Translations under genes and position numbers: made by a program
In this document: piece by piece, positions 1 to 64,000 of the stretch
Position numbering within the stretch: position 1 is the first letter of the stretch
Layout: every line of letters begins with the position of its first letter
Notes under the pieces: model-generated
What the model was told of the DNA's origin: nothing
Seen by the model: only the letters and a program-made list of their open reading frames with translations
Database searches by the model: none
Origin: Geobacteraceae bacterium
GTDB taxonomy: Bacteria; Desulfobacterota; Desulfuromonadia; Geobacterales; Geobacteraceae
Assembly: GCA_009773645.1 (NCBI GenBank)
Contig: WSYB01000013.1
Coordinates: 1-64,000, forward strand
Direction of reading: 5' to 3'
Length of the DNA stretch: 64,000 bases

Positions 1-99
1 GAGAATACTTTTTGGAGTGCTTGAGCCGGATGACGGGAAACTGTCACGTCCGGTTCTGAGGGGGGTCGGGAGCCGAGAGGCTCCCCGCCTACCCGGTGG
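1..99 (+). mobile_element. 3' end of a group II intron (domains V and VI)
   Basis: Positions 23-56 form a 34-nt domain V hairpin: it opens GAGCCGG, carries the AGC catalytic triad at 24-26, has a GAAA tetraloop and closes with CCGGTTC. A domain VI-like hairpin follows (about 60-95, GGGAGCC/GGCTCCC) with an unpaired A in CCTAC as likely branch point. The intron body and any reverse transcriptase lie upstream of the window. The exact 3' splice site, near 95-100, is inferred. Confidence 0.85.
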
Positions 100-147
100 C
101 CGTGAAAGTAATGAGAAAATATATCTGTACACTTTGAGGCATGTCGC

Positions 148-1248
148 ATGAACTCTGCTTCTGAACAACTTAATCAATTTGGATGGAATGAATGGTTTGA
201 TGCGCAGGCACAAGAAAAGGGCTTGGCAGAACACCGTCTTGCACGTGTTGTTGCTGTAGATCGTGATCAACTTCTTGTAATAGATGAGTCTGGTGAATTC
301 CGCGCAAAGCTTGCCGGCCGTTTTCTATATATGACCGAGCAACCGATTGATTTCCCTTGTGTTGGAGACTGGGTATGCATTCAATACAGCAGTTCTGACA
401 TATTTGGAATAATTCATGACGTCATTCCGAGAAAATCGTTTCTTCGTCGTAAGGCTGCAGGAGATAACATTGAATACCAGATGATTGCTTCGAATATTGA
501 TGTAGCCTTAATAGTTCAGTCCTGTCATTTCGACTTCAACGTTAATAGGCTTGAGCGTTACTTGGTAATGGTTAGAAATGGGCATGTACTTCCTGTAGTT
601 TTACTTACAAAAACTGACCTGGTCAGTCCTGAAACTCTGCAACAATTAATAGAAAAAATTAGAAGTGCTGGAATAAATACGGAGGTAATCGCACTTAGTA
701 ACGTCACCGGCGAAGGTGTTAACAATGTGCGCGAAATTCTACAATCCGGAAAAACTTACTGTCTTTTAGGTTCATCAGGGGTTGGCAAGAGTACATTGAT
801 CAACCAGTTGATTGGCCGTCACATACTTGAGACCAAAGTGGTAAGTGATACAGGAGAGGGACGACATACAACGGTGCGTCGCGAACTCATAATATTGAAT
901 AACGGTGCAATGCTGATAGATAACCCAGGAATGCGTGAGTTTGGCATTTTGGGAGCTGAGGAAGGAATGGGCGACAGCTTTGCTGATATCTATGAGTTAG
1001 CATCGAAATGCAAATATAGTGATTGCTCTCACTCAAAGGAACCAGGTTGTGCTGTTTTGAGTGCAATTGAGGAAGGGACTCTCCATCGTGCACACTATCA
1101 GAACTTTATCAAACTCAGGAGTGAATCAGAGTTTCATGATCTGTCGTATCTTGAAAAGCGAAATAAGGATAAGGCATTTGGTCGCTACATTAAGTCAGCC
1201 AAGAAAGACCTGAGAATCACTCGTAAGTTGTCTCGTGTCAAGGACTGA
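148..1248 (+). CDS. rsgA: Ribosome small subunit-dependent GTPase A (RsgA/YjeQ)
   Basis: 366 residues with the circularly permuted GTPase order of this family: an OB-like N-terminal part, a TKTD base-recognition motif near residue 153, then the P-loop GSSGVGKS near residue 210 and a DNPG motif. The C-terminal zinc-binding cysteine/histidine cluster is present (CKYSDCSHSKEPGC). RsgA releases late assembly factors from the 30S subunit. The gene is visibly AT-richer than the genes from 2.3 kb on and directly follows a group II intron end, so it may be an acquired or second copy rather than the core chromosomal one; that is inference. Confidence 0.93.
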   Translation: MNSASEQLNQFGWNEWFDAQAQEKGLAEHRLARVVAVDRDQLLVIDESGEFRAKLAGRFLYMTEQPIDFPCVGDWVCIQYSSSDIFGIIHDVIPRKSFLRRKAAGDNIEYQMIASNIDVALIVQSCHFDFNVNRLERYLVMVRNGHVLPVVLLTKTDLVSPETLQQLIEKIRSAGINTEVIALSNVTGEGVNNVREILQSGKTYCLLGSSGVGKSTLINQLIGRHILETKVVSDTGEGRHTTVRRELIILNNGAMLIDNPGMREFGILGAEEGMGDSFADIYELASKCKYSDCSHSKEPGCAVLSAIEEGTLHRAHYQNFIKLRSESEFHDLSYLEKRNKDKAFGRYIKSAKKDLRITRKLSRVKD

Positions 1249-1287
1249 CCCCTCTTGCTTCACTAGTGGTCATTTCAAGGAGATCAT

Positions 1288-1863
1288 ATGAAAATCATAA
1301 CTCAAGTCATATTCATGTTCGCGTTAGTCTTTGTTTCCATACACACTGCTGAGGCAGTTCAGCCAATCGATCAATTCACCGTTATGGATCAAGCCAGTTG
1401 GAATTGTGCAAAGACCATTGCAGTAACAATGTTTCCGGTTGTCGGAGAATTCAAGGGTGAGAAGAATCTGGACTATTATCAGAATGATTTTGCCAGCAAG
1501 CTTGCCTCAAGTCTCAGGAAGATACCTGGCGTCGAAAAGGTGGATGTGGTTGATGGTAAAACAACTGTGTTGGCTGACATCCTGATAGATGGTAAATTCA
1601 AGGACCTGACGACTGGCAGCCGTGCATTGCGCTTTTGGGTCGGTTTTGGAGCCGGTAAGTCCTTTTGTAGAGCCGACATGAAAGGCATCGACCTCAAAAG
1701 TGGATCAGAGGTATTTAGCCTAGACCATGCCAGGGGCTCTGCCATGGATATAGTTAGCGAAGATGAGTTGCTAGAAAACATCGATGAAGTAGTTGAAGAT
1801 GTGGCCGCTGGGTTGATTGCGGCCAGAAGGGTCTGCGCTTCGGGTTCGTCGCCGGCCAAATAG
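1288..1863 (+). CDS. Exported protein, DUF4410-like
   Basis: 191 residues behind a very good ribosome binding site (AAGGAGATCAT just before the ATG). The first 23 residues are a signal peptide ending HTAEA. The mature part has the pattern of DUF4410-type envelope proteins: an N-terminal stretch on which a short-lived complex could be built, a region around VEKVDVVDG, and the glycine-rich GSRALRFWVGFGAGKS segment. No catalytic motif is evident and the function is unknown. It sits in the AT-rich patch between rsgA and an orphan antitoxin. The family assignment is from pattern memory and moderate. Confidence 0.7.
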   Translation: MKIITQVIFMFALVFVSIHTAEAVQPIDQFTVMDQASWNCAKTIAVTMFPVVGEFKGEKNLDYYQNDFASKLASSLRKIPGVEKVDVVDGKTTVLADILIDGKFKDLTTGSRALRFWVGFGAGKSFCRADMKGIDLKSGSEVFSLDHARGSAMDIVSEDELLENIDEVVEDVAAGLIAARRVCASGSSPAK

Positions 1864-1931
1864 CTTCTTCCAACAATAAATTCAAAGACTATGATTTTTC
1901 TGACGCCAAGCCGGTTGACGAAACGCCGCAC

Positions 1932-2186
1932 TTGGCAAAACTTCAAGAGGAAGCCGGCGGCAAATCGCGCATCACCATGAGGGTGGACAACGATGTGCTT
2001 GCAACTTTCAAGGCGCGAGCGGAGATGATCGGCGGCAACTATCAAACACTGATGAACGATGCATTGAAGCAGTTCGCCCAAGGGTTGAAACTGTCGGACG
2101 TGGTACGCGAGGCAATCCATGAAACACTTGAAACCTACCTGGCAACGCGCTCAACCGGACACGGAAAGAAACTCCGTGCCGGTTAG
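1932..2186 (+). CDS. Orphan BrnA-like antitoxin (ribbon-helix-helix)
   Basis: The core ITMRVDNDVLATFKARAE followed by NYQTLMNDALKQF matches the CopG-type DNA-binding region of BrnA antitoxins, which neutralise BrnT RNases. The only listed start is a TTG at 1932, but the same frame stays open upstream to about 1863 and encodes a BrnA-like N-terminus (KFKDYDFSDAKP) with no ATG or GTG. The gene has probably lost its start, or the upstream part is a decayed remnant. No BrnT toxin gene lies upstream, where it is normally found. A terminator follows at 2214. Confidence 0.6.
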   Translation: MAKLQEEAGGKSRITMRVDNDVLATFKARAEMIGGNYQTLMNDALKQFAQGLKLSDVVREAIHETLETYLATRSTGHGKKLRAG

Positions 2187-2213
2187 CGACTGTCCCGCTC
2201 CGTATACCAATAG

Positions 2214-2237
2214 AAAAGCCCGCTTTTGCGGGCTTTT
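2214..2237. terminator. Bidirectional intrinsic terminator
   Basis: AAAAGCCCGC, loop TTTT, GCGGGCTTTT: a perfect 10-bp stem with A and T tracts on both sides. It separates the plus-strand antitoxin from the convergent minus-strand glutamate synthase operon. Confidence 0.85.
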
Positions 2238-2275
2238 CCATAAGAACAGAACTCAACATTGCAACTTAACCCGCT

Positions 2276-3022
2276 TTACCGCGGCATGGGGCAGTACATG
2301 TTCCCGTAGGGACGCTTGCTCTTGGGGAGGACCTTGACGAATTTCTCCTTCAGCACCTCTTTCAGGTCGAGCTTGAAATCCTTGCAGTAATCCTTCAGAT
2401 ACCCCTCCAGTTCCTTCCGGTCTTCCTTGGAGAGTTCGAACACCCCCACTTCCTGGGAAAGCTTTGCCTCGTCCACTTGGCCGCGGACGTAGATCACCCC
2501 GCCGTGCATCCCCGTGCCGAAGCGAAAGCCGTGTTTGGCCTTGTGCGGGTCATCGGTGAACATGCCGAGCAGTATGAGAACGCCGCCGGCCATGTATTCG
2601 CCGAAGAAGTCCCCCGCCTTGCCGCCGGCGATCAGCACCGGCTTGTTCTCGTCGTACGACTTCATGTGGATGCCGACCCGGTAGCCGACGTCTTTCAGAA
2701 TATGTATCCGGCCTCCGCGCATCCCGTAACCGAGCACGTCGCCGGCGTGGCCGTGGACGATGACACGGCCGGCGTTCATCGTGTTGCCGATGTTATCCTG
2801 GCCGTTATCCTTGACCACGATGGTGGCGCCGTTCATGAATGCCCCCAGGTCGTTGCCGGGAACGCCGCTGATGGTGATGGTGACCGGCCTGTTGATGCCG
2901 TCGCCGATGAAGTACTGGCCATTGACATTTACCAGATCGATTTTATCGGCGCCGGCTGCCACCGCCGCGCGTATCTTTGCATTCAGGTCTCTGTAGTATA
3001 CGCCTTGAGCGTCGATTTTCAT
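2276..3022 (-). CDS. Glutamate synthase GXGXG (alpha-subunit C-terminal) domain protein
   Basis: 248 residues with repeated G-x-x-G-x-x-x-G turns (GVPGNDLGAFMNGA, GNTMNAGRVIVHGHAGDVLGYGMRGG, GGKAGDFFGEYMAGG; shown in pieces) forming the right-handed beta-helix that ends the large glutamate synthase subunit. In enterobacteria this is the last domain of GltB; here it is a free-standing polypeptide and the last gene of the operon. The domain is structural and links the ammonia channel to the FMN site. The start at MKIDAQG is chosen because the longer open frame upstream runs through an inverted heptamer array. Confidence 0.9.
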   Translation of the reverse strand: MKIDAQGVYYRDLNAKIRAAVAAGADKIDLVNVNGQYFIGDGINRPVTITISGVPGNDLGAFMNGATIVVKDNGQDNIGNTMNAGRVIVHGHAGDVLGYGMRGGRIHILKDVGYRVGIHMKSYDENKPVLIAGGKAGDFFGEYMAGGVLILLGMFTDDPHKAKHGFRFGTGMHGGVIYVRGQVDEAKLSQEVGVFELSKEDRKELEGYLKDYCKDFKLDLKEVLKEKFVKVLPKSKRPYGNMYCPMPR

Positions 3023-3033
3023 GGTAATACCTC

Positions 3034-3127
3034 GTGTGATTCGGGACCCGTGAAGCGGGACCCGTAAAATCCAAAATAATTCCGGTACAGGTTTCCAGTT
3101 TCCGGTTCCCGATTCCCGGTTCCCGGC
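3034..3127. repeat. Inverted heptamer array, TTCCCGG family (H1)
   Basis: The left arm (3034-3063) repeats CGGGACC-like units; the right arm (3091-3127) repeats TTCCCGG/TTCCCGA head to tail in the complementary sense. The spacer is about 26 bp. It fills the gap between the GXGXG and amidotransferase genes. Confidence 0.75.
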
Positions 3128-3129
3128 TT

Positions 3130-4248
3130 TTAAGCTACTCCCGCATTCAGCTTGGCGATGACCGGTTCGCCTCCCCGGGGAGCCCAGACGCGTTCCGGGT
3201 TGGGACATATCTCTCTGATGGCCGCCTCTTCCGAAGCCATGTAGACAAAATCGTCCTTCGTGGCGCAAACGAGGGGGCGAAGCTTTACCCGGTCGTTGAG
3301 ACCGATCAGCCCTTCATTGCTGGCAAAGAGGATGGCGAATGGGCCGTTGAGGAGGGCACTCCCGTAAACCTGGCGGATGGCGGTCAAAAGTTCACGCTCC
3401 TCTTGCGGGAGGGCGTCGATGATATCCCAGAACGGGGAGGCGAGGGCCAGGCTGGCCAGCTCCGGGGTCAGGCCGTGCTTTCTGATGAGGAGGTCGAGCA
3501 TGTAGGCGACCACCTCGGTGTCGGTGAGCATGGTGCAGAGGTAGCCATACATCTCCAAGTAACGCTTGTTGATGCCGTAGGAAGAAATCTCTCCGTTATG
3601 AACGATGGACCAGTCAAGCAGGGTGAACGGATGGGCGCCCCCCCACCAGCCGGGAGTGTTGGTGGGAAAGCGGTTATGGGCGGTCCAGATGTGCCCCTTG
3701 TACTCTTCCAGCCGGAAGAACTCGGCGATCTCCTCCGGGTAGCCGACACCCTTGAAGGCTCCCATGTTCTTGCCGGATGAGACCACGAACGATCCTTCGA
3801 TTTCATTATTGATCCGCATGACGTGGTGGACGATGACGTCTTCGTCGGTCATGTTCTGGAACTCTACCGCCTCTTTGTACTCGGCGGTCTGCAGAGGCTT
3901 GGCGAAGTAGCGTTTGAAGACCGGCGGATTGGCAATTGCAGGAATTCTGCGGGTAGGAATGTCCTCTGCCTGTTCTATATAGAAATGCTGCTCCAGGTAT
4001 TCCTCGGTGAGCTGCAGGGCCATGTCGTTCTCGTACATGAGATGAAAGGCGTAGAAATCCCTGTAGTCAGGATAGATTCCGTAGGCTGCAAAGCCGCCGC
4101 CAAGGCCGTTGCCCCGGTCATGCATGAGAGAGATCGATTTTATGATCACGCTTCCTTCTACCAGCTTCCCCGTTTTGGAGATAAAGCCGGTGAGGCCGCA
4201 GTTGGAGATATCTTTCTCGAATATGTGGGTCGGTTTTCTATTTTTCAT
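3130..4248 (-). CDS. Glutamate synthase glutaminase (class II amidotransferase) subunit
   Basis: 372 residues. The catalytic N-terminal nucleophile is Cys17 in NCGLTGFI, so a 16-residue propeptide should be cleaved. Further class II amidotransferase signatures are WTAHNRFPTNTPGWWGGAHPF and VHNGEISSYG (the first shown as part of a longer run). It releases ammonia from glutamine for the FMN subunit. In GltB this is the N-terminal domain; here it is a separate gene, read between the NAD(P)/FAD oxidoreductase and the GXGXG gene. Length fits split glutamate synthases of archaea and delta-proteobacteria. Confidence 0.9.
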   Translation of the reverse strand: MKNRKPTHIFEKDISNCGLTGFISKTGKLVEGSVIIKSISLMHDRGNGLGGGFAAYGIYPDYRDFYAFHLMYENDMALQLTEEYLEQHFYIEQAEDIPTRRIPAIANPPVFKRYFAKPLQTAEYKEAVEFQNMTDEDVIVHHVMRINNEIEGSFVVSSGKNMGAFKGVGYPEEIAEFFRLEEYKGHIWTAHNRFPTNTPGWWGGAHPFTLLDWSIVHNGEISSYGINKRYLEMYGYLCTMLTDTEVVAYMLDLLIRKHGLTPELASLALASPFWDIIDALPQEERELLTAIRQVYGSALLNGPFAILFASNEGLIGLNDRVKLRPLVCATKDDFVYMASEEAAIREICPNPERVWAPRGGEPVIAKLNAGVA

Positions 4249-4274
4249 ATGTGTCCTCTGTCGTGGCGGATCTA

Positions 4275-4334
4275 TGTAGGGGCGGCCCTATGTGGCCGCC
4301 CAAACAGGGCAACCACATGGGGTTGCCCCTACGA
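4275..4334. repeat. 60-bp palindromic repeat, copy A
   Basis: Opens TGTAGGGGC and closes GCCCCTACGA; the interior also folds (GTGGCCGCCC opposite GGGCAACCAC). It lies between the oxidoreductase and amidotransferase genes. Related copies are at 22424-22480 and inside carB at 30078-30132. Confidence 0.85.
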
Positions 4335-4342
4335 AAAACAAT

Positions 4343-5620
4343 TCAGGCCGCCTTCCCATTGGGGGCGAAAAGGGCGTCCCGGATCTCCCTGGTCAGGTGG
4401 ATAAAGCCGAAATCGGTTGCCAAAAGCTGATCCTTGAACGTAGTTACGTCGATCTTCTCCCGGATCAGGCCGGCGAAAATTCCCGCCCGGTCGACGGCTC
4501 CGACCAGAACGGCTCCTGCCAGCAGGTTTCCCTGCAGGATGATCTTGCGGTAGTGGTAATTCTCCAGGTCCTGATAGGTGAGAATTTCATACTCTTCCGG
4601 CTTCACGGGATTGGTAATTCCCATGGAAATGGTCGGTACCTTGAAGAGTTCGATGGAGTTCATGGCGAGCCCGCCGCTGTACGTTTTCTTTCCTCCGGCC
4701 ATGCGGGCGCCGGCAATGTCTCCCTGAATATAGGCGTCGGGCCAGATGGGCATCGGGTTTTTCTCTCCTGAGAAGAAGTCCCTGGCCTCGACCACGTCCC
4801 CTGCGGCAAAGATCCCCTTGACGGTCGTCTCCATCCGGTCGTCAACCACGATGCCGCGGTTCACCACGACTTTGCTCCCCTTGAGAAACGAAGCGGCCGG
4901 ACGTACTCCGATGGCGACGATGACCGTGTCGCAGGGGATGAAGTCCCCTGATTTCAGGGTGACCCCGGTGATCGCCGCCCCCTCGCCTTCGACTCTGACC
5001 ACGGTGTCTTCGGTGATGACGTCAATGCCGTTTGCCTTCATCTTTTTCGCCACGACCCGCCCGGCAGGGCGGTCAAAGGCGGCGGAGAGTATCCGGTCGG
5101 CCAGCTCAACGATGGTGATCTTTTTCCCAAGCAGGTGAAGTCCTTCGGCCGCCTTGAGGCCGATGAGCCCGCCGCCGATAACAACGACCCGTTCTATGTC
5201 GTAGGCGATCCCTTTGAGTTTGGCGGCGTCGTCCCAAGTGGTGAAGGTAAAAACCTTTTCTTTACCCGCAATCCCTTCAATGGGGGGGACGAAGGGGTCG
5301 CCTCCCGTGGCGATAAGAAGTTTGTCGAACGGAATGGAGTCGCCGCTGGAGAGCCTTACCACCTTTTTGCCGGAATCCACTCCAACCGCTTCGGAGCCCA
5401 AGAGGAGATTAACCCGGTGTTTTTCATAAAAATCGTCCGGCAGGTACCCCATCCGTTTTTCGGTGACAAGGCCCCCCAGAAGGTACGAGATGAGGGGCCG
5501 GCCGTAGGCGGCATGCTTTTCCCGGGAGATGACGGTGATGTTCCCCTTCTGGTCAATGTTTCTGATCCCTCTGATGGCGCCGACCGCGGCCACCGAGTTG
5601 CCGATAATTACATAGTTCAT
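4343..5620 (-). CDS. FAD/NAD(P)-dependent oxidoreductase of the split glutamate synthase
   Basis: 425 residues. The N-terminal FAD site is a variant dinucleotide fold (YVIIGNSVAAVGAI), the second nucleotide site is VVIGGGLIGLKAAEGL, and the C-terminal FAD motif is GIFAAGDVVEARD. It resembles NADH-rubredoxin reductase/NirB-type flavoproteins and takes the place of GltD in passing electrons from NAD(P)H. The start at MNYVIIG is chosen because its ATG overlaps the TGA of the ferredoxin gene (ATGA), showing translational coupling. The open frame continues upstream but lacks family-like sequence. Confidence 0.88.
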   Translation of the reverse strand: MNYVIIGNSVAAVGAIRGIRNIDQKGNITVISREKHAAYGRPLISYLLGGLVTEKRMGYLPDDFYEKHRVNLLLGSEAVGVDSGKKVVRLSSGDSIPFDKLLIATGGDPFVPPIEGIAGKEKVFTFTTWDDAAKLKGIAYDIERVVVIGGGLIGLKAAEGLHLLGKKITIVELADRILSAAFDRPAGRVVAKKMKANGIDVITEDTVVRVEGEGAAITGVTLKSGDFIPCDTVIVAIGVRPAASFLKGSKVVVNRGIVVDDRMETTVKGIFAAGDVVEARDFFSGEKNPMPIWPDAYIQGDIAGARMAGGKKTYSGGLAMNSIELFKVPTISMGITNPVKPEEYEILTYQDLENYHYRKIILQGNLLAGAVLVGAVDRAGIFAGLIREKIDVTTFKDQLLATDFGFIHLTREIRDALFAPNGKAA

Positions 5621-6066
5621 TTCTGGCTCCCCTCCTTGTAAACCAAAGCTCTGTTGGGGCAGGCGTCCACGCAGGCCGGTGTTTCGCGGTCCGGACAGAG
5701 GTCGCATTTGTTGGCCTTCTTTTTCACCAGATTGCGCTGGACGGCGCCGTAGGGACAGGCCATGACGCAGGACCAGCAGCCGACGCACTGTTCGGTGTCG
5801 ATCCGGACTACGCCGTTGTCATTTTTCTGGATCGCGCCGGAGATGCAGGCCTGAAGACATGCGGGTTCGTCGCAGTGACGGCAGGTGGTGGAAAGGGAGA
5901 CCACGCCGCCGTCCCACTCCTCCACTGTACAGCGGGAGATTGAGCGTAACGGTTCATGGAGAAAGGCCTTGATCGGGTCCTTGGATGCGGAGTGTTCTGT
6001 AATGCACGCCACCTCGCAGAGATGGCAGCCGATGCAGACGTCTTCAAGAGTGTAGATACGTTTCAT
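5617..6066 (-). CDS. Four-cluster 4Fe-4S ferredoxin subunit
   Basis: 149 residues with four cysteine clusters: CIGCHLCEVAC, CRHCDEPACLQAC, CVGCWSCVMACP and CDLCPDRETPACVDAC. This is the HycB/DMSO-reductase-beta type of electron-transfer protein. In this operon it most likely carries electrons between the FAD oxidoreductase and the FMN subunit. The start MKRIYTL follows an AGAGGAA site; the gene ends in a 4-bp overlap with the oxidoreductase gene. Confidence 0.9.
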   Translation of the reverse strand: MKRIYTLEDVCIGCHLCEVACITEHSASKDPIKAFLHEPLRSISRCTVEEWDGGVVSLSTTCRHCDEPACLQACISGAIQKNDNGVVRIDTEQCVGCWSCVMACPYGAVQRNLVKKKANKCDLCPDRETPACVDACPNRALVYKEGSQK

Positions 6067-6084
6067 CCTGGTTCCTCTTAACAA

Positions 6085-6160
6085 AGTTCTACGTTCTATG
6101 TTCTAAGTTCTGAGTTGTTTTTTTATAACCTAGAACGCAGAACCTCGAACATAGAACTGG
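6085..6160. repeat. Inverted heptamer array, TTCTAxG family (H2)
   Basis: Left arm 6085-6114 is GTTCTAC, GTTCTAT, GTTCTAA, GTTCTGA; right arm 6130-6160 holds the complementary TAGAAC/AGAAC units. The spacer is a T-run. It lies between the FMN-subunit and ferredoxin genes. Confidence 0.8.
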
Positions 6161-6161
6161 T

Positions 6162-7691
6162 TTATTCCCCTGCCGGCATGACGCCTAACAGATTCATATC
6201 CTTTTCAGAAAGTCCCACGGCGCGCAGCTTGTAGCGGTTGCCGCGCAGCGATTCGAGGGCGTTGAGTCCCATGCCGCCGAGAATTTCCTTCATTTCGTGC
6301 CCCCAGGCGTGGATGAGGTTGACCAGTTTTTCGGCCCCCATCTCGGGGTTCAGGCGCTTGGCCAGGTATGGGTTGTTGGTCGTGATTCCCCAAGGGCATT
6401 TGCCGGTATAGCAGCGCTGACAGAGGGTGCACCCCAGGGCCAGCAGGGTTGATGTGCCGAGGTTGATGGCATCGGCGCCCAAAGCAATGGCCTTGATGGC
6501 GTCGCCGGAGTTTCTGACCCCGCCACCGACCACCAGGGAGACCTGGTTTCTGATCCCCTCGTCGCGCAGTCTTGCGTCAACTGCGGCCAGGGCCAGTTCC
6601 ATGGGGATGCCGACATTGTCGCGGATCACCTGCGGCGCTGCGCCGGTACCGCCGCGGAAGCCGTCGATGGTGATGATGTCCGCGCCGGCCCGGGCGATCC
6701 CGGAGGCGATAGCGGCCACGTGGTGCACTGCGGCAATCTTCACCGACACCGGCTTCTCATAATTGGTGGCCTCCTTGAGGGCGTATATGAGCTGGCGGAG
6801 GTCCTCGATGGAGTAAATGTCATGGTGCGGGGCAGGAGAGATTGCGTCGGAGCCGACAGGAATCATGCGGGTTTCGGATATCTGGCTGTCGACCTTTTCC
6901 CCCGGCAAATGGCCTCCGATACCCGGTTTGGCTCCCTGTCCAACCTTGATCTCGATCCCTACGCCGGCGTTCAGGTACTGCTCGCTTACGCCGAAACGCC
7001 CGGAAGCGACCTGGACGATAACGTTCCTGCCGTACTGATAAAGGTCCTTGTGCAGCCCCCCCTCGCCGGTGTTGTAGATGGTTCCCAATTCCTGGGCAGC
7101 CGCTGCCATGGCCCTATGGGCGTTCAGGTTCAAGGCGCCGTAGCTCATGGCGGAAAATATGAACGGATATTCCAGCTTGATCTGCGGTGTCAGTTTTGTT
7201 GCAAGGCGGGGCTTGCCGCTCTTTTTGTCGCGTACCACCTCTATGGAGTGAGGTTTCTTGCCTAGGTAGGTGCGAAGTTCCATCGGCTCACGGAGCGGGT
7301 CGATGGAGGGGTTCGTTACCTGGGAGGCATCGAGCAGGAGGTGATCCCAGTAAATCGGGTACTTGGCCGGATTTCCCATGGCGGCAAGGAGTATTCCGCC
7401 GGTGTCGGCCTGGGCGTAGAGGTTCCGAATGTGGGCGCCGGACCACGACTCGTTGCGTTTGAACGTTTCCTCGCTTGCCCTGATGGTTATGGCGCCGGTC
7501 GGACAGAGCGCCGAGCAGCGGCGGCAGCCGATGCAGCCGGTGTTGTCCTCGGTGAGAAAGTCGTCCGCCGCCACATAGGAGTGGACTTCGTAGGAGCACT
7601 GCCGGACGCAGACCTTGCAGCGGATACATTTGTTATCGTTTCGATCGATGATGAACTCGTTGAACGATTCATTTACGGATTTGTAAAGCAC
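6162..7691 (-). CDS. gltB: Glutamate synthase FMN-binding subunit with N-terminal ferredoxin domain
   Basis: 509 residues. Residues 20-75 carry two 4Fe-4S motifs (CIRCKVCVRQC and CIGCRRCSALCP). The remainder is the glutamate synthase synthase barrel: GEGGLHKDLY, GQGAKPGIGGHLPGEKV, TIDGFRGGTGAAP, GGGVRNSGDAIKAIALGAD, and the cluster cysteines in CTLCQRCYTGKCPWG. It condenses 2-oxoglutarate with ammonia delivered by the amidotransferase subunit. It is the first gene of a five-gene minus-strand operon. The organisation (extra ferredoxin domain, separate amidotransferase) is of the archaeal type; the symbol follows the equivalent domain of GltB. Confidence 0.92.
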   Translation of the reverse strand: MLYKSVNESFNEFIIDRNDNKCIRCKVCVRQCSYEVHSYVAADDFLTEDNTGCIGCRRCSALCPTGAITIRASEETFKRNESWSGAHIRNLYAQADTGGILLAAMGNPAKYPIYWDHLLLDASQVTNPSIDPLREPMELRTYLGKKPHSIEVVRDKKSGKPRLATKLTPQIKLEYPFIFSAMSYGALNLNAHRAMAAAAQELGTIYNTGEGGLHKDLYQYGRNVIVQVASGRFGVSEQYLNAGVGIEIKVGQGAKPGIGGHLPGEKVDSQISETRMIPVGSDAISPAPHHDIYSIEDLRQLIYALKEATNYEKPVSVKIAAVHHVAAIASGIARAGADIITIDGFRGGTGAAPQVIRDNVGIPMELALAAVDARLRDEGIRNQVSLVVGGGVRNSGDAIKAIALGADAINLGTSTLLALGCTLCQRCYTGKCPWGITTNNPYLAKRLNPEMGAEKLVNLIHAWGHEMKEILGGMGLNALESLRGNRYKLRAVGLSEKDMNLLGVMPAGE

Positions 7692-7761
7692 CTTGGAACC
7701 TCCTGGGTTGTCGGCGGGGGATGCTGTTGTTTTTCGTGAATATTACACAGGGTCATACGAA

Positions 7762-7777
7762 TGCTATTTACGTGCCA
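7762..7777 (-). promoter_or_regulatory. Likely sigma-54 (-24/-12) promoter of the glutamate synthase operon
   Basis: Read on the minus strand, TGGCACGTAAATAGCA fits the -24/-12 consensus TGGCACG-N4-TTGCA with one mismatch, and the invariant GG and GC are 10 nt apart. It lies about 70 bp before the FMN-subunit start. The rest of 7692-8004 shows no gene. Confidence 0.65.
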
Positions 7778-8004
7778 TCAATTACGTTTGTCCGGTCGTA
7801 GATGGGGTAGTGCGATAACATCACGTAATTACAGAAGCAACCGTTGCTGTTTAGTGCGTGGGTGCATACATCGGGATGTGAAATATCTAAGGGTAGGGCG
7901 CTTTGCATTTGTTCTGAGTAGTTTATGTACGCTTGCGTAGTTATAAATTATACACAGTGGGGCGTGGCGTTGGGGGGGAAGATATTGAAGCAGGGACAAC
8001 CGGA

Positions 8005-9015
8005 TCATTTATATTTGTTCAGGTATTCTCTGAGGCCCTGTTCAAATATTTTGTGGATTTCACTTTTAGGCCTGTCCCTGTGGTAATCTATCAACCAAAA
8101 CATGAGCCAGGCGGACACACAGAAGAATAATACCGTGTAAAGAAATCTTGCGAGTATCGTTCGCAGCGCCGGGCGTGCATTAAGGGCAAATTCACCCGGC
8201 GTCATGGTGAGGAAGCCCTTTCTGAACCTCCGTAAGAGCTCCAACTGCTCAACCGAAACATAGTTGATAATCCTGTCCCGGTCCCTTTCATCGATGTACA
8301 GGAAGCGAATTGCGGTGCTGTACAGGGGATCATCCCCGAAGTGGATCTGGTCTGCGGAGATCACCTGGCCGACGACATCGATAACCATCGGCGCCGGAAG
8401 CGGCAGATAGAGCTCGATATTCACCAGAACATCTTCTTTGAGTTCCTCCGGTATCGTGACTCGCAGACCCCCGCCGCTGATGTTGGCGGCTATGGGGGGG
8501 ACATTCTCCCATGCAGATCGATCTTCTTCCGGCACCGTCTCTTCTGTGCCCGCCCCGGCTTCATCAAGAAAAACTTCCTGGGTTTTCTGTTCAAGGCGCT
8601 TTCTCCTGGTTTCAAGCCACTCTGCTTTAGCCTCGGCGTTAGTGAGACCGGCAGGGATTGAGAGTTGCAACGGAAGGTAAACGTCAATTCTGAAATATTC
8701 TCTCAGTTCATCATAAATCACTTCGCCGATGAATCGTACCAGCAGGTTTCTGCCGGGGCTTTCACTTACAACCATCGATCGGCAGCAATAACCGTTATCG
8801 TTAATAGCCGTTCTAAGTTCCAGGATGGCTCCCACATGAACCTGGGCGCCGTGGGGGAGGATATCTCTCGACAGTTGCAGTTCGGCCAGGTCTTCCACTA
8901 CGGATTTAAGGACGGCCCAATCACGAAATACCTCGTCGCCGGGTAACGGAATGCTGACGCCTACCCGTTGGCCGGCTTGAAAGTATTTTGCATATGCGGA
9001 TAATTCTTCACTCAT
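8005..9015 (-). CDS. PilZ-domain c-di-GMP receptor with C-terminal membrane helix
   Basis: 336 residues. A YcgR-like N-terminal region is followed by PilZ signatures: the REYFR arginine motif near residue 110, which binds c-di-GMP, and NISGGG near residue 195. About 45 residues of low-similarity sequence (KRLEQKTQEVFLDEAG) are inserted between them. A hydrophobic segment near the C-terminus (ILARFLYTVLFFCVSAWLM) predicts a membrane anchor. It is likely an effector reading the c-di-GMP made by cyclases such as that at 38.7 kb. It stands alone after a gap to the DUF1858 gene. Confidence 0.8.
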   Translation of the reverse strand: MSEELSAYAKYFQAGQRVGVSIPLPGDEVFRDWAVLKSVVEDLAELQLSRDILPHGAQVHVGAILELRTAINDNGYCCRSMVVSESPGRNLLVRFIGEVIYDELREYFRIDVYLPLQLSIPAGLTNAEAKAEWLETRRKRLEQKTQEVFLDEAGAGTEETVPEEDRSAWENVPPIAANISGGGLRVTIPEELKEDVLVNIELYLPLPAPMVIDVVGQVISADQIHFGDDPLYSTAIRFLYIDERDRDRIINYVSVEQLELLRRFRKGFLTMTPGEFALNARPALRTILARFLYTVLFFCVSAWLMFWLIDYHRDRPKSEIHKIFEQGLREYLNKYK

Positions 9016-9044
9016 AGTCGTTCAATGGGGGTTGTGGGGCGTGG

Positions 9045-9248
9045 TCAAGAAGCTACGTTCGCTATTGCTCTGTTTAACTCTTCCAGAAGAATGTTCACAT
9101 CAACTTTGTGCACGTCTGCGCCGTGCTCCAGTGCTTCGAAGTCGGCGATCTGGCATTCGAAACAGTCGAGGCCGTATTTTTCAAATACCGTAAGGGTCTG
9201 CGGATACTGCCGGACTATTTCACCAATTGTCATCTCTCTGGTTATCAT
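9045..9248 (-). CDS. DUF1858 domain protein
   Basis: 67 residues starting MITREMTIGEIV. It has the DUF1858 layout: a TIGEIV helix, then YPQTLTVFEKYGLDCFECQIADFEALEHGA with a CxxC pair (here C-F-E-C; quoted in part). The fold is that of the ScdA N-terminal/hybrid-cluster-associated helical domain. The biochemical role is unknown; the cysteines suggest metal or redox sensing. A second member lies at 32565. Confidence 0.85.
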   Translation of the reverse strand: MITREMTIGEIVRQYPQTLTVFEKYGLDCFECQIADFEALEHGADVHKVDVNILLEELNRAIANVAS

Positions 9249-9283
9249 GCCGGTACTCCCTTGTTTGGCTTCGTCAAAGGTCA

Positions 9284-9320
9284 GAAAAAAAAGGCGAGGG
9301 AAACAATTCACACTCGCCTT
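9284..9320 (-). terminator. Intrinsic terminator after aspC
   Basis: Read on the minus strand: AAGGCGAG, a 14-nt loop, CTCGCCTT and a run of eight T. It separates aspC from the DUF1858 gene. Confidence 0.8.
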
Positions 9321-9357
9321 TTCGTTCAAGTAGTCAATAAATCTCCTGACCCATGCG

Positions 9358-10551
9358 CTATTTGAGATTCTTGATGGCCTCTTCGATCCGATCCATCCCC
9401 TTTTTGATGTTCTCCATGCTGATGGCATAGGAGAGACGAGCGTATTTGTCGGCGCCGAATGCAACACCGGGCACCAGCGCCACCTTGGCCTCCTCCAGGA
9501 GATAGGCGGCAAATTCCGTCGAATTGGTGATCGTCTTGCCGTTGAAGCTCTTGCCGTAGACGCCGGAGAAGTTGGGGAAGACGTAGAAGGCGCCGGTCGA
9601 TTTGAAGCAGGAGACCCCCGCCATGGCGTTCAAGCGCTCGACGATATAGGTACGCCGTTTCTCAAACTCAACCATCATTGCGGCTACGGCATCCTGAGGT
9701 CCGTTGAGCGCCTCGACGGCCGCCTTCTGGGCGATGGAGGTCGCGTTGGAGGTGGACTGGGATTGCATCTTTGTCATGGCAGCCATCAACTCCTTGGGGC
9801 CGCAGGCGTAGCCGATCCGCCAGCCGGTCATGGCGTAAGTCTTGGAGACGCCGTTGACCACGATGGTGCGGGGTTTCAGCTCGGGCACAACCTGGACGAT
9901 GTTGGCGAACGTAAGCCCATCGTACAGAAGCCGCTCATAGATGTCATCGGAGATGATCAGGAAGTCGTGTTTCAGGCATACCTGGCCGATGGCCTTCAGT
10001 TCGTCCACCGTGTAACTGGTGCCGGTCGGGTTACACGGGGAGTTGAGGATCAGCGCCCTGGTCCTGGTCGTTATCACCTTCTCCAGTTGGGCCGGGGTGA
10101 TCTTGAAGGCGGTGGTCTCATCGGTCTCGATAAAGACCGGCGTGCCGCCGGCCAAGACGACCTGGTCCGGGTAGGAAACCCAATAGGGGGCCGGAATGAT
10201 CACCTCGTCACCTTCCTGGATGAGGGCCTGGGAGATGTTGTAGAGGCTGTGCTTGGCGCCGCAGGCCACGGAAATCTCGTCCCTGGTGTACGAAAGATCG
10301 TGGTCGCGCTTCATCTTGGCGATGATGGCGTCCTTCAGGTCGTCGGCGCCCCCAACCGGCATGTACTTGGTGAAGCCGGCGTCGATGGCCTTTTTGCCGG
10401 CTTCCTTGATGTTGGCCGGCGTGTCGAAGTCCGGTTCGCCGGCGCCGAAGCCGACGACGTCCACACCCTGGGCCTTCAGGGCCTTGGCCTTGGCATCGAT
10501 GGCCAGGGTCGGGGAAGGCTGGATTTTGTTGACGCGATCTGCAAGTTTCAT
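9358..10551 (-). CDS. aspC: Aspartate aminotransferase, PLP class I
   Basis: 397 residues, the usual length for the class. Motifs: VVGFGAGEPDFDTP at the N-terminus, NSPCNPTGTSYT, the DDIYERL segment, and VNGVSKTYAMTGWRIGYA whose lysine forms the Schiff base with PLP. It interconverts aspartate/2-oxoglutarate and oxaloacetate/glutamate, linking the nitrogen assimilated by the nearby glutamate synthase to amino acid and pyrimidine synthesis. The ATG start follows an AGGAGAGAAC site. Subgroup specificity (aspartate rather than another amino donor) is inferred from overall similarity. Confidence 0.9.
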   Translation of the reverse strand: MKLADRVNKIQPSPTLAIDAKAKALKAQGVDVVGFGAGEPDFDTPANIKEAGKKAIDAGFTKYMPVGGADDLKDAIIAKMKRDHDLSYTRDEISVACGAKHSLYNISQALIQEGDEVIIPAPYWVSYPDQVVLAGGTPVFIETDETTAFKITPAQLEKVITTRTRALILNSPCNPTGTSYTVDELKAIGQVCLKHDFLIISDDIYERLLYDGLTFANIVQVVPELKPRTIVVNGVSKTYAMTGWRIGYACGPKELMAAMTKMQSQSTSNATSIAQKAAVEALNGPQDAVAAMMVEFEKRRTYIVERLNAMAGVSCFKSTGAFYVFPNFSGVYGKSFNGKTITNSTEFAAYLLEEAKVALVPGVAFGADKYARLSYAISMENIKKGMDRIEEAIKNLK

Positions 10552-10575
10552 TGTTCTCTCCTTTTGGTATTAAAA

Positions 10576-10652
10576 GCGTGATGAGTGAAAGGTGAGGGGT
10601 GAATAAATCCCGCTCGGCTTTTATTCACTTTTCACGATTCACCTTTCACGGG
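10576..10652. repeat. Inverted heptamer array, GTGAAxx family (H3)
   Basis: Left arm 10576-10606 repeats GAGTGAA, AGGTGAG, GGGTGAA; right arm 10619-10652 holds the complementary TTCACTT/TTCACGA/TTCACCT units. The right arm runs into the stop codon of coaD. Confidence 0.8.
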
Positions 10653-11140
10653 TTGTATCGGTTGAATTTGGCGTCGAGCGCCCTTTTTACCATCGGCGGC
10701 ACCAGCCCTTCCACCGGCCCGTTCAAGGAACTCACCTCTTTTACGATGGAGGAGGAGAGGTAGCTGTAAGGGACAGAGGTCATCATAAAGAGGGTCTCCA
10801 CTTCCTGGGAGATGCTCCGGTTCATCTGGGCGATCTGGAATTCGTACTCGAAATCGGAGACCGCCCTCAAGCCCCGGATTATCACGGAGGCATTCTGAGC
10901 GAGGACGTAGTCTACCAGAAGGCCGTCAAAGGTGTCAACCTTTGCCCTTTCATTATCGGCCAAAACCTCTCTGATCAGTTCCAGCCGCTCTTCTATGGTG
11001 AACAGGGCGTTTTTAACGGAATTGCGGGCAACGGCTATGATGACGTTGTCAAAAATTCTCAGTCCCCGCTTGATGATATCGATGTGCCCATAGGTGATGG
11101 GGTCGAATGAGCCCGGATAAACGGCGATCTTTCTCGGCAT
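10646..11140 (-). CDS. coaD: Phosphopantetheine adenylyltransferase
   Basis: 164 residues, typical for the family. The nucleotidyltransferase motif is near the start: YPGSFDPITYGHIDI, with the HxGH-like TYGH. RGLRAVSDFEYEFQIAQMNR and the C-terminal YLSSSIVKEV complete the signature. It makes dephospho-CoA from 4'-phosphopantetheine and ATP. It lies in the minus-strand series aldolase-rsmD-coaD; rsmD next to coaD is a common bacterial arrangement. Confidence 0.95.
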   Translation of the reverse strand: MPRKIAVYPGSFDPITYGHIDIIKRGLRIFDNVIIAVARNSVKNALFTIEERLELIREVLADNERAKVDTFDGLLVDYVLAQNASVIIRGLRAVSDFEYEFQIAQMNRSISQEVETLFMMTSVPYSYLSSSIVKEVSSLNGPVEGLVPPMVKRALDAKFNRYNP

Positions 11141-11153
11141 GATAGAACCTCTT

Positions 11154-11219
11154 GTTCAACCGTTCAATGTTCTAAGTTTCCCATCTCCGACCTTAACATT
11201 GAACTTAGAACTTAGAACC
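11154..11219. repeat. Inverted heptamer array, GTTCTAA/GTTCAAx family (H4)
   Basis: Left arm 11154-11182 (GTTCAAC, GTTCAAT, GTTCTAA), right arm 11193-11219 (AACATTG, AACTTAG, AACTTAG, AACC). The right arm encodes the last few residues and stop of rsmD, so the array extends into a coding end. Confidence 0.75.
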
Positions 11220-11789
11220 ACATTCATTTCCTGTCAGGTGAAAAAAGGCGATGACGGTATCGCCATAGATTCTCCTGTCGAATTCATGCAGCGGCCCGAA
11301 CGATGTCGGCAACGTTTCTCTGGCGGAAAACTCTGCAACCACAATGGAACTCTCGTTAACAAGAGCGGAAGTTGACATGTATCCAAGGACCTTCTCCGCA
11401 AAGCCCTGCCCGTAAGGGGGATCTAGAAAAACCAGCTCAAAAGGCTCCTCTTTCTTTTCCAGGGATCGCAAAGCGGAAAGCGCTTCCCCTGCAACTACCC
11501 GGCCACGGTCGGCAAACCCGAGCTGCTGCAAATTTTTTGTCACCAGAGCGGCGGATTCTCTATGGCTGTCGATGAAAACGGCCAGTGCCGCACCGCGGCT
11601 TATGGCCTCAATTCCCAGGTTGCCGGTCCCCGCAAAGATGTCCAATGCCCGGCAGCCGGTAAATTGACCACGTAAACCGGTCAGAATGTTGAACAGCGAC
11701 TCTTTTATCCGGTCAGCCGTCGGCCTTATCCGGAAGCCCTTCGGGGTCAAGAGTCTGCGCCCGCGGGCTTCGCCGCTGATCACGCGCAA
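11205..11789 (-). CDS. rsmD: 16S rRNA (guanine-N2)-methyltransferase RsmD
   Basis: 194 residues. It starts MRVISGEARGRRL, a family signature, with the SAM-binding LDIFAGTGNLGIEA and the catalytic FLDPPYGQGF (DPPY). It methylates G966 of 16S rRNA. The 5' end overlaps the aldolase-like gene by 10 bp. The last residues are encoded by an inverted heptamer array and look unlike the family, so the C-terminus has probably been rewritten by the repeat. Confidence 0.95.
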   Translation of the reverse strand: MRVISGEARGRRLLTPKGFRIRPTADRIKESLFNILTGLRGQFTGCRALDIFAGTGNLGIEAISRGAALAVFIDSHRESAALVTKNLQQLGFADRGRVVAGEALSALRSLEKKEEPFELVFLDPPYGQGFAEKVLGYMSTSALVNESSIVVAEFSARETLPTSFGPLHEFDRRIYGDTVIAFFHLTGNECGSKF

Positions 11790-12871
11790 TGGGTGTTTCC
11801 CAGCGCCAGGGCCAGCTTGGAGGCGCTCCCCTTGGCGCCAAAGGCTGCCAGGAATTCCTTGGCCTCACGATAGGCCATATCGTATATCTGCCGGGCGTTA
11901 TCTTCCGGTATAGCATCGATCTCGGCCTTGAATACCCCGGTGGCGTACTTGATGTCCTGTCTGTTTTCCTTTGCCCAGTGGCGCATGGCGTCCATCAACT
12001 CCAGCGGTAGTCCGGCATGGGCCACGTTCTGCCAGAGTGTGCCGATATTTCCTTTTCTGATGCCGTATTCCGCAAGCTTACCGACAATGCGCAGCGGCGT
12101 TCCGGTGATGCCATGCTGCACTAGGCCGGACAGCCCAAAGCTCTGGACTGTCTGGTAAATTTCTTTGGTTCTGAGCAGATCGATGTTAATAATCTGCCCT
12201 TCGAGATAGTTGCCGGTTTTTGAGCCGTTATCTATTGCCAGTAGCTGCGGCCTTATCCCACGGGCGGAGAGGCCGGCAAGAAACGCCTCGGTTTCCTCGA
12301 CGGTAGTCAGATTTGATTCGCTTCCCACCGTTTTTACCTCTCCCAGTTCCACTTCCAGACCGTATCCCTCGGCAATAACAGGCTCAGCCAGCTTGCCGAT
12401 AATGGTAATATTGTCGGCAAGGGGATTAAATGAGGCGTCGAGGGCGAAGGAGGTGAAGCCGGCTTCAAGTTGTGCCGCAAGCAGTCTTTCGGCCTCTGCC
12501 AGCTCCGATGGAGAGGTGTTTTTCACGGTTATGTGGTCTGCATGAATAATGAAAGGTTTGTTGAATCGAAACCGTTCGGCATATTCGATGACCGTGTTTA
12601 AAAAAACCTCCGGGGTCTGACCCGTGTAGCCGCCGTCAAGTCCTCCTTCGGTCCTGGTCAGTTCAAAGGCGACGACGGCGTCCAGTTCTTCGGCTGCTTT
12701 CATTATCCCCGGGATGACATGCCTTATTCTGGTGTTACATGCCATGACTATCAGGTTTTCATGCTGCAGGGAAGTGAACACGTCTCTGCCGTTGAGGAGA
12801 CAGGCGGTACTTTGGGACCCCAGCTTTTTCCTGACCCTTTCCGGGACCCTTTCCAACAGCGTTTTATTCAT
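11780..12871 (-). CDS. Class II fructose-bisphosphate aldolase-like protein
   Basis: 363 residues. The zinc-aldolase motif HADHIT follows FIIHADH; further family features are ELGEVKT, LLAIDNGSKTG and GLVQHGITGTP. It probably cleaves or forms a ketose phosphate by zinc-dependent aldol reaction. The sequence is divergent from glycolytic FbaA (IIHADH rather than HCDH), so substrate specificity is open; KbaY/tagatose-type or an uncharacterised paralogue are alternatives. It is the first gene of the rsmD-coaD series. Confidence 0.75.
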   Translation of the reverse strand: MNKTLLERVPERVRKKLGSQSTACLLNGRDVFTSLQHENLIVMACNTRIRHVIPGIMKAAEELDAVVAFELTRTEGGLDGGYTGQTPEVFLNTVIEYAERFRFNKPFIIHADHITVKNTSPSELAEAERLLAAQLEAGFTSFALDASFNPLADNITIIGKLAEPVIAEGYGLEVELGEVKTVGSESNLTTVEETEAFLAGLSARGIRPQLLAIDNGSKTGNYLEGQIINIDLLRTKEIYQTVQSFGLSGLVQHGITGTPLRIVGKLAEYGIRKGNIGTLWQNVAHAGLPLELMDAMRHWAKENRQDIKYATGVFKAEIDAIPEDNARQIYDMAYREAKEFLAAFGAKGSASKLALALGNTHCA

Positions 12872-12966
12872 AGACTTGCCACCATGTGCTGAGCTTGTTA
12901 GCGTTTTATAAAAAGAATTAAAAATCTAGCATGATAGAGCCGGCAGAGTCAAGGGGAACTTTGGTA

Positions 12967-12995
12967 TTGACACCCTATGCGGAGCGGGTTTTAAT
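12967..12995 (+). promoter_or_regulatory. Sigma-70-type promoter of dgt
   Basis: TTGACA at 12967-12972 is a perfect -35; TTTAAT at 12990-12995 is a -10 with one mismatch; the spacing is 17 bp. It lies about 30 bp before the dgt start. Confidence 0.75.
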
Positions 12996-13030
12996 AGCAT
13001 TTTATCAGGCTGTTAGAGGAGGATGATCCC

Positions 13031-14179
13031 ATGAATCGAGACACTTCCATGGAAAGGCCTGACCTGGCCGACTACGCCGCCAGAAGTTCCCAATCCCGGG
13101 GGAGGAAGTACCCGGAGGTGCATCGCGACGACAGACCGGCATTTGAGCGGGACCGTGACCGGATCATTCATTGCGCGGCTTTTCGTCGGCTGGAATACAA
13201 GACCCAGGTATTCGTCAATCATGAGGGTGACTACTACCGGACCCGGCTTACCCATTCCCTGGAGGTTGCCCAGATAGGGAAGGCGATTGCCCGGCGGCTC
13301 AAGTTGAATGAAGAGCTGACTGAGGCACTGGCGCTTGCCCACGACCTGGGGCATACCCCCTTCGGGCACACCGGCGAGGAGGTGCTGAATCGCCTGATGG
13401 ACGGGCATGGCGGATTCGAGCACAACCTCCAGTCGTTTCGGGTGGTGGACGAACTGGAGGAGCGATATCCGGGGTTCAACGGACTGAACCTTTCCTGGGA
13501 GGTACGTGAGGGGATCATCAAGCATTCATCCCCTTACGACCGGCCGGCGGAGAGTATGGCGGAATTCCTCCCCGGTGTCGTTCCCACCATTGAAGCGCAG
13601 ATTATCAATTTTGCAGATGAGATAGCTTACAACAACCATGACATAGACGACGGTCTGAAGTCCGGGTATATAACCCCGGCGCAGCTTGAGCAGGTGGAGT
13701 TGTGGAACGTGATGTTCGAGGGCGTAGGGAGGGAATACCCCGGCCTGGATGCCGAGAGAAGGAAGCATCAGACCATAAGCGCCCTTATCGGCCTGTTCAT
13801 AACGGACCTGACCGCAACCACCCTGGAGAACCTTTTGCAGTCCAAAATCCGGAGCCTTGAGGACCTGCGCCGGATCAACAAGCAGATGGTGTCGTTCAGT
13901 CCGGAGCTGTCAAGAAAGAACCGGGCGTTAAAGCGCTTCCTGCTGGAGAATCTTTACCATCACTACAAGGTGGAAAGAATGCGGGTCAAAGCGGAGCGCT
14001 ATCTTATCCAGCTTTTCGAAACGTATGTAAAACATCCCACCCTTCTTCCCCGTAAATACCTGAAAAAGATGGAGAGCGTTGGACGGGAGCGGGTCATTTG
14101 CGACTATGTGGCCGGCATGACCGACCGCTTTGCACTGGATGAATTCAAGCGGCTGTTCGAGCCGTATGAACGGGTTTAG
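13031..14179 (+). CDS. dgt: dGTP triphosphohydrolase-like HD-domain protein
   Basis: 382 residues behind AGAGGAGGATGATCCC. The HD-domain metal ligands are visible: RTRLTHSLEV, then LAHDLGHTPFGHTGEE, and a distal aspartate in ADEIAYNNHDIDDG. The N-terminus RKYPEVHRDDRPAFERDRDR is typical of the short (type 2) deoxyguanosinetriphosphate triphosphohydrolase-like group. These enzymes split dNTPs into nucleosides and tripolyphosphate; substrate range in this subgroup is broad. It is a single gene with its own promoter; an inverted array follows. Confidence 0.92.
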   Translation: MNRDTSMERPDLADYAARSSQSRGRKYPEVHRDDRPAFERDRDRIIHCAAFRRLEYKTQVFVNHEGDYYRTRLTHSLEVAQIGKAIARRLKLNEELTEALALAHDLGHTPFGHTGEEVLNRLMDGHGGFEHNLQSFRVVDELEERYPGFNGLNLSWEVREGIIKHSSPYDRPAESMAEFLPGVVPTIEAQIINFADEIAYNNHDIDDGLKSGYITPAQLEQVELWNVMFEGVGREYPGLDAERRKHQTISALIGLFITDLTATTLENLLQSKIRSLEDLRRINKQMVSFSPELSRKNRALKRFLLENLYHHYKVERMRVKAERYLIQLFETYVKHPTLLPRKYLKKMESVGRERVICDYVAGMTDRFALDEFKRLFEPYERV

Positions 14180-14183
14180 AGGC

Positions 14184-14289
14184 CGTGATCCGGGAACCGG
14201 GATTCGGAAAAACAACTACTAGAGACAGAATTTCTTTGATTCCCGCTTCCCGCTTCCCGGTTCCCGATCCCCGCTTTCCGGATCACGGC
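14184..14289. repeat. Inverted heptamer array, TTCCCGG/TTCCCGC family (H5)
   Basis: Left arm 14184-14210 (CGTGATCCGGGAACCGGGAT), right arm 14239-14288 with six or seven TTCCCGN units ending CCGGATCACG, so the outermost 10 bp are exact inverse complements. It fills the convergent gap between dgt and the ferredoxin gene. Confidence 0.8.
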
Positions 14290-14477
14290 TCTTCCCGCCA
14301 GTGGATGGCATTCACCGGGCAGCCGTCGATGCATTCCTGGATATTTTTCTCCGGAGCGCCCGATGGATTATAGGCGGTGGATCGGCCTTCCTCAAAGCGG
14401 AAAACTTCAGGGGCAAGCGAAACGCAGAGACCGCAGCTTATGCACGCCTCACGATCCACATAGACAACCTTTGTCAT
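14283..14477 (-). CDS. Small 4Fe-4S ferredoxin
   Basis: 64 residues. The cluster ligands are CISCGLC (C-x2-C-x2-C) and the distal C in CIDGCPVNAI, the pattern of single-cluster ferredoxins with a D/E-rich acidic helix between. The start MTKVVYV is chosen because GAAGGAGAGCC precedes it; the longer open frame has no family character. Electron-transfer partner unknown. It lies divergently from the riboswitch-controlled gene at 14802. Confidence 0.88.
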   Translation of the reverse strand: MTKVVYVDREACISCGLCVSLAPEVFRFEEGRSTAYNPSGAPEKNIQECIDGCPVNAIHWREEP

Positions 14478-14621
14478 ACAGGCTCTCCTTCTGAGATAAT
14501 GTTTTAAAAGCCCTGTGATTTCAGGTATATCACGTTCATGATAAAAGTAAAATCTTGACTTTGATTTTCCTCTTGCGCTATGCTGCCTTCCGACTGAGAT
14601 TACCATTGCCGCAAGGTGATA

Positions 14622-14698
14622 GACGATAATACTAAACCTTCCGCGAGGAAGGGGCGGAAAGCCTATAGGGTCTCACGGAGACAGCCGGGTTGCCGAAA
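14622..14698 (+). promoter_or_regulatory. GEMM-I riboswitch with A20 core (cGAMP-type, GEMM-Ib)
   Basis: The conserved GEMM pieces are in order: ACTAAACC, a GCGA-capped stem, GGGGCGGAAAGCC, a second stem, and ACAGCCGGGTTGCCG. The base two before UAAACC, which sets ligand choice (G20 in c-di-GMP aptamers), is A at 14631, as in the Geobacter aptamers shown to bind 3',3'-cGAMP. The aptamer's 3' strand overlaps a terminator, so ligand binding should turn the gene at 14802 on. Confidence 0.88.
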
Positions 14699-14730
14699 TA
14701 TCCACCAGGTATTTTAGCCCCGGCTTTTTT
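14683..14730 (+). terminator. Riboswitch-controlled terminator
   Basis: AGCCGGG (14683-14689), which is also the aptamer's 3' closing strand, can pair with CCCGGCT (14719-14725) followed by five more T. The two folds exclude each other. Confidence 0.8.
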
Positions 14731-14801
14731 GCGTTCAGGGATGTTATCGATAGTAAAAAGTTCATGGTTTTATAAAAACACTAAAGGAAAGGAAGGTACC
14801 C

Positions 14802-15356
14802 ATGAAGAACGTCATACTGATGTTATTGCTGTTTGTATTCTTTATTGCGTCCGTTTCACAGGCCGCCAATGTCGGCTTTGACCTCAATGTCAATGTCGGC
14901 AACAGAGGCGGCGGTGTGGCCGTGCCGGTTCCGGTTGCGCCTGCACCGCAAATCATCATCGAGGAGCCGCCCCTGTTTTTAGCACCGCCGTCCCTCGGTT
15001 TTTCCGTGGCGGTCGGTATCCCCTATGACATGGTTTATATTTCCGGCAATTATTACCTGCACCGCGATCATGGATGGTACAGGTCTCCTTACTATAACGG
15101 TCCCTGGCATGTGGTAAAACACAGGCACCTGCCGCCGGGCCTGCGCAAGCACAAGTTTGAGAGGGTTCGTTACGTAAGGGATGAGGAGTATCGTCGTTAT
15201 CGGGAAGACGAGGGTCGCTACCGCGGCAGGCATTTCCGTCCCGACAAAGAGAGGAAGGAGCACCGCAGGGAAGAGCGGAGAGAGCGGAAGGAGGAGAAGA
15301 GATGGGAGAAAGAGGAGCGCAAGCAACACAAGCACGGAAGGCGTGATGACGATTGA
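14802..15356 (+). CDS. Exported, highly charged protein under cGAMP-type riboswitch control
   Basis: 184 residues behind GGAAAGGAAGG. The signal peptide ends SVSQAANV. The middle (YYLHRDHGWYRSPYYNGPW) is aromatic-rich, reminiscent of small exported YXWXGXW-type proteins. From about residue 105 the chain is almost entirely R, K, E, D and H, many in RRE/KEE repeats, suggesting an extended polyelectrolyte tail or nucleic-acid/metal binding. The function is unknown. It is the only gene downstream of the riboswitch before a convergent yhbY, so it is the likely sole target. Confidence 0.75.
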   Translation: MKNVILMLLLFVFFIASVSQAANVGFDLNVNVGNRGGGVAVPVPVAPAPQIIIEEPPLFLAPPSLGFSVAVGIPYDMVYISGNYYLHRDHGWYRSPYYNGPWHVVKHRHLPPGLRKHKFERVRYVRDEEYRRYREDEGRYRGRHFRPDKERKEHRREERRERKEEKRWEKEERKQHKHGRRDDD

Positions 15357-15363
15357 TCATAAG

Positions 15364-15423
15364 GCGTGAAGGGTGAAGGGTGAAAAGAGAAAAAGTTCTT
15401 TTTCACCCTTCACTTTTCACGGT
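15364..15423. repeat. Inverted heptamer array, GTGAAGG family (H6)
   Basis: Left arm 15364-15387 is GTGAAGG, GTGAAGG, GTGAAAA; right arm 15400-15423 is the complementary TTCACCC, TTCACTT, TTCACGG. The spacer is 12 bp. It lies between convergent genes and may also act as a terminator. Confidence 0.85.
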
Positions 15424-15719
15424 TTTTTCACCTTCGGGAGTTCAATTCGCGGTTCGTCACCTTTTTTGTAGAGAAGGATCGTCCGTCCGAGGATTTGGGC
15501 CACCTCGGCCCGGCAAGAGCCAGCCAGGGCTTCGGCCACCTCGTTTCGTTCGAGCAGGCAGCTCTCCAGGATCTTTACCTTGATGAGCTCATGAAACGCC
15601 AGGGCTTCCACCGTCTCTTTAACTAGGGCCTCGCTTATCTCTCCTTTCCCCACCGTGATGACAGGTTTCAGGGCGTGTCCCACCCCCCTGAGGAATCTTT
15701 TCTGTTTACCGGTCAGCAT
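15417..15719 (-). CDS. yhbY: YhbY-family CRM-domain RNA-binding protein
   Basis: 100 residues. It opens [28 protein letters not shown], the CRM-domain N-terminus with the GKxG loop (quoted in part), and ends in the beta strand [12 protein letters not shown]. YhbY associates with pre-50S ribosomal subunits. It is divergent from lepA. Its stop codon region touches the inverted heptamer array. Confidence 0.92.
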
Positions 15720-15882
15720 TGAACCTCTCTTTCATACCTTGATTGCCAACTGCTGTGAGACGTATACCATGTACCGGGAGATATGGCAATGCTGTAATGG
15801 GTGCTTTGCCCTGATTTTCCTTTACATTAAGCGGAAAATTAGTATATCCTTCCTCGGTTACACTCTGACAACAAAGGAATTT

Positions 15883-17685
15883 ATGGTAATAGAAAATATA
15901 CGCAATTTCTCCATCATTGCCCACATTGATCACGGCAAATCAACACTGGCGGACCGGCTTCTTGAGTTTACCGGTACGCTTTCCGAGCGGGAAAAGCAGG
16001 ACCAGTTCCTGGATAAGATGGACCTGGAACGGGAACGGGGAATCACCATCAAGGCCCAGACCGTCCGACTTAACTACCGGGCGGCCGACGGCAGGGATTA
16101 CATCCTGAATCTGATCGACACCCCGGGGCATGTGGACTTTACCTATGAGGTGTCGCGTTCGCTGGCCGCCTGTGAAGGGGCCTTGCTGGTGGTGGACGCT
16201 TCCCAGGGGGTAGAGGCGCAAACCCTGGCCAACGTCTATCTTGCCATCGACAATAACCTGGAAGTCTTTCCGGTCCTTAACAAAATCGACCTCCCTGCCG
16301 CCGATCCGGACCGGGTGAGACAGGAAATCGAGGATATCATAGGCCTGGATGCCCACGATGCGGTGCTGGCCAGCGCCAAGGAGGGGATCGGCACCAGGGA
16401 TATTCTGGAAGAGATCGTGAAAAAAATCCCTCCGCCGGTCGGCGATCCATCCAGGCCTTTAAAGGCCCTCCTCTTTGACTCCTGGTACGATCAATACCAG
16501 GGAGTCATCATTCTCGTGCGGGTTATGGACGGGGTGATAAAAAAAGGGGACAAGATCCAGCTCATGTACAGCGGCCGCAGTTTTGAGACTCTGAAGATCG
16601 GGGTGTTCGCCCCTGTCATGCGGGAAGTCCCTCAGCTTTCGGCAGGTGAGGTCGGTTTTGTCATCGCCGGGATCAAAGATGTGCAGGACGCCAAGGTGGG
16701 AGATACCGTCACCCTGCTGCATAACCCTTGCGCAACGCCGCTTTCCGGTTTCAAGGAAGTCAAGCCGATGGTTTTTTCCGGCCTTTATCCCATCGATACC
16801 GTTCAGTACGAACAGCTGCGGGATGCGCTCGCCAAGCTGAAGCTGAACGACTCTTCTTTTACCTACGAGCCGGAAACCTCCCTTGCCCTAGGATTCGGCT
16901 TTCGCTGCGGATTTCTCGGCCTCCTTCATATGGAGATTATCCAGGAGCGGTTGGAACGGGAATTCAACCTGGAGCTGATCACCACTGCGCCGACGGTTGT
17001 TTACAGGGTGCACAAGCTGGGTGGGGATGTCATTACCATCGAGAGCGCCAATCAGCTTCCGCCCGTCCAGGAGATAGACTATATCGAGGAGCCGTTTATC
17101 CTTGCCTCCATCCACACCCCCAACGAATATGTGGGCGGTGTCCTCGCCCTCTGCGAGGAAAAACGGGGAGTGCAACGGGAGATCAAATACCTCACCCCGA
17201 ATCGGGTGATGGTCATTTACGAACTTCCGCTCAATGAGGTGGTTCTCGACTTTTACGACCGGCTGAAGTCGATCACCAAGGGGTATGCCTCGCTGGATTA
17301 CGAGCAGCTGGACTACCGGCTGAGCGAGCTGGTGCGGATGAACATCATGATCAATGGCGAGGTTGTCGATGCCCTCTCTCTGATTATCCACAAGGACAAG
17401 GCCTATTACCGGGGGCGCGACCTGGTATCGAAGATGAAGGAGCTGATCCCCCGCCAGATGTTTGAGGTGGCCATCCAGGCCGCCATCGGCAATAAGGTAA
17501 TCGCCAGGGAGACCGTCAAGGCCATGCGCAAAGACGTGCTTGCCAAATGTTACGGTGGTGACATCACCAGGAAACGGAAACTTCTTGAGAAGCAGAAAGA
17601 GGGGAAAAAGCGGATGAAGAACGTGGGGAATGTAGAGTTGCCGCAGGAGGCGTTCCTTGCCATCTTGAAAGTCGAAGAAAAATAA
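15883..17685 (+). CDS. lepA: Elongation factor 4 (LepA)
   Basis: 600 residues. GTPase motifs [17 protein letters not shown] and NKIDLP are present; then domains II and III, and the LepA-specific C-terminal domain with [20 protein letters not shown] and [16 protein letters not shown]. The start [16 protein letters not shown] follows AAAGGA and matches the family; an upstream extension of the open frame is not plausible. LepA is a ribosomal back-translocase/assembly GTPase. It is followed 81 bp later by lepB, the classical lepAB pair. Confidence 0.97.
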
Positions 17686-17766
17686 TATACGATACGTTCA
17701 ATTATACATTTTTGGAAGGGCGCATTACCATGCGCCCAAATTTTTGCTCAAAAGGACCCGTGTTCA

Positions 17767-18444
17767 ATGGACGAAAACCGAGATAACCGCGTAAATGTTT
17801 CCGATCTTCAACAGAAACCCGACGAAGGTACGGTGGTCAAAAAGAAGCATATCATCAGGGAATACGCCGAATCGATCATCATAGCCGTCGTCCTGGCGCT
17901 CGTCATCAGGACCTTTGTGGTTCAGGCGTTCAAGATACCGTCCGGCTCCATGGAAGATACCCTCGCCATAGGCGACCATATCCTGGTCAACAAATTCATT
18001 TACGGCACCAAGATTCCCTTGACCTCCACGCGGATATTGAATATCCGCGATCCCAGACGCGGAGACGTCATCGTCTTCGAGTATCCGGAAGACCCGTCCA
18101 AGGATTTCATCAAGCGGGTGATCGGCACCCCCGGTGACGAGTTGCAGGTTAAGGACAAAAAGGTATACGTGAACGGAAAACTCTACGTGAATCCACACGA
18201 GGTGCACAAGGAGAGTGACGTTATCCCGGAGGTACAGAATCCGCGTGACAACACCAAACCGATCAAGGTGCCGGAAAACTCCTACTTTGTCATGGGTGAC
18301 AACAGGGACCGCTCCTATGACAGCCGGTTCTGGGGATTTGTAAAGAACGACAAGATCAAGGGACTGGCCTTCATCAAGTACTGGTCGTGGGATAAGGATA
18401 AATTCCGGGTGCGCTGGAGCAGCATCGGGAAGGTGATCGATTAG
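17767..18444 (+). CDS. lepB: Signal peptidase I
   Basis: 225 residues. One membrane segment (SIIIAVVLALVIRTFVVQAF) near residues 36-56 anchors it. The catalytic serine is in IPSGSMEDTL and the general-base lysine in DFIKRVIGTPGD; box E (GDNRDRSYDSRFWG) is complete. It removes signal peptides of exported proteins such as the many secreted products at 52-64 kb. It is probably co-transcribed with lepA. Confidence 0.96.
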   Translation: MDENRDNRVNVSDLQQKPDEGTVVKKKHIIREYAESIIIAVVLALVIRTFVVQAFKIPSGSMEDTLAIGDHILVNKFIYGTKIPLTSTRILNIRDPRRGDVIVFEYPEDPSKDFIKRVIGTPGDELQVKDKKVYVNGKLYVNPHEVHKESDVIPEVQNPRDNTKPIKVPENSYFVMGDNRDRSYDSRFWGFVKNDKIKGLAFIKYWSWDKDKFRVRWSSIGKVID

Positions 18445-18492
18445 CTTTTGTCCTGTGGATAGTTAAATGTTTTACATTTTCTGCTAAAGTTT

Positions 18493-18519
18493 TTGACATA
18501 GTTTCCGATAACGTATAAT
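18493..18519 (+). promoter_or_regulatory. Consensus promoter of the protease leader
   Basis: TTGACA (18493-18498) and TATAAT (18514-18519) are both perfect, with a short 15-bp spacer. Transcription would start near 18526, just before the GEMM aptamer. Confidence 0.65.
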
Positions 18520-18534
18520 AACGTAACAAATACT

Positions 18535-18617
18535 GTTTCCGAACGGGTAAACCTCGGGTAACCGAGGGACACAAAGCCACGGGTCCTGTGACAGACACAG
18601 GATAGCCGGGTTGCCGA
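18535..18617 (+). promoter_or_regulatory. GEMM-I riboswitch with G20 core (c-di-GMP type)
   Basis: Core pieces in order: GGGTAAACC, a GGTAAC-looped stem, GAGGGACACAAAGCC, a second stem (TCCTGTG/CACAGGA), and TAGCCGGGTTGCCG. The specificity base is G at 18546, so c-di-GMP is the expected ligand. Downstream, CCGAAGA (18614) can pair with TCTTCGG (18642) and a strong hairpin GGTGCCC/GGGCACC lies at 18648-18670, but there is no T-run, so translational control or rho-dependent termination is as likely as attenuation. Confidence 0.88.
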
Positions 18618-18697
18618 AGAAGCGGGGTCCACCTCCCTTGTATCTTCGGTGCCCTGTTTCATAGGGCACCGGGACAGCAATATCGAGGAGGTGGAAC

Positions 18698-20458
18698 ATG
18701 GAAAAGAGGGGAAGAAAGAGTTTACAGGCAGTAGTATGCGTCGTCGCCGTCCTTTTTACCTTGGCCGGCGCACTTCAGGCGTGGGGAGAAAGCGGCGGAG
18801 CAAGGTTTGTCGCGGATGAACTCCTGGTCCAACCCAAGGCCGGAGCAGCAACGGTAAAAATCGACGAAGTGCTGACCGGACTCGGCGCCACAGTTGATGA
18901 AGAAATCCCGCAGATCGGGGTCAGAAAGATCAAAGTTCCTCCCCAGGCCCTGGAAAAAGTCAAGGCTGCACTCTCCCGGAACCCCCACGTCGAATTTGTC
19001 GAACCCAACTACCTGGCAACTTCTTCGGGCACCCCCAATGATCCCTCCTATCCTTCCCAGTGGCATTTGCCGAAGATATCCGCTCCTCTCGGCTGGGACA
19101 TCGTCACCGGGTCCAATGTTGTGGATATCGCCATCATCGACTCCGGTGTAGACCCTGCCCATCCCGACCTCGCCGGCAAGCTCCTTCCAGGCTACAACTT
19201 TCTTGTCAATAATTCTGATACCCACGACGTCCTCGGGCACGGCACTGCCGTAGCAGGGGCCGCCGGGGCATTGAGTAATAATTCGATCGGGGTGGCGGGA
19301 GTAGCCTGGCAAAACCCGCTTATGCCTCTCGTAGTCCTCGATGCCAATGATTATGCCAGTTACAGCAACATAGCCAGGGCGATCACTTACGCAGTAGACC
19401 AGGGCGTCAGGGTAATCAACATAAGCATTGGCGGGTCGAGTAGCTCTTTGACCCTCCAGAATGCCGTTAACTACGCTTGGAGCAAGGGTGCCGTCATCTT
19501 TGCCTCTGCAATGAATAATTCCACGAGTGCCCTGTACTACCCGGCTGCCTGCAACAGCGTCGTTGCCGTTTCGGCAACGACATCTTCCGATACCATTGCC
19601 AGCTTTTCAAACTACGGAAGCTGGATAACCGTTTCTGCCCCAGGGTCCGGTATCTATACCACCAATAGAGGGGGCGGTTACGGCGCATGGAACGGCACCT
19701 CCTTCTCCTCACCCATAACCGCCGGGCTTGCCGCTCTCATCTTGTCCGTAAATCCAATGCTTACAAATGCGCAGGTGGTAGACATCATAAAGCAGAATGC
19801 CGACGACTTGGGGACGGCGGGATTTGACCAGTATTTCGGTTACGGCAGAATCAACGTTTACAAGAGCCTGACCGCCGCCCGAAACGCCGTGCCGCAATCC
19901 GACACGACCGCTCCGACTGCATCCATTACGTCTCCCGGCAGCGGCGCAACCTTGAGTGGCGCCATCCAGGTAAACGTCTCGGCCCTCGACGATGTGGGCG
20001 TGGCAAAAGTGGTGCTCTACATTAACGGCGCGTCCTTTGCCGGCGACACGGTGGCCCCCTACAGCTTTTATTGGGATACAACCGGACTTGCCGACGGCAC
20101 CTACGACCTGTACGCGGTGGCCTACGATGCGGCAGGCAATGCGGGACAGTCGAACCACAGCCTGGTATCCGTGATCAACGCCTCCGGCACGTCTCCCCCG
20201 CAGGTTTCCATCACGTCACCGGCCAACGGCTCGACGGTTGGCAACAAAACAACCGTCACTGCTGCCGCATATGACAATATAGGCGTTTCGAGGATGGAAC
20301 TGTACATCGACAACAGCCTCAAGACCACGGCCGGTTCCGGCTCGCTCTCGTTGAACTGGAATAGCCGCAATGCCGCGCCGGGGGCGCACGTCATCAAGAT
20401 TAAGGCATTCGATGCGGCGGGAAATGTGGGGATGGCTTCACTAACCGTTTACAAGTAA
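18698..20458 (+). CDS. Secreted subtilisin-family (S8) protease with two Ig-like domains
   Basis: 586 residues with a strong GAGGAGGTGG site. Signal peptide to about residue 30; a propeptide-like segment (ADELLVQPKAGAA... VEFVEPNY); then the peptidase domain with Asp148 in IAIIDSGVDPAHPD, His in LGHGTAVAGA and Ser in NGTSFSSPITAG. The C-terminal third holds two related Big_9/Ig-like domains, each opening PxxSITSPxxGxT and ending AxDAAGN, probably for substrate or surface binding. It sits alone behind a c-di-GMP-type riboswitch and is closed by a terminator, so its production should follow cellular c-di-GMP. Confidence 0.93.
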   Translation: MEKRGRKSLQAVVCVVAVLFTLAGALQAWGESGGARFVADELLVQPKAGAATVKIDEVLTGLGATVDEEIPQIGVRKIKVPPQALEKVKAALSRNPHVEFVEPNYLATSSGTPNDPSYPSQWHLPKISAPLGWDIVTGSNVVDIAIIDSGVDPAHPDLAGKLLPGYNFLVNNSDTHDVLGHGTAVAGAAGALSNNSIGVAGVAWQNPLMPLVVLDANDYASYSNIARAITYAVDQGVRVINISIGGSSSSLTLQNAVNYAWSKGAVIFASAMNNSTSALYYPAACNSVVAVSATTSSDTIASFSNYGSWITVSAPGSGIYTTNRGGGYGAWNGTSFSSPITAGLAALILSVNPMLTNAQVVDIIKQNADDLGTAGFDQYFGYGRINVYKSLTAARNAVPQSDTTAPTASITSPGSGATLSGAIQVNVSALDDVGVAKVVLYINGASFAGDTVAPYSFYWDTTGLADGTYDLYAVAYDAAGNAGQSNHSLVSVINASGTSPPQVSITSPANGSTVGNKTTVTAAAYDNIGVSRMELYIDNSLKTTAGSGSLSLNWNSRNAAPGAHVIKIKAFDAAGNVGMASLTVYK

Positions 20459-20465
20459 AAAAAAC

Positions 20466-20490
20466 GGGGGGCAGATTCTCTCTGCCCCCC
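20466..20490. terminator. Intrinsic terminator between convergent genes
   Basis: GGGGGGCAGA, loop TTCTC, TCTGCCCCCC: a perfect 10-bp stem. An A-run precedes it, so it should work best for the minus-strand PEP-CTERM gene and also stop the protease transcript. Confidence 0.8.
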
Positions 20491-20520
20491 TCGTGTTTAC
20501 CTCGTTCTATACTGCACAGC

Positions 20521-21384
20521 TTATCTGTTATTTCTCTTCCTGCCGTACAGTGCCAACCCGACCAATCCTGTCCCGAGAAGAAAAACCGTTCCCGGCTCCG
20601 GTACCGGATTGCCACCGCCACCACCGCCGTCGTCAGTCTTCCAAGTCACGTCATGGGAGCCGGGGTTGCCCTCTTCCGCAGTTTTCACGAAGTATGTTCT
20701 TACGCCGCGATCCACGCTGGAATCTTCTTCCGAAACGAGGGCAAAGATATCAAAATGAATCCAGTCGAAACCGGAAGTGCCGATGGCCAGCGTTTTGATT
20801 TCTCCCGACTGGTTACTTGGCGGAGGAGGCTGGGTCGGGTCTGCGAAGTCCGGAATCAAAACCAGGGATAAGAAGTTGCCGACGTCAAAGAACATGTAGT
20901 CCTGGCCGGGTATAGGGGCATGGTTGCTCGGGGGATTCGGTACCGTGAACCCGTCCTCATACGCTGCCGTGGTGTAAATCGGGGCGTTGCCGTTAACGGT
21001 GAGACTGCCGTCACCAAGGGTACCATCAGGTACGGTTGCCATGAGGAGTGCTCCATGACCGTCAAATGTTGAGTTGAAACCAAAAGCCGACCAATCCGAG
21101 CCCATTGTTCCGGGAGCCAGGTGCGGAGTAATCAATGGGTCGATGTGATCGGTATACTTGCCCCCGATCGACAGTTGCGAGTTGTTGACGGCATACGCCC
21201 CTGCCACATACAGAGTCGAGCCGGAGGTAATCGCCGTATCCGATTCGGTTGGATTGGCTGAATTTACATAGGGGGCATACGTACCAGTGGTTGCACCCGG
21301 AGCCCCGACCTGTAGAGTGGGAACTGCCTGTGCGGCTGTTGCCATGCAGAGAATAACCATCAATGGGAGCATGAACCTTATCAT
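20521..21384 (-). CDS. Exported protein with PEP-CTERM sorting signal
   Basis: 287 residues behind GAAGGAGGTTCC. Signal peptide MIRFMLPLMVILCMATAAQA. The C-terminus is canonical PEP-CTERM: VPEPGTVFLLGTGLVGLALY then the basic GRKRNNR, to be cut by an exosortase and left in the envelope. The body (LQVGAPGATTGTY and following) resembles choice-of-anchor type surface proteins; no enzyme motif is seen. No exosortase gene lies in this window. Confidence 0.88.
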   Translation of the reverse strand: MIRFMLPLMVILCMATAAQAVPTLQVGAPGATTGTYAPYVNSANPTESDTAITSGSTLYVAGAYAVNNSQLSIGGKYTDHIDPLITPHLAPGTMGSDWSAFGFNSTFDGHGALLMATVPDGTLGDGSLTVNGNAPIYTTAAYEDGFTVPNPPSNHAPIPGQDYMFFDVGNFLSLVLIPDFADPTQPPPPSNQSGEIKTLAIGTSGFDWIHFDIFALVSEEDSSVDRGVRTYFVKTAEEGNPGSHDVTWKTDDGGGGGGNPVPEPGTVFLLGTGLVGLALYGRKRNNR

Positions 21385-21640
21385 ATGGAACCTCCTTCGA
21401 TAAAGCGGCTAGTTCAACTCATTAAAAGCAAAATGAGTGCCATTTGTGTAACTATTGGATTATATGGAGATATTATTCTTAATCCCTTCAGGTGTTAAGA
21501 ATTCCGAATTGACCTTTTCGGCTGCTACTATAAAATATAACAAAAGCAATTAGTTAGACGTTGGTACAGGAAATAGGGGAGTGTAAGGAAATCCGACAAA
21601 ATAAAGATATATTTTACACTTTCCAACTGTTATTTCTTCC

Positions 21641-21668
21641 TTGACTTAGAAAAGCCGTTGGTGATAAG
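21641..21668 (+). promoter_or_regulatory. Probable promoter of the pyr operon
   Basis: TTGACT (21641-21646) and GATAAG (21663-21668) with a 16-bp spacer, directly before the PyrR box. No gene is seen between 21385 and 21882. Confidence 0.5.
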
Positions 21669-21688
21669 GTACACGAAATTTCAGGATC

Positions 21689-21721
21689 CCTTTTAATTTA
21701 ACCCCGTGAGGTTAGCAAAGG
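21689..21721 (+). promoter_or_regulatory. PyrR-binding RNA hairpin (pyr attenuator)
   Basis: The 14-nt AACCCCGTGAGGTT (21700-21713) fits the PyrR box consensus ARUCCNGNGAGGYU with one transition. It is flanked by CCTTT (21689) and AAAGG (21717), which close the stem as in Bacillus pyr leaders. UMP-bound PyrR would stabilise this anti-antiterminator and allow the terminator at 21756 to form. Confidence 0.85.
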
Positions 21722-21755
21722 TGATGAATAGAGTACTCATAAGAACAATATGTGA

Positions 21756-21791
21756 GAGCCTTTCCGCCTTTTTGCGGGAAGGCTCTTTTTT
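21756..21791 (+). terminator. pyr leader attenuator terminator
   Basis: AGCCTTTCCGC pairs with GCGGGAAGGCT (one G-U pair) and is followed by six T. It lies about 90 bp before pyrR. Confidence 0.88.
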
Positions 21792-21807
21792 GTAAATGCC
21801 GCTTTAA

Positions 21808-22419
<612 letters not shown>

Positions 22420-22423
22420 ATGC

Positions 22424-22480
22424 GTAGGGGCAACCCCATGTGGTTGCCCATTTGGGCGGCCACAGTGGGTCGCCCCCACA
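22424..22480. repeat. Palindromic repeat, copy B
   Basis: Opens GTAGGGGCAACCCC and closes GGTCGCCCCCAC, with internal GTGGTTGCCC opposite GGGCGGCCAC. It occupies the pyrR-pyrB gap. See copies at 4275 and 30078. Confidence 0.85.
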
Positions 22481-22495
22481 GGGGGGAGGCATTTA

Positions 22496-23431
22496 ATGGG
22501 GTTCAAGCATAAAGATATCATAGGGTTACAGGATTTAACGGCCGAGGAGATAGAGCTTCTCCTCAACACTGCGGAAAATCTGAAGGAGATCAACAGCCGC
22601 GATATTAAAAAAGTGCCGACGCTGCGCGGCAAAACCGTGGTAAACCTTTTCTACGAAGCATCCACCCGCACCCGTACCTCCTTCGAGATCGCGGCGAAGC
22701 GGCTTTCCGCGGACACCATCAATATTACCGCCTCCACCAGCTCGGTGGTCAAGGGGGAGACCCTCTCGGATACGGCGCGCAACATCCTGGCCATGAAGCC
22801 TGACATCATCGTCATGCGCCATGCCGCGTCCGGCGCCCACCACTACCTGGCGCAGCGGGTTTCCTGTTCGGTGATCAATGCCGGTGACGGCGCCCACGAG
22901 CATCCTTCCCAGGGGCTTCTGGACATGCTCACCATGCGGCAGAAATTCGGGAAACTGGCGGGGCTCAAGGTGGCCATTGTGGGCGACATCACCCACAGCA
23001 GGGTGGCTCGTTCCGACATCTACGGCCTGTCAAAGATGGGGGCGAACGTCTTTCTCGCCGGCCCTCCCACCATGATGCCGCCGGGTGTCGAAAGGTTGGG
23101 AAACGTGACGGTCTGCAAGGATATGCGTGAGGCCGTAGAAGGGGCCGACGTGGTGATGATGCTCCGCATCCAACTGGAGCGCCAGGGGAAAACCCTGCTT
23201 CCCACCCTGAAGGAGTATTCCCGTTATTACGGGCTCAATAACAACGTGCTGCAACTGGCCGGAAAGGACGCCATTGTCATGCACCCGGGGCCGATCAATC
23301 GCGGGGTCGAACTCTGCTCCCACGTGGCCGACGGCGCCCAGTCCCATATCCTGAAACAGGTGGAGAACGGCGTGGCAGTGCGGATGTCGATGCTCTACCA
23401 TGTGAGCGGCGGCGAGTTAACGGCTGAATAA
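22496..23431 (+). CDS. pyrB: Aspartate carbamoyltransferase, catalytic subunit
   Basis: 311 residues. Carbamoyl-phosphate site STRTRTSFE near residue 57, the HPSQGLLDM motif, and aspartate-site segment around [10 protein letters not shown] and [11 protein letters not shown]. It makes N-carbamoylaspartate, the first committed step of pyrimidine synthesis. No pyrI regulatory subunit is nearby, consistent with control by PyrR instead. It follows pyrR across the palindromic repeat. Confidence 0.97.
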
Positions 23432-23433
23432 AA

Positions 23434-23621
23434 TCTGCCACAGAGACACAGAGAAAATCTGTGAAATAGTGACAAAAACACTTGTTTCGGCCCCATGATT
23501 CCCTCACTATTTCCAGGATTTTAAACCAAAAGTTTTGCTTAAATCTTGAGTAATCGTGAAGTAATCGTGAGGCCCCTAATGATTTAAAAGGTTTTCTCCG
23601 TGTCTCTGCGTCTCTGTGGCA
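23434..23621. repeat. Inverted array, ACAGAGAC family with long spacer (H7)
   Basis: Left arm 23434-23458 (TGCCACAGAGACACAGAG), right arm 23592-23621 (TCCGTGTCTCTGCGTCTCTGTGGCA, shown in part in other fields). Units are 8 bp. The spacer of about 130 bp has no gene and no recognisable signal. It separates pyrB and pyrC. Confidence 0.75.
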
Positions 23622-23655
23622 AAAAACATATGAATTTAAATCACGAGGTGAGATT

Positions 23656-24933
23656 ATGAATCTGCTGATAAAGGGAGGGCGGGTGATCGACCCGTCGCAG
23701 AACATCGACGACACGCTGGATGTTCTGGTGGTGGAAGGGAAGATCAGGGAGCTGGGAAAGGGGCTTAAGGCCCCCAGCGGCATTGAGACCATTGATGCCG
23801 CCGGGTTGATCGTCACTCCGGGTCTCATCGACATGCATGTCCACTTGCGGGAGCCGGGGCTGGAGTATAAGGAGGACATTATATCCGGTACCAGGGCCGC
23901 GGCCGCCGGCGGCTTTACCTCCGTCGTCTGCATGCCCAACACCAAGCCGGTGAACGACAACAAGGCGATCACCGCGTACATCGTCAGCAAGGCGAAGGCC
24001 GAAGCTCTGGTCAATGTCTTTCCCGTCGGTGCCATTACCCAGGGGAGCAAGGGGGAGAGCCTGGCCGAGATGGGAGAACTGAAAGAGGCCGGTTGCGTAG
24101 CGGTTTCCGATGACGGCAGGCCGGTGGTAAACGGTGAGCTGATGCGCCGGGCACTGGAGTATGCCAAGGGGATGGGGATCATGGTCATTTCCCACAGCGA
24201 GGAGCTCTCGCTGGTGGGCGAAGGTGTGATGAACGAAGGGTTCACGGCCACGGAGCTGGGTCTCAAAGGTATCCCGTGGGCGGCTGAGGATGTCGCGGTC
24301 GCCCGGGATGTCTACCTTGCCGAGTTTACCAATTCTCCCGTACACATCGCCCACATATCGACGAAAGGATCGGTGCGCATCATCAGGGACGCCAAGGCCC
24401 GCGGGGTAAAGGTGACCTGTGAGACCGCGCCCCACTATTTTTCCCTCACCGATGATGCGGTGCGCGGTTACAACACCAATGCGAAGATGAACCCGCCGCT
24501 GCGCGAAGCCGATCATGTGGCGGCAATCAAGGCAGGACTTGCCGCCGGCACCATTGACGTCATCGCCACCGATCATGCGCCGCACCACCTGGACGAAAAG
24601 GATGTGGAGTTTAACGTTGCCTTGAACGGCATCATAGGACTTGAGACCTCCGTCCCGCTCTCACTCAAGCTGGTTGAGGAAAAAGTGATCGAACTTCCAG
24701 TGCTGGTTGAAAAAATGTCATCCAATCCTGCGAAAATCCTAGGGATAGACCGGGGGACCCTGCAGGTCGGGGTTGCTGCCGACATCACCGTCATTGACCC
24801 GAACCGGGAGTGGGTGGTGGAGCCGGAGAAACTCGCCAGCAAATCAAAGAATTCCCCGTTTATCGGCATGCGGATGAAGGGGGCGGCCGTGTATACCATT
24901 GTCGGCGGCAAGGTGGTTTACAAGCGAGGTTAA
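23656..24933 (+). CDS. pyrC: Dihydroorotase
   Basis: 425 residues. The metal-binding [10 protein letters not shown] is near residue 58, with histidines in TCETAPHYF and a catalytic aspartate in IATDHAPH. It is the long, class I type usual where PyrB acts without PyrI. It cyclises N-carbamoylaspartate to dihydroorotate. Good GAGGTGAG site before ATG. The stop codon lies inside the left arm of the next inverted array. Confidence 0.97.
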
Positions 24934-24980
24934 AGGCTAAGGGCGAAGGGCTAAGTTTACAACCTTTAGCCTTTAGCCTC
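24926..24980. repeat. Inverted heptamer array, TAAAGGC family (H8)
   Basis: Left arm 24926-24956 (GAGGTTAAAGGCTAAGGGC and following), right arm 24961-24980 (CCTTTAGCCTTTAGCCTC), spacer about 4 bp. Lies between pyrC and carA and includes the pyrC stop. Confidence 0.8.
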
Positions 24981-25065
24981 GTGCCGTTGGCCCGGTGAAA
25001 AAACCGATTTGATCAATCGCGCCGAGACGGCGTTCCTACATATAAAATTGATTCGGGAGAGATAC

Positions 25066-26187
25066 ATGAAGGCAGTACTCGCGCTCGCCGATGGGCGCAT
25101 TTTTGAGGGGAAATCGTTCGGCGCCACCGGCGAAGCGTCCGGTGAGGTGGTGTTCAACACAGCAATGACCGGTTATCAGGAAGTCCTGACCGATCCCTCC
25201 TACAAAGGTCAGATGGTTACCATGACCTACACCCAGGCAGGCAACACCGGCATCAACCCGGAAGACATCGAAAGCAATCAGCTCTACCTCTCGGGCTTCA
25301 TCGTAAGAGAGTACTTCGAGTGTTACTCCAACTGGCGGGCCACCATGAGCCTCGGCGCCTTTCTGAAGGAAAACGGGGTGGTCGGCATCCAGGGGATCGA
25401 TACCCGTGCGCTGACCCGCCATCTGCGGGATCACGGGGCGCAGAACGGGATCATATCCACGACCGATTCCGACCCGCAGAGCCTCGTCCACAAAGCCAGG
25501 GCGATCCCCAGCATGGCCGGACTGGATCTCGCCAGCGGGGTCACCTGCGACAAGCCATACCATTGGACCGAAGGACTCTGGGAGCTGGGGGAGGGGTACA
25601 TCCACCCCGACCGGATTGGACTTAAGTATAAAGTGGTGGCCTACGATTTCGGCATCAAGTTCAACATCCTCCGCTGCCTGGTATCCGCAGGGTGCGACGT
25701 GACCGTAGTTCCCGCCACGTTTCCGGCGGAGGAGGCCCTGGCCATGAATCCGGACGGAATTTTCCTTTCCAACGGCCCCGGCGACCCTGAACCGATGACC
25801 GCCGTCATTGAAAACATCAGAAAATTCATCGGCAAAATACCGGTCTTCGGTATCTGTCTCGGTCATCAGCTTCTGGGGCTCGCCCTGGGGGGGAGGACCG
25901 TCAAGCTGAAGTTCGGCAACCACGGCTCCAACCTGCCGGTGATGGACCTGGCCACCCGCAAGGTGGAGATAACGGCCCAAAACCACGGCTTTTCCGTGGA
26001 TATCGTCTCCCTTTCCCACGCCTGCCAGTTGGCCCATGAGAACCTGAACGACCAGACCGTTGAGGGGATGCGGCACAGGGAACTCCCCATCTTCTCGGTC
26101 CAGCATCACCCCGAGGCGTCTCCCGGCCCCCACGACTCCCATTACCTGTTCGGGAGGTTTGTGGAGATGATGGAGAAACATCGGTAA
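25066..26187 (+). CDS. carA: Carbamoyl-phosphate synthase small (glutaminase) subunit
   Basis: 373 residues from [13 protein letters not shown], preceded by CGGGAGAG. The class I amidotransferase triad is present: Cys in [14 protein letters not shown], and His/Glu in [10 protein letters not shown]. It supplies ammonia from glutamine to CarB. It belongs to the pyr cluster, but carB is 2.4 kb further on, beyond a radical SAM gene and a toxin-antitoxin pair. Confidence 0.97.
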
Positions 26188-26254
26188 TCGGGATTCGGGA
26201 CGCGGGATTCGGAAAAGGCTTTTCCGGTTCCCGGTTCTCGGTTCCCGGTTCCCG
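26188..26254. repeat. Inverted heptamer array, TTCCCGG family (H9)
   Basis: Left arm 26188-26214 (TCGGGAT, TCGGGAC, GCGGGAT, TCGG), right arm 26221-26254 (TTCCGG, TTCCCGG, TTCTCGG, TTCCCGG, TTCCCGG). Spacer 6 bp. It starts immediately after the carA stop and ends 6 bp before the next ATG. Confidence 0.85.
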
Positions 26255-26260
26255 GCAGTT

Positions 26261-27163
26261 ATGCGGTATTTAGATCTTTACAATTCAGGCGACCTCCTTG
26301 AGAGAGTGCGGCAGGCCTATGGGCGACTCAAAAGCTGCGACCTCTGCCCCCACGACTGCGGGGTGAACCGGTTGGGGGGAGAGGTGGGGCGCTGCCGGGC
26401 CGGGTTCATGCCGAAGATTGCCTCCGCCAATGTTCACCGGGGTGAAGAGCCGCCGATCTCCGGTTCACTGGGATCGGGGACCATCTTTCTCTCCCATTGC
26501 ACGCTGCGGTGCCGTTTCTGCCAGAACTTTCCCATCAGCCATTTGGGGAACGGCCGGGAGCTCGCGACGACGAAGCTGGCGGAAGAGATGCTGCGGCTCC
26601 AGCGACTCAAGGTCCACAACATAAATTTCGTCACGCCGGGGCACTTCCTGCCGCAACTCCTGGCGGCCCTCTGGCTCGCAATCCCCCAGGGCTTCCATCT
26701 CCCGATAGTCTGGAACTCCAGCGGCTACGAAAAGCCCGACGTGCTGGCGCTCCTTGACGGGGTGGTGGACATTTACCTCCCCGACATGAAATATGCGGCA
26801 GAGGAGCCGGCGGTGCGCTTTTCCGCCGCTCCCGGCTATTGTGCTGCCAACCGGGCAGCGGTGACCGAGATGTTCCGCCAGGTGGGACACTTGGAGGTGG
26901 ATCGGGACGGGATCGCCGTGCGGGGGCTCATTATCCGCCACCTGGTCCTCCCGGAGGGAGGAGCGGGGAGTGCTGAGACCCTTCGCTGGATTGCGGAGAA
27001 CCTGGGACTCGAAACCCATATCGCCCTCATGAACCAGTTTTTCCCCGCCCATGAGGCTTCGGAAACCCCTGGTATCCACCGGAAGATTACCGTCGAGGAG
27101 TACGGGGAGGCGGTGGCGGCGCTGGAGGAGGCGGGGTTGGAGAACGGCTGGGTGCAGGAATAA
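26261..27163 (+). CDS. Radical SAM protein, PflA-related
   Basis: 300 residues. The SAM cluster motif is CTLRCRFCQN (C-x3-C-x2-C) near residue 84. An additional N-terminal cysteine set (CDLCPHDCGVNR, GRCRAG) places it with the COG1313 group of PflA-like activases. The substrate is unknown; a glycyl-radical activase is possible but no glycyl-radical enzyme is nearby. It starts 6 bp after an inverted heptamer array, without a clear Shine-Dalgarno sequence, so translation may depend on the preceding gene. Confidence 0.85.
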   Translation: MRYLDLYNSGDLLERVRQAYGRLKSCDLCPHDCGVNRLGGEVGRCRAGFMPKIASANVHRGEEPPISGSLGSGTIFLSHCTLRCRFCQNFPISHLGNGRELATTKLAEEMLRLQRLKVHNINFVTPGHFLPQLLAALWLAIPQGFHLPIVWNSSGYEKPDVLALLDGVVDIYLPDMKYAAEEPAVRFSAAPGYCAANRAAVTEMFRQVGHLEVDRDGIAVRGLIIRHLVLPEGGAGSAETLRWIAENLGLETHIALMNQFFPAHEASETPGIHRKITVEEYGEAVAALEEAGLENGWVQE

Positions 27164-27173
27164 GATTTAACAT

Positions 27174-27323
27174 CTGCCACGGAGACACAGAGACACGGAG
27201 GAAATCTAAATCTCAAGGTCTTACAACCTGCTCTTTAGAGTTTTAGAACATAATCATAAACAAGTCTTTCGTTAGTTTTTCTCTGTGGTTTTTCTCCGTG
27301 TCTCTGTGCCTCCGTGGCAGATT
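27174..27323. repeat. Inverted array, ACGGAGAC/ACAGAGAC family (H10)
   Basis: Left arm 27174-27202 (TGCCACGGAGACACAGAGAC and on), right arm 27282-27323 (CTCCGTGTCTCTGTGCCTCC then GTGGCAGA). Spacer about 80 bp. Same family as the array at 23434. Confidence 0.75.
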
Positions 27324-27348
27324 ATCAAAGGTTTCTTTAGGGGTTGAT

Positions 27349-27774
27349 GTGGAATGCGAGGCAATAAAGAAAAAGGTAGCTGATTACTGCGCCGGGAGGC
27401 CGGAGATCGTCGCCTGCTACCTGTTCGGCTCATACGCAGGCGGCAAAGAGAGGCAGGGAAGCGACGTGGACGTTGCCTTCCTGCTGGATGCCTCGGTTTC
27501 GCGGTCTCACTATTTCGATCTGAAGCTCGTCTACCACAACGGGCTGGCGCGTCTACTCAGGCTGGACATCCATCCGGTCATCATGAACGATGCGGGCGAG
27601 GTTCTACTGGAACAGATTTTCGGAAAGGGGATAGCGGTTTTCAACCGTGATCCGCTGGAACTTTCCCGTTTCCGTGCCATACGCTTTTCCATGATCGCCG
27701 AATTCGCACCATACCGTAACCGGATGGAAGAAGCCCTTTTCCGGAAGTACAAGGAGGACCCTGCCCATGGTTGA
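27349..27774 (+). CDS. mntA: MNT-type nucleotidyltransferase antitoxin (MntA)
   Basis: 141 residues with GTG start, chosen because AGGGG lies upstream and the family begins shortly before the catalytic domain. The minimal nucleotidyltransferase motif is GSYAGGKERQGSDVDVAF (GSX10DXD). In characterised MntA-HepT pairs the antitoxin AMPylates a tyrosine of the HepT toxin. The 3' end overlaps hepT by 8 bp. The pair sits inside the pyr cluster between carA and carB. Confidence 0.88.
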   Translation: MECEAIKKKVADYCAGRPEIVACYLFGSYAGGKERQGSDVDVAFLLDASVSRSHYFDLKLVYHNGLARLLRLDIHPVIMNDAGEVLLEQIFGKGIAVFNRDPLELSRFRAIRFSMIAEFAPYRNRMEEALFRKYKEDPAHG

Positions 27775-28144
27775 TCGAAGGATAATTGCAGAGAAGGTCG
27801 ATTCGGTGGAGCGGAGTCTCAAGCGGGTCAGAAGTCGCCGTCAGGACATTGTGATCTTTCATCTGATGCAGGCCGTCCAGGGGTGCATCGATCTCGCCGC
27901 ACATGTTGTCAGCGACGAGGAAATGGGGCTTGCCGCAAGCACCCACGATTTCTTCTATCTCCTCTCCGATAACGGCGTCGTCCCCCGGGATCTGTGTGAA
28001 CGGATGATCAAGGCGGTCGGCTTCCGCAACCTGGTTGCCCATGAGTATGCGAAGCTTGATCTGGAAAAGGTTTACGCCATTGCCACCGATGGGATTGATG
28101 ATATAGGGGAATTTCTGCGGGTGATGGTGCGACGATATGTCTGA
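27767..28144 (+). CDS. hepT: HepT-like (DUF86) toxin
   Basis: 125 residues. The RX4HXY motif is RNLVAHEY near residue 86; its tyrosine is the target of AMPylation by MntA-type partners in studied systems, and the motif is the ribonuclease site of HEPN proteins. The N-terminal helices (KVDSVERSLKRVRSRR) match DUF86. It is translationally coupled to mntA. Confidence 0.9.
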   Translation: MVDRRIIAEKVDSVERSLKRVRSRRQDIVIFHLMQAVQGCIDLAAHVVSDEEMGLAASTHDFFYLLSDNGVVPRDLCERMIKAVGFRNLVAHEYAKLDLEKVYAIATDGIDDIGEFLRVMVRRYV

Positions 28145-28186
28145 GCCTGACAATAACTAATATGATAATGATTTAGGGAGGCTGAC

Positions 28187-28366
28187 ATGGCTGAGCGAAA
28201 AACCGTCAAGGGAGATCAGCGAGGAACCGCCGTGGTGATGATTCCAATCGCCAGTGCCGCGAAGGCTAAAATCATGTGGTCAAAGCCTGTTGTTTCATGT
28301 AAATTTCTAGTATTAAAGCATGGCAAGAAGGTTCGATATCATGCCGAAGACCAAGCAAAAGATTGA
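28187..28366 (+). CDS. Possible small protein upstream of an antitoxin gene
   Basis: 59 codons starting MAERKTVKGDQRG after a good TAGGGAGGCTGAC site; ends at TGA 28364. It overlaps the start of the addiction-module gene by 26 bp. No family is recognised. The ribosome binding site is the main support, so it may be a real leader or small gene in the toxin-antitoxin patch, or a decayed fragment. Confidence 0.35.
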   Translation: MAERKTVKGDQRGTAVVMIPIASAAKAKIMWSKPVVSCKFLVLKHGKKVRYHAEDQAKD

Positions 28367-28565
28367 GATAGAGGCTCTCAATTTGGATATTCAGGCCCGA
28401 GCCCGGCTCGCCGGCAAGCTGCTCATGAGCCTGGATGAACCGTCGGTATCGGAGGTCGAGCGACTTTGGCTTGATGAAGCAGAAAGGCGACTAGATGAAT
28501 ACCGTGCGGGTAAGGTTCAGGGATTGCCAGCCAAAGATGTCTTCCAGCGAGCCATTGCTGAGTAA
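28341..28565 (+). CDS. Orphan addiction-module antitoxin component (TIGR02574-like)
   Basis: 74 residues from MPKTKQKIEIEAL. The pattern ARARLAGKLLMSLDEPS, then WLDEAERRLDEYRAGKVQGLPAKDVF (in part) is that of the ParD/RelB-like addiction module proteins usually paired with a ParE/RelE toxin. No such toxin follows; carB begins 33 bp later. It therefore looks like an orphan left after loss of its toxin. An ATG 21 bp upstream is an alternative start. Confidence 0.7.
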   Translation: MPKTKQKIEIEALNLDIQARARLAGKLLMSLDEPSVSEVERLWLDEAERRLDEYRAGKVQGLPAKDVFQRAIAE

Positions 28566-28598
28566 CAAAGAATAGCAGTGTAAGGAGAATATTTTTAC

Positions 28599-31901
<3,303 letters not shown>

Positions 31902-31932
31902 AAAACTGTTAAAGGTAGAGGTAAAGGTTGAA

Positions 31933-31960
31933 CCAGGAGCGCCCCTTGTGGCGCTCCTGG
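31933..31960 (+). terminator. Strong hairpin after carB
   Basis: CCAGGAGCGCC, loop CCTTGT, GGCGCTCCTGG: perfect 11-bp stem. Only a weak T-rich tail follows (CAGTTTAT), so it could also protect or process the carB mRNA. Confidence 0.55.
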
Positions 31961-31996
31961 CAGTTTATAAAAAGCAACAAAGAGGAGTAGGTGTAG

Positions 31997-32473
31997 ATGT
32001 CCCATTCAGTGCCGTTGACCAAAGAGAGCTACGAATCGCTTCAGGAAGAGCTGAAGCGCCTGATCAGAGAAGAGCGTCCTAAAGTGATCCAGGACATCGC
32101 CGAAGCGAGGTCCCACGGCGACCTGTCCGAAAACGCCGAGTACGACGCCGCCAAGCACCGCCAGAGCTTCATCGAAGGGCGCATTCAGGAATTGCAGGAC
32201 AAGCTCGCCAGGGCCTATGTGGTTGACCTTTCCAACTTGAAACCTGACAAGGTGGTGTTCGGTTCTACCGTCACCCTCTATGACACGGCAACGGAAGAGG
32301 AGATTACCTTCAAGATAGTCGGTGAGGACGAGGCGGATATCAAGCTGGGTAAAATCTCCTGCACCTCGCCCGTGGGCAAGGCTTTGATCGGGCATAAGCT
32401 CGATGATGCGGTGAAGGCCAAGGTCCCGTCAGGAGTGAAGGAATACGAGATCATCGACATTAAATATGAGTGA
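31997..32473 (+). CDS. greA: Transcription elongation factor GreA
   Basis: 158 residues. The N-terminal coiled coil includes EARSHGDLSENAEYDAAK with the acidic tip residues, followed by the FKBP-like C-terminal domain (VGEDEAD, SPVGKALIGHKLDD). It stimulates RNA cleavage by backtracked RNA polymerase. greA directly after carB is common in delta-proteobacteria. The stop codon borders an inverted heptamer array. Confidence 0.97.
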   Translation: MSHSVPLTKESYESLQEELKRLIREERPKVIQDIAEARSHGDLSENAEYDAAKHRQSFIEGRIQELQDKLARAYVVDLSNLKPDKVVFGSTVTLYDTATEEEITFKIVGEDEADIKLGKISCTSPVGKALIGHKLDDAVKAKVPSGVKEYEIIDIKYE

Positions 32474-32544
32474 GGGGTGAGGGGTGAGGGGTGAGGGGAA
32501 AATACCAAAAAGTTTTTTTACTCCTCACGCCTCACTCCTCACGC
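32469..32544. repeat. Inverted heptamer array, GTGAGGG family (H11)
   Basis: Left arm 32469-32498 is four near-identical GTGAGGG units; right arm 32521-32544 is CTCCTCACGCCTCACTCCTC and on. Spacer about 22 bp. It is the last array seen in the window and includes the greA stop codon. Confidence 0.85.
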
Positions 32545-32564
32545 TATAAAGGAGAGGTGAGAAA

Positions 32565-32762
32565 ATGAGCCAGACAGTAACCAAAGACATGACGTTTGCC
32601 CAGGTTATGAGGATGCACCCCGATGCGGTCAAGGTGTTTGCCAAGTACAATCTCGGCTGCGTCGGCTGCATGGGGGCGCAGAACGAAAACCTGGAGCAGG
32701 GGTGTTCCGCCCATGGGCTTGATGTGGATGATGTGGTGAACGACCTGAATGCGCTGTTCTAG
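32565..32762 (+). CDS. DUF1858 domain protein (second copy)
   Basis: 65 residues: MSQTVTKDMTFAQVMRMHPD then VFAKYNLGCVGCMGAQNENL with a CxxC pair. Related to the protein at 9045 (same KYxLxCxxC block). The redox-active-looking cysteines and the presence of two genes suggest a small family in this genome; function unknown. Clear AAAGGAGAGG site. A terminator follows directly, so it is a short transcript or the end of the carB-greA unit. Confidence 0.87.
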   Translation: MSQTVTKDMTFAQVMRMHPDAVKVFAKYNLGCVGCMGAQNENLEQGCSAHGLDVDDVVNDLNALF

Positions 32763-32788
32763 ATTTCACAGGCGAAAATCAAGGGGAG

Positions 32789-32818
32789 AGGGGACAGGTG
32801 CGAATCTGTCCCCTTTTT
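32789..32818 (+). terminator. Intrinsic terminator
   Basis: AGGGGACAG, loop GTGCGAAT, CTGTCCCCT and a T-run. Ends the greA/DUF1858 unit. Confidence 0.85.
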
Positions 32819-32948
32819 CTTTTGGTGCGCCATCAGAGATAAGGACAATGCGACGGAAAACCGTTTGCTAGTGCACACTCCCCGACTTCTGCTATACTTT
32901 TTCCCACGACCTGTTTGCTGATTTCAGTCACCCCGGAGACACGGCGGC

Positions 32949-35900
32949 ATGAATACTCTCAGCTTGAAAACCAAGATGGCGCTGGCGGTTTCCCTCCTAT
33001 TCCTGCTGGTCATCGCCCTCCTCTCGTGGTGCGCCCTCGCCTACCAGGAACGATCTCTCAAGAACGCCATCAGCCGGCAGCAGTTCGCCCTCGTCTCCTC
33101 TCTTGCGGAAAATATCGACGACAAGCTGCGCCTGGCCCACGGCACCCTGATTGCCGCGGCGCGCCAGGTCCAGCCGTCGGCCGCAGGCTCCGCCGACCGG
33201 GCCCAGCGCTTTCTCGACGCCCGCATAACGCTCCTCTCCATCTTCGACAACGGGCTCTTCCTCATCTCCAGCGACGGCAGGCTGATTGCCGAAAGCCCCT
33301 ACCTTCCCGGAAGGCGGGGACGGGATGACTCGCATCAGGAGTTCTATCAGCAGACCGTAAAGACGGGGAAACCTTACATCTCCAAACCCTACACTTCCAG
33401 CCGCACTCCCGGCCACCCGGCCATCTTCCTCTCCGCCCCCGTCTTCGACCGCCATGGGCGCCTGACGGCGATCCTCGGCGGCAGTTTCGACCTGTGGGGG
33501 AGCAACTTCCTCCAGGAGCTCTCCCGCACCCGGTACAGTGAAACCGGCTACTTCTACCTGACCGACCGGGACCGAACCATCATCGTCCATCCCGATAAGG
33601 ACCGGATTCTGCCCCGGGCTCTGCCGGCAGGAACGAATGCCATGTATGAGAAGGCCCTGGCCGGCTTCGAAGGAAGCGGGGAGACGGTCAACTCCGATGG
33701 AGTGCGGGTCATCTCCTCGGTCAGGCACCTGCGCACCACCGGCTGGATCCTGGCGGCCAACTACCCCACCTCCGAGGCCTATGCCTCGATGGCGGCGGCG
33801 AAGCGTTACTTCCTCCTGGCGACCGTGGGACTCACCATAGCCGTTCTGACGATTACCTGGCTCCTCATGAAGCGCTTCACCGGGCCGCTGGAGGCTTTCA
33901 CCCGGCACGTGGAATCGGTGCCGGAAAAATTCGGCGAACACCACTCACTGGAGATCGGTTCCAACGACGAGATCGGTATCCTGGGCCAGGCCTTCAACCG
34001 CATGGTCACGACCCTGGAAAGCCAGCAGGCAGCCCTGCGGGAATCTGAGGAGAAGTTTTCCAAGGCGTTTCATCTGGCACCGTCTCTGTTTGCCCTCACC
34101 AACCTGAACGACGGAAGGATCATCGAAGTCAACGAGGCCTTCGAACGGCTCTTCGGGTATCGCCGTGAAGAGATCATCGGCAGGAGTACTCTGGATCTCG
34201 ACATCTGGAATAACCCGGCCGACCGGGACCGGCTGATAGGCATGCTGCGGGATGGAAGGGAAGTCCGCGAACAGGAAATCACCTTCCGGGACAGAACGGG
34301 CAACCTCCTGGTGGGGCTCTATTCCGCAGCGATCATCGACGTGCATGGAGATAAATACCTGCTCTCTCTGCACAATGACATCACGGCACGCAAGAGAGCG
34401 GAAGAGGCGCTACGGGAGAGCGAGGTGCGGTATCGCACCCTTGTCGAAGGCGCGAATGATGCGATCTGCACCATTCGTGACGGCTGTTTTGTGAACTGCA
34501 ACAGGAAGGCCCTTGAGATGTTTCGCTGTACCGCGGAGGAATTCATCGGCAGGAGGCCTGAGCACCTCTCCCCCCCGATGCAGCCGGATGGTATCGATTC
34601 CGCGTCAAAAGCCCGGGAAAAGGTCGTTCAGGCCCTGGCCGGCCCGCCCCAGTTCTTCGAGTGGCGGCACCTCCGTAGCGACGGAACATTATTCGATGTG
34701 GAAATAAGCCTGAACCGTCTGGAGTATCAGGGGAAAACCGAGCTGCTGGCGATCATCCGCGACATCACCGAGCGGAAACGTGCGGAAGAGGCGCTGAAAG
34801 TTTCTGAAGCAGAAAAGTCTCTCATTTTGAACAGCACGATAGACCTTGTCGTATACCACGATGCGGACATGAAGATCTTGTGGGGAAATCTAAAGGCTCT
34901 CGATTCGGTGGGGATGCAGCCGGAAGAATTAACGGGGCGGCAGTGCTGGGAACTTTGGCACCAGCGCACCGAGCCCTGCGTCGGCTGTCCGGTCGTATTG
35001 GCCCGGGATACGGGTCAGCCGCAGGAAGCAGAGATCCGCAGTCCTGACGGGAGACAATGGTATATTCGCGGTTTCCCCATAAAGGATGATGACGGCAAGG
35101 TCAAGGGTGTCGTCGAGTTCTGCCTGGACGTCACCGGGCGCAAGCGGGCGGAAGAGGCGTTGCAGGAGTCGGAAGAAAAATTCGCCAAGGCCTTTCGTGC
35201 CACCCCTTCCATCCTCGTCATCAGCACCATTGCGGAGGGAAGGTACATCGAAGTCAATGAGGCCTTCGAAAGGATCTTGGGGTATCGGCGCGACGAAGTC
35301 GTCGGCCGCACCTCGCTGGAGCTCAATATCTGGGAAACCCCGGAGGCGCGTTCCCGGTTTCTTCAAGCGCTCCGGGAGGACGGGAAGGTGCGCGACCTCG
35401 AGGCCAACTTCCGGGGGAAGAGAGGTGACCACTTTGTGGGGCTCCTCTCTTCGGAAGTCATCGAGATCAAGGGGGAGCAGTGCCTCTTAATCCTCGTCAA
35501 CGACATCACCGAACGAAAACGGATGGAGGCGGAGATTGAGATCCTCAACACCGACCTGGCGGCGCGGGCTGCCGAACTGGAAGCCGCCAACCAGGAGCTG
35601 GAGGCGTTCAACTACACCGTTTCCCACGACCTCCGCACGCCGCTCTCCGCGATCAATTCCTGCTGCCAGATCATGATGGAACTGGACGCCGATGCGCACA
35701 TGAGCGAGGGGACGGAATTCATCCGGCTGATCCATGAAGCGGTCTGGCGGATGAACGGGCTCATCTCCGCCCTTCTCGACTTTTCCCGTCTGTCGCGCGT
35801 CGAACTGAGCCGTGAGAGGGTCGACCTGACGGAAATGGCAAAAGCCGTAGTTTGCCAACTCCGCATGAGCGAACCGGAGCGCCGCGCACTCTTCACTGCC

Positions 35901-36251
35901 GCCGATGGAGTGGAAGCACTGGGTGATCCGCGCCTTCTCCGGATTGTCCTGGAGAACCTCCTGGGAAACGCCTGGAAATATACGGTCAATCGGGAGACGG
36001 CGGAGATCGAGTTCGGCGTCACGGAAGCCGACGGCAAACCGGTCTGTTTCGTTCGGGATAACGGGCCGGGCTTCGCCACGGACGACGCCGACCGCCTCTT
36101 CCGTCCGTTCCAGCGCCTTGCCGGGGCGGAGAATTTCCCTGGTCACGGGATAGGGCTCGCCGCGGTGAAGCGGATCATTCAGCGTCACGGGGGGCGCGTC
36201 TGGGCCGAGGGGGAAGTGGGTAAAGGGGCCACGTTTTTCTTTACCCTTTAA
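32949..36251 (+). CDS. Membrane sensor histidine kinase with Cache, HAMP and four PAS domains
   Basis: 1100 residues. Membrane helix at 10-30, periplasmic double-Cache sensor to about 280, second helix (YFLLATVGLTIAVLTITWLL), HAMP, four PAS domains (about 365-480, 490-610, 625-725, 735-850), then HisKA with phospho-acceptor His in YTVSHDLRTPLS and HATPase with NLLGNAWKY, DNGPGF and GHGIGLAAVK. PAS 1 and PAS 4 are close copies (VNEAFERxxGYRRxEx in both), an internal duplication. PAS 3 has CWELWHQRTEPCVGCP, a cysteine-containing loop. No receiver domain or response regulator is adjacent. Signal unknown. Confidence 0.9.
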   Translation: MNTLSLKTKMALAVSLLFLLVIALLSWCALAYQERSLKNAISRQQFALVSSLAENIDDKLRLAHGTLIAAARQVQPSAAGSADRAQRFLDARITLLSIFDNGLFLISSDGRLIAESPYLPGRRGRDDSHQEFYQQTVKTGKPYISKPYTSSRTPGHPAIFLSAPVFDRHGRLTAILGGSFDLWGSNFLQELSRTRYSETGYFYLTDRDRTIIVHPDKDRILPRALPAGTNAMYEKALAGFEGSGETVNSDGVRVISSVRHLRTTGWILAANYPTSEAYASMAAAKRYFLLATVGLTIAVLTITWLLMKRFTGPLEAFTRHVESVPEKFGEHHSLEIGSNDEIGILGQAFNRMVTTLESQQAALRESEEKFSKAFHLAPSLFALTNLNDGRIIEVNEAFERLFGYRREEIIGRSTLDLDIWNNPADRDRLIGMLRDGREVREQEITFRDRTGNLLVGLYSAAIIDVHGDKYLLSLHNDITARKRAEEALRESEVRYRTLVEGANDAICTIRDGCFVNCNRKALEMFRCTAEEFIGRRPEHLSPPMQPDGIDSASKAREKVVQALAGPPQFFEWRHLRSDGTLFDVEISLNRLEYQGKTELLAIIRDITERKRAEEALKVSEAEKSLILNSTIDLVVYHDADMKILWGNLKALDSVGMQPEELTGRQCWELWHQRTEPCVGCPVVLARDTGQPQEAEIRSPDGRQWYIRGFPIKDDDGKVKGVVEFCLDVTGRKRAEEALQESEEKFAKAFRATPSILVISTIAEGRYIEVNEAFERILGYRRDEVVGRTSLELNIWETPEARSRFLQALREDGKVRDLEANFRGKRGDHFVGLLSSEVIEIKGEQCLLILVNDITERKRMEAEIEILNTDLAARAAELEAANQELEAFNYTVSHDLRTPLSAINSCCQIMMELDADAHMSEGTEFIRLIHEAVWRMNGLISALLDFSRLSRVELSRERVDLTEMAKAVVCQLRMSEPERRALFTAADGVEALGDPRLLRIVLENLLGNAWKYTVNRETAEIEFGVTEADGKPVCFVRDNGPGFATDDADRLFRPFQRLAGAENFPGHGIGLAAVKRIIQRHGGRVWAEGEVGKGATFFFTL

Positions 36252-36371
36252 TGCCAACCCGGGAAAATGGGCCTGGTGGGCCAAAACCCCAAATGAGTTG
36301 GATTTTGCGGCGTTATGATGTATAACTCAGGATAAGTCGATATCCGGGAATTAAAGCAGATTATTCTAAAC

Positions 36372-38684
36372 GTGACGACCACCAAACTTTCCGATACAAA
36401 CAGCATCACCCTCCCCGATGACCTGCTGCGGGAGATGGGCTTGAAGCCGGGCGACGCGGTTTCCCTCGAGATCGGTGACAAGGGAGTGCTCCTTGTGAGG
36501 CCCGCCCCCGCCCAGGACAGTCAGGCTGCCCCTTCCGCCCAAACCTCCCTGCGGCAGAGCATAAGCCGCAAGAATCTGGAAACCCCGGTTCAGTTCATAA
36601 AAGGGGTCGGCCCGAAGCTGGCCGATGCTCTTGCCAGGAAGGGTATCCATAAGGTTGAGGACGCCATTTACCTTCTCCCCCATCGCTATGAGGACCGCCG
36701 CGAGCTGCGCAAGGTGGCAAGGCTGCGTCCGGGCGAGACCTCTGTCTTCTCCGCCTCTGTGCTCACTGCCGATGCGGTCGCCGGCAGGGGGCGGAGGTTT
36801 TTCGAAGCGGTGGTCGGCGACGACGGCGGGTCCATCACTCTCAAATGGTTCAATTTCAACCCTGCGTTCATGAAGAAGGCATGGAAGCCGGGAAGAAAAG
36901 GGATTTTCACCGGGGAGGTGAGCCAGTACGGTTTTCAGCGGGAAATCCACCACCCTGACGTGGAATGGCTTGCCGAGGGAGAAGACCTGGCAGCGGTCAT
37001 GGCCCGGGACCCCTTCAACTTCGGGCGGATCGTCCCCGTCTACCCCCTGACCGAAGGGCTCCACCAGAAGACCATGCGAAAGGTCATGAAGGAGGTTGTG
37101 GATAGTTTTACCTCCGGCATCGAAGATACCCTGCCGGCGGCCGTAGCATTGAAACACTCACTCCTTCCGCTTCCGGTTGCGCTTCGCGCGGTCCACTACC
37201 CGGAAAACGGCGCGATCCTCAAAGAACTGGACGAGGGTGCAACTTCCGCCCACCGGTCTCTCGCCTTTGACGAGTTCTTCTTTCTGGAGCTGGGGCTCGC
37301 CCTCAAAAAGCGGGGGGTGGCCATGGAGGAGGGAATAGCCTTCCAGGTCACCCACCGGTACACGAAGGAACTCCTGAAGCTCCTCCCGTTTTCTCTGACC
37401 TCCGCGCAACGGCGGGTCCTCTCCGAGATAAAGAACGACATGATGGCGCCGCATCCGATGCACCGGCTCGTGCAGGGGGACGTGGGGTGCGGCAAGACGC
37501 TGGTGGCGCTCATGGCGGCGCTCGTGGCGGTGGAGAACGACTATCAGGTGGCGATCATGGCTCCCACCGAAATCCTCGCCGAGCAGCACTACTTGAACCT
37601 CCACCGCTGGTGTGAAACCCTTGGGCTCAGGGTCACCCTCCTCACTTCCGCCATGAAGGGGAAGGCGAGGAGCGAACGGCTGGCAGAAATCGCCTGCGGA
37701 GAGGCGCAGATCGTCATCGGCACCCACGCGGTCATCCAGGAGAAGGTGGAGTTCAAGCGACTCGGCCTGGGAATCATCGACGAACAGCACCGTTTCGGTG
37801 TCCTGCAGCGGGGCGTCCTCAAGAAAAAGGGTGAAAGTCCGGATATCCTGGTCATGACCGCCACCCCCATCCCCCGTACCCTTGCCATGACCGTATTCGG
37901 CGACCTCTCCCTTTCGGTGATCGACGAGCTCCCTCCCGGCAGGACCCCGGTGGAGACCAAGGTCTGCTTCGAGTCCCGCCGTTCCCAGGTGTACGGCATC
38001 ATCCGGGAGGAAGTCATGAAGGGGAGGCAGGCCTACGTCATCTATCCACTCGTGGAGGAGTCGGAGAAATCGGACCTTAAGGCCGCGACCCAGATGGCGG
38101 AGCACTTGACGAATGATGTCTTTCCCGAGTTGCGCATCGCCCTTCTCCACGGCCGGATGAAGCCGGAGGAGAAGGAAGAGACCATGCGTTCCTTCAAGGA
38201 GCGGGCAATCGACATCCTCGTGGCGACCACGGTCATCGAGGTGGGGATCGACGTCCCCAACGCGACGCTCATGGTGATCGAGCATGCCGAGCGCTTCGGC
38301 CTCTCTCAGCTCCACCAGCTGCGGGGCCGGGTAGGGCGGGGGAGCGAGAAATCCCGCTGCATCCTCTTGACTTCCGGCAAGCTTTCCGAAGATGGAGAAA
38401 AGCGCCTGAGGGTTATGGAGAATACCAACGACGGCTTCAGGATCGCCGAGGCGGACCTGGAGATCCGTGGCCCCGGCGATTTCCTCGGTACCCGCCAGGC
38501 GGGAATCCCTGATTTCCGCGTCGCCAATATCCTGCGGGACGGGCGGATTCTCGAAGAGGCCAGGGCCGAGGCGTTTAGCGTTGTCGAGAAAGACCCGGAG
38601 CTGCGGCTTCCGGAGCATGGGAAACTGCGGCAGGAGCTTGTGAGACGCTGGGGGGGGAGACTGGAGCTGGCCGGGATAGCGTGA
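36372..38684 (+). CDS. recG: ATP-dependent DNA helicase RecG with AbrB-like N-terminal domain
   Basis: 770 residues. The RecG part starts near residue 70 (PVQFIKGVGPKLADAL), followed by the wedge domain, helicase motifs (GDVGCGKTLVALMAA, DEQHRFGVLQR, MTATPIPRTLA, TTVIEVGIDVPNATLM, QLRGRVGRG) and the C-terminal motor tail. RecG reverses stalled forks and processes Holliday junctions. Residues 5-45 (SITLPDDLLREMGLKPGDAV) match the SpoVT/AbrB swapped-hairpin DNA-binding fold, not seen in standard RecG. The GTG start has no clear Shine-Dalgarno sequence, but the AbrB-like match supports it. Confidence 0.93.
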   Translation: MTTTKLSDTNSITLPDDLLREMGLKPGDAVSLEIGDKGVLLVRPAPAQDSQAAPSAQTSLRQSISRKNLETPVQFIKGVGPKLADALARKGIHKVEDAIYLLPHRYEDRRELRKVARLRPGETSVFSASVLTADAVAGRGRRFFEAVVGDDGGSITLKWFNFNPAFMKKAWKPGRKGIFTGEVSQYGFQREIHHPDVEWLAEGEDLAAVMARDPFNFGRIVPVYPLTEGLHQKTMRKVMKEVVDSFTSGIEDTLPAAVALKHSLLPLPVALRAVHYPENGAILKELDEGATSAHRSLAFDEFFFLELGLALKKRGVAMEEGIAFQVTHRYTKELLKLLPFSLTSAQRRVLSEIKNDMMAPHPMHRLVQGDVGCGKTLVALMAALVAVENDYQVAIMAPTEILAEQHYLNLHRWCETLGLRVTLLTSAMKGKARSERLAEIACGEAQIVIGTHAVIQEKVEFKRLGLGIIDEQHRFGVLQRGVLKKKGESPDILVMTATPIPRTLAMTVFGDLSLSVIDELPPGRTPVETKVCFESRRSQVYGIIREEVMKGRQAYVIYPLVEESEKSDLKAATQMAEHLTNDVFPELRIALLHGRMKPEEKEETMRSFKERAIDILVATTVIEVGIDVPNATLMVIEHAERFGLSQLHQLRGRVGRGSEKSRCILLTSGKLSEDGEKRLRVMENTNDGFRIAEADLEIRGPGDFLGTRQAGIPDFRVANILRDGRILEEARAEAFSVVEKDPELRLPEHGKLRQELVRRWGGRLELAGIA

Positions 38685-38736
38685 AACTATGGAAGTTCCG
38701 CAATCCCGGTGCAAAGTGCGGGTTCAGGCGATGCGG

Positions 38737-40623
38737 TTAATCACCGGGATAACAGGCTATCGTATGTCCCGCCTTTTTTGCCTTTTTTCGCTGATACATG
38801 AGGGAGTCGGCCTCTTCGAGTAGTTCCTCAATGGAGGAATGGGAAAAAGGATCTTTGACAGATGCTCCCAGGCTGAAAGATAACTGATAATCCTTCCCGG
38901 AGTAGGCATTGCGCCGCGCCAGATTCTGCTCAAGACGACCGGTGAGAATCTCGCTGCTTTCCGTGTCGTCCACCAGCGTCAGGACGACAAATTCGTCTCC
39001 TCCAAGGCGGGCCGCTATGTCCGACTCGCGGAACGTCTCCCTCAGGAGGAATGCGACTTCCTTCAATGCCGCGTCCCCCTCATTGTGCCCGAAGGTGTCA
39101 TTGATCCGCTTCATGCCATCCAGATCGATAAAGATCAGTATCGTCTTTTTGTCCATCCTGGCCATTGTCTTTAACTGGCACTCGGCCATGGTCAGGAACC
39201 CGCGCCTGTTGTAGAGGCCTGTCAGTTCGTCAATCAGCGACATGGATCGGAGCTCTTGGGCCTGCTGGGCCAAGACTTGCTCTGCGCGCTTGCGGGCGGT
39301 TATGTCCAACAGGGTCCCGATTACTGCCGGACTGCCGTGATAGATGATTTGGCTCCCAAAAACTTCCAGGTCGATGACCCTCTTCTCACGGGTTACCCCC
39401 CGGAATTCATAGCAGAGAGACTTTATTTCCCCCGCCAGCCTCTTGCGCAGGTTTTCCGCCACCATTGGCCAGTCTCCCGGCAGGACCAGGTCGGCAGGGC
39501 CTTTTTTGTCAACCATCTCCTCGACGGTCCATCCAAAGATCTCGGCCAGCTTCGGATTCACATATCTGAACATCCCGTCCTGAATGATGTATACCCCAAT
39601 GAGCGATTTTTCCACCAGGTTCCTGAACTTCGTTTCCGACTCTTTCAGTGCCTCTTCCACCCCTTTGCGATCGGTTATCTCCGTGCTGATGCCGTCGATA
39701 TACCTGATACCACCCCTTTCGTAGGTTTCCGTGGCCCGGTCATAGAACCAGATCCACTCCCCGTCCTTTCTCTGGATACGGTACTCCACATCAAACACTC
39801 CTTTATGAGCGAAGAGCGATTCGAAAGCCCCGGTAACCCGTTCCACGTCGTCGGGGTGGATCCTGCCGAACCGGAGGGAAGTACCCGAGGCGTATATCTC
39901 TTCCGGGGTGTAGCCGTATACTCTTGCCAGGTTGGGACTGATGAAGATGGTGTTCCCTTCGCTGTCCGCCGTCCACGTAATGTCCGGTATATTCCCGATG
40001 AGGGATCGGTACTTCTCCTCACTCTTCTGCACGGCGGCGATCAGCTCTTCGATCTCTCCCTCCATCTTTCTGACGGCCCTGATCGGATACCGGTATACCA
40101 GGACGGCAAGGGTTGTCCCTATGAGTGTCGAGAAGCAAAAGAGGATGATAGTACCCCCTTTGAGATGGGCATCGGAAACAAGGACCTCGACCGTCCCGAC
40201 CTGGCGATTGTTGAACAGGATCGGGGCGCTTCCCAGCGAGAAATTGAATTCCTCCTTAAAGGTGAGCCCTCCCCTGTGCTTTTTCCAGCTATTCATGTAC
40301 TGATATCCGCTGATCAGTTCTCCTTTTTCATCCAGGACGGAAAAGCCGGTCACTTCGATGATGGGGTGGAACTCTTTGGTAATGGTGATGAATTTATAGG
40401 TCTGATACTTCCAGAGCTCCGGGGCCTCCAGGGCGAAGTTCCGAAATTTCCCTGCCAGGTCCTCGGCGTAGAGTGCCGTAATGTGCTGGAGATTGTGGTG
40501 CTCGATGATCCAGTAGGTGAGCGGGGGAAAAACGCTGATGAGCAGCCAGATACCGGCCGACAGGGGGAGAAGCCTGCGGGAGAGTTGCCGCCCGATCCCT
40601 ATGTTCCCCGAGCCTTGCGTCAT
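38737..40623 (-). CDS. Membrane diguanylate cyclase with two PAS domains
   Basis: 628 residues. Helix 17-40, periplasmic part to about 152, second helix (GTIILFCFSTLIGTTLAVLV), PAS domains at about 205-320 and 330-450, and a GGDEF domain whose signature is RLGGDEFVVL. An inhibitory I-site RESD lies exactly five residues before GGDEF, so product feedback is expected. It makes c-di-GMP from GTP. It starts 3 bp after the stop of a periplasmic binding protein gene, pointing to a ligand-sensing pair. c-di-GMP readers in the window are the PilZ protein and two G20 riboswitches. Confidence 0.92.
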   Translation of the reverse strand: MTQGSGNIGIGRQLSRRLLPLSAGIWLLISVFPPLTYWIIEHHNLQHITALYAEDLAGKFRNFALEAPELWKYQTYKFITITKEFHPIIEVTGFSVLDEKGELISGYQYMNSWKKHRGGLTFKEEFNFSLGSAPILFNNRQVGTVEVLVSDAHLKGGTIILFCFSTLIGTTLAVLVYRYPIRAVRKMEGEIEELIAAVQKSEEKYRSLIGNIPDITWTADSEGNTIFISPNLARVYGYTPEEIYASGTSLRFGRIHPDDVERVTGAFESLFAHKGVFDVEYRIQRKDGEWIWFYDRATETYERGGIRYIDGISTEITDRKGVEEALKESETKFRNLVEKSLIGVYIIQDGMFRYVNPKLAEIFGWTVEEMVDKKGPADLVLPGDWPMVAENLRKRLAGEIKSLCYEFRGVTREKRVIDLEVFGSQIIYHGSPAVIGTLLDITARKRAEQVLAQQAQELRSMSLIDELTGLYNRRGFLTMAECQLKTMARMDKKTILIFIDLDGMKRINDTFGHNEGDAALKEVAFLLRETFRESDIAARLGGDEFVVLTLVDDTESSEILTGRLEQNLARRNAYSGKDYQLSFSLGASVKDPFSHSSIEELLEEADSLMYQRKKAKKAGHTIACYPGD

Positions 40624-40626
40624 TGT

Positions 40627-41472
40627 CTATTTTCCCGGCAGATAGCCGTTGGCCTTCATTATCTTCGCCCCCTCCTTCGAGTGGACGAAGGCGAGGAATT
40701 CCTTGGCCGTGGCGGGGAGCTTCTCCCTGTGGAAGACGAACATGAGTGGTTTGGCGAGGGGATAGATGCCGTTCTGCAGGTTCTTGAGGGTCGGCGCCAC
40801 CCCGTTGACCTTCAGTGGCTTGATCTTATGCCGCTCGACCGTGAGGGCGCCCAGATCGGAGAACCCGATGGCATGGGGGGTTTTTGCCAGAGTCTGGTTC
40901 ATTTCCAGGTCCTTGAGGAGGGGGGTCCAGCGTTTCGCCTTCTGACTTTCATCATACACCTCCTTGAACCCCGGCACCCCCTTCTCCATTACCTCGATGG
41001 TGCTGTCGCCGGATTCCCGGGTCAGGACGACGATATCCCTGCCGTCCTTCCAGCGGTTCTTCTTCCCCCGGTAGATATCGAGTATCTCGGCGTAGCTGAT
41101 GTTGTCCTCCGCCACGGTCTGGTGAACACCTATGATCAGCGGTGTCCGGGCGTATGTGGCGACTTCAAGGCCTAACCCCTTCTCATTCTCCTTGAGCGGC
41201 CTCGAGATGAGGCCAAGAGCTATTGCGCCGTCGGCGGCTGCCCGAATGCCGCTCGTCGAGCCGATACTTGCCGGCACCTCAATGTGGATTTCCGGGTGGC
41301 GCTTCTGAAACTCCTCGGCGAGGATACGGACAATGGGAAGATTGGTCCCCGATCCGGCAAAGACCAACGGCGTGGCAGCCGGGACCTGGCCGGCCATGCC
41401 CGGGGCCGTCATTTGCACCAGAAGCATTGCACCGGCAATTAACCATAAACGGTATCTTCCTGATATCACCAT
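40627..41472 (-). CDS. Phosphate-type periplasmic substrate-binding protein
   Basis: 281 residues from MVISGRYRLW after AAGGGGG. Signal peptide ends near GMAGQVPA. The mature start FAGSGTNLPIVRILAEEF and segments ASIGSTSGIRAA and SGDSTIEVMEKG resemble PstS/PhnD-like binding proteins of the PBP type II fold that contact an oxyanion with Gly-Ser-Gly and Ser-Thr loops. No transporter permease or ATPase is beside it. Its coupling to the diguanylate cyclase gene (3-bp gap) suggests that it presents a ligand, possibly phosphate or another oxyanion, to that cyclase's periplasmic domain; this is inference. Confidence 0.8.
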   Translation of the reverse strand: MVISGRYRLWLIAGAMLLVQMTAPGMAGQVPAATPLVFAGSGTNLPIVRILAEEFQKRHPEIHIEVPASIGSTSGIRAAADGAIALGLISRPLKENEKGLGLEVATYARTPLIIGVHQTVAEDNISYAEILDIYRGKKNRWKDGRDIVVLTRESGDSTIEVMEKGVPGFKEVYDESQKAKRWTPLLKDLEMNQTLAKTPHAIGFSDLGALTVERHKIKPLKVNGVAPTLKNLQNGIYPLAKPLMFVFHREKLPATAKEFLAFVHSKEGAKIMKANGYLPGK

Positions 41473-41751
41473 AGAATATTCCCCCTTCCTCTTTTGCACG
41501 GTTACGCAAGATGTCTGATCAGAATGAAATATTTTTAAAGTATACCCGGATAATCGCCTGTCAGCAACCAACCATGTAATAATTCCCTGGTCCGTCCCTC
41601 CTATGCATAAAAACCCGGCGCGTTTTATCTCCATCCGTGTTTGCAATTTTGAGCCAAAGATGATACAAAATCAGCGTTGGGATAAGGGATAAACAGCTCC
41701 TTTCTCGGGTGAAATACCTTCCCGACTTACACGACTCACAAGGAGAGGCCA

Positions 41752-42066
41752 ATGTCCGAATTCAAGAATGTTACAGTGATCAGGGAAGCCAACGTCTATT
41801 TCAACGGGGGAGTAACGAGCCGCACAATACTGTTCGACACGGGGTGCAAAAAGACCCTCGGAATCATGCAGCCGGGGGAGTACGAGTTTTCCACCGGCAC
41901 GGCGGAGGTCATGGAGATCCTGTCCGGCGAGCTGGACGTGATGCTGCCCGGCAAAGACGGCTGGCTCCGTTTCGTCGGCGGTGAGTCGTTCGAGGTGCCG
42001 GAAAACTCCAGGTTCACCATGAAGGTGAATACGCTTACCGACTATTGTTGCTCGTTTATCGACTGA
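41752..42066 (+). CDS. ppnP: Pyrimidine/purine nucleoside phosphorylase (PpnP)
   Basis: 104 residues, a single cupin. Family signature: NVYFNGGVTSRTILFDTG, KKTLGIMQPGEYEFSTG and the EILSGELDVMLPG strand. The E. coli homologue (YaiE) phosphorolyses several nucleosides. Good AAGGAGAGG site. It stands next to gluQ on the same strand, 46 bp apart. Confidence 0.93.
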   Translation: MSEFKNVTVIREANVYFNGGVTSRTILFDTGCKKTLGIMQPGEYEFSTGTAEVMEILSGELDVMLPGKDGWLRFVGGESFEVPENSRFTMKVNTLTDYCCSFID

Positions 42067-42112
42067 CAAGGGAGGTTGGGGTTCAGGATCCCTCAGCTTG
42101 TTCGCCCGATAG

Positions 42113-43072
42113 ATGATGATGTCGAAAGTTCAGCCACACGTTCACGAAGAACGCCGCATTGTCGGCCGTTTCGCCCCTTCTCCCACCGGCCCCCTCCATC
42201 TCGGTTCCCTCGTTGCAGCCGTGGGAAGCTATCTGATGGCGAAACGGGGAGGGGGGCTCTGGCTCCTCCGGATGGAGGATCTGGATACCCCCCGCGTCGT
42301 CCCCGGCATGGCGGACGATATCCTGCGGACGCTGGAGGCGCTCGGTTTCCAGTGGGATGGTGAGGTCATCCGTCAGAGCCAGAGGACCGACGCCTATCAG
42401 GCGGCCCTCGGGCGGCTGATGGAAAAGGGGTTGGCCTACCCGTGCGGCTGTTCAAGGGCGGAAATTGCCCGCATTGCCTCGGCGCCCCATGGCAAGGAAG
42501 GGGAACCGGTCTATCCCGGCACATGCCGGCATGGCCTCCCTCCCGGCAAGCCGCCGCGCGCCGTGCGGGTCCGTGTCACGGAAGAGCCGATCGTCTTCGA
42601 GGATTGCATCATGGGGAGGGTGAGGGAGGCGCTTGACAGGAGCTGCGGCGATTTCGTGGTCCGCCGGGCGGACGGCCCCTTTGCCTACCATCTGGCCGTG
42701 GTGGTGGACGACGCCGAGCAGGGGGTGAACCAGGTGGTGCGCGGCTCGGACCTCCTCTTCTCCACCCCCCGCCAGATATATCTTCAGAGGCTTTTCGGAT
42801 ACAAAACCCCCGCTTATTGCCACTTGCCGCTCGTCACCGGCCCCGGCGGGGCAAAGCTTTCCAAAAGGGACAACGCCGTTTCCCTCTCCGCCGGGAGGGA
42901 CCTCTGCAAGGATGGAGGAGCGCTCCTTCTGGCCGCGCTGCGATTTCTCGGCCAGTCCCCTCCGTTTCCCGCCGCCGCCCCGTGCCGTGAGATTCTTGCC
43001 TGGGGCGCGGCTCGCTTCGATGCTGCGTTGGTCCCCCAAAGCCCCGCGCTGTTTAGAATGGGGTGTTTGTGA
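42113..43072 (+). CDS. gluQ: Glutamyl-Q tRNA(Asp) synthetase
   Basis: 319 residues. It is a truncated glutamyl-tRNA synthetase lacking the anticodon-binding domain: GRFAPSPTGPLHLGSL holds the HIGH-like motif and KLSKRDNAV the KMSKS-like motif; the four-cysteine zinc region includes CGCSRAEIA and GTCRHG. It attaches glutamate to queuosine in tRNA-Asp. The preferred start is one of the first ATGs (MMMSKV). The gene ends 37 bp before the VKOR gene. Confidence 0.94.
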   Translation: MMMSKVQPHVHEERRIVGRFAPSPTGPLHLGSLVAAVGSYLMAKRGGGLWLLRMEDLDTPRVVPGMADDILRTLEALGFQWDGEVIRQSQRTDAYQAALGRLMEKGLAYPCGCSRAEIARIASAPHGKEGEPVYPGTCRHGLPPGKPPRAVRVRVTEEPIVFEDCIMGRVREALDRSCGDFVVRRADGPFAYHLAVVVDDAEQGVNQVVRGSDLLFSTPRQIYLQRLFGYKTPAYCHLPLVTGPGGAKLSKRDNAVSLSAGRDLCKDGGALLLAALRFLGQSPPFPAAAPCREILAWGAARFDAALVPQSPALFRMGCL

Positions 43073-43109
43073 AGAATTATGCTTACTCAAAGGATTACGA
43101 GGAAACAGC

Positions 43110-44132
43110 ATGATCAAAAGTAGAGTTTTCGTTGTTCCTACCATCCTGCTTTGGCTGGCAACGGTTGCGGGATCGGTTCTTTCCGTCATGTCCGTTTTGA
43201 AGATCTGTACCGACGCGTGCAGTGAGACCGTAAAATACACGATATTCGGGATGGATTTCGGATGGTTCGGTATCGCCTTTTTTTCAGCCGTTGCCGTTGC
43301 CCTGGGCTTGCGAAAGCGCTATATCCGGGCGGACAGCATCTTATCCCTCCTTGTAATCTCCGCCGCCGGGGCCGAACTTAGATTTGTGTGGCTCCAGAAA
43401 TACGACATGGGGCAGTGGTGCCCTGTCTGTCTCTGGATAGCTGCGGCTATTTATACGGCTGCGGTAGTTGTGCTGTACGAAAAGCAGAAACAACTCAAAT
43501 CCAGTGGAGGTGGTATGAGAAAGTATCTCAAGAATACGGCTTTGTTGGCAGTTGCGTTCGTTATCGGGTTATCCTGCGCAATAGTGGGGGTAAGGAAAGA
43601 GGTGGAGGCAGCCGGTTTGGATCCCTATCTGGGCAAGACGGACAGCGCAACCGTCGTATATTTTGTCAGCGATTGGTTTTGTCCCGGATGCCGTAAGATC
43701 GAGCCGGACATAGAAAAGATGTACCCGGAAATCGCCAAGACGGCGAAGATCGGCTTCGTGGATTACCCGATCCACGCGGAAACCTCCAATTTCACACCGT
43801 ACAATCTGCAATTCCTCGTTTATGAAAAGGATAAGTACATTCAACTGCGCGCGGCGCTGAACAAACTGTCCATGAAGACAAAATCCCCCACAAATGAAGA
43901 AGTGCAGGCTGCCATTGCCCCTTACGGGGTGAAGCTCAGGCAGCTGAACTTTATGGACGTCGTGTCCGGCATGAAGCTGAACGAGTCGATATACCGGGGG
44001 TTTGGCGTCAGGGCGACCCCTTCGGTGGTTGTGACGAATACGAAAACAAAAAAGACCAGAGTCCTTGTGGGCGATAACCAGATAAACAGGCGGGCCGTTA
44101 AGGACGCCATCGCGGAAGTGGGGAGACAGTAA
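43110..44132 (+). CDS. VKOR-thioredoxin fusion, disulfide-bond forming protein
   Basis: 340 residues from MIKSRVFVVP, with ACGAGGAAACAGC upstream. The N-terminal half has four to five membrane helices and the VKOR cysteines (CTDAC, and QWCPVCLW as the CxxC that faces quinone). After a fifth hydrophobic segment comes a DsbA/thioredoxin-like periplasmic domain with the WFCPGCRK redox site and a cis-proline region RATPSVVV. It would oxidise exported thiols and pass electrons to quinone, replacing DsbA/DsbB. The triheme cytochrome gene follows; cytochrome c maturation needs thiol-disulfide control, though a direct link is inference. Confidence 0.9.
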   Translation: MIKSRVFVVPTILLWLATVAGSVLSVMSVLKICTDACSETVKYTIFGMDFGWFGIAFFSAVAVALGLRKRYIRADSILSLLVISAAGAELRFVWLQKYDMGQWCPVCLWIAAAIYTAAVVVLYEKQKQLKSSGGGMRKYLKNTALLAVAFVIGLSCAIVGVRKEVEAAGLDPYLGKTDSATVVYFVSDWFCPGCRKIEPDIEKMYPEIAKTAKIGFVDYPIHAETSNFTPYNLQFLVYEKDKYIQLRAALNKLSMKTKSPTNEEVQAAIAPYGVKLRQLNFMDVVSGMKLNESIYRGFGVRATPSVVVTNTKTKKTRVLVGDNQINRRAVKDAIAEVGRQ

Positions 44133-44285
44133 AACGGCAAAGCGATGAAATCTTTCCTGCCGTTGAATTTGAAAACTTTTGCGGTATTCTTGCAGCTAAA
44201 TTGAGACGCTTTGCAACCCGTGAGTTTTGGATATCTTGCATCCCGTGTTGCGGGATGGCAGATTTGCTCCGGAAAAAGGAGTTCG

Positions 44286-44696
44286 ATGATGAAAAGCGTA
44301 GTCCGGCTGGTCGGGTTAGGGGGAATGGCCATTCTCATCCTCCTTGATTATGCAACTTCCCACGCCGAAGAGGTTCCTCATCACGGGTTGACGGTCACCA
44401 TAACAGGAAACGCGACCGATTGTCTGGCCTGTCATGACGGTTCGATGACAAAAACCGTTCCCATTTGCACGGTAAAATGCGAACTTAAGGATCCCCATAC
44501 GGTTGACAAGCCCTACCCCCCTGCCGGCCAAGAGCAATCGTATGTGCCGGCAGAACGTATAGCAGCCGCAGGCATAATCCTGGTGAACGGCCAGGTTACC
44601 TGTATCTCCTGCCATGATCTGAAAAATCCCAACCGGCACCACCTGGTCATTGAGAATGACAAGAGCAGGCTCTGTTTTACCTGTCATATAAAATAA
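44286..44696 (+). CDS. Periplasmic triheme c-type cytochrome
   Basis: 136 residues with signal peptide (GGMAILILLDYATSHAEE). Three CxxCH heme sites: CLACH, CISCH and CFTCH. The distal histidines HHGLTV and NRHHLV could be second ligands. The start is ATGATG after AAAAAGGAG. The spacing of motifs fits NapC/doubled-CXXCH-type cytochromes. The electron partner is unknown; a VKOR-thioredoxin gene lies upstream. Confidence 0.88.
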   Translation: MMKSVVRLVGLGGMAILILLDYATSHAEEVPHHGLTVTITGNATDCLACHDGSMTKTVPICTVKCELKDPHTVDKPYPPAGQEQSYVPAERIAAAGIILVNGQVTCISCHDLKNPNRHHLVIENDKSRLCFTCHIK

Positions 44697-44780
44697 TCCA
44701 AAAACAACAGTTCCGCCCGGCTCGCGTGAAAAAAATGTTGACTTGAAAATACTCTTTTGTTATAAACAAAAGCTCATCGC

Positions 44781-44855
44781 GCGGGAATAACTCAGTGGTA
44801 GAGTGCGACCTTGCCAAGGTCGAAGTCGCGGGTTCGAATCCCGTTTCCCGCTCCA
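44781..44855 (+). tRNA. tRNA-Gly (anticodon GCC)
   Basis: Acceptor stem GCGGGAA/TTCCCGC, D-arm with AGTGGTAGAGT, anticodon loop TTGCCAA, T-loop GGTTCGAATCC, and an encoded CCA end at 44853-44855. All cloverleaf stems pair. The region downstream is AT-rich and gene-poor, typical of a tRNA-borne integration site, but no direct repeat of the 3' end is seen within the window. Confidence 0.97.
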
Positions 44856-44863
44856 ATAAAATC

Positions 44864-44897
44864 AAGGACTTAGCCGACAAGGTTAAGTCCTTTTTTT
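44864..44897 (+). terminator. Terminator after tRNA-Gly
   Basis: AAGGACTTA pairs with TAAGTCCTT over an 11-nt loop and runs into seven T. Confidence 0.85.
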
Positions 44898-44911
44898 ATG
44901 CCTTAGTGGTC

Positions 44912-45160
44912 GTTGCATCCGTTTTTGCATCCGTTTGGCGGAAAAATTACTCTGAAAAGTTGTGCGTCATCCCGAATATTTTTGAAACCTGAATACTGCA
45001 GAAAGGTAGCACCATGCTGACCACACCGGAACGAAGCTATCTACTATTCACCCACAAACGTGCTGAGCAGCAACTCGAAGAATTACTCGCTTCGGCCTCG
45101 CACTTTCTCTCACCTGTTTCCGTTGTATCCGTTTTTGCATCCGTTTTGTGGAAAAGATAC
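44912..45160. repeat. Two copies of a 39-bp direct repeat downstream of tRNA-Gly
   Basis: 44912-44950 and 45122-45160 share GTTGCATCCGTTTTTGCATC (second copy GTTGTATCC) and then GGAAAA-T/G-A-TAC. Each has an internal ATCCGTTT doublet. They lie 210 bp apart in otherwise empty DNA after the tRNA and may be integrase or att-site debris. The rest of 44898-45465 shows only the small open frame at 45014. Confidence 0.6.
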
Positions 45161-45178
45161 CAAATATCACATGGATAG
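45014..45178 (+). CDS. Possible small protein or gene remnant
   Basis: 54 codons beginning MLTTPERSYLLFTHKRAEQQ, with GAAAGGTAGCACC before the ATG. The C-terminal half (SVVSVFASVLWKRYQ) is encoded by the second direct repeat. No family recognised; may be the tail of a degraded integration gene. Confidence 0.3.
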   Translation: MLTTPERSYLLFTHKRAEQQLEELLASASHFLSPVSVVSVFASVLWKRYQISHG

Positions 45179-45465
45179 CGCGCAGATATTTGGGGATTTT
45201 CGCATGCTAACTGAAAGAGACGTGGCTTACTGAAGCACATTGTGGTCAAGCTGGTGATGTTTAGCCGTCAGCTGAGCAGGCTGTTGTATCTGGCGTGGGA
45301 AAAGTTGATAACTTGTCTCGAACCTTGATGAAATTCAAGTTCCTGGCGAAGATGGCTACCACCGCGTAATTCTTGTTTATAAGTTATCACTTAATGTGCT
45401 ATTAGGAATGAAAATTATAGCCGCTTCAGAATTTCCGGTGGCCACTTTTCCAAGGAGGTACGGAT

Positions 45466-46581
45466 ATGCGACTGGCAACATTTAACGTAGAGAATATGTT
45501 TGAGCGCGCCAAATCTATGAATCTCGATACTTGGGCGGACGGCAAGGTGGCATTGGAGGATTTCAAACGTCTGAACGAGTTGATCCAGGAGGACCAATAC
45601 TCAGACGACATTAAGTCGGAACTACTCATCATCATGAAGCGACAAAGAGGCATGCTTACTCAAGGGACGAGCAAATACATCCAACTCCTCGACGCTCGTG
45701 GCAAATTTCTATACAGACCCAAGGACAAACCGGTAGAAATCGCCGCTGATGGGCGCGGTGACTGGATAGGCTGGTTTGAACTCATCAAGGAGCCTGTCAA
45801 ACAGACTGCGACCGAAAATACAGCTCGAGTAATCGGTTTGCTGAACGCTGATGTGCTGAGCGTAATCGAGGCCGAGAATCGTATTGGTCTCAAGCGCTTC
45901 AATGAGGATGTCTTGCCGAAAGTAGGAGCACAGCCTTTTGGTCACGTGATGCTGATTGACGGTAACGATGACCGCGGAATTGATGTTGGAATCATGTTGA
46001 AAGAGGAATACAAAATTGTTCGGATGCTCAGTCATGTGGACGATAAAGACGACGAAGGCACAATCTTCAGTCGAGATTGTGCAGAGTACGAAATCAAGAC
46101 CCCGCAGGGCAACACGCTGCTGATCCTGGTTAACCATTTCAAGAGCAAGGGATACGGCAAGCCAGCTGAATCCGCAGCGAAACGGCTTCGTCAGGCGAAA
46201 CGAGTTAGATCGATCTACGATGAGCGTATAAATGACGGCTACGACCACGTTGTCGTAATAGGTGATCTCAATGAAGTGCCTGATGAAAATCCGATAGATC
46301 CTTTGATCCGTGACGGATCAACATTGACAGATATCATGGCACATCCGAAATTTGAAGGTGACGGTCGGCCGGGTACGCATGGCAACGGTACCAAATCCAG
46401 CAAATTGGATTACATTCTTATGTCTCCCAAACTATCCAGCAAGGTGATAAAGGGTGGAATCGAACGTCGGGGCGTATGGGGTGGCGAGAACGGCACACTC
46501 TTTCCACATCTGCCAACAATTAAGAAGAATGTCGATGCCGCATCCGATCATGCTGCGTTATGGGTTGAGCTGGATGTCTGA
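45466..46581 (+). CDS. Endonuclease/exonuclease/phosphatase (EEP) family hydrolase
   Basis: 371 residues with a strong CAAGGAGGTACGG site. EEP-fold catalytic motifs appear in order: LATFNVEN, the metal-binding SVIEAEN, DRGIDVGIM, VNHFKSKG, VVIGDLNEVP, LDYILMS and ASDHAALWVEL. No signal peptide, so it is cytoplasmic. The substrate (DNA, RNA or a phosphoester) cannot be told from sequence. It is the first complete gene of the island after tRNA-Gly and is AT-richer than the core genes. Confidence 0.85.
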   Translation: MRLATFNVENMFERAKSMNLDTWADGKVALEDFKRLNELIQEDQYSDDIKSELLIIMKRQRGMLTQGTSKYIQLLDARGKFLYRPKDKPVEIAADGRGDWIGWFELIKEPVKQTATENTARVIGLLNADVLSVIEAENRIGLKRFNEDVLPKVGAQPFGHVMLIDGNDDRGIDVGIMLKEEYKIVRMLSHVDDKDDEGTIFSRDCAEYEIKTPQGNTLLILVNHFKSKGYGKPAESAAKRLRQAKRVRSIYDERINDGYDHVVVIGDLNEVPDENPIDPLIRDGSTLTDIMAHPKFEGDGRPGTHGNGTKSSKLDYILMSPKLSSKVIKGGIERRGVWGGENGTLFPHLPTIKKNVDAASDHAALWVELDV

Positions 46582-46702
46582 TAAGAAAAAAACACTGGGT
46601 GGTTGATTTCCATCCACCGACCACCTCGAACACGTCATTTACAATCCTGGCACGGCCTATTCCGGTCTTGCTCCGATCTCGTAATATTGAGTTGCATTAA
46701 AT

Positions 46703-46731
46703 ATACTTTTGAGTATAATACTTTAAAGTAT
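46703..46731. promoter_or_regulatory. Twin 14-bp palindromes, putative operator
   Basis: ATACTTTTGAGTAT (46703-46716) and ATACTTTAAAGTAT (46718-46731) are two near-identical palindromes whose centres are 15 bp apart, ending 17 bp before the ATPase start. They fit a tandem operator for a dimeric repressor and overlap the likely -10 region. Confidence 0.6.
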
Positions 46732-46748
46732 AAAACTAGAGGTGCGAT

Positions 46749-48140
46749 ATGCCTTTCATCGATCGCGAAGACGAACTTCGTTTCCTGGCAGAGAAGTGGG
46801 AGGACCCCAAAGCACAACTGATTGTTCTCTGGGGTAAGAGGCGGGTTGGCAAGACCGAGCTCGTCAAGCAGTTCATTGCCGACAAGCGAAGCGTTTATTT
46901 TCTCGCCGAAAGCACCAGCGAGAAGGAACAGCTGCAACGATTTTCGCAGGCACTCGGCCGGTTTTTCGAAGAGCCATTACTGCAGACCCGCGGTTTTGCT
47001 TCCTGGGAAGAGGCGTTCTCCTACCTGAAGGCGAAGAAAGAGCGGTTCGTCCTCGCCATTGATGAGTTTCCCTACCTCATTCAGTCCAACCCCGCCATCA
47101 CCAGCCTGTTTCAGAAGGGATGGGACGAATACCTGTCCGAGAGCAACATCTACCTGATCCTGTTCGGTTCCAGCATAACGATGATGGAAAATGAGGTATT
47201 GGGTTACCGTTCGCCTCTCTATGGCCGGCGTAGCGGGCAATGGCTGGTGGAGCCGATGTCGTTTCGAGCGGCAAGCCAGTTCCGCCAAGGGAAGCCATTT
47301 GCCGACCGACTGGCCCACTTTGCCGTGGCAGGAGGAATTCCGGCCTACTGGCTGCATCTCAGTCCCGGCAAGGATATTGAGCGAAACCTGCGGGATCATG
47401 TGCTCCGCAAGGGGGAGGTGCTCTATGAAGAGGTTGAGTTCCTGCTCCGGACCGAATTGCGCGAGCCGCGTTACTATTTTGCCCTCCTGCAGGCCATTGC
47501 CCAAGGGAAGAGGAAGCTTGCCGAGATCGTCAATGCCACCGGTCTGGGTCAGCCCTTAGCCAACAAGTATCTCGGCGTCCTTGCGGATCTGCGGATTGTT
47601 GAACGGGAAGTGCCGGTTACGGAGGAAATCCCTCTCAAGAGCAAAAAGGGACTATACAGGATCAGCGACGAGTTTTGCCAGTTCTGGTTCAGGTTTGTCT
47701 TTCCCCGGCGAGGAGAGCTGGAGATGGGTAGAATCGACGCCGTTGCTGCGGACATCGTTTCACGATTACCGGCATACCTGGGTGGCGCTTACGAGAAGGT
47801 CGCCAGGGAGACGCTTATTTCACACGTTGACGACTTCTTCCCTTTTGCAGCTATCGGCCGGTGGTGGGATCGAACCGAGGAGATCGATGTCGTCGCTGTT
47901 AACAGGGATCACGACTCGATCCTCTTCTGCGAGGTAAAGGCGACTGAAAAGCAGGTTGGTACTGACATACTGGATGCGCTCAGGGAAAAGGCGCGTAAGG
48001 TGAAGTGGGGAAGCGCCGACAGGAAGGAGTATTACTGTCTGTTCAGCCGAAAAGGATTCACGGCCGGCCTGCTGGAGCGGGCGCGAAAGGACGGTGTCGT
48101 TCTCTTCAGGGAGGATCAATCCTTGCTGCAGGGAGAGTAG
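46749..48140 (+). CDS. ATP-binding protein of the archaeal-ATPase/DUF234 type
   Basis: 463 residues. Walker A WGKRRVGKTELV at residue 28, Walker B FVLAIDEFPYL, sensor-like LFGSSITMME, then a winged-helix region (LAEIVNATGLGQPLANKYLG) and the C-terminal DUF234 nuclease-like domain (FWFRFVFPRRGELE, with DSILFCEVKAT as a possible D-ExK site). Such STAND-like ATPases are frequent in islands and archaea; some belong to toxin or defence systems, but the role is unproven. Twin palindromes precede it. Its 3' end overlaps the convergent XRE gene by 35 bp. Confidence 0.85.
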   Translation: MPFIDREDELRFLAEKWEDPKAQLIVLWGKRRVGKTELVKQFIADKRSVYFLAESTSEKEQLQRFSQALGRFFEEPLLQTRGFASWEEAFSYLKAKKERFVLAIDEFPYLIQSNPAITSLFQKGWDEYLSESNIYLILFGSSITMMENEVLGYRSPLYGRRSGQWLVEPMSFRAASQFRQGKPFADRLAHFAVAGGIPAYWLHLSPGKDIERNLRDHVLRKGEVLYEEVEFLLRTELREPRYYFALLQAIAQGKRKLAEIVNATGLGQPLANKYLGVLADLRIVEREVPVTEEIPLKSKKGLYRISDEFCQFWFRFVFPRRGELEMGRIDAVAADIVSRLPAYLGGAYEKVARETLISHVDDFFPFAAIGRWWDRTEEIDVVAVNRDHDSILFCEVKATEKQVGTDILDALREKARKVKWGSADRKEYYCLFSRKGFTAGLLERARKDGVVLFREDQSLLQGE

Positions 48141-48474
48141 ACAGATCGTCTCCTGTCGGCGGCTTCCTGCGCGGAGCCCTTTTCCGCCGGGGGAGTGATT
48201 CGTCCTGCAGACGGCGCCCTAAAGCATCCTCCTTGGCTATTAACGACAAATCTTCAACCAAGAGTAAAACACGAAGTACATTGACGTATATTCCAATTGA
48301 AACCGATGGATCACCATTCTCGACCTTGTAGAGCGTCGGACGCGAAATATCAGCCCTGGCACAAACCGTTTCCATGGAAAAGCGACGGCGAAGCCGAGCA
48401 TCCTTGAGACGCTGACCCAGAGCCTCCATTTCTTTCGCTGAAGATGGATAGATTGTAACGGTTCTCTTGGCCAT
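48106..48474 (-). CDS. XRE-family transcriptional regulator (HipB-like)
   Basis: 122 residues. The helix-turn-helix is LGQRLKDARLRRRFSMETVC followed by ADISRPTLYKVENGDPSVSIG, the layout of HipB-type antitoxin regulators. The C-terminal tail is basic (RRKRAPRRKPP). No hipA follows; the gene instead converges with the ATPase gene, with which it overlaps by 35 bp. It may repress that gene through the twin palindromes, or be an orphan. Upstream (48475-48574) is AT-rich without a gene. Confidence 0.85.
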   Translation of the reverse strand: MAKRTVTIYPSSAKEMEALGQRLKDARLRRRFSMETVCARADISRPTLYKVENGDPSVSIGIYVNVLRVLLLVEDLSLIAKEDALGRRLQDESLPRRKRAPRRKPPTGDDLSTLPAARIDPP

Positions 48475-48574
48475 AACGGTGATTATTATTTACATAAAAT
48501 GCCAAAATTGTAAATTATAATTATCGTTAATTTGTGTGGCAAACTTGCAGTGGCTGAATTGTGGCAACATTCAA

Positions 48575-49234
48575 CTAGGCTACGCTGATACCTTCATGGC
48601 GCATTATATCCGGCACCCTGCCTCCAACCGCACCAGCATAAGTCCAAAGTTGTGACTCACCTTGAGATTCCTGATCGCGTCTTTCCATACTTAACCCATA
48701 TCCCCGCACGGTGCGGTTCTCAACCTTTTCGGCGTGGTAGCAGAGCTCCTCATCATCCCAGATGACGTTGGCTTCCAGCTTGTTCGATGGACATTGTGGC
48801 GGGTGGACATGGTCAGGGTATTCCTTGAGCTTGCGCATCTTCACATAACAGCCTGGAAAGTCCCGCCGCACGGCATCCAGCACCGGACCATCGTCGTTTT
48901 CTCTGATGGCATGTCCAGCGTCCCAAATGTCGAACTCTCAGCCGGCGCACCATTTGGCAAAGGAGAGCGACCGTCTGGAGAGGTAGGTAGCCAGAACGGG
49001 AGGTACGGAATCCTTTGCCGGTCGGCCCCGTTTCCCCTGGTTGATTACCCGATGTTTTACGAGAACAGCGTGGGCGTAATCAGCCTTCTTGGAACCGATG
49101 ATTCTGGTGATTACAACAACGGAAAACCCCTTTTGGTAAGCTGTGCAGATACAACCCTCGACCTGATCGAAGAGTTGCTGATGCCCGGACATAACATGGA
49201 AGCGATAAGCAATGATGGCGGTCTTTGACGGCAT
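48575..49234 (-). pseudogene. Hypothetical gene interrupted by one in-frame TGA
   Basis: On the minus strand, an open frame from ATG 49234 (MPSKTAIIAYRFHVMSGHQQ) stops at TGA 48938-48940 after SFAKWCAG, and the very same frame continues without stop as EFDIWDAGHAIRENDDG to 48575. Together they give about 219 codons. The second half (HPPQCPSNKL, CYHAEKVENRTVRGYG) looks protein-like. The simplest reading is a nonsense-mutated gene. A selenocysteine at CAG-TGA would make a C-x-x-U motif, but no clear SECIS hairpin was recognised. No family identified. Confidence 0.5.
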
Positions 49235-49488
49235 GTTGCGAGTCCTTCTAAAGTCTGTTATAGATCACATTTATTTCATAAATGTATATAGAGAAATTCC
49301 CGGCCGATTCACTTCCGATTTGGTCCACTTTCGGATGCTTTTCCGGGTATATTTTGGTTAGCTCTTTTGGGGACAAATATGGAGCCATCGTTTTTTCATA
49401 CGGTTACCATCAGTCATTCGATTTCTCCCGGACTACTTCAGAATTTTTTCCATAACATCACAAAGAGTCTTTTGCCAGGTTGTAGCAG

Positions 49489-49761
49489 ATGCTGATAGTG
49501 GAATCGATTCGTAAGATCTGCCAAGCCTACCACCGGGACAAGAAACCGATTAAGCAGATAGCCTACAATTTGCGCCGCCAGGAGAGGGGGAAAGCCAGGA
49601 ACGGTTCATCATTCAGATGGCCCTTCTTCGGGAGGAGAGCACAAACATCTGTCAAAAAATCTAAATATAAACTTTTCGAAGAGAAGTTGTTGAGAAAAGT
49701 TTACAGGAAAAGATTCCTCTGTGGAGGACGACAATCTAGGAGGGAGAAAAGATGCAGATAA
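49489..49761 (+). pseudogene. IS21-type transposase (istA) 5' remnant
   Basis: The opening MLIVESIRKICQAYHRDKKP then IKQIAYNLRR matches the N-terminal HTH of IS21-family IstA proteins. After about residue 30 the similarity ends and the frame is basic and unstructured (RRAQTSVKKSKYKLFEEKLL). No IstB, DDE catalytic domain or terminal inverted repeats were found. The element has been cut down to its first 90 bp or so. Confidence 0.6.
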
Positions 49762-50094
49762 AAGACCTGGAAGCGAAACTCAACAGTCTGATCATGGAGG
49801 CATATGAGATCGATGAGTGTCATGGAGATTACCAAGGTCCTGAGAAAGAGCAGAGTCGATTATGTTCACGGGTTTTTACGCGATGCCTGGTGCATTCCGA
49901 CAATGAACAGAAACGACTATCACCGCTCATTCGGCGTGGACAACCATTTGCTTGCAACTCTCCGCAACAATGGGTATTCATTCGGCCGCTGGTGTCTCGG
50001 TTGGAAACTGGATTCGAGAATGGTTGAGACCAATCTGAAAACCAAACCGGTGGATGAGGAACCTACTGCGGTTCATCGAGCACTGTTTCGGTAG
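49752..50094 (+). other. Frame-shifted coding remnant
   Basis: ATG 49752 follows GGAGGGAGAAAAG and reads MQIKDLEAKLNSLIMEAYEI; protein-like sequence then continues in the +1 frame from about 49804 (MEITKVLRKSRVDYVHGFLR and DYHRSFGVDNHLLATLRNNG). One insertion or deletion near 49800-49830 would join them into a protein of about 110 residues. No family recognised. Confidence 0.35.
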
Positions 50095-50375
50095 CGGCGG
50101 CGGCCGCGTTGTACGGAAAGAACGACGCGATCAAGAAGATAGCGGACGATGATATGCTCCCATTTAGGTCGCCATCCGTGACGCTTTTTTCGGAACCATT
50201 TGCAAGTCGCCAAAATTTCTCCATTTGTGTCACCATCGACATCGCCTGATTCGTCTACATCAATGGTTTCCTCCATTTTTTCAACCAAATCATCGTCCAA
50301 ATACTTCACCCTACAGAAATTTATTAAGTGGAGGGGGATATTTCCCCCCTTTACGAAACCGTGTGTGCCTGGCAT
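50073..50375 (-). CDS. Doubtful hypothetical protein
   Basis: 100 codons on the minus strand. The middle is acidic (ETIDVDESGDVDGDTNGEI) and the end basic. It overlaps the intron start at 50362 and the remnant at 50094. There is no family match and no convincing ribosome binding site; it may be noise in the island. Confidence 0.2.
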   Translation of the reverse strand: MPGTHGFVKGGNIPLHLINFCRVKYLDDDLVEKMEETIDVDESGDVDGDTNGEILATCKWFRKKRHGWRPKWEHIIVRYLLDRVVLSVQRGRRRYRNSAR

Positions 50376-50790
50376 GGCGCGTGGCGCGTAAGTGCCATGG
50401 TGGTTGATCGTTGACTTGGAGGTGAAAGTCCTCTACGGACCCTGATGGTGGGAACCGTTAGCCGAACGGCAAGGGTGTCCGTCGTGAGGCGGAATCTGAA
50501 GGAAGCCGAAGGCAAAATCCCGGCCCGACGAACAGAAATCGCATATAAGGCTGTCATATCCGGGCGAGAAAGCACGTAACTTCAAAGCCCTATAACCATC
50601 CAGAGGGTATGGCTGTAGATGCGGCGGGTATAGGGGATGAAGGTCGCGCGAATTACCCAGGGAAGTTCTGTCGTCCCGCACTGGGCGAAATCCGGAGCAG
50701 GGGAGCTGAAAAGCAGCTTCCTGATGTTCGGCAGAATGCAGCAGATATCATAGAGCAGGAAGATTGCCTGAATTCATCCTGATTCAGTGA
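50362..50790 (+). mobile_element. 5' portion of a group II intron without reverse transcriptase
   Basis: Starts GTGTGCCTGGCATGG (typical GUGYG-type 5' end). Domain I follows with GGTGAAAGTCCTCTACGGAC, GGGAACCGTTAGCCGAACGG and CCGTCGTGAGGCGGAATCTG, the epsilon and coordination-loop region, up to about 50650-50790. No reverse transcriptase gene and no domain V follow, so the intron is truncated in or before domain IV. The next 900 bp are empty. Confidence 0.75.
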
Positions 50791-51660
50791 CTACAAATTT
50801 TAAACCGGACAGAGTTGAGTTTATCCCTAAAGGTCCTCGCCGAAATTTTCGGTCTTTCCGAGTTGCTTGCTTACCTTAAATTTTATCCAACATCATCGAA
50901 TATAATATCTCTCGCCCGTTCTCCTAGCCTAGAAATAGGACGTTTTTCTTTTCTTGTGGGATCTTTTCCGATCCTCACCCATCCATCCGATCTGCAGAAT
51001 GCCGCAATTTCTCGTCTATTTATCAGGTAGTCGAGTGAAGAAGAATCAACAATGCCTGCACTCCCGTTTAAATATATTACCCTTATCTGCATGGCACTGG
51101 CCTCCCGCTCAATTTTCCCTCAAGGGTTCTGTTGAAACCGAGTTTAGCACCATAATTTGCCCGTGAGTGTTAAAAGTACGCAATAAAATTTCGTCAAACA
51201 GGTTACACCCCTGCGAATGAATTCAAGAATAAAGTGGATAAAAACTTAGGTGGAATTTGTGGGGAGAGGAAGGACTATCGGAACTTGAGGATGAAATATC
51301 ATCCGTCCATTTGTCAATAATTTGTCAAACATGCATCTTTTCTAAGCAAACGGCAAATCCGTGTGGAATCTGTTAGATTTTCCCGGTGTTCCCGCTATTT
51401 GTCCACAAGTCTTTCCACAGATTTTGTGGATACTGAATACAACTAAATAGTCAAATTATATGTTCAGTGCATCGCCAGAGTGCTCAAACCTTACTTGCGG
51501 GTTCCATCCGTTATAGACAAACGGTAAGTTTATAACGATACAAAACAGGCAGCGTTATGCTACAGGCGAGCAAGAATCGCCGGGATTTGTGCGAAGAATA
51601 CGCTGGACACGCATAAGTAACGTAATGATAACCATGTTGTGACGTGCCGGGATTATGCTT
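50791..51660. other. AT-rich gap without recognisable genes
   Basis: About 870 bp downstream of the truncated intron. Only short open frames without ribosome binding sites are present. No tRNA, terminator, riboswitch or insertion sequence end is seen. It looks like decayed island DNA and forms the right edge of the accessory region. Confidence 0.6.
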
Positions 51661-51688
51661 GTCTGATTCCAGATAGAGGAGAAAACAC

Positions 51689-52168
51689 ATGAAAAAGACA
51701 TTCTGTATTGTCGCCCTCGGGGTCCTCACTGCATGCGGAAGCGGCAACAACGGCAGCAACGGGGTTAACACCTACGTTGGAACATACGAGTTGAAAGCTA
51801 CTAAAGTTGAGATGAGCCAGACCAGCATTCCATTTCAGGTGTATTCAACCGTTACCTACGCAACTTTTCAATCTTACAGCGGCGCCAGATATGTGAATTA
51901 CCGGGGGGAAATGCAACTAACCGGCGCCGGCATTGACATCAAAACAACGGGCCCCATTGAAAACCGTTCATTTTACGGGACGGCACAATCCTCTATAAGC
52001 GGTACAAACGGGATGTTCCAGGTTTCTCCCTTCCCCGGCATGACATACTCCATCGAGTACTTAATCATCGATCCATTAACCATTCAGTTCACGTATACGC
52101 CGGTCGTCGAGAGTAATTATGTATATCCGTATCTGCGCTACATCGATACTTGGCACAAGATTCGGTAA
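51689..52168 (+). CDS. Predicted lipoprotein
   Basis: 159 residues behind AGAGGAGAAAACAC. The lipobox LTAC puts the modified cysteine at residue 16 (MKKTFCIVALGVLTACGSGN). The mature chain is Ser/Thr/Tyr-rich beta-type sequence (TYELKATKVEMS, EYLIIDPLTIQFTYTP) without known domain. Probably outer-membrane or surface located. A gap of about 200 bp precedes the RNA element at 52369. Confidence 0.75.
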   Translation: MKKTFCIVALGVLTACGSGNNGSNGVNTYVGTYELKATKVEMSQTSIPFQVYSTVTYATFQSYSGARYVNYRGEMQLTGAGIDIKTTGPIENRSFYGTAQSSISGTNGMFQVSPFPGMTYSIEYLIIDPLTIQFTYTPVVESNYVYPYLRYIDTWHKIR

Positions 52169-52368
52169 TGGTCTCATTCTTAGAAATCAGGTGAATGCGT
52201 GTAAACAACGATTTCATGCGAAGTGTTTGCGATCTGCCATCTCCGATTTCTCATGAGACGAGGCATCGTTTCTTTAACAAAATATTTGCCTGCGTGTAAT
52301 ATTTTTGAAATAAATCTTCTGTATAAACAGCGTTAATTGCATATAAATATTTTTTAAGAATCCATTTT

Positions 52369-52442
52369 GGGTACTTTGCTGTCCTTCCCCAGGGAACCAG
52401 AAAGCCCGCTGCGAGTGAATCTTTCGTAGCGGGCTTTTTTTT
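52369..52442 (+). ncRNA. GEMM-like half-aptamer fused to terminator, copy 1
   Basis: GGGTACTTTGCTGTCC, CCCAGGGAACCAGAAAGCC, then a long hairpin AAAGCCCGCTGCGA / TTCGTAGCGGGCTTT and eight T. The GGxACCxGAAAGCC piece resembles the central GEMM block, but the AAACC part and the 3' GCCGGGTTGCC part are missing. A closely similar element lies at 57320. It is about 155 bp before the gene at 52597. Confidence 0.6.
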
Positions 52443-52445
52443 ATT

Positions 52446-52571
52446 GCTCCGGTCGATTGGAAGCTCGCTCCCCAGGCGATGATCGACAGCGTCAAGGCAC
52501 AGAACTACGGCAAGAGCCTCCTCTTCGTGGCCCATCCCTATTATCCGGGGAGTGTCATTAATGGGGTGTAA
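52446..52571 (+). pseudogene. C-terminal gene remnant in the leader
   Basis: An open frame without start reads APVDWKLAPQAMIDSVKAQN and ends LLFVAHPYYPGSVINGV at TAA 52569. It is well-formed protein sequence of GC-rich codon use, but nothing precedes it except the terminator. It seems to be the tail of a deleted gene. The rest of 52169-52596 has no gene. Confidence 0.4.
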
Positions 52572-52596
52572 ACAATAAACGAAAGGAGCATTACTC

Positions 52597-55500
52597 ATGG
52601 CAATCCCCATACCCCTTCTAATCACCGTCCTGATCCGGTCAGCCGGAAGAGTGCGCGCAGTCGTCTTAGTGGGGCTCTTATTCCTGGCTATACCTGCGGT
52701 TGCGCCGGGAAAAACAATTGAAAACCCTTACTATCTTGATCCTGCATGGAAGCTATGGTATGAAAACCCCGAACCCGTGGGTAGTATTCAACCCCCCGCT
52801 TTATCCAACAGACTATATCCCGATGATGCGGACACAACGGCAAACCCCGGTCGTTTTCTGGAATTCAGAAAGACTGATTGGCCCGAACGCAAGTACGCGG
52901 GGTTCTGGTATGACGTATATTCAAGCAGAGACAGTGCCCATAGCTACATCCGAAGTTCATGGAGCGGGGACTTCGGGAACAAAGTCACCTTGCGCCCTCC
53001 CGACTCCCACATGCATCTCGTGGGGGGCGATCTTATGTCATCGGGAGCCAATTGGACCAGTCAATCGACGACCCTCATGGGACATGATCTTGCCAATAGT
53101 CAAGGCAACATTTACGGCCTGGAGAGAAGTTATTATTTTGCCAACGTTCTTCGGTCGGGTCCCACTCATATTTCATACATGGACAGGTCGCTCCTTTACA
53201 GTACCGACCTCTATACTGCCCTCGTACCCTGTTACTACAATTCGATAGGCTCATCGGGCAGCGAGACGATGGCGCTGACCAAACTTCTCATCGCCGGTGG
53301 CTACCTGCCGCGCGACCTCAAACCCGCATTGCTCAGGAACGGCCTTTTCATCCCGACCATGCTCTACATATGGAAGGCTGCTCTCCCCTATGATGTTCCC
53401 CACGACCACGAATTGAAGCATCGCGTCGCCTACACTTCCTACGGAGACGGGTCGGCAAATGACTACGGCGGCAGCAATGTGAATCAGGTATCGGTCATTG
53501 CCAATCGCTATGACCCGACCGCTCATCTCAGGAACATGGTGAACCTGGCCAAATCCATGACCGTCGCCCCACCCATTGCCCTTCTCAGGCATCTGGAGAC
53601 CACGGGCGGAACGCTCGGTTCATCCAATACAACCGCGATCCGTGTCAACCAGGGAAGCGGCGAAACGGTCTCGGTGAGAGTGTCCCTCGAAGACAGTTAC
53701 GACTTGCAGAAACTGCCCCTCTCCATCCGGGCTACCGTCCTCTATGGAAACAAGGATACCGCCGTCGTCCATGAAAGAGGGACGATTTACTCCATCACCG
53801 TCCCCCATGATCCGAAGCTTCCTCAGGGGCGCACCGTCGTCGCCTTCGTTCCCAACAACGGCATTACGGACGGCAACCCCGCGATGGTTTCCATTTATCG
53901 CTCCACCGGACCGAAGAATTACCGGGTGGAACCGGTTGGGGGCATTCGTGATGCCGCCATTCTACCGGGCGAGACGGCGGCATTCGATCTGACGAGTCGT
54001 GACTTCAACGGGTTTCCCGTAGACTTCAGCAAATGGGAAGGAATTGGAGAACTGGATGGGAATATCTTCCATTGGGCGACGGCTCCTGAAACCCCGGAAG
54101 GGGTGTATCCCGTTCGCATCGTTGCATCCGACGGCAGCAGCGGCAACGGGTACAATGACGGTCAGGCGTCCATCCGGGTCTCGAAGACAGTCGCCGATAT
54201 CTCCATCGTGGGAGAGGGGCCGACAATAGGAAATGCGCCGTTCACCGTGAACTTCTCGGCGGAGAATTCCCGTGATTCGCAGGGGAACCCGCTCTCCTTC
54301 ACATGGGATTTCGACGACGCAAACATATCGTCCCAGAGCACCCCCTCCCACACATTCGAGAAGCCCGGTATATATGAGGTGAAGCTCACGGCGAGCGGCC
54401 CCCTGGGTTCCAACACGGCCAAACGCTTGATTGAGGTCCGCCATTTCTGGCCGCTGGCCCTCAATAACGGATGGACGGCGGGGGGCATCGACACCAGTGT
54501 GTGGAGCGGAACCGGCGCCTCGGTCGTTACCGACTCCGCACTGGGAACGCGGTTAAGAATGAAAGCGGCGGTATCTGGTCAACCAGATACGCTCACAACG
54601 AACGCATCCTTTTCTTTGCCTCTGTACGTGGAGGTCGATTTCAGGAGAAATGAAACCGCCCCTCCAAATACGGGCATCCGGGTTCTGGGTAGTCTCGTGG
54701 GGAACCCGGCCGGTGTCACCAATTCCGTTTACATGCAGCACGATACTTCCATAGGCCACCCATCCGCAGCCGACCCGACGAAATGGCAGACCTTGTTCAT
54801 CAACCAGCAGCTGCGCCTGCCGGATTTGCGCTCCCTGCTCCGCATGTATGTGGACGAAGATCCCGACAATGCGGGGAAAATCCGGTACCGCGGATACCTC
54901 GATTCGGATATGGGGGAGCGTTCCTTCGCATTCGACAACCAGAATCCCAATGAATCCTGGTTCAATTCGAAACTGGCGTTGGTAACCACATCTACCTCCA
55001 TCTTCGATATCTGGCGGATGCAGGTGTGGCAACCGGGCGGGGCGGCGACCGGTCCTGAAATCAACGTCCTTTCGGACGGCAGGACGGTAGTTGAGCGTCA
55101 GTTGACGTCGGATGCCTCTGACAAAGAAGTGCTGGTATACAGGAACGGAACGTATTTCGGCGTTCCTTCATCTGCCGGCGGCAGTCTCTCCAAGACCTTC
55201 ACCATTCGGAATGATGGCGACATGCCCCTTCAATTAACCGGCGCTTCGCCTTATGTGGTGATCTCGGGTGCGGCGGCCTCCGACTTCAGTGTAACCTCTG
55301 CGCCGAACCCTACAATAGAACCGGGCAAAGTAACGAGCTTCGATGTACTCTTCGCTCCAGGCGCTGCCGGCGCACGCACGGCCAAACTGAGCATCGGAAG
55401 CAATGACCCAGACGAGGCGACATACGCATTCAGTATTCAGGGACGCGGCTTCGAGACCCCGAATATAGATGTGCGGGGGAACGGGCTGCGCATAAAAAAT

Positions 55501-57159
55501 GGTGCGGATACTTCCAATCTGACCGATCACACCGATTTCGGTCCTGTTGTCGGGGAAGTCGTGCGCAGCTTTGTCATTCACAACACCGGGACCGGAGTTC
55601 TGAACATAAGCAGCGTAGCAGTCGAAGGCGCCGATGCCGGCTATTTTCACCTGACCAAAACTCCTAGGGGGACGGTTGCCGGGGGAGGGAGTACGACTTT
55701 CAGCATCGCATTTTCTCCCTTGGGAGAACTGCGCAGGGCCACGGTAACCGTGTCATCAGACGATCAGGATACGCCCGTCTATACATTCAGTATTCAAGGG
55801 GGCGGTCTATCCCAAACCATCGTTCCCCCCAAAGTGACTATTGGAAGATGGTCATTCGACGAAGGGGCGGGGACGGTTGCCCATGACGAAACGACAAACG
55901 GGCATGACGTCAATCTCTTCGGCGCAGGATGGGCACAAGGTATAATGGGCTCGGCGCTATCCTTCGATGGTGTCGATGACTACGCTACCATCCCCTCGAC
56001 GGCCGCCCTGAGCTTCGGAGAAAATGAGAGCTTCACCGTCGAAGCGTGGATCAAGGTCGCGCCGGGCATCACGGGAGAAAGGGTGTTCCTGGGCAATCGA
56101 TCCGGGTCCACCGGCACGGGTTTCTCTCTGGCCGTCCTTGGTGAGGGGAACTGTCGTCTTCACGTCAGGTTCGCCGATACGGATGGTGATGACACGGGCT
56201 ATCTCGGCAACAACATCGGTGCCTGCATAAACGATGGGAGATGGCACCATGTGGGGGTCGTTGTTGATCGAAGCCTGCAACAAGCCACCTTCTATACCGA
56301 TGGCACAATGGGAGCCGCCATCGGTTTGCAGTCCATCGGCCGAAACGGAATCGGGGACCTCACGAGCGGAGAGCCCTTGAAGATAGGGGCCGGCGCCGAT
56401 ACATACTATGGAGGTCTGGTGGATTCCGTTGCGATTTACAAGCATATAGTGGACATGGAGCAGTCGGTGAGGGAGATGCGTGCGGATGTTGCCATCACGG
56501 CAGAAGCATTTCCTGTTCCTCTAACGCTTGGGAACAGCTTGACTTACAGGATCACGGTTTCGAACAACGGGCCTTCGCCGAGTGTAGGGACCTACGTTCA
56601 GCCTTATCTCTACACAGATTCTGAATTCATGGGCGGATCGCCCGAGTGCACAGAGGCGGGCGGATACGTGGAGTGCGCTGCCGGCGTCCTTGCGTCCGGT
56701 GAGTACAGGACCTTTGAAGTTCTCTTCCGCCCCCTTTCCCTGCCTGATTCCCGACAGTATGAGAGCGGTATTTGGTCCTGGACACTGACTACCGATCCGA
56801 ACTTTGATAACGACTATGCCCAGATGTCTACAGATATCCTCGAGAGCGACATCTCTTCCCTGGTGAGCATCACAACATCGAGCTTCGTCTACAACCGGGC
56901 CACCAAACTCTACACCGGCAACCTGACCGTCACCAACTCCGGCCAGACGGCACTTTCCGGACCTTTCGCCCTCTGGCTGAACAACCTGACCGGCGGCGTC
57001 ACCCTGGTCAACGGCAACGGCACCTTCAACGGCTACCCGCACATCGACCCGACAGCTCCGACAAACCTCAACCCCGGCGAGTCATTTAGCGTGCCGCTTC
57101 AGTTCAGTAACCCGGCCAATGCAAAGATCAGCTTTTCCCCGGTGACGTTCCGGAAATAG
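52597..57159 (+). CDS. Giant secreted multidomain protein (PKD, two choice-of-anchor-D, LamG, CARDB-like)
   Basis: 1520 residues behind AAAGGAGC. A long signal peptide with hydrophobic core VVLVGLLFLAIPAVAP. The first 450 residues have no recognised domain. Then a PKD domain (about 525-610: FTVNFSAENS, LSFTWDFDDANIS), a beta-rich lectin-like region, two choice-of-anchor-D repeats (about 870-960, 965-1065; ASDFSVTSAP and DAGYFHLTKTP), a LamG-type domain (about 1080-1280: ALSFDGVDDYATIP), a CARDB/DUF11-like repeat, and a C-terminal domain of about 100 residues shared with the alkaline phosphatase. Likely a cell-surface or extracellular binding protein. Confidence 0.85.
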   Translation: MAIPIPLLITVLIRSAGRVRAVVLVGLLFLAIPAVAPGKTIENPYYLDPAWKLWYENPEPVGSIQPPALSNRLYPDDADTTANPGRFLEFRKTDWPERKYAGFWYDVYSSRDSAHSYIRSSWSGDFGNKVTLRPPDSHMHLVGGDLMSSGANWTSQSTTLMGHDLANSQGNIYGLERSYYFANVLRSGPTHISYMDRSLLYSTDLYTALVPCYYNSIGSSGSETMALTKLLIAGGYLPRDLKPALLRNGLFIPTMLYIWKAALPYDVPHDHELKHRVAYTSYGDGSANDYGGSNVNQVSVIANRYDPTAHLRNMVNLAKSMTVAPPIALLRHLETTGGTLGSSNTTAIRVNQGSGETVSVRVSLEDSYDLQKLPLSIRATVLYGNKDTAVVHERGTIYSITVPHDPKLPQGRTVVAFVPNNGITDGNPAMVSIYRSTGPKNYRVEPVGGIRDAAILPGETAAFDLTSRDFNGFPVDFSKWEGIGELDGNIFHWATAPETPEGVYPVRIVASDGSSGNGYNDGQASIRVSKTVADISIVGEGPTIGNAPFTVNFSAENSRDSQGNPLSFTWDFDDANISSQSTPSHTFEKPGIYEVKLTASGPLGSNTAKRLIEVRHFWPLALNNGWTAGGIDTSVWSGTGASVVTDSALGTRLRMKAAVSGQPDTLTTNASFSLPLYVEVDFRRNETAPPNTGIRVLGSLVGNPAGVTNSVYMQHDTSIGHPSAADPTKWQTLFINQQLRLPDLRSLLRMYVDEDPDNAGKIRYRGYLDSDMGERSFAFDNQNPNESWFNSKLALVTTSTSIFDIWRMQVWQPGGAATGPEINVLSDGRTVVERQLTSDASDKEVLVYRNGTYFGVPSSAGGSLSKTFTIRNDGDMPLQLTGASPYVVISGAAASDFSVTSAPNPTIEPGKVTSFDVLFAPGAAGARTAKLSIGSNDPDEATYAFSIQGRGFETPNIDVRGNGLRIKNGADTSNLTDHTDFGPVVGEVVRSFVIHNTGTGVLNISSVAVEGADAGYFHLTKTPRGTVAGGGSTTFSIAFSPLGELRRATVTVSSDDQDTPVYTFSIQGGGLSQTIVPPKVTIGRWSFDEGAGTVAHDETTNGHDVNLFGAGWAQGIMGSALSFDGVDDYATIPSTAALSFGENESFTVEAWIKVAPGITGERVFLGNRSGSTGTGFSLAVLGEGNCRLHVRFADTDGDDTGYLGNNIGACINDGRWHHVGVVVDRSLQQATFYTDGTMGAAIGLQSIGRNGIGDLTSGEPLKIGAGADTYYGGLVDSVAIYKHIVDMEQSVREMRADVAITAEAFPVPLTLGNSLTYRITVSNNGPSPSVGTYVQPYLYTDSEFMGGSPECTEAGGYVECAAGVLASGEYRTFEVLFRPLSLPDSRQYESGIWSWTLTTDPNFDNDYAQMSTDILESDISSLVSITTSSFVYNRATKLYTGNLTVTNSGQTALSGPFALWLNNLTGGVTLVNGNGTFNGYPHIDPTAPTNLNPGESFSVPLQFSNPANAKISFSPVTFRK

Positions 57160-57169
57160 GAGAAAAACC

Positions 57170-57256
57170 ATGAACTCCCTTACAATAAAATCAGTTAGAT
57201 TAAAGAAAACGGCCGATAAGGGATATTTGCCTATATTTTACAGTTTCTTAATATGA
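57170..57256 (+). pseudogene. Truncated copy of the PEP-CTERM gene start
   Basis: The 1520-residue gene ends GGAAATAG and runs into GAGAAAAACCATGAACTCCC; the alkaline phosphatase gene ends GGAATAG and runs into GAGAAAAACAATGAACTTTC, the start of the intact gene at 59433. Here the frame closes after 28 codons (MNSLTIKSVRLKKTADKG). It is the stump of a duplicated downstream gene. Confidence 0.55.
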
Positions 57257-57319
57257 TCGAAATAATCTTGCTCTATACTCCACTGCAATTGAATTAAAGG
57301 AATTGTGGAATCTTATTTC

Positions 57320-57394
57320 GGGAACTTTGCCGACCTCTCAGGAGGGACCGGAAAGCCCGCTACGAAAGAACCTTCGTAGCGGGCTTTTGTTTTT
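57320..57394 (+). ncRNA. GEMM-like half-aptamer fused to terminator, copy 2
   Basis: GGGAACTTTGCCGACC, CAGGAGGGACCGGAAAGCC, then the perfect 15-bp hairpin AAAGCCCGCTACGAA / TTCGTAGCGGGCTTT and a T-run. Same architecture and similar sequence as 52369-52442. It is followed within 20 bp by a complete GEMM riboswitch. Confidence 0.65.
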
Positions 57395-57407
57395 TTCAAG
57401 CTTGAGT

Positions 57408-57478
57408 ATTTTTCGCCAAACCCATCGCAAGGTGGGGACGGAAAGCCACGGGTCCGCCGCGGACAGCCGGGTTGCCTT
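57408..57478 (+). promoter_or_regulatory. GEMM-I riboswitch with G20 core (c-di-GMP type)
   Basis: Pieces in order: TTCGCCAAACCC, a GCAA-capped stem, GTGGGGACGGAAAGCC, second stem (GGTCCGCCGCGGAC), AGCCGGGTTGCC. The specificity base is G at 57415, so c-di-GMP is the expected ligand. The 3' strand is shared with the terminator at 57465, so binding should switch the alkaline phosphatase operon on. Confidence 0.88.
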
Positions 57479-57509
57479 TCTCTATAGGAGAGAGCACCCG
57501 GCTTTTTTT
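57465..57509 (+). terminator. Riboswitch-controlled terminator
   Basis: AGCCGGGT (57465-57472, part of the aptamer) pairs with ACCCGGCT (57496-57503), with an inner stem TTCTCT/GGAGAG and a run of seven T at the end. Confidence 0.88.
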
Positions 57510-57643
57510 GTATGCATCTGATGCAAATTTTTTGGAAAGGAGGAGTGAAAACTTAAGTACCGACAACCTCCAATGCGCACAACCGATGATGGCTACATTC
57601 TCAGGCAGTATCAAATTTGCTCGTGAAGAAAAGGAGAAGAACC

Positions 57644-59422
57644 ATGCGTTTCAAGACAAAACATGCAATTTTGGGCATTACCGCCGGGGCGACGCTGCTC
57701 GCCTCGACCCAGATGGCCCTGGCAGCCGGGCAGGCCAAAAACGTCATCCTGATGATCAGCGACGGTCAGGGGTTCAACACGATCAAGGCCACCGACTATT
57801 ACACCGGCAACACGGGGGTGTACGAGAGCTTCATGCATAAATACGGCATGAATACCAGCTCGGCCGGCAAGCGCGGCGGATACGTGGGCGCGCCCTACAA
57901 CCCGGCGTCCATGGCCGGAAGTTTCGCGTATGCCATGACCGGCGCGACCGACTCGGCCTCGGCAGCAACGGCCATGTTCACCGGCGTGAAGAACTTCGAC
58001 AACGAAGTCAACTACACCACAGACGGCAAGGCACTGGTTACGTTCTTCGAGAAGGCCGCCAAGGCAGGCAAGAGCATCGGCGCCATCTCAAGCGTAGACT
58101 GGACGCACGCCACACCGGTCAGCGTCTTCGGGCACAACATCGCCCGAGGCAACTACGGCCAGATGGCCAAGGAAGCCATCTACGGCGCCAACCCCATCAG
58201 CAATAACAACTTCTACGACGCCGGCAACTACAACGGGAACCTGAAGGTCGTCATGGGCCCGGGCAACCCCTGGTATGACAACAACGCCGTTCTGCGCACC
58301 ACCCCCAACTACGGTCTGATCGGCGAGCAGAAGCACTGGGACGACCTTAACGCCGGCATCAACGGTTGGAACCTCGTCACCACGCAGGCCCAGTTCGAGG
58401 CTCTGATGAGCGGCCCGACCCCCGACAAGGTCCTGGGCATGCCCCAGGCCTACGACACCTTGCAGTATAGCCGCACCGGCCTGGGCCCACTCAACGACAA
58501 ATCGTTACCCTATGACGATGCGCTCAACGCCGGTGTGCCCAACCTGGTCACCATGACCAAGGCCGCTCTGAACGTGCTCGACAACGGCAGTAACGGCTTC
58601 GCGCTCATGATCGAAGGGGGCGCCATCGACTGGGCCAACCATGCCAACCTTACCGGTCGCATGATCGAGGAACAGATCGACTTCAACAACTCCGTCCAGG
58701 CGGTCGTCGACTATCTGGACAGCAACACCAACGGCAACAACTGGGACAACACCCTGCTGATCGTCACTGCCGACCATGAGTGCGGCCACCTCTGGGGCGA
58801 CGGCCGCGTCCTGGGCTCCACCTTCTTCGACGTGAACGCCAACGGCGTGTTCGATCACGGCGTTGACTACGCCCATGTCAAGAACAACGGCGTAGGCGTA
58901 CTGCCGGAGACCTGGTACCACTCGGGCAGCCACACCAACGCCCTGGTTCCCTTGTTTGCCAAGGGCGCCGACAGTGAATTGCTCGCCAATCATGTCGTCG
59001 GGACTGAGAACAATCTCAAGGCCATCTACAATCTGGATGACACCTGGAGCGGCAAGTACATCGACAACACCGGCGTCTTCCACGTCATGAACACGGCGTC
59101 CCTCGCCACTGACATCTCTTCGCAGGTGAGCGCCACAACCACTTCGTTCGTTTACAGCCGCGCCACCAAACTGTACAGCGGCAAGCTGACCATAACGAAC
59201 ACAAGCGCAACCCCGATCAGCGGTCAGTTGATAGTATCACTGAACAACCTTACTTCGGGTGTCACGCTGACAAACGCCGGCGGTACGGATAACGGAACTC
59301 CCTTCGTCAAACCGGTCATGACCGGCGACCTGAATCCGGGCGCATCGATTACCGTTCCGCTGGCTTTCAGCAACCCGTCTAACGCCAAAATCAACTTTAC
59401 CCCTGTGACATTCCAGGAATAG
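57644..59422 (+). CDS. Secreted alkaline phosphatase with C-terminal shared domain
   Basis: 592 residues from MRFKTKHAIL after AAAAGGAGAAG. Signal peptide ends STQMALAAGQ. Catalytic features of the PhoA superfamily: ILMISDGQGFNT (metal Asp), the nucleophile serine in TGATDSASAATAMFTG, IEGGAIDWANHAN, VTADHECGHLWG and HSGSHTNALVPLFAKG. It hydrolyses phosphomonoesters outside the cytoplasm. Residues about 497-592 form the domain shared with the 1520-residue protein (DISSQVSATTTSFVYSRATK, PSNAKINFTPVTF), possibly for anchoring or export. First gene of a c-di-GMP-type riboswitch operon. Confidence 0.93.
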   Translation: MRFKTKHAILGITAGATLLASTQMALAAGQAKNVILMISDGQGFNTIKATDYYTGNTGVYESFMHKYGMNTSSAGKRGGYVGAPYNPASMAGSFAYAMTGATDSASAATAMFTGVKNFDNEVNYTTDGKALVTFFEKAAKAGKSIGAISSVDWTHATPVSVFGHNIARGNYGQMAKEAIYGANPISNNNFYDAGNYNGNLKVVMGPGNPWYDNNAVLRTTPNYGLIGEQKHWDDLNAGINGWNLVTTQAQFEALMSGPTPDKVLGMPQAYDTLQYSRTGLGPLNDKSLPYDDALNAGVPNLVTMTKAALNVLDNGSNGFALMIEGGAIDWANHANLTGRMIEEQIDFNNSVQAVVDYLDSNTNGNNWDNTLLIVTADHECGHLWGDGRVLGSTFFDVNANGVFDHGVDYAHVKNNGVGVLPETWYHSGSHTNALVPLFAKGADSELLANHVVGTENNLKAIYNLDDTWSGKYIDNTGVFHVMNTASLATDISSQVSATTTSFVYSRATKLYSGKLTITNTSATPISGQLIVSLNNLTSGVTLTNAGGTDNGTPFVKPVMTGDLNPGASITVPLAFSNPSNAKINFTPVTFQE

Positions 59423-59432
59423 GAGAAAAACA

Positions 59433-60065
59433 ATGAACTTTCTTAAAATCAAACTTATTGTCATCGCCGTCATCATGTTCGCAGCCAGCTCGGCCTTTGC
59501 GGCATTAGGATACGACGTAACTGTCAACACCTCCAGCCTCATCAACCAGGAGGGCTATCTTTACTTCCAGTATACTCCCGTGAACGCAGTAGATTCTACC
59601 GTCACGCTTTCCAACTTCAAAATGGACGGCAGCGGGCTCCATGCCATTCCCACTTCTCAAAGCAGCTCGGTTACCGGCCACCTGTTCTCTTCCGTCACTT
59701 TTGCCAATGCCCCAACTGAACTCAACGATTACAACCATGGCGTCAACGGATTCAGCAATGACATCAAATTCCATCTCGAGTTCGCATCCAACTCTTTAGG
59801 TGCGCCTGCTGGCGGAAGCAGCACCTTCTCCCTCGGCCTGTTCAGGGACGTAAATGGCCAAACGCCGCTTTTTAACGTAAGCGGGATTAATTACTCTGTC
59901 CCCGGGACCCTGTTCACCATCGATCTGAACAATGACGGTACCACTGCTTTCCAGACACTGGCGAACGAAGCAACCGTCACCCCCACCCCCATCCCGGCCG
60001 CGGCCTGGCTGCTCGGCTCCGGACTCATGGGTCTGGTCGGAATCAGGCGTAAAATGGTTCTTTGA
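59433..60065 (+). CDS. Exported protein with PEP-CTERM-like (VPTPIPAAAW) tail
   Basis: 210 residues starting 10 bp after the phosphatase stop, with TAGGAGAAAAAC as binding site. Signal peptide MNFLKIKLIVIAVIMFAASS...AFA (quoted in part). The tail PTPIPAAAWLLGSGLMGLVG then IRRK is the proline-alanine variant of the PEP-CTERM exosortase signal. The middle is beta-type sequence with no enzyme motif. Probably a surface protein co-expressed with the phosphatase. Confidence 0.87.
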   Translation: MNFLKIKLIVIAVIMFAASSAFAALGYDVTVNTSSLINQEGYLYFQYTPVNAVDSTVTLSNFKMDGSGLHAIPTSQSSSVTGHLFSSVTFANAPTELNDYNHGVNGFSNDIKFHLEFASNSLGAPAGGSSTFSLGLFRDVNGQTPLFNVSGINYSVPGTLFTIDLNNDGTTAFQTLANEATVTPTPIPAAAWLLGSGLMGLVGIRRKMVL

Positions 60066-60133
60066 CGACTCGGGCGGAACCGAATGGTGCCGCCCGTAAT
60101 TTTTGCACAAACCCCGATAAAGGAGACGCATCA

Positions 60134-60769
60134 ATGAAAACCATGCTTCGCACCCTTGCCGCCGCCGTGCTTGGCGTAATCTGTTACGCGGGCGTCACCC
60201 ACGCCGCAATCGCCATTGACTTTACCGGCACAACCGTTGATTGGAACGACGGCACTAACTACTCCCTCGGCTGGAGCTTCACCGCCAACCGGGATCTCTA
60301 TGTCAACTCCCTCGGTGTCTATGCCGCGCCGGAGTTCGGCACAGGCAACCGGGTCTTTACGCAGAACCATGCCGTCGGGATTTTCGATGCCAGCAAGAAC
60401 TTGGTCGCTTCCACTTCGGTCAGCAATGCCGACCCCCTGAATAACTTCTTTCGCTACCATTCTCTTGAGACGCGCGTCCAGCTTACGGCTGGCGCCACCT
60501 ACTACATCGCCGCCGCCATGGGCGCTGACCAGTTCACCTGGAACACCACAGATTTCTCAGTCAACCCTTTAATCACCTACACTGGCAGCTATTACACGGT
60601 CAGCGACACTCTGGCCTTCCCAACAACAGCCGATGATATGACCCAGCTAGCAAACGGCACCTTCGGCCCGAACATGGACGTAACCCCGACGCCGATTCCG
60701 GCCGCCTTCTGGCTGCTCGGCTCGGGGCTCGGCATGATCGGGGCGGCACGTCGGAAGCTGTCGAAGTAA
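60134..60769 (+). CDS. Exported DUF4082-like protein with PEP-CTERM-like tail
   Basis: 211 residues from MKTMLRTLAAAVLGVICYAG after AAAGGAGACGC. The segment LGWSFTANRDLYVNSLGVY resembles DUF4082, a presumed carbohydrate-binding beta domain. The tail PTPIPAAFWLLGSGLGMIGA then ARRK is the same exosortase-signal variant as in the preceding gene. Third gene of the phosphatase operon. Confidence 0.87.
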   Translation: MKTMLRTLAAAVLGVICYAGVTHAAIAIDFTGTTVDWNDGTNYSLGWSFTANRDLYVNSLGVYAAPEFGTGNRVFTQNHAVGIFDASKNLVASTSVSNADPLNNFFRYHSLETRVQLTAGATYYIAAAMGADQFTWNTTDFSVNPLITYTGSYYTVSDTLAFPTTADDMTQLANGTFGPNMDVTPTPIPAAFWLLGSGLGMIGAARRKLSK

Positions 60770-60811
60770 GAAAGTTCAGACCATTTCCATAAAGTTCACC
60801 GGAGGATTTCT

Positions 60812-63706
60812 ATGAAGGGGATTTTTTCAAAATTGAAGCAGTATCTGGCCACGGCTGCCATCTCCGCTCAACTGCTTGCCTTCGGAGCCGGCGCGGCTTG
60901 GGCAGTGCCGGTAGCCAATCTGAAGGTTAAGCTCCTGGCTATCAACGACTTCCACGGCCAGTTGTCCCCCAAGACCGTCAGTGGCCGCCCCGCCGGCGGC
61001 GCAGCGGTCCTCGCTTCGTATCTGAAGAATGCCCGGACCGGCATGGAGGACCGGAGCATCATCGCCAGCGCCGGCGATTTCGTGGGCGCTTCACCCGCAA
61101 ATTCGGCCCTGCTGCAGGACGAGCCTTCGATCCAGTTCCTGAACACCCTGGCCAACGCCTATTGCAGCGACAAGATGAACTCCCGCTGCAACATCGTCGC
61201 CACCGTGGGGAACCATGAGTTCGACGAAGGGGTCGCAGAACTGCAGAGAATGATGAACGGAGGAAACCACGCAAACGGACCTTTCCTGGAAAACCCATAC
61301 GGCGGAGCCCGTTATCCGTTTGTTGCGGCCAATGTGGTTGACACCGCCACCGGCAACACCCTCTTGCCGCCGTACGTCATCAAGACCGTGCGTAACACCC
61401 CCATTGCCTTCATCGGCGCGGTTCTGAAGGATACGCCGAACATCGTCGCGCCGGCCGGCGTAGCCGGTCTCACCTTCCTTGACGAGGCAACCGCCATCAA
61501 CAGCTACATCCCGGAACTACAGGCCAAAGGGGTCAAGGCGATCGTTGCGGTCATCCATCAGGGGGGGGCCGACGTCGATAGCATCGTCAGCAAACTTGAT
61601 GGCGAGATTGATGTGGTCATCTCTGGTCACAGCCATGGCAACACCAATAAACTGGTCAAAAACGCTGCCGGCAAGGATGTTCTGGTCACCCAGGCCTATT
61701 CCGCTAGTACCGCCTATGCCGACATCAACCTGGAGATCGACCCCTATAGCAAGGATATCGTCAAGAAAACGGCCAGCATCGTAACCACTTACGGCGACGC
61801 CGGCCCAGGCCTGACTCCCGATATGACGGTGGCCGGGATCGTGGATACAGCCAACACCACGGTCCAGCCCTTGGTCTCTGTGGTGGTTGGCGAGACCTCG
61901 GCAGGCATCACCCGGACCCAGAACCCGGCTGGTGAATCCGCGCTCGGCAACCTGATAGCCGACGCCCAGCGCGCCTTTGAGGGGACCGACTTCGCCTTCA
62001 TGAATCCGGGCGGCATTCGTGCCGACCTTGATAAGGGGCCGGTCGCCTGGGGAGAGCTCTTCACCACCCAGCCCTTCGGCAACCTGATGGTCAGGATGAC
62101 CCTGACCGGCCAGCAGATCTACGACGTTCTCGCCCAGCAGTGGGCGAACCCGTCCTATCCCAGGATGCTCCAGGTCTCCGGCCTCACCTATACTTGGACA
62201 GACAACGGCGCCGGAAAAGCCGGGACCATCACCGAAGTTCTCAAAGACGGGATATCTATCGACAAGGGGTTAACCTACACCGTTACGGTGAACAACTTTC
62301 TCGCAGGGGGCGGCGACAGCTTCACCGTCTTCAAGAGCGGCCTTAACCCGGTAGTAGATGCCGCTGATATCGACGTGCTCGTCTCCTACATCAAGGGGCT
62401 GGCCCAGCCGTTCAACGCGACCATCGAAGGCCGCGTAACGAAGATAGTCCCGACCGCCTCCGCGGCAGCCGCGAAATTCGCCGTATTCAGCGACCCTCAT
62501 CTGTACGACGTCTCAATACTCGGCGGAGTGACCAACGGCGTAGTTACAAGCCCTGAACTTGCCGCCGATCTCACCCGGGACCGCAAGATGCTCGTGGAGA
62601 GCGGCGAAATACTGACCAGCGTGATCAATGACCTCAAAACGAAACCTCTCGATTTCGTCCTGGTAACGGGCGATCTGACCAAGGACGGCGAGCTCGTCGA
62701 CCACCAACTGATGGCCGCCAGGTTGTCCGAATTGAAGGGGACCGCGAAAAAGGTCTTCGTCATCCCGGGCAACCATGACATCTATAATCCTCATGCCTTG
62801 AATTACACCACCTCGCCCCCTACACCGGCTGCCTTTGTCAGCCCGGCGGAGTTCAAACAGATATATGCCGATTTCGGATACAAGGACGCGATTTACAAGG
62901 ACCCTAATTCCCTGAGCTACATCGCGGAGCCGGTACCGGGAGTCTGGCTGTTCGCCCTCGATTCATGCCGGTACGCCGACAACCTGAGCCAGGGCTCGCC
63001 CGAAACCACCGGGGCCTTCAGCGCCGCCACTCAGACCTGGATCCTCGACAGGCTGAACGCGGCGAAATCGCGGGGTAAGTCGGTCATCGGCATGATGCAC
63101 CACGGCCTCCTGGAGCATTTCACCGGCCAGTCGGTCCAGTTTCCCGAATATGTCCTGCAGGACTGGCAGACCGTCTCAAAATCCCTTGCCGACAGCGGCC
63201 TCAACATCATCTTTACCGGTCACTTCCATGCCAATGACGTGACTCAAAAGGACTTCGCCACTTCCGTCCTCGAAGATATCGAAAGCGGTTCCCTGGTTAC
63301 TTACCCATCCCCTTACCGGACGGTCGATTTCGATCTCGTCAACAGCAAGCTGGCAATCCAGACCACCGACGTCGCCAGTATCGCGTCCCACCCGTCTGAT
63401 TTCGTCGACTATGCGAAGAACTACCTGCAGTCCGGCATGACCGGGATAACCAGGAATCAGCTTGCCCAACCCCCTTACAACCTGACCGATCCGACTCTCA
63501 GTTATGTGACCGGTTTGGTGGTGCCGGCGTTCATGGCCCATTACGCAGGTGACGAGACGCCGGATGCCACGACTGTGGCGAACTATACGAGCATGATGGG
63601 GAGCCCCGATCCGGTAACCAAAGGTCTCGGCCAGTCACTCTACTCCCTCTGGACCGATCTCTTGCCGGGGGACAACAACCTTGAACTGACGATCGGCGGC
63701 ATGTAG
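60812..63706 (+). CDS. Bifunctional 5'-nucleotidase / calcineurin-like phosphoesterase, exported
   Basis: 964 residues. Signal peptide to about residue 31 (LLAFGAGAAWAVP). First metallophosphoesterase domain (about 38-330: LLAINDFHGQL, SAGDFVGASP, VGNHEFDEG, ISGHSHGNTN), then the 5'-nucleotidase C-terminal substrate domain (about 345-520: MNPGGIRADL, NNFLAGGGDSF). A second phosphoesterase follows (about 550-830: AVFSDPHLYD, VTGDLTKDGE, IPGNHDIYNP, GMMHHGLLEHF, FTGHFHAND). Such a UshA-CpdA-type fusion would release phosphate and nucleosides from extracellular nucleotides. Fourth gene of the phosphatase operon. Confidence 0.92.
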   Translation: MKGIFSKLKQYLATAAISAQLLAFGAGAAWAVPVANLKVKLLAINDFHGQLSPKTVSGRPAGGAAVLASYLKNARTGMEDRSIIASAGDFVGASPANSALLQDEPSIQFLNTLANAYCSDKMNSRCNIVATVGNHEFDEGVAELQRMMNGGNHANGPFLENPYGGARYPFVAANVVDTATGNTLLPPYVIKTVRNTPIAFIGAVLKDTPNIVAPAGVAGLTFLDEATAINSYIPELQAKGVKAIVAVIHQGGADVDSIVSKLDGEIDVVISGHSHGNTNKLVKNAAGKDVLVTQAYSASTAYADINLEIDPYSKDIVKKTASIVTTYGDAGPGLTPDMTVAGIVDTANTTVQPLVSVVVGETSAGITRTQNPAGESALGNLIADAQRAFEGTDFAFMNPGGIRADLDKGPVAWGELFTTQPFGNLMVRMTLTGQQIYDVLAQQWANPSYPRMLQVSGLTYTWTDNGAGKAGTITEVLKDGISIDKGLTYTVTVNNFLAGGGDSFTVFKSGLNPVVDAADIDVLVSYIKGLAQPFNATIEGRVTKIVPTASAAAAKFAVFSDPHLYDVSILGGVTNGVVTSPELAADLTRDRKMLVESGEILTSVINDLKTKPLDFVLVTGDLTKDGELVDHQLMAARLSELKGTAKKVFVIPGNHDIYNPHALNYTTSPPTPAAFVSPAEFKQIYADFGYKDAIYKDPNSLSYIAEPVPGVWLFALDSCRYADNLSQGSPETTGAFSAATQTWILDRLNAAKSRGKSVIGMMHHGLLEHFTGQSVQFPEYVLQDWQTVSKSLADSGLNIIFTGHFHANDVTQKDFATSVLEDIESGSLVTYPSPYRTVDFDLVNSKLAIQTTDVASIASHPSDFVDYAKNYLQSGMTGITRNQLAQPPYNLTDPTLSYVTGLVVPAFMAHYAGDETPDATTVANYTSMMGSPDPVTKGLGQSLYSLWTDLLPGDNNLELTIGGM

Positions 63707-63784
63707 CTCTGGGCATAAACAGAAGGCACGCAAATTGTCATAAAGGACAGTCGCTATAGGGGCCACTGACTTTTGCCAGGACGA

Positions 63785-63813
63785 CCGGGACCGGGGTGCG
63801 ACCCCGGTCCCGG
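63785..63813 (+). terminator. Strong hairpin after the nucleotidase gene
   Basis: CCGGGACCGGGGT, loop GCG, ACCCCGGTCCCGG: perfect 13-bp stem. No T-run follows, so termination would not be classical; it may mark an mRNA 3' end or processing site. Confidence 0.5.
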
Positions 63814-63846
63814 CACTTATGTAATTCCATCGAATAGGAGGGGAAA

Positions 63847-64000
63847 ATGAACAGACGAGGAATCGTAAAGAAAATTTCTACCGCACGGCTAGCCGGCATG
63901 GCAGTGACCGTGGGCGTCATCATCGCGGCAAGCGCAGTCATGGCATCTGCCGGGGGGTATTTCGTTACCGATCCCGTCGCTCTGCCGCCGAATACCACTG
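63847..64000 (+). CDS. Exported protein, N-terminal part only
   Basis: At least 51 codons, cut by the window end. AATAGGAGGGGAAA precedes the ATG. The signal peptide is MNRRGIVKKISTARLAGMAV and on, with cleavage near VMASAGG. No domain is visible in what remains (YFVTDPVALPPNTT). It belongs to the exported-protein locus. Confidence 0.75.
   Translation, partial: MNRRGIVKKISTARLAGMAVTVGVIIAASAVMASAGGYFVTDPVALPPNTT

Follow-up and report, generated by a model that had tools for sequence, protein, structure and literature searches.

The two elements described here are members of an RNA family that is absent from the Rfam library searched. Each is a 41-nt imperfect hairpin in which the segment AAAGCCC serves both as the 3' strand of an antiterminator and as the 5' arm of an intrinsic terminator, and these are mutually exclusive folds. 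Such hairpins are leader elements of exosortase-substrate (PEP-CTERM) and other secreted-protein genes. Both lie in the window, by which we mean the whole stretch of 64,000 nucleotides from a Geobacteraceae contig (WSYB01000013.1) that was analyzed.

The hairpin elements of the window and their terminators

Both copies follow the scheme GG[U/A][A/C] CUUU-G-CNG-A-CC..GG-NMC-CNG AAAG CCC and are identical at 29 of 41 bases. Folding and alignment place GGG, CUUU and CNG of the 5' side in pairs with CNG, AAAG and CCC of the 3' side, with a short variable hairpin between them. The common motif blocks that a first-pass annotation had pointed out are present and exceed chance expectation: the pattern ACTTTGC-N(10-30)-GAAAGCC occurs twice in the window against 0.01 expected from 100 shuffles, and a longer element pattern, allowing up to 3 mismatches, finds just copies 1 and 2 with 0.00 expected. 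The same annotation described a terminator built directly on the shared block, and in both copies there is indeed a terminator stem of 16 bp that begins with GAAAGCCCGCT. It erred in taking the 3' closing strand to be absent. That strand is the 5' arm of the terminator, and it pairs with GGG..CUUU..CNG.

The features are collected in Table 1. Taken alone, the terminators have folding energies of -26.6 (copy 1) and -27.6 kcal/mol (copy 2), and the antiterminators of -12.2 and -15.3 kcal/mol, respectively. Relative to the best fold overall, keeping the antiterminator costs at least 10.9 kcal/mol in copy 1 and 10.3 kcal/mol in copy 2, and the default should therefore be termination. The contig carries two more copies beyond the window, both on the minus strand (81311-81355 and 143983-144025), so that a covariance model finds four copies in this genome. 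By eye, the copy at 81311 has a long-looped terminator; it is among those counted below as lacking one.

Table 1. Positions of the features in the window (R1 is the covariance model described in the next section)
Feature	Position	Strand	Basis
Copy 1 antiterminator hairpin	52368..52408	+	R1 56.2 bits, E 1.3e-14 in own genome (copy 1 is among the 24 sequences of R1); fold
Copy 1 intrinsic terminator, sharing GAAAGCCCG with the antiterminator	52400..52442	+	Hairpin and T run
Copy 2 antiterminator hairpin	57319..57359	+	R1 57.6 bits, E 4.6e-15 (copy 2 is among the 24 sequences of R1); fold energy alone
Copy 2 intrinsic terminator, sharing GAAAGCCCG with the antiterminator	57351..57396	+	Hairpin and T run
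c-di-GMP-I-GGC riboswitch, in tandem 3' of copy 2	57406..57480	+	RF03167 61.2 bits, gathering score 59
Terminator of the c-di-GMP riboswitch, AGCCGGGT...ACCCGGCT and T run	57465..57511	+	Fold and sequence
Gene behind copy 1: 1520-aa protein with choice-of-anchor D domains	52597..57159	+	NF012200 E 1.3e-29
First gene behind copy 2: alkaline phosphatase-like secreted protein	57644..59422	+	NF007810 E 7e-31, 107.5 bits against a cut-off of 540
PEP-CTERM protein gene after the phosphatase-like gene	59433..60065	+	NF038129 E 1.8e-25 and VPLPA-CTERM E 1.6e-6, both above cut-off

The start of the phosphatase-like gene is an ATG within the listed ORF 57617-59422, and the profile search was run from 57647. 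By eye, the C-termini of the phosphatase and of the 1520-aa protein behind copy 1 are alike. Elsewhere in the window we observed two more c-di-GMP-I riboswitches (18537-18619 and 14621-14697), a PyrR binding site with a T run at its end (RF00515, 21685-21791) and parts of group II introns at 50478-50651 (RF02001, domains 1-4) and, near the left edge, at 21-97 (RF00029).

The elements had been described as GEMM-like half-aptamers fused to terminators. A new short riboregulatory element with a terminator was correctly recognized in this description, and homologues of it have been found; the kinship with GEMM is not supported. A c-di-GMP-I (GEMM-I) riboswitch consists of two helical arms with an AAACC module and a P3 closing strand. 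The elements share with it the letters GGGAC..AAAGCC and the kind of target gene, and it often follows them, but their covarying structure is a single hairpin with no AAACC module and no P3, in which AAAG is paired with CUUU. The c-di-GMP-I models RF01051 and RF03167 give no match over either element up to an E value of 10, whereas the stretch directly behind copy 2 matches at E 4.2e-14. On this absence of a match, together with the covarying hairpin, we rejected a GEMM half-aptamer or its remnant. Decay of an aptamer is unlikely, since compensatory changes keep the fold across many genomes. The statement that copy 2 is followed by a full GEMM riboswitch with its own terminator is borne out; the riboswitch starts 47 nt after the last base of copy 2.

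The RNA family and the genes behind it

A first relaxed pattern matched 66 of 97 genomes, mostly by chance as judged by sequence, and a backward control matched many; only rows with the hairpin were kept. A seed of 24 sequences was assembled from these finds in relatives, the copies of the window and of its genome, and one element beside another copy. In this seed 95% of the paired cells hold, in an alignment where the pattern fixed CTTTGC and AGAAAGCC, so that most such columns could not vary. The covariance model R1, built from the 24 sequences, gave 77 matches at E<=0.01, spread over 26 of the 141 genomes of the order. Of the 395 genomes of a phylum sample, 8 had matches at E<=0.001, two of these being weak. 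In an alignment of 76 matches, which was fitted to the model and is biased towards it, 95.1% of cells are paired, 81 cells are changed on both sides as against 21 in shuffles, and the covariation is 0.219, whereas slid partners reach no more than 0.050. The middle pair of CNG/CNG is illustrative: among 75 distinct rows it is U-A in 47, C-G in 16, A-U in 5 and U-G in 5. The bases of the bulge and of the internal loop are conserved.

A pattern scan of named genomes yielded 57 stretches, of which 35, together with 11 loci from the phylum sample, made up 46 loci scored with R1. Strong scores came from Desulfosarcina alkanivorans, a Desulfatitalea, Syntrophobacterales and other Deltaproteobacteria, so that further classes of the phylum also carry the element; from the organism names we read this phylum as Desulfobacterota. 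Loci labelled as other phyla scored below 20 bits or had no R1 match and were taken as chance, and one locus with 53 bits (L202) is labelled merely "Proteobacteria bacterium". In a Desulfatitalea metagenome-assembled genome (L169, 6687-6786) two elements stand in direct tandem, 13 nt apart, with the gene for the small protein discussed below about 1.5 kb behind. For the counts that follow, a set of 89 elements was formed from the best 70 of the 76 matches and the best 22 of the 33 matches in the 46 loci, minus three repeats; one member, L143, is probably a chance match. A scan with Rfam 15 placed no family at or above its gathering score over the elements. The sub-threshold matches, the best being ctRNA_p42d (21.8 of 50 bits) and rnk_pseudo (26.3 of 55 bits) with E values near 0.02, were dismissed as chance.

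The first-pass annotation had also entertained a distinct short element, possibly responsive to a ligand or a protein, which would be a plain terminator if it had no further homologues and terminated constitutively. Because homologues exist, the first of these grounds is gone, and a distinct element that may answer a ligand or a protein is supported. One might still suppose that these are constitutive terminators of the upstream gene in which GEMM-like letters occur by chance or as remnants. The terminators are certainly strong, and the AAAGCCC hairpin is followed by at least 5 T in 8 in 71 of 89 elements, with 7 more having 4 T; among 199 control AAAGCCC sites of the same loci the numbers are 38 and 33. 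(These counts supersede a first one, 55 of 89 against 26 of 200, in which the T window was too narrow.) The upstream ORF runs in the same direction as the element in 37 of 57 cases. It is opposite in the other 20, however, and of the nearest downstream ORFs 73 of 83 share the direction of the element. When it is further considered that a conserved, covarying second hairpin competes with the terminator, that the genes behind are largely of one kind and that the GEMM models give no match, a plain terminator becomes a very improbable explanation.

The kind of gene can be specified. Among complete first ORFs, 38 of 75 end in a PEP-CTERM-like motif, according to a pattern of our own. We profiled 65 of 84 distinct first genes, the 19 omitted being judged cut off, doubtful or repeated; the matches comprise VPLPA-CTERM (25), subtilases (7), calcineurin-like phosphoesterases (7), alkaline phosphatases (3) and the exonuclease ExeM (2). 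Nine of the 89 elements fall within a mechanical ORF of at least 150 aa, and alignment of the upstream DNA across elements revealed no clear promoter box. Inspection by eye of three loci (L044, L086 and L129) shows TTAAC-type repeats upstream of the element that resemble PHO boxes, with which the phosphatase and nuclease genes would agree.

Rfam scans of 48 sources show a c-di-GMP-I riboswitch no more than 460 nt after an element, on the same strand, in 14 of them (copy 2 of the window, L044, L049, L086, L087, L088, L094, L108, L111, L119, L126, L176, L180 and L188). A Moco riboswitch is found within about 300 nt of an element in five loci (L035, L038, L040, L103 and L107); in the first three of these the Moco (molybdenum/tungsten) riboswitch is upstream of the small-protein gene.

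A small protein that accompanies the elements

Many elements are preceded by a small gene, and its product has the C-terminal sequence ..FTGxIKINFSQGGIGRIEKFEEI. The motif of this protein, 47-79 aa in length, is FTGxIKINFSQGGIxRIEKFEEI. Searches of Pfam and NCBIfam gave nothing over a cut-off for it, and among the Pfam matches of 23 small proteins at E<=1 there was no BglG-type domain (CAT_RBD/PRD); nor was there an ANTAR match for the same 23. The predicted structure is a helix plus a beta-hairpin, in a model of moderate quality (pLDDT 81, pTM 0.54). A search of the PDB found no relative by sequence (best E 0.18) and no chain by fold at E<=0.001 (best E 1.6). In the genome of the window the gene is at 81389-81571 of the contig on the minus strand, 17 kb to the right of the window, and encodes 60 aa. 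A profile, A5, was made from 23 of the 25 distinct small-protein sequences found; it has matches in 22 of the 141 order genomes and in 7 of the 395 genomes sampled from the phylum. The genes are fewer than the elements, 1 against 4 in the genome of the window and 2 against 10 in another (G131).

The presence of the protein follows that of the element closely. In the order, A5 detects it in 21 of the 23 genomes with an element at E<=1e-4 and in 1 of the 118 others (Fisher P = 1e-21, with relatedness ignored); counted by genus the proportions are 14 of 16 and 1 of 13 (P = 2e-5). Genomes with weak elements, three in the order (G039, G022, G068) and two in the phylum sample (G282, G507), stand outside these strong counts and have no A5 protein; adding the three gives 21 of 26. 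Since 16 of the 23 element genomes contributed a sequence to A5, the seven non-contributing ones are of particular value, and 5 of these have the protein (P = 5e-7 against 1 of 118), or 4 of 6 when G010, which had been seen before, is left out (P = 8e-6). The lone protein genome among the 118, G054, has a weak element of 20.3 bits right behind the gene. In two genomes with strong elements, G047 and G127, no protein was detected; these are 85% and 83% complete. In the phylum sample the protein occurs in 7 genomes, including every one of the 6 that have an element at E<=1e-5. Five of the 6 are represented in A5 and the sixth, G386, is new, while the seventh protein genome, G215, has a 24-bit element behind the gene.

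As to the arrangement of gene and element, at 30 of 34 protein loci an element is found no more than about 320 nt downstream on the same strand, at one of them (L247) with only 16.6 bits; three loci have none near and one has an element only at about 540 nt. At the loci of the 89-element set, 25 of 26 gene copies begin upstream of the element on the same strand. Two side observations may be recorded. In L040 (3255-3539) the small-protein frame continues through the first element with no stop before it, and in G031 and G016 there are divergent relatives of the small protein (L248, L249) with no element detected nearby, which may have another target RNA.

Seven genomes were chosen by RNA pattern and accepted by model score before the protein search. 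Six of them have the protein, as against one weak match (E 4e-5) in eleven genomes with chance matches to the pattern. This comparison is partly circular, in that G531 is the same genome as G410, and G529, G531 and G533 were already in A5; for the four fresh genomes (G527, G528, G530, G532) the count is 3 of 4 (P = 0.03 against 1 weak match in 11). Four of the six (L256, L258, L260, L261) have no detected element directly after the gene. The order is reversed in G528 and G532, where an element on the same strand precedes the gene by about 1.5 and 2.6 kb. In distant genomes, therefore, neither close adjacency nor a constant order of gene and element can be taken as general. The five elements of Desulfosarcina alkanivorans and its gene for the protein are all within 68 kb.

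The elements also cluster with the exosortase: of the 69 better ones (of 77), 22 are within 30 kb of an exosortase gene as against 2.1 expected. Elements and protein are often in one neighborhood, and co-inheritance therefore inflates the counts given above. Carried to its end, this consideration would have the RNA answer to another protein while the small protein merely travels with the exosortase locus, in which elements, protein and exosortase do cluster. We think this quite unlikely, because the exosortase (PF09721), which would be the hub of such a locus, occurs in 66 of the 118 genomes without an element as well as in 20 of the 23 with one, and so tracks the element far more loosely than the protein does. 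Moreover, elements are spread over several contigs in G131, G004 and G016, and the protein gene of G386 is not on the same contig as the elements. Another family of similar size, DUF2292 (PF10055), which matches 1 of 23 small proteins weakly (E 0.0051), was rejected as the partner: its best score is 16.8 bits against a cut-off of 22, and it is found in 10 of 23 element genomes and 54 of 118 others, showing no tracking. Among the matches listed in a literature search on DUF2292 there was no such system.

A more serious alternative is that the elements are small-molecule riboswitches of a new class, using the same antiterminator mechanism, with the small protein as a neighbor or a co-regulated gene. 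The conserved bases of the bulge and internal loop would suit this, as would the tandem arrangement with true riboswitches for c-di-GMP and Moco and the place of the protein gene in G528 and G532, where, because it sits behind an element, it could be a regulated gene. But a regulated gene is expected behind its element, whereas this one starts in front of it in 25 of 26 cases at the loci of the 89-element set. Protein and RNA moreover occur together in nearly one-to-one fashion, and there are few conserved unpaired positions to form a metabolite pocket. We consider such a riboswitch possible, though on balance improbable.

A proposed mechanism and its relation to known systems

The reading we prefer is that the 47-79 aa protein clamps the antiterminator and permits read-through. 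Co-occurrence and gene order make this binding probable; our confidence in the protein as the factor is reduced because the test set overlaps the profile and because of the two reversed gene orders. Protein and RNA may also vary together. All 9 rows (7 proteins) in which the protein has Thr in the motif GGITRIE show C,C in the two loops of the RNA, as do 3 of 24 other rows; the genomes are related and not independent.

In the proposed scheme the elements would act as leader attenuators. Left unbound, the nascent RNA would pass into the stronger terminator (about -27 kcal/mol) and transcription would stop. A bound factor would clamp the earlier-made, weaker hairpin (about -12 to -15 kcal/mol), so that AAAGCCC would stay paired to CUUU and GGG; the terminator could not then form, and the surface-protein genes would be transcribed. 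The antiterminator is presumably the shape that a factor would hold, since the conserved bulges exist only there. Binding would thus mean ON, and the protein would convey a signal; the likeliest factor would be the 47-79 aa protein, with the product of the single gene of this genome serving all four copies. The c-di-GMP aptamer behind copy 2 is probably an ON switch as well, because its 3' strand overlaps its terminator. Where an element is followed by such a riboswitch, as in copy 2, both terminators would have to be passed and the pair would behave as a two-input AND gate for the factor and c-di-GMP.

This design has known parallels. In the LicT/SacY/BglG-RAT layout a regulator gene is followed by its own attenuator, with further sites elsewhere. 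As in BglG/LicT-RAT, the hairpin of our elements overlaps the 5' arm of an intrinsic terminator. Further likenesses to these systems, which are treated in PMC8934654, are a structured RNA that precludes the terminator, a regulator gene beside its own site and several sites per regulator. They differ in that the small protein has no BglG-type domain and is predicted to be a helix plus beta-hairpin, that the RNA sequence is another one, and that sugar-transport genes are not among the families listed behind the elements. We therefore propose that the system would work like LicT/BglG on RAT, by analogy and without homology. The ANTAR systems, covered in the same source, likewise rely on a protein-stabilized antiterminator, but ANTAR RNA has two hexaloops where the element is one hairpin with a variable loop, and the 23 proteins gave no ANTAR match. 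Leader RNAs of Geobacter, with five riboswitch candidates in Geobacter, have been reported (PMC11109978, NAR 2024). Two of the five, the yjbM and nifV motifs, precede other genes and are located at the translation start, unlike our elements; an earlier description of the RNA among the remaining candidates is possible. Literature searches combining exosortase or PEP-CTERM with riboswitch, RNA motif or antitermination brought up no RNA-level control among the matches listed.

As a whole, these results lead us to suggest, tentatively, that the elements and the protein may constitute a dedicated antitermination class. It would comprise a family of 47-79 aa RNA-binding proteins outside Pfam and NCBIfam with its own 41-nt RNA family, controlling exosortase-sorted surface proteins phylum-wide. 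Coupling in series to c-di-GMP riboswitches would give a two-input gate, Moco riboswitches being adjacent in some genomes, and the class would have split into protein and RNA subtypes that change together. If this is true, exosortase/PEP-CTERM surface proteins would have a control point, with a defined RNA target, a candidate regulator in the small protein and a set of genes under control, and the arrangement at copy 2 would represent a natural protein-controlled attenuator in series with a c-di-GMP riboswitch.
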